The notes under the pieces are model-generated. The model had not been told where the DNA came from, searched no databases, and saw only the letters and a list, made by a program, of their open reading frames with translations. 6,972 bases of DNA from Chitinophagales bacterium (GTDB lineage: Bacteria; Bacteroidota; Bacteroidia; Chitinophagales; UBA2359), in the NCBI GenBank assembly GCA_020629335.1, contig JAHDDN010000226.1, forward strand, positions 1,689-8,660. Direction: 5' to 3'. A program made the position numbers and the translations under genes. This document shows, in pieces, positions 1-6,972 of the stretch. How positions within the stretch are numbered: the first letter of the stretch is position 1; each line of letters opens with the position of its first letter.

Positions 1-17
1 GATTGAATCGTCATCAT
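1..17 (-). CDS. Possible start of a further gene of the structural operon (cut by window edge)
   Basis: One base after the stop of the 63-residue gene there are two consecutive in-frame ATG codons (17-15 and 14-12), followed by ACG ATT CAA up to the window edge, giving MMTIQ and a partial codon. The spacing matches the tight packing of the operon, so the operon probably continues to the left. Only five codons are visible and nothing can be said about the product. Confidence 0.3.
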
Positions 18-18
18 T

Positions 19-210
19 TTATCTAAGTCTCACAAATCGTGTGCGTCTAAAAAAAGCATTACGCCAAAACTTAGGCGCACTATCTGGTTCTGGATCACTC
101 ATGGAGTTATTGCGCATCATACGCCCCATCATAGCCCCAGAAACGAAGCTCAAAGCAAACCAGATAAATACGATTAGAATAATTAATTTAAAAGCTTGGT
201 CAAATTTCAT
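19..210 (-). CDS. Small single-TM protein, 63 aa, basic C-terminus ending FVRLR
   Basis: The ATG is at 210-208 and the TAA at 21-19. Residues 8-29 form one hydrophobic segment, followed by a Met/Arg/Asn-rich stretch, a short acidic Pro/Ser segment (about 37-46) and a very basic Arg/Phe-rich tail. The N-terminus (MKFDQAFK) closely resembles that of the upstream 52-residue protein (MKLDRAYK), so the two look like diverged paralogues. The last five residues, FVRLR, are identical to the end of the packaging ATPase at 4433. It sits 10 bases downstream of the previous gene, in the same minus-strand operon. I infer a minor virion membrane protein; no family is recognised. No signal-peptide cleavage site is obvious, so the hydrophobic segment is probably a retained anchor. 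Confidence 0.75.
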   Translation of the reverse strand: MKFDQAFKLIILIVFIWFALSFVSGAMMGRMMRNNSMSDPEPDSAPKFWRNAFFRRTRFVRLR

Positions 211-220
211 ATTATTGATT

Positions 221-379
221 TTATCGCACTACTGGATTGGCTGGAATCTGCATAGTCTCTTTCATTTTTTGGATTTCGTATCGTTTTTTCAAACGCATAA
301 TTAAGAAAAAACCATAATAAGCCCCAACAATGACAATGGCAGCAAGAACAGCTATTTTATAAGCTCTATCTAATTTCAT
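221..379 (-). CDS. Small single-TM protein, 52 aa, paralogue of the neighbouring 63-aa protein
   Basis: I chose the ATG at 379-377, which lies 4 bases after the stop of the upstream gene (TAG 386-384). The frame is open further upstream to 436, but that start would lie inside the upstream gene and would add a non-hydrophobic leader. The N-terminus MKLDRAYK is followed by a hydrophobic segment at about residues 8-28 and then a charged stretch rich in Lys, Arg and Glu. Residues 1-8 match the 63-aa protein downstream as MK-x-D-x-A-x-K, with conservative changes between. The protein ends PVVR, loosely like other C-termini in this cluster. It is probably a small phage membrane protein; the function is unknown. 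Confidence 0.7.
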   Translation of the reverse strand: MKLDRAYKIAVLAAIVIVGAYYGFFLIMRLKKRYEIQKMKETMQIPANPVVR

Positions 380-383
380 TTTT

Positions 384-1109
384 CTACTTTTTCTTAGGAC
401 AAGTCGGGCATGGTTTTTTTCCAGACTTTGCGGCACTTAATTTATTCAATCGACACTCAGCACAGCATACAGCACCGAAGTCTTCAGCTAAATTAGCAGC
501 GATAATTAAATGATTTTGTGTAGGTCTGGTTCCTTTCTCTAACTTCATTCGACTGTCTACCCGATAGCCTAAGAATTGGTTGTTTTTCGTATAGACTGAA
601 GTCTTCACTAACTCTGCTGTTTTCGCATGATGAACAGCGCCACCCAAAATAAAAGACTGAGAGCTTTGCTTACTTTTAAGTGAGTGAGCCACTACTAATT
701 TATGAGGTGTCTTTGCTTTAGGCTCTGCCTTTAGTTGCAAATTGTGACGATTAAAAGTTGCTTGTTTGATCTTGATAGCAGGTTTGCCTGCTAAACTTGA
801 CACTTGATAAAATTGCCCTCCTTTTAAGGTCACTGTATCAAAAGATTCTCCTTTCACAAAAATCTCCAAGGTGGCGCTGTTGACACTTTTTGAAGTGTTC
901 ACGTATAGCTCACCTTTAGCAAAGTTGATTTCAAAAGGCACATCCTCAAACAATGTTTTATTGATTGTTTTTTCATCACTAATCTTATTAGTAGTTTTGG
1001 CCTTTTCATGTATCGTCTTTCCTGACTTCCTCACTGTCAAATTCGCTACTTGAACTATTTGTGTTGTAGTTGTTGCTGTTGGAACTTTTCTTTTTTGAAT
1101 TGGTTTCAA
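384..1109 (-). CDS. Beta-rich structural-type protein with C-terminal zinc-ribbon-like motif, 241 aa
   Basis: The frame has no ATG near its beginning. The only plausible conventional start is TTG at 1109-1107, because an in-frame TAA lies at 1130-1128. The first ~50 residues are Lys/Thr-rich and low in complexity. Residues about 55-205 alternate short hydrophobic and polar stretches, suggesting beta structure. The C-terminus carries C216-A-E-C219 and C234-P-T-C237, with another Cys at 215: two CxxC pairs 14 residues apart, as in zinc ribbons. It has no TM segment of its own. It overlaps the upstream two-TM gene by 104 bases, and an A9 run lies just upstream of the TTG, so it may instead be made as a +1-shifted extension of that protein. 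A minor capsid, spike or virion-surface role is an inference; no family is recognised. Confidence 0.7.
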   Translation of the reverse strand: MKPIQKRKVPTATTTTQIVQVANLTVRKSGKTIHEKAKTTNKISDEKTINKTLFEDVPFEINFAKGELYVNTSKSVNSATLEIFVKGESFDTVTLKGGQFYQVSSLAGKPAIKIKQATFNRHNLQLKAEPKAKTPHKLVVAHSLKSKQSSQSFILGGAVHHAKTAELVKTSVYTKNNQFLGYRVDSRMKLEKGTRPTQNHLIIAANLAEDFGAVCCAECRLNKLSAAKSGKKPCPTCPKKK

Positions 1110-1335
1110 TGCTATTTTTTTTTGAATTTAAAAAGACTGTTAGATACTGAATAAGTGCGATTAGTAGTAGAGCAAACAAGCCGCCCAACACATTACCAAA
1201 GGGATTAGCCCCTTCTAGAAATCGGGCAATAAAATCCTGAATACTGAGGAAGAATTTGCCACCAAAAAGCGCACCTACTAAAACACCTATACTATTGATT
1301 CTATCCACTATGCTATTTAATTTTTTTAGCTGCAT
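1006..1335 (-). CDS. Two-TM membrane protein with polar Ser/Asn-rich tail, 109 aa
   Basis: The ATG at 1335-1333 is preferred over an in-frame TTG 18 bases upstream. The protein starts with a basic/polar helix, then has a weak hydrophobic segment at about residues 15-31 and a strong one at about 47-69. After residue 70 it becomes Lys/Ser/Asn-rich and ends in an acidic stretch. The start overlaps the preceding 48-aa gene by 23 bases, and the tail overlaps the next gene by 104 bases. The tail codons follow a run of nine A (plus-strand T at 1115-1123). A one-base loss or +1 shift there would join the TM part directly to the 241-aa frame. The tail is low in complexity and could be either a real linker or an out-of-frame reading of the neighbour. 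Probably a virion membrane protein. Confidence 0.65.
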   Translation of the reverse strand: MQLKKLNSIVDRINSIGVLVGALFGGKFFLSIQDFIARFLEGANPFGNVLGGLFALLLIALIQYLTVFLNSKKNSIETNSKKKSSNSNNYNTNSSSSEFDSEEVRKDDT

Positions 1336-1459
1336 ATACCGCAGCAAAAACAACCAGGAATAGCATTACACCTATTTTGATTATCGTTTCAGTTTCAATA
1401 CCAATTTGCGGATTTAAAATATCCGAAACGGTGTCTAAGGTGTCGTTAAATCCTGACAT
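1313..1459 (-). CDS. Small C-terminally anchored membrane protein, 48 aa
   Basis: The ATG is at 1459-1457 and the TAG at 1315-1313. The start overlaps the end of the M15 peptidase gene by 14 bases, and the stop overlaps the next gene by 23 bases. Residues 1-25 are polar and mildly acidic (MSGFNDTLDTV at the start). Residues about 27-44 form one hydrophobic helix rich in Val, Ala, Phe and Leu, and the protein ends AAKKIK. This acidic N-terminus, single TM and short basic C-terminus resembles small coat or membrane proteins of phages, including the general shape of mature filamentous-phage coat proteins, but no homology is claimed. Without this gene the stretch would be an unexplained gap in a tightly packed operon. 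A holin-like role next to the peptidase is another possibility. Confidence 0.65.
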   Translation of the reverse strand: MSGFNDTLDTVSDILNPQIGIETETIIKIGVMLFLVVFAAVYAAKKIK

Positions 1460-2204
1460 ATTTTTTTATGATTAAAGGCGAAAATAAAAGCAGCACAACA
1501 AGTAATATTTTGCCGTATAGCTCATATTTCGGATTACTTAAAAATCTGTTCGTTGCTAAAATATCATCTTCTCTCCCCTGCCCTAATGCTAATTTTGCAT
1601 TCATTAAAAATTCAAAAAAAGCATCTTGAGCTGTTTCACTTGCTTGTGTAATAATGCTCCCACTGCTTTGCACTTCGTTGGTTGAATAATTACCACTTTC
1701 AGTTATAACAGGGACTTTATTTCTCCATGATGGAGAGCGATTATCAATTACCTTAATCGGTCCCGCCGTTGCTATATGTATGAAATTGCCTCCTGCGCCT
1801 CCGTACATAATAAATTCACGTCCTCCTAATCGTACCAACTCATCGAAAATTGGCCCTCTGGTAGAAATATCATAAAAGAGTGCAATTAAGACGGCTTCTT
1901 CATTCTGTATCCAATTGTAATCACAAGCGTGACCACTTAAGTGGTGGCTTGTTTCACTTGATCCTGGCTGATTGGCATTGTATGCATAAGACCGATAAGT
2001 CGAAAAACGAGATTTACCATTTGTAAGCATTCCGCCCATAGGTTGCCCAAAGTGCGTCCTTAAATATTCGCCTATTTGTATCAAGCGATCATCTAAGGGA
2101 TGCGAAGCAGGAGCAGGCCGCTCATTGGTAAAAAATTCTTTCACCTTGAAGTGGGGTGAAAGTGATTCTTCCCATTGATCCTTATAAAGGGTTATTATTG
2201 CCAC
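1446..2204 (-). CDS. M15-type peptidoglycan peptidase with C-terminal membrane anchor, 252 aa
   Basis: This is a zinc D,D-/L,D-peptidase-like enzyme of the M15 family (the Peptidase_M15_3 type seen in phages and bacteria), expected to cleave peptide cross-links of peptidoglycan. The motif SxHxxGxAxD is visible at residues 86-95 (S86, H88, G91, A93, D95). H88 and D95 should bind zinc, and H143 in FIHIA is the likely third ligand, with D121/E122 near the catalytic position. The N-terminus (FKVKEFF) is typical of the family. Residues ~155-225 form a polar linker. Residues 233-247 are strongly hydrophobic, followed by KKYVRI. There is no signal peptide, so it is probably anchored by its C-terminus, in the virion membrane for entry or in the cell membrane for lysis. 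The start is GTG at 2204-2202, overlapping the upstream gene by 23 bases. Confidence 0.88.
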   Translation of the reverse strand: MAIITLYKDQWEESLSPHFKVKEFFTNERPAPASHPLDDRLIQIGEYLRTHFGQPMGGMLTNGKSRFSTYRSYAYNANQPGSSETSHHLSGHACDYNWIQNEEAVLIALFYDISTRGPIFDELVRLGGREFIMYGGAGGNFIHIATAGPIKVIDNRSPSWRNKVPVITESGNYSTNEVQSSGSIITQASETAQDAFFEFLMNAKLALGQGREDDILATNRFLSNPKYELYGKILLVVLLLFSPLIIKKYVRI

Positions 2205-2334
2205 CTTCCGCTAATAGTTTTGATTCATTGAGTTTCATAGTCAAGTAATTACCTGCTACAACACCCGCCGCAATGACGAACATAGCGACAATAAAAACCA
2301 TCCAATTAATACGATTATTTGTTACGAGATTCAT
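2182..2334 (-). CDS. Small single-TM protein, 50 aa
   Basis: The ATG is at 2334-2332 and the TAA at 2184-2182. The product starts with a polar MNLVTNNRIN, has a hydrophobic helix at about residues 11-31 rich in Val, Ala and Ile, and ends in a polar tail with a Glu-Gly-Gly-Asn stretch. It starts 13 bases after the previous gene and overlaps the GTG start of the M15 peptidase by 23 bases, so the two are probably translationally coupled. Position next to the peptidase makes a holin- or lysis-associated role possible. A virion membrane protein is equally compatible. No family is recognised. Confidence 0.65.
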   Translation of the reverse strand: MNLVTNNRINWMVFIVAMFVIAAGVVAGNYLTMKLNESKLLAEGGNNNPL

Positions 2335-2347
2335 GTTTGTTTTTTCT

Positions 2348-2797
2348 TTAGAAGACTATACTTTCAATTTTCTGTAATGCTTGATTGCGTATATCACAAT
2401 AGACAAGCGGTCCAATATCCACAGGTGAACAGAATTCACCACTAATTGTCTTATGTAAATTTTCCCATTGAAATGGCCATTGCCCTTCACCTAAATATAA
2501 TTCACTCCACCGATTATATACGGCTGCCACCTGATCCAATGTTAAAGCATTAAACTTCGATAATTCCTCGTTGAGAGAGTACCCAAATCCAAAGCCTGAG
2601 ATTGAATTGTAAATGCCGTTTACGATCTCATCAGGAGACCACATCACTGGAATACCTGAACCACTGTTAGGTAAATCTACATACGGTGGTTTACCTCCTT
2701 TTTTGTCTCTTTTCAAAACGATAATTAATACCGTAATGACGACTAAAAAAGCTAGTGTAATTAGTGCATTTTCTTTATTGAGATACTTAGCCTGCAC
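2348..2797 (-). CDS. N-terminally anchored protein with globular domain, 149 aa
   Basis: The start is GTG at 2797-2795, overlapping the end of the upstream gene by 11 bases; there is no usable ATG early in the frame. Residues 10-28 form a strong TM helix followed by a basic stop-transfer stretch (KRDKKGGK). A Gly/Pro/Ser linker then leads to a helical domain at about residues 55-149 rich in Tyr and Trp, with Cys123 and Cys134 that could pair if exported. The pattern of leucines, VYNRW and a following LHKTISGEF is faintly like an annexin-type helical repeat, but this is only an impression. The arrangement of inside tail, TM helix and external or capsid-facing domain suits a virion membrane protein that links membrane to capsid or vertex. 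Confidence 0.78.
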   Translation of the reverse strand: MQAKYLNKENALITLAFLVVITVLIIVLKRDKKGGKPPYVDLPNSGSGIPVMWSPDEIVNGIYNSISGFGFGYSLNEELSKFNALTLDQVAAVYNRWSELYLGEGQWPFQWENLHKTISGEFCSPVDIGPLVYCDIRNQALQKIESIVF

Positions 2798-3029
2798 GTC
2801 TCATTGATAATGGAGGAACATAACCACGACGAGCGCCGCCAAAGAATCCAGCAGGAGGGTTATTACTTGAACCATCACCAGTAATATCTGGTAAGTTGCT
2901 TAAAATATTCCCACCACCGTTGTTTTTACGCATATTCATATACCATACAGCTGCTACAGCCAATAGAATAAGAATTACAGGCGTTGAAGTCAATATATTT
3001 ATAAGTCCGTTTGATTTTCTTGCTGCCAC
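2787..3029 (-). CDS. Small membrane protein with Gly/Pro-rich tail, 80 aa
   Basis: The start is GTG at 3029-3027, 7 bases after the stop of the upstream gene. A short basic N-terminus (MAARKSNG) leads to a hydrophobic segment at about residues 14-31. After that comes a flexible tail rich in Gly, Asn and Pro, ending in an Arg-containing PPLSMRRAG. The stop overlaps the next gene by 11 bases. Small proteins with one TM and a Gly-rich tail are common as minor membrane components of lipid-containing phages, and I infer that role. No family is recognised. Confidence 0.72.
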   Translation of the reverse strand: MAARKSNGLINILTSTPVILILLAVAAVWYMNMRKNNGGGNILSNLPDITGDGSSNNPPAGFFGGARRGYVPPLSMRRAG

Positions 3030-3036
3030 GTTATTA

Positions 3037-3540
3037 TTATTTTTTTGATTGAAAATAGAAGAATACTAATGCTGCAAACATTAGCAACATCATCAAATAA
3101 ATTGGAGTATTATTTTGAGCAGGAATGATAATATCTGGTTGTTGAGCTGGACCACTATTCGTACCTAAAATACTGGATAAAATAGTTCCTACCCCATTCC
3201 CAAAGTTAACCCACCACGTCCCGTCACCAGCAACGCCTTGATAATTTCCGCTACCCAAACTAAGCCCCTCTTTAACCCATATTTGGTTAACTCTACCCGT
3301 TGCACTTGGATTATAAGGAACATTAGAAAGAGCCGCTAAAACCACATTAGACTGTCCATTTTGCAAGTAAGAAACCAACAAATTGTATAAGTCTGCTGTA
3401 TGCTTTGGGGCTGTCTCTGGTGTTAAATAACCCGCTCCGATTAGATTTTGCGAAATGGCTTCGCCATTGTTATTAACAGCGAAGTCCAACAAAAAATAAG
3501 GATTAGAGCGTAGTGAATTAATAAACTCCTGCTTAGTCAA
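3037..3540 (-). CDS. C-terminally anchored structural-type protein, 167 aa
   Basis: The frame has no ATG before residue 150, so the start is TTG at 3540-3538, 10 bases after the stop of the capsid candidate. Residues 1-75 look helical (TKQEFINSL, then leucine-rich helices). Residues ~80-140 are rich in Gly, Asn, Thr and Pro, with a tryptophan pair at W109-W110. Residues about 146-163 form a TM helix (Met/Leu/Phe-rich), and the protein ends FQSKK. It directly follows the capsid candidate and starts a run of membrane proteins. A membrane-anchored protein bridging capsid and internal membrane, or a vertex component, is the likely class. No homologue is recognised. Confidence 0.75.
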   Translation of the reverse strand: MTKQEFINSLRSNPYFLLDFAVNNNGEAISQNLIGAGYLTPETAPKHTADLYNLLVSYLQNGQSNVVLAALSNVPYNPSATGRVNQIWVKEGLSLGSGNYQGVAGDGTWWVNFGNGVGTILSSILGTNSGPAQQPDIIIPAQNNTPIYLMMLLMFAALVFFYFQSKK

Positions 3541-3550
3541 AACCTATTTT

Positions 3551-4213
3551 TTAGTAATAGTTATAGATACCGTCGATATCGAATGTATAAACCAAAACTT
3601 GGTCTTTAAGAACATCAATTTCGATGGCTGTTAGATCATTCACATAAATTGGATCTTCCAATGTGAGTTGGTGTCTTGTTGTATCTAAATAATCGTTTGG
3701 TTCTGCATCAGCCATATTAAAAGGCGATTCCTGAGCAGGTGTAGTATCGTGATTATACTCAAACAAGGTCATTGATTGATCAAATTGCTCTCTTTTTTGC
3801 GCCTTAATTCTGAGTCTCCAAAACTTATAAGTAAAACGATTAAAAGTACTCATGACCAAAGCTAAACGAGCTGTATCGCCTTTAAAATTATTCAAAGAAA
3901 CTACGACGCCATTAGGCAAAGTTGCAGGAAGCCCTTTAATAGTTTTATGAAAATTCAAATGATCGAAAAGAACAATTCTTGAAACCTCATTTTCTGCATT
4001 CGTAGTGTTGATGCAAAAAGACAAAGAGTTTTTAACTTTTTGATCAATAGGAATAATAAGTGAGGAATTACGATTATTTTCAGGGCTTCTAACATGATGT
4101 AGATTTTGCCCTAAATAGCCACCACAATTACCCATATTTTGCTGGAATCTGGATTGCTCCAAAATTCGTCCACCTGCACTGGCAGGATTATCAATTAAAC
4201 CTTTATTTGGCAT
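3551..4213 (-). CDS. Putative major capsid protein, 220 aa
   Basis: The ATG is at 4213-4211. This is the first gene after the candidate promoter and the largest soluble protein of the structural operon without a TM segment. After a Gly/Asn-rich N-terminal arm (about 1-50) it shows alternating hydrophobic strands: near residues 50-57, 62-70, 76-83, 102-110, 115-122, 128-138, then at 186-191, 196-202 and 206-212. This fits a mostly beta protein such as a jelly roll. Residues about 150-180 form an acidic loop-like region, and the end is rich in Tyr (IYNYY). At 220 residues it is shorter than known double-jelly-roll capsid proteins (PM2 P2 269, FLiP about 300 residues), so it could be a compact double or a single jelly roll. 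The capsid assignment rests on position, size and composition, not a recognised motif. Confidence 0.55.
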   Translation of the reverse strand: MPNKGLIDNPASAGGRILEQSRFQQNMGNCGGYLGQNLHHVRSPENNRNSSLIIPIDQKVKNSLSFCINTTNAENEVSRIVLFDHLNFHKTIKGLPATLPNGVVVSLNNFKGDTARLALVMSTFNRFTYKFWRLRIKAQKREQFDQSMTLFEYNHDTTPAQESPFNMADAEPNDYLDTTRHQLTLEDPIYVNDLTAIEIDVLKDQVLVYTFDIDGIYNYY

Positions 4214-4225
4214 AACATTTATGTT
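4211..4225. repeat. Short inverted repeat touching the capsid-gene start
   Basis: The bases aacat-tt-atgtt (4214-4225) form a perfect 5-bp inverted repeat directly upstream of the ATG at 4213-4211. In the minus-strand transcript it would form a weak, AT-rich hairpin adjoining the start codon. It may be a chance result of AT-rich leader sequence; a translational or repressor role is only possible. Confidence 0.2.
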
Positions 4226-4259
4226 TAAAAAAAAATATTTCCGATTTACGATTTAGTCA

Positions 4260-4290
4260 CAAAGATGAATCAAGAAGGAGGGAATATCAA
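4260..4290 (-). promoter_or_regulatory. Candidate promoter of the structural operon
   Basis: Reading the minus strand, TTG (4290-4288) is followed after 20 bases by CATCTTTG (4267-4260). The Bacteroidota housekeeping promoter is TTTG, 19-21 bases, TAnnTTTG. The -7 element here matches 7 of 8 positions and the spacing fits; the -33 element is partial. Transcription would begin roughly 35-45 bases before the capsid-candidate ATG, leaving an A/T-rich leader without a Shine-Dalgarno sequence, as is usual in that phylum. It sits downstream of the terminator of the previous unit, where a new promoter is needed. Confidence 0.4.
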
Positions 4291-4373
4291 TAGTTTTCAG
4301 AAAATTGAAACGGTCATTTTTTTTAAGAATGTTATTATTCTTTTAAAGCGATTTCAAAAATCAATAACGACCA

Positions 4374-4411
4374 GAAAAAACAAAAGGCCGTTCAAAAACA
4401 TGAACGACCTT
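4374..4411 (-). terminator. Intrinsic terminator after the ATPase gene
   Basis: Arms 4384-4394 (aaggccgttca) and 4401-4411 (tgaacgacctt) pair over 11 bp with a single G-U type mismatch and a 6-base loop. Read on the minus strand the stem is followed by TTGTTTTTT (4383-4375). It begins 21 bases after the ATPase stop codon and has the classic stem plus T-tract form. It separates the regulatory/ATPase unit from the structural unit. Confidence 0.88.
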
Positions 4412-4432
4412 AAGTATAAGGAGTATAAATAG

Positions 4433-5071
4433 CTATCTTAGCCGAACGAATTTATAATAATATGGGCTAGCATTTTTATTGACTTTATCAATAGCTGCTT
4501 GGACTTTATCAAAATTGACCATTTTACTTTTTTGCGTACTCGTCAATGCACCAGTCTTAGCCGTTTTAAAAACAGCTAAGTGTGTAAAAACATCAACCAA
4601 AGCAGGGGGCACTGTTCTAAATCCATGTACCACAAAAAATAAATCTAAGTCTTTATGTCTTCGATTATTGAGTAATTTTTTTTGATACTTCAAAAGCTTG
4701 GATTCCCATGTACTTGTAGCATCATCAAAAACGATTAAGGCATCATGTATAAAAGCCCATATAAAATACCAAGTCTTAGTTTCAAACCTAGTTATATTGA
4801 TACGATAAATTCCATTTTCAAGGCTATCAATAAGGGCTTTATCTGACACATTGATTTCTTTAAAGTTTCGGGTCTTCTCATCCATTGAAAAAGAGTCCAC
4901 GATAAAGACTTTTCTTTTCTTCGCTTGTTTTTCAAGCAGTTTTAATAGCTGTGTTGTTTTACCCGTTCCATTTGTGCCAACGATGAGCGTAAAAGTAGCA
5001 GGGCGATAATTTACTTTAGTTTTTTTAGGCCGCTTCGTCTTGCTCTTTCTCCCTCTCTTTTGCTTCACCAT
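4433..5071 (-). CDS. Genome-packaging P-loop ATPase (A32/FtsK-HerA-like), 212 aa
   Basis: A strongly basic N-terminus (Lys/Arg-rich, residues 3-19) precedes a Walker A motif GTNGTGKT at residues 32-39 (K38, T39). A Walker B strand ALIVFDD lies at 111-117 (D116, D117), followed by an NRRHKDLDLFFVVHG segment at 135-149 and VPP at 154-156. This is the usual order in the small packaging ATPases of membrane-containing phages and in related Zot/FtsK-HerA proteins. The short length and lack of nuclease or TM domains favour a packaging ATPase over a terminase or a filamentous-phage Zot. The role would be to pump DNA into a preformed capsid. The ATG at 5071 overlaps the upstream gene by 47 bases, and no later Met is available before Walker A. 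The C-terminus FVRLR is shared with the 63-aa protein at 19-210. Confidence 0.85.
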   Translation of the reverse strand: MVKQKRGRKSKTKRPKKTKVNYRPATFTLIVGTNGTGKTTQLLKLLEKQAKKRKVFIVDSFSMDEKTRNFKEINVSDKALIDSLENGIYRINITRFETKTWYFIWAFIHDALIVFDDATSTWESKLLKYQKKLLNNRRHKDLDLFFVVHGFRTVPPALVDVFTHLAVFKTAKTGALTSTQKSKMVNFDKVQAAIDKVNKNASPYYYKFVRLR

Positions 5072-5597
5072 TTCCTGAACGTTTTTTTGGTTTCATAAAA
5101 ATAGTTTTGGTAGTATCATTAATACCTTTTTTCGATCCATCTGCGGTCACTACTAATAAGCGCAACCAAGGTGACATATGAGTATCATCAATACCATATT
5201 CTTGTAAAATCTCAGCGAAAATCTCAGCACATTGAGAAATATGTGATTTTGGTAGAGAATAGCTTCCTGGTGTGATTCGATTAATAAGAGAAAACAGAAA
5301 ATCAACAATAATAGACCAGAAAAGTGCCATACCATAGCTTAGCAATTTCTTAGCTGCTCCGCTATTGCTGCCTGAACTTGCAGTATGGCTTTGATCCGCT
5401 TCAAAATGGGTTGCATCTTCATCGTCGAAAAGATCATCTTCAGCTTGCGGCTCTGTCATATCTATGAACTCGGCTTCCAAGTCTTCGACGTCTATTTCCT
5501 CATGTGGCTCAACAGGGGTTAATAGATAATCGCTAAAGCTATCAAAGTCTAATTCGACGTTTTCGTTATCCCTTCTTTTATTTACTGCCATCTTCAT
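5025..5597 (-). CDS. Acidic protein with central hydrophobic segment, 190 aa, unknown
   Basis: The ATG is at 5597-5595, with a second ATG two codons later. Residues ~13-70 are strongly acidic (Asp/Glu-rich), followed by a Ser/Gly linker (71-80). A hydrophobic helix pair lies at about 85-107, and a more ordered C-terminal region at 110-170 includes helices and a short strand (LRLLVVTADG). The tail is rich in Lys, Glu and Arg. The start overlaps the 111-aa gene by 20 bases, and the end overlaps the ATPase by 47 bases, which suggests coupled expression with the ATPase. The acidic N-terminus could mimic DNA or bind a basic partner such as the ATPase N-terminus. It could equally be a scaffold or membrane adaptor for packaging. 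No family is recognised. Confidence 0.72.
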   Translation of the reverse strand: MKMAVNKRRDNENVELDFDSFSDYLLTPVEPHEEIDVEDLEAEFIDMTEPQAEDDLFDDEDATHFEADQSHTASSGSNSGAAKKLLSYGMALFWSIIVDFLFSLINRITPGSYSLPKSHISQCAEIFAEILQEYGIDDTHMSPWLRLLVVTADGSKKGINDTTKTIFMKPKKRSGNGEAKEREKEQDEAA

Positions 5598-5913
5598 TAA
5601 TTAGTTTGAGTAAATCGGTTAAGGTATACTCATATTTACCTCCTATTTTCTTGTAAGCATTGATAACTTCGTATTCTTCTTGTTTTCCATCTTCCTCAAT
5701 TACAATTTCTTTAAGGGTTACAAACTCAACGGTAAGTCCCTTATCCGTCTTAGAAATGAGATATGCCGATTTAGTTTCTTTTTTTTCGGGATTAGGCTTA
5801 AATGAGTTCAAAAGAAAGCTCAGAGCTTCTTCGACAATTCCAAAAATTTTTTCCTTAGAATATCCTAAAGATTCAAGCGCACTTAAGACCACACCTTCGA
5901 CCATTTTATTCAT
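5578..5913 (-). CDS. Unknown small protein, 111 aa
   Basis: The ATG at 5913-5911 overlaps the TGA of the winged-helix gene in the form ATGA, so translation is coupled; a second ATG lies three codons later. Residues 3-38 form an amphipathic helical region (VVLSALESLG, then a leucine/phenylalanine-rich helix). Residues ~48-92 look like three beta strands (YLISKTDKGLTVEFVTLKE, then IVIEE and YEVINAYKK). A short helix (TLTDLLKLI) follows and the tail is charged. There is no TM segment. Its place between a DNA-binding regulator and an ATPase operon partner suggests an early or regulatory role, but nothing in the sequence fixes one. Confidence 0.72.
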   Translation of the reverse strand: MNKMVEGVVLSALESLGYSKEKIFGIVEEALSFLLNSFKPNPEKKETKSAYLISKTDKGLTVEFVTLKEIVIEEDGKQEEYEVINAYKKIGGKYEYTLTDLLKLINEDGSK

Positions 5914-6167
5914 ATCAATTCGTATTTGTATTCAATTAGATTTCGGTGCCGTTTAGGATGCGCCGTTTTCTTAAGTTTTCCTAATTTTTCAAGTTTATTC
6001 AACTTATTCCTAACACGCTGTTGTAAAGCACCTGTAGAGGTTTTATAGACATCTGGTGGAGCTATTTTATCACATAGATCATTAACCCCCAAACCTTTGT
6101 TTTTCTCTAAGCAATCAAGCAAAAGAAATACGAGAGATAGTCCATAAAATTTTTCTAAGTCATTCAC
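5910..6167 (-). CDS. Winged-helix DNA-binding protein, 85 aa
   Basis: The start is GTG at 6167-6165; a TGA lies in frame four codons upstream, and no ATG is available. The fold can be read from the pattern: helix 1 at about residues 8-22 (LSLVFLLLDCL), helix 2 at 27-36 (GVNDLCDKI) and a long basic recognition helix at 46-63 (ALQQRVRNKLNKLEKL). A basic wing follows at 64-84 (KLKKTAHPKRHRNLIEY). It is the first gene of the minus-strand regulatory/ATPase unit and lies beside a palindrome in the divergent gap, so it probably autoregulates and controls the plus-strand gene. A phage repressor or transcription switch is inferred; a host-type regulator or a small replication protein are alternatives. 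Confidence 0.72.
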   Translation of the reverse strand: MNDLEKFYGLSLVFLLLDCLEKNKGLGVNDLCDKIAPPDVYKTSTGALQQRVRNKLNKLEKLGKLKKTAHPKRHRNLIEYKYELI

Positions 6168-6177
6168 AAGTAGGAAT

Positions 6178-6185
6178 CAGTTTTG
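6178..6185 (+). promoter_or_regulatory. Weak candidate -7 promoter element for the plus-strand gene
   Basis: The bases CAGTTTTG match the Bacteroidota -7 element TAnnTTTG at 7 of 8 positions. No clear TTTG is present about 20 bases upstream. If used, transcription would start close to the palindrome at 6190-6204 and leave a very short leader before the ATG at 6207. Confidence 0.25.
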
Positions 6186-6189
6186 CCAT

Positions 6190-6204
6190 TTATACTATGT
6201 ATAA
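6190..6204. promoter_or_regulatory. Perfect palindrome, candidate operator in the divergent gap
   Basis: The bases ttatac-tat-gtataa form a perfect inverted repeat of 6-bp arms around a 3-base centre. It lies in the ~40-base gap between the GTG of the winged-helix gene (6167) and the ATG of the plus-strand gene (6207). Its size and position suit a dimeric winged-helix repressor site that would cover both divergent promoters. It is AT-rich, so a chance match cannot be excluded. No second copy was seen in the window. Confidence 0.5.
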
Positions 6205-6206
6205 GA

Positions 6207-6899
6207 ATGCCAAACGAAAAAACTATAATGAAAAACTTAAGATCAATTTACCCTCAATCAGATATTTTAATTCAAAAAAAACCTAAGAAAAAGACGGCTG
6301 GATTTCGCAAATCAGAAAGAGTGGAAATAGAGCTAATTGGAACATTAATAAAGAAAAACTTCTTTACCACTTCCGAGATTGAAAAGCACTTTTTATTAAT
6401 CGCTCACATACAAAAAGAGTGTACCATCTTAGAAATTCTTAAGGAAATAGAGAATGCCAAAATTCAGCAATACATTAAAGCTATAAACGCCCCTGTTCAT
6501 TTGAATTTTGACATCAAAAGCTTAGGAAAATTTAAGTTAATGCAGATTATGCCAAGTGGCATGAAAGAAGTCAATATCATATCAATTAAAGACCAAGTAA
6601 AAAAGAGAAAAGACCAGGGCAAAACACGATACTTAAATTTAGCTATAGAATTCCTAAATGAAAATGAAGAAATCAAGTTAGCCACGATTAAAGGACAATT
6701 AAGAGATAGAGAAAAAACAGACAAAGAAGTCGCTCTTGAAATTTTATCGAAGGACTTAAAAATTTATAAAACCAAGCAAGGAAAGGGAAAGTATTTTTTC
6801 AACCAACCAAGCTTTGGAAAATTCCACATAAACATACAAGGAGTGTATAAGAAAGTCTACAAACGAATGATTGATTTTTATGACGAACAAGAAGAATAA
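6207..6899 (+). CDS. Lys-rich protein with two similar, possibly winged-helix units, 230 aa
   Basis: I chose the ATG at 6207-6209. A TTG start at 6183 is possible but would place the operator palindrome inside the coding sequence. The protein is very Lys/Glu-rich, with a basic N-terminus (KKPKKK near residue 25). Residues 42-78 and 144-180 align without gaps; both end in LEIL, and both are followed 25-30 residues later by S-L/F-GKF (105-109 and 202-206). This suggests an internal duplication. The second unit has the look of a winged helix: helices, then a basic hairpin near 186-198. It is transcribed away from the regulator and overlaps the next gene as TAATG. A DNA-binding role is likely; a replication initiator with two winged-helix domains is one option, a regulator another. 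No family is recognised. Confidence 0.7.
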   Translation: MPNEKTIMKNLRSIYPQSDILIQKKPKKKTAGFRKSERVEIELIGTLIKKNFFTTSEIEKHFLLIAHIQKECTILEILKEIENAKIQQYIKAINAPVHLNFDIKSLGKFKLMQIMPSGMKEVNIISIKDQVKKRKDQGKTRYLNLAIEFLNENEEIKLATIKGQLRDREKTDKEVALEILSKDLKIYKTKQGKGKYFFNQPSFGKFHINIQGVYKKVYKRMIDFYDEQEE

Positions 6900-6972
6900 T
6901 GAAAGGAAAGTTTAAAATTAATAATGAAAAAGGAGGCATTGAAATACAATTCAATGGGAGGCCGTCAGAGGC
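6899..6972 (+). CDS. Partial gene, N-terminal 24 residues, runs off the window
   Basis: The ATG at 6899-6901 overlaps the stop of the previous gene (TAATG), and the frame stays open to the window end. The visible N-terminus begins MKGKFKINNEKGGI and continues EIQFNGRPSE. The pattern of a short strand followed by F-x-G-[KR]-P-S-E recalls the beginning of small conserved proteins of mobile elements in Bacteroidota, in which LK..GFRW follows; too little is present to confirm this. The overlap shows the plus strand carries an operon, presumably with early or replication functions. Confidence 0.55.
   Translation, partial: MKGKFKINNEKGGIEIQFNGRPSE

Follow-up and report, generated by a model that had tools for sequence, protein, structure and literature searches.

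The window (the whole analysed stretch of 6,972 nucleotides) carries thirteen open, tightly packed reading frames on the minus strand between positions 19 and 5597, most of them with short overlaps. Our analysis confirmed the coordinates of a packaging ATPase (4433-5071, 212 aa), a capsid candidate (3551-4213, 220 aa) and an M15-type peptidase (1446-2204, 252 aa), all on the minus strand. The module extends to the right beyond position 5071, where the first-pass annotation had ended it, and includes the gene of a 190-aa acidic protein with a weak transmembrane (TM) segment (5025-5597, minus strand), located directly before the ATPase gene and overlapping it. The DNA of the window has no match in phages or plasmids, and Rfam and tRNA searches of it returned nothing.

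An intrinsic-terminator-like hairpin (4384-4411, minus strand; 11 pairs and a T tail) lies between the ATPase and capsid genes and tops the list of ten such hairpins found, with 4.5 expected from shuffles; hence, the packaging and virion genes probably form separate transcription units. Further to the right there are a 111-aa soluble ORF (5578-5913, minus strand), an 85-aa ORF (5910-6167, minus strand), whose sequence reads as resembling a winged-helix regulator, with no match in PHROGs or NCBIfam, and a divergent lysine-rich 238-aa ORF (6183-6899, plus strand). For the latter, no convincing match came from Pfam, PHROGs or NCBIfam; it might, as a guess, be a replication or regulatory gene at the module edge.

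Membrane proteins and lytic enzyme

The Kyte-Doolittle scan identified nine ORFs with exactly one TM segment each in 19-3540, all of them downstream of the capsid candidate and on the minus strand. Eight or more small proteins with one or two TM segments had been proposed earlier; the count stands, while none of the proteins has two. Besides the peptidase, these are proteins of 63 aa (19-210), 71 aa (221-436), 115 aa (1006-1353, with a low-complexity tail), 48 aa (1313-1459), 50 aa (2182-2334), 149 aa (2348-2797, TM segment N-terminal), 80 aa (2787-3029) and 167 aa (3037-3540, TM segment C-terminal). The same scan gave no TM segment in the capsid candidate, the ATPase and a 241-aa ORF (384-1109, minus strand), and a weak one in 5025-5597. 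The middle of the 241-aa protein looks beta-rich, and it could be a spike or penton (a guess); no convincing family was found for it in Pfam, PHROGs or NCBIfam.

The peptidase matches the endolysin family phrog_894 (E-value 1.2e-11) and has a C-terminal anchor at residues 228-246, in agreement with the membrane-anchored M15 peptidase noted in the first-pass annotation, although its score against PF08291 (18.5 bits) is under the cut-off of 23.2. In tblastn it matched 25 phage records, none of them across more than 80% of its length. It is a candidate virion-associated lytic enzyme.

Packaging ATPase and related contigs

The ATPase, with the Walker A motif GTNGTGKT and no TM segment, exceeds the Pfam cut-offs both for PF04665 (Pox_A32, 29.3 bits) and for Zot (23.3 bits). 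Its best PHROG is phrog_2666 (1.6e-11), which is also the top match of the PRD1, PM2 and P23-77 ATPases, consistent with the packaging role assigned earlier, while Zot phrog_197 is matched at 0.024 and the inovirus phrog_1675 is not the best one either. Since phrog_2666 matches 14 of 14 control genomes, it is weak evidence alone, and comparisons with control proteins were relied upon. Taken alone, the window ATPase matches IN93 (7.9e-6) and PRD1 (9.4e-6), tying with P23-77, versus 0.0026 for Pf1 and 0.049 for M13 gpI, so that it does not cluster with Zot. The family formed by its relatives, to which it aligns in hhalign with E-value 3.7e-20, matches P23-77 at 1.1e-11 and IN93 at 4.1e-11, compared with 5.9e-6 for the best of the E. 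coli P-loop controls, which span at most 49 columns. The helvetiaviral SH1 ATPase is not matched. The protein is, by these comparisons, an FtsK/HerA-type (A32-type) packaging ATPase of the P23-77 kind. Coat fold and ATPase are tabulated for classified groups in PMC8328091 and, as far as the consulted part of that source goes, Sphaerolipoviridae ATPases cluster with those of Bamfordvirae; thus, the ATPase alone cannot place the lineage.

The module had been described as having no recognisable relatives, which no longer holds, as the ATPase leads to relatives in IMG/VR and among other public contigs. INPHARED gave no match to the window ATPase, nor did IMG/VR when this protein was used alone; its protein search led to a 28% identical protein (P0003) of a Sphingobacteriales metagenome-assembled genome (MAG) and, through it, to three IMG/VR contigs, L001 (3300028178_000030), L002 (3300044477_000288) and L003 (3300020048_000674), which together with P0003 make up the ATPase family. 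The scan of 2.9 million IMG/VR contigs was limited to patterns of short peptides, and in the protein search scores were computed for the best 7998 word-sharing candidates, so that the relatives counted are a minimum. The L001 ATPase and capsid have no match in phages, and the L001 ATPase has none in plasmids. GTDB contigs gave no match in a first scan; among the matches listed by a second one was L004 (Neglectibacter, 72 residues), taken as a generic P-loop. P0003 itself sits on a contig of 470,851 bases and may belong to a chromosomal provirus. The Bacteroidota host is deduced from two MAG names (P0003 and P0028; Sphingobacteriales and Ferruginibacter).

By ORF reading, the module in L001-L003 comprises genes for a protein of about 190 aa, the ATPase, a helix-turn-helix-like protein, a 178-280-aa capsid candidate, a protein of 150-164 aa whose TM segment is C-terminal, a run of small TM proteins, a TM-anchored protein with an HExxH motif, and enzymes acting on peptidoglycan, namely SLT in L001 and a glucosaminidase in L003. 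The HExxH protein of L001 scores 16.9 bits with Pfam M78, below the cut-off. L001 also encodes a VapE-like helicase, as well as integrase domains of the arm-binding and SAM-like types. The window shares with these contigs the order of four genes: those of the 190-aa protein, the ATPase, the capsid candidate and the 48-aa TM protein. The first three are collinear in all three contigs, which answers the earlier suggestion to look for the same gene order in metagenomes, and the fourth has orthologues of 52/58 aa in L001/L003. Given the shared ATPase, capsid and gene order, the window belongs to the lineage of L001-L003. By position, the 167-aa protein corresponds to the 150-164-aa protein following the capsid gene, and the 111-aa ORF occupies the slot of an approximately 100-aa gene of L002/L003, in this case without sequence support. 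The contigs differ from the window in being 19-25 kb long, in having the helix-turn-helix-like gene after the ATPase, and in the HExxH peptidase-like TM protein replacing M15.

Capsid candidate

The window capsid candidate finds nothing beyond itself in INPHARED, IMG/VR, Pfam, PHROGs, NCBIfam, PDB and 5.8 billion proteins. Members of its family of 178-190 aa are confidently modelled as one sandwich (pLDDT 88 for the 189-aa P0005), and the model of the window protein is likewise one sandwich, of low confidence. The family model aligns with about one roll of the PRD1 and STIV coats, which rank among the best structural matches listed, helvetiaviral chains being absent there. The models thus support assigning the 220-aa protein to a family with a predicted single jelly roll of the viral kind, and the soluble capsid candidate of the first-pass annotation, which had proposed structure prediction as a check, is retained. 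No sequence similarity was seen between the capsid groups and VP16, VP17, SH1 VP4/VP7 or the PM2 P2, FLiP, PRD1 and STIV coats (STIV by global comparison only).

A capsid-profile scan of 81 mechanical ORFs (at least 80 aa) of L001-L003 yielded one member per contig, with the next ORF at E-value 0.046; a second coat that has diverged beyond sequence detection is possible. For P0047, an L001-like capsid, and for the window proteins P0001/P0002 the longest listed contig has 8660 bases in both cases. The same contig would mean two coat genes, while a coincidence is more likely.

Placement among tailless viruses

The fold family of the coat, the type of the ATPase, the four-gene order and the TM content are computed features. 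They suggest that the window probably carries the morphogenesis genes of a small dsDNA phage or provirus of Bacteroidota, tailless and likely lined by a membrane, which would be a diverged member of the lineage of L001-L003; the tailless-phage character recognised earlier is thereby upheld. The jelly-roll protein would be the one major coat protein, tiling the icosahedron as homo-oligomeric capsomers, and the ATPase would pump dsDNA in through one vertex. The nine single-TM proteins may sit in a lipid vesicle beneath the shell, of which they are suggestive only. The anchored peptidase may cut peptidoglycan from the virion membrane at entry or exit, a slot that in the relatives would be taken by the HExxH peptidase-like TM protein, transglycosylases and glucosaminidase.

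A phage like FLiP, PhiCjT23 or PM2, whose double-jelly-roll coat protein would be very short, is close to what had been proposed originally and would fit the TM-rich module and the PM2-like order of ATPase, coat, membrane and lytic genes. Neither is 220 aa, earlier called unusually short for a double jelly roll, too short by itself, since the double-jelly-roll coat of the Flavobacterium phage PhiCjT23 has 239 aa according to the consulted part of PMC9719478. Still, this reading is very unlikely, given the one-sandwich models, about equal to one roll of PRD1/STIV, the lack of profile or global similarity to the FLiP, PM2, PRD1 and (global only) STIV coats, and the absence of a packaging ATPase from FLiP, as far as described in PMC5894146. 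A true helvetiavirus (Singelaviria), whose second single-jelly-roll coat has diverged beyond sequence recognition, is unlikely too, though somewhat less so: each contig has one capsid-profile member, and only four of the nine genes common to L001 and L003 by BLASTP, those of the ATPase, the HTH protein, the capsid and an 88/91-aa protein, either lack a strong TM segment or encode the capsid, in addition to the unmatched helvetiaviral coats and SH1 ATPase.

Inoviridae-like assembly ATPases of the Zot/pI type carry a membrane anchor. A filamentous-phage module, with such an ATPase and small single-TM coat proteins, is highly improbable here: despite the Pfam Zot score, the window ATPase has no anchor and prefers IN93 and phrog_2666 to the inovirus proteins, the P23-77/IN93 match of its family is six to seven orders better, and a protein of the jelly-roll family occurs together with peptidoglycan enzymes. 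The short window, in which no replication gene was recognised with Pfam, PHROGs or NCBIfam, and the occurrence of its proteins on at most three contigs would agree with a decayed provirus or a satellite borrowing the shell of a helper, which is the least probable option, as all thirteen ORFs are open and tightly packed and include the module's own coat candidate and ATPase.

The nearest packaging ATPases to the family are those of Matsushitaviridae (P23-77 and IN93; Helvetiavirae, Singelaviria), which resemble the module in the predicted coat fold type, the ATPase gene shortly before the coat genes and the lytic enzymes in the same region. However, the coats of P23-77 are encoded by two neighbouring genes (173 and 291 aa) compared to one detectable here, the coat sequences cannot be aligned, and the hosts are Thermus rather than the presumed Bacteroidota. 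Portogloboviridae SPV1, likened by description, also has one single-jelly-roll coat gene but is archaeal and has no packaging ATPase (PMC8812541, in the part available). In Corticoviridae, PM2 has the similar order ATPase, coat, small virion proteins, spike and TM-bearing endolysin, while PM2 and other Bamfordvirae have double-jelly-roll coats (269 aa in PM2) and less similar ATPases. FLiP (Finnlakeviridae) and PhiCjT23 share Flavobacterium hosts, close to the host presumed here, an internal membrane and small genomes (9174 and 7642 nt), but combine ssDNA with a double jelly roll, as stated in PMC9719478. Charybdis elements, per the portion of PMC12324425 consulted, are a different archaea-linked group of about 4.6 kb reported without virus hallmark proteins, and the available part of PMC11946311, on phi18:4, added nothing further. 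In the literature search, mainly at the title and abstract level with few subscription journals, no described group was recognised that combines a lone single-jelly-roll coat with a packaging ATPase.

The module is placed as a new variant among tailless single-jelly-roll phages, not in Singelaviria or Bamfordvirae. Tentatively, it may represent a third, undescribed lineage of tailless dsDNA viruses, in Bacteroidota, whose shell consists of one coat protein with a single jelly roll and is filled by a P23-77-like packaging ATPase. In the scheme outlined in PMC8812541, its place would be between the portogloboviruses, which have one coat and lack the ATPase, and the helvetiaviruses, which have two coats and an ATPase; or, since the coat matches single rolls of the PRD1/STIV coats, it would be an extant one-roll cousin of the double-jelly-roll lineage. 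According to PMC12714852, ICTV separated Helvetiavirae as the realm Singelaviria, arguing for independent origins of single- and double-jelly-roll coats; in our judgement, few dsDNA viruses with a single jelly roll underlie this argument. If true, a lineage of bacterial viruses that encodes a packaging ATPase and just one coat of this single-roll type would be a new branch for testing whether the coat duplicated before or after the gain of the ATPase. Its layout is exactly like that of no virus group known to us and may bear on the origins of the two great jelly-roll virus families. If the proviruses hinted at by the MAG names are real, the lineage could perhaps be grown.

The related contigs have several further features. 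In L002, three consecutive genes (18475-20161) are related to the SLT transglycosylase of L001 (16261-16815), forming a tandem lytic-enzyme expansion, and a 691-aa protein with collagen-like Gly-X-Y stretches (12651-14726), encoded near the capsid gene, is a fibre or spike candidate. L003 carries a diversity-generating retroelement (9234-12728), in which the variable repeat (11284-11409) ends a 723-aa protein and is followed by the template repeat (11505-11630) and the reverse transcriptase. The repeats have 22 mismatches in 126 positions, 20 of them at template adenines, and the element would diversify a presumed receptor-binding protein.
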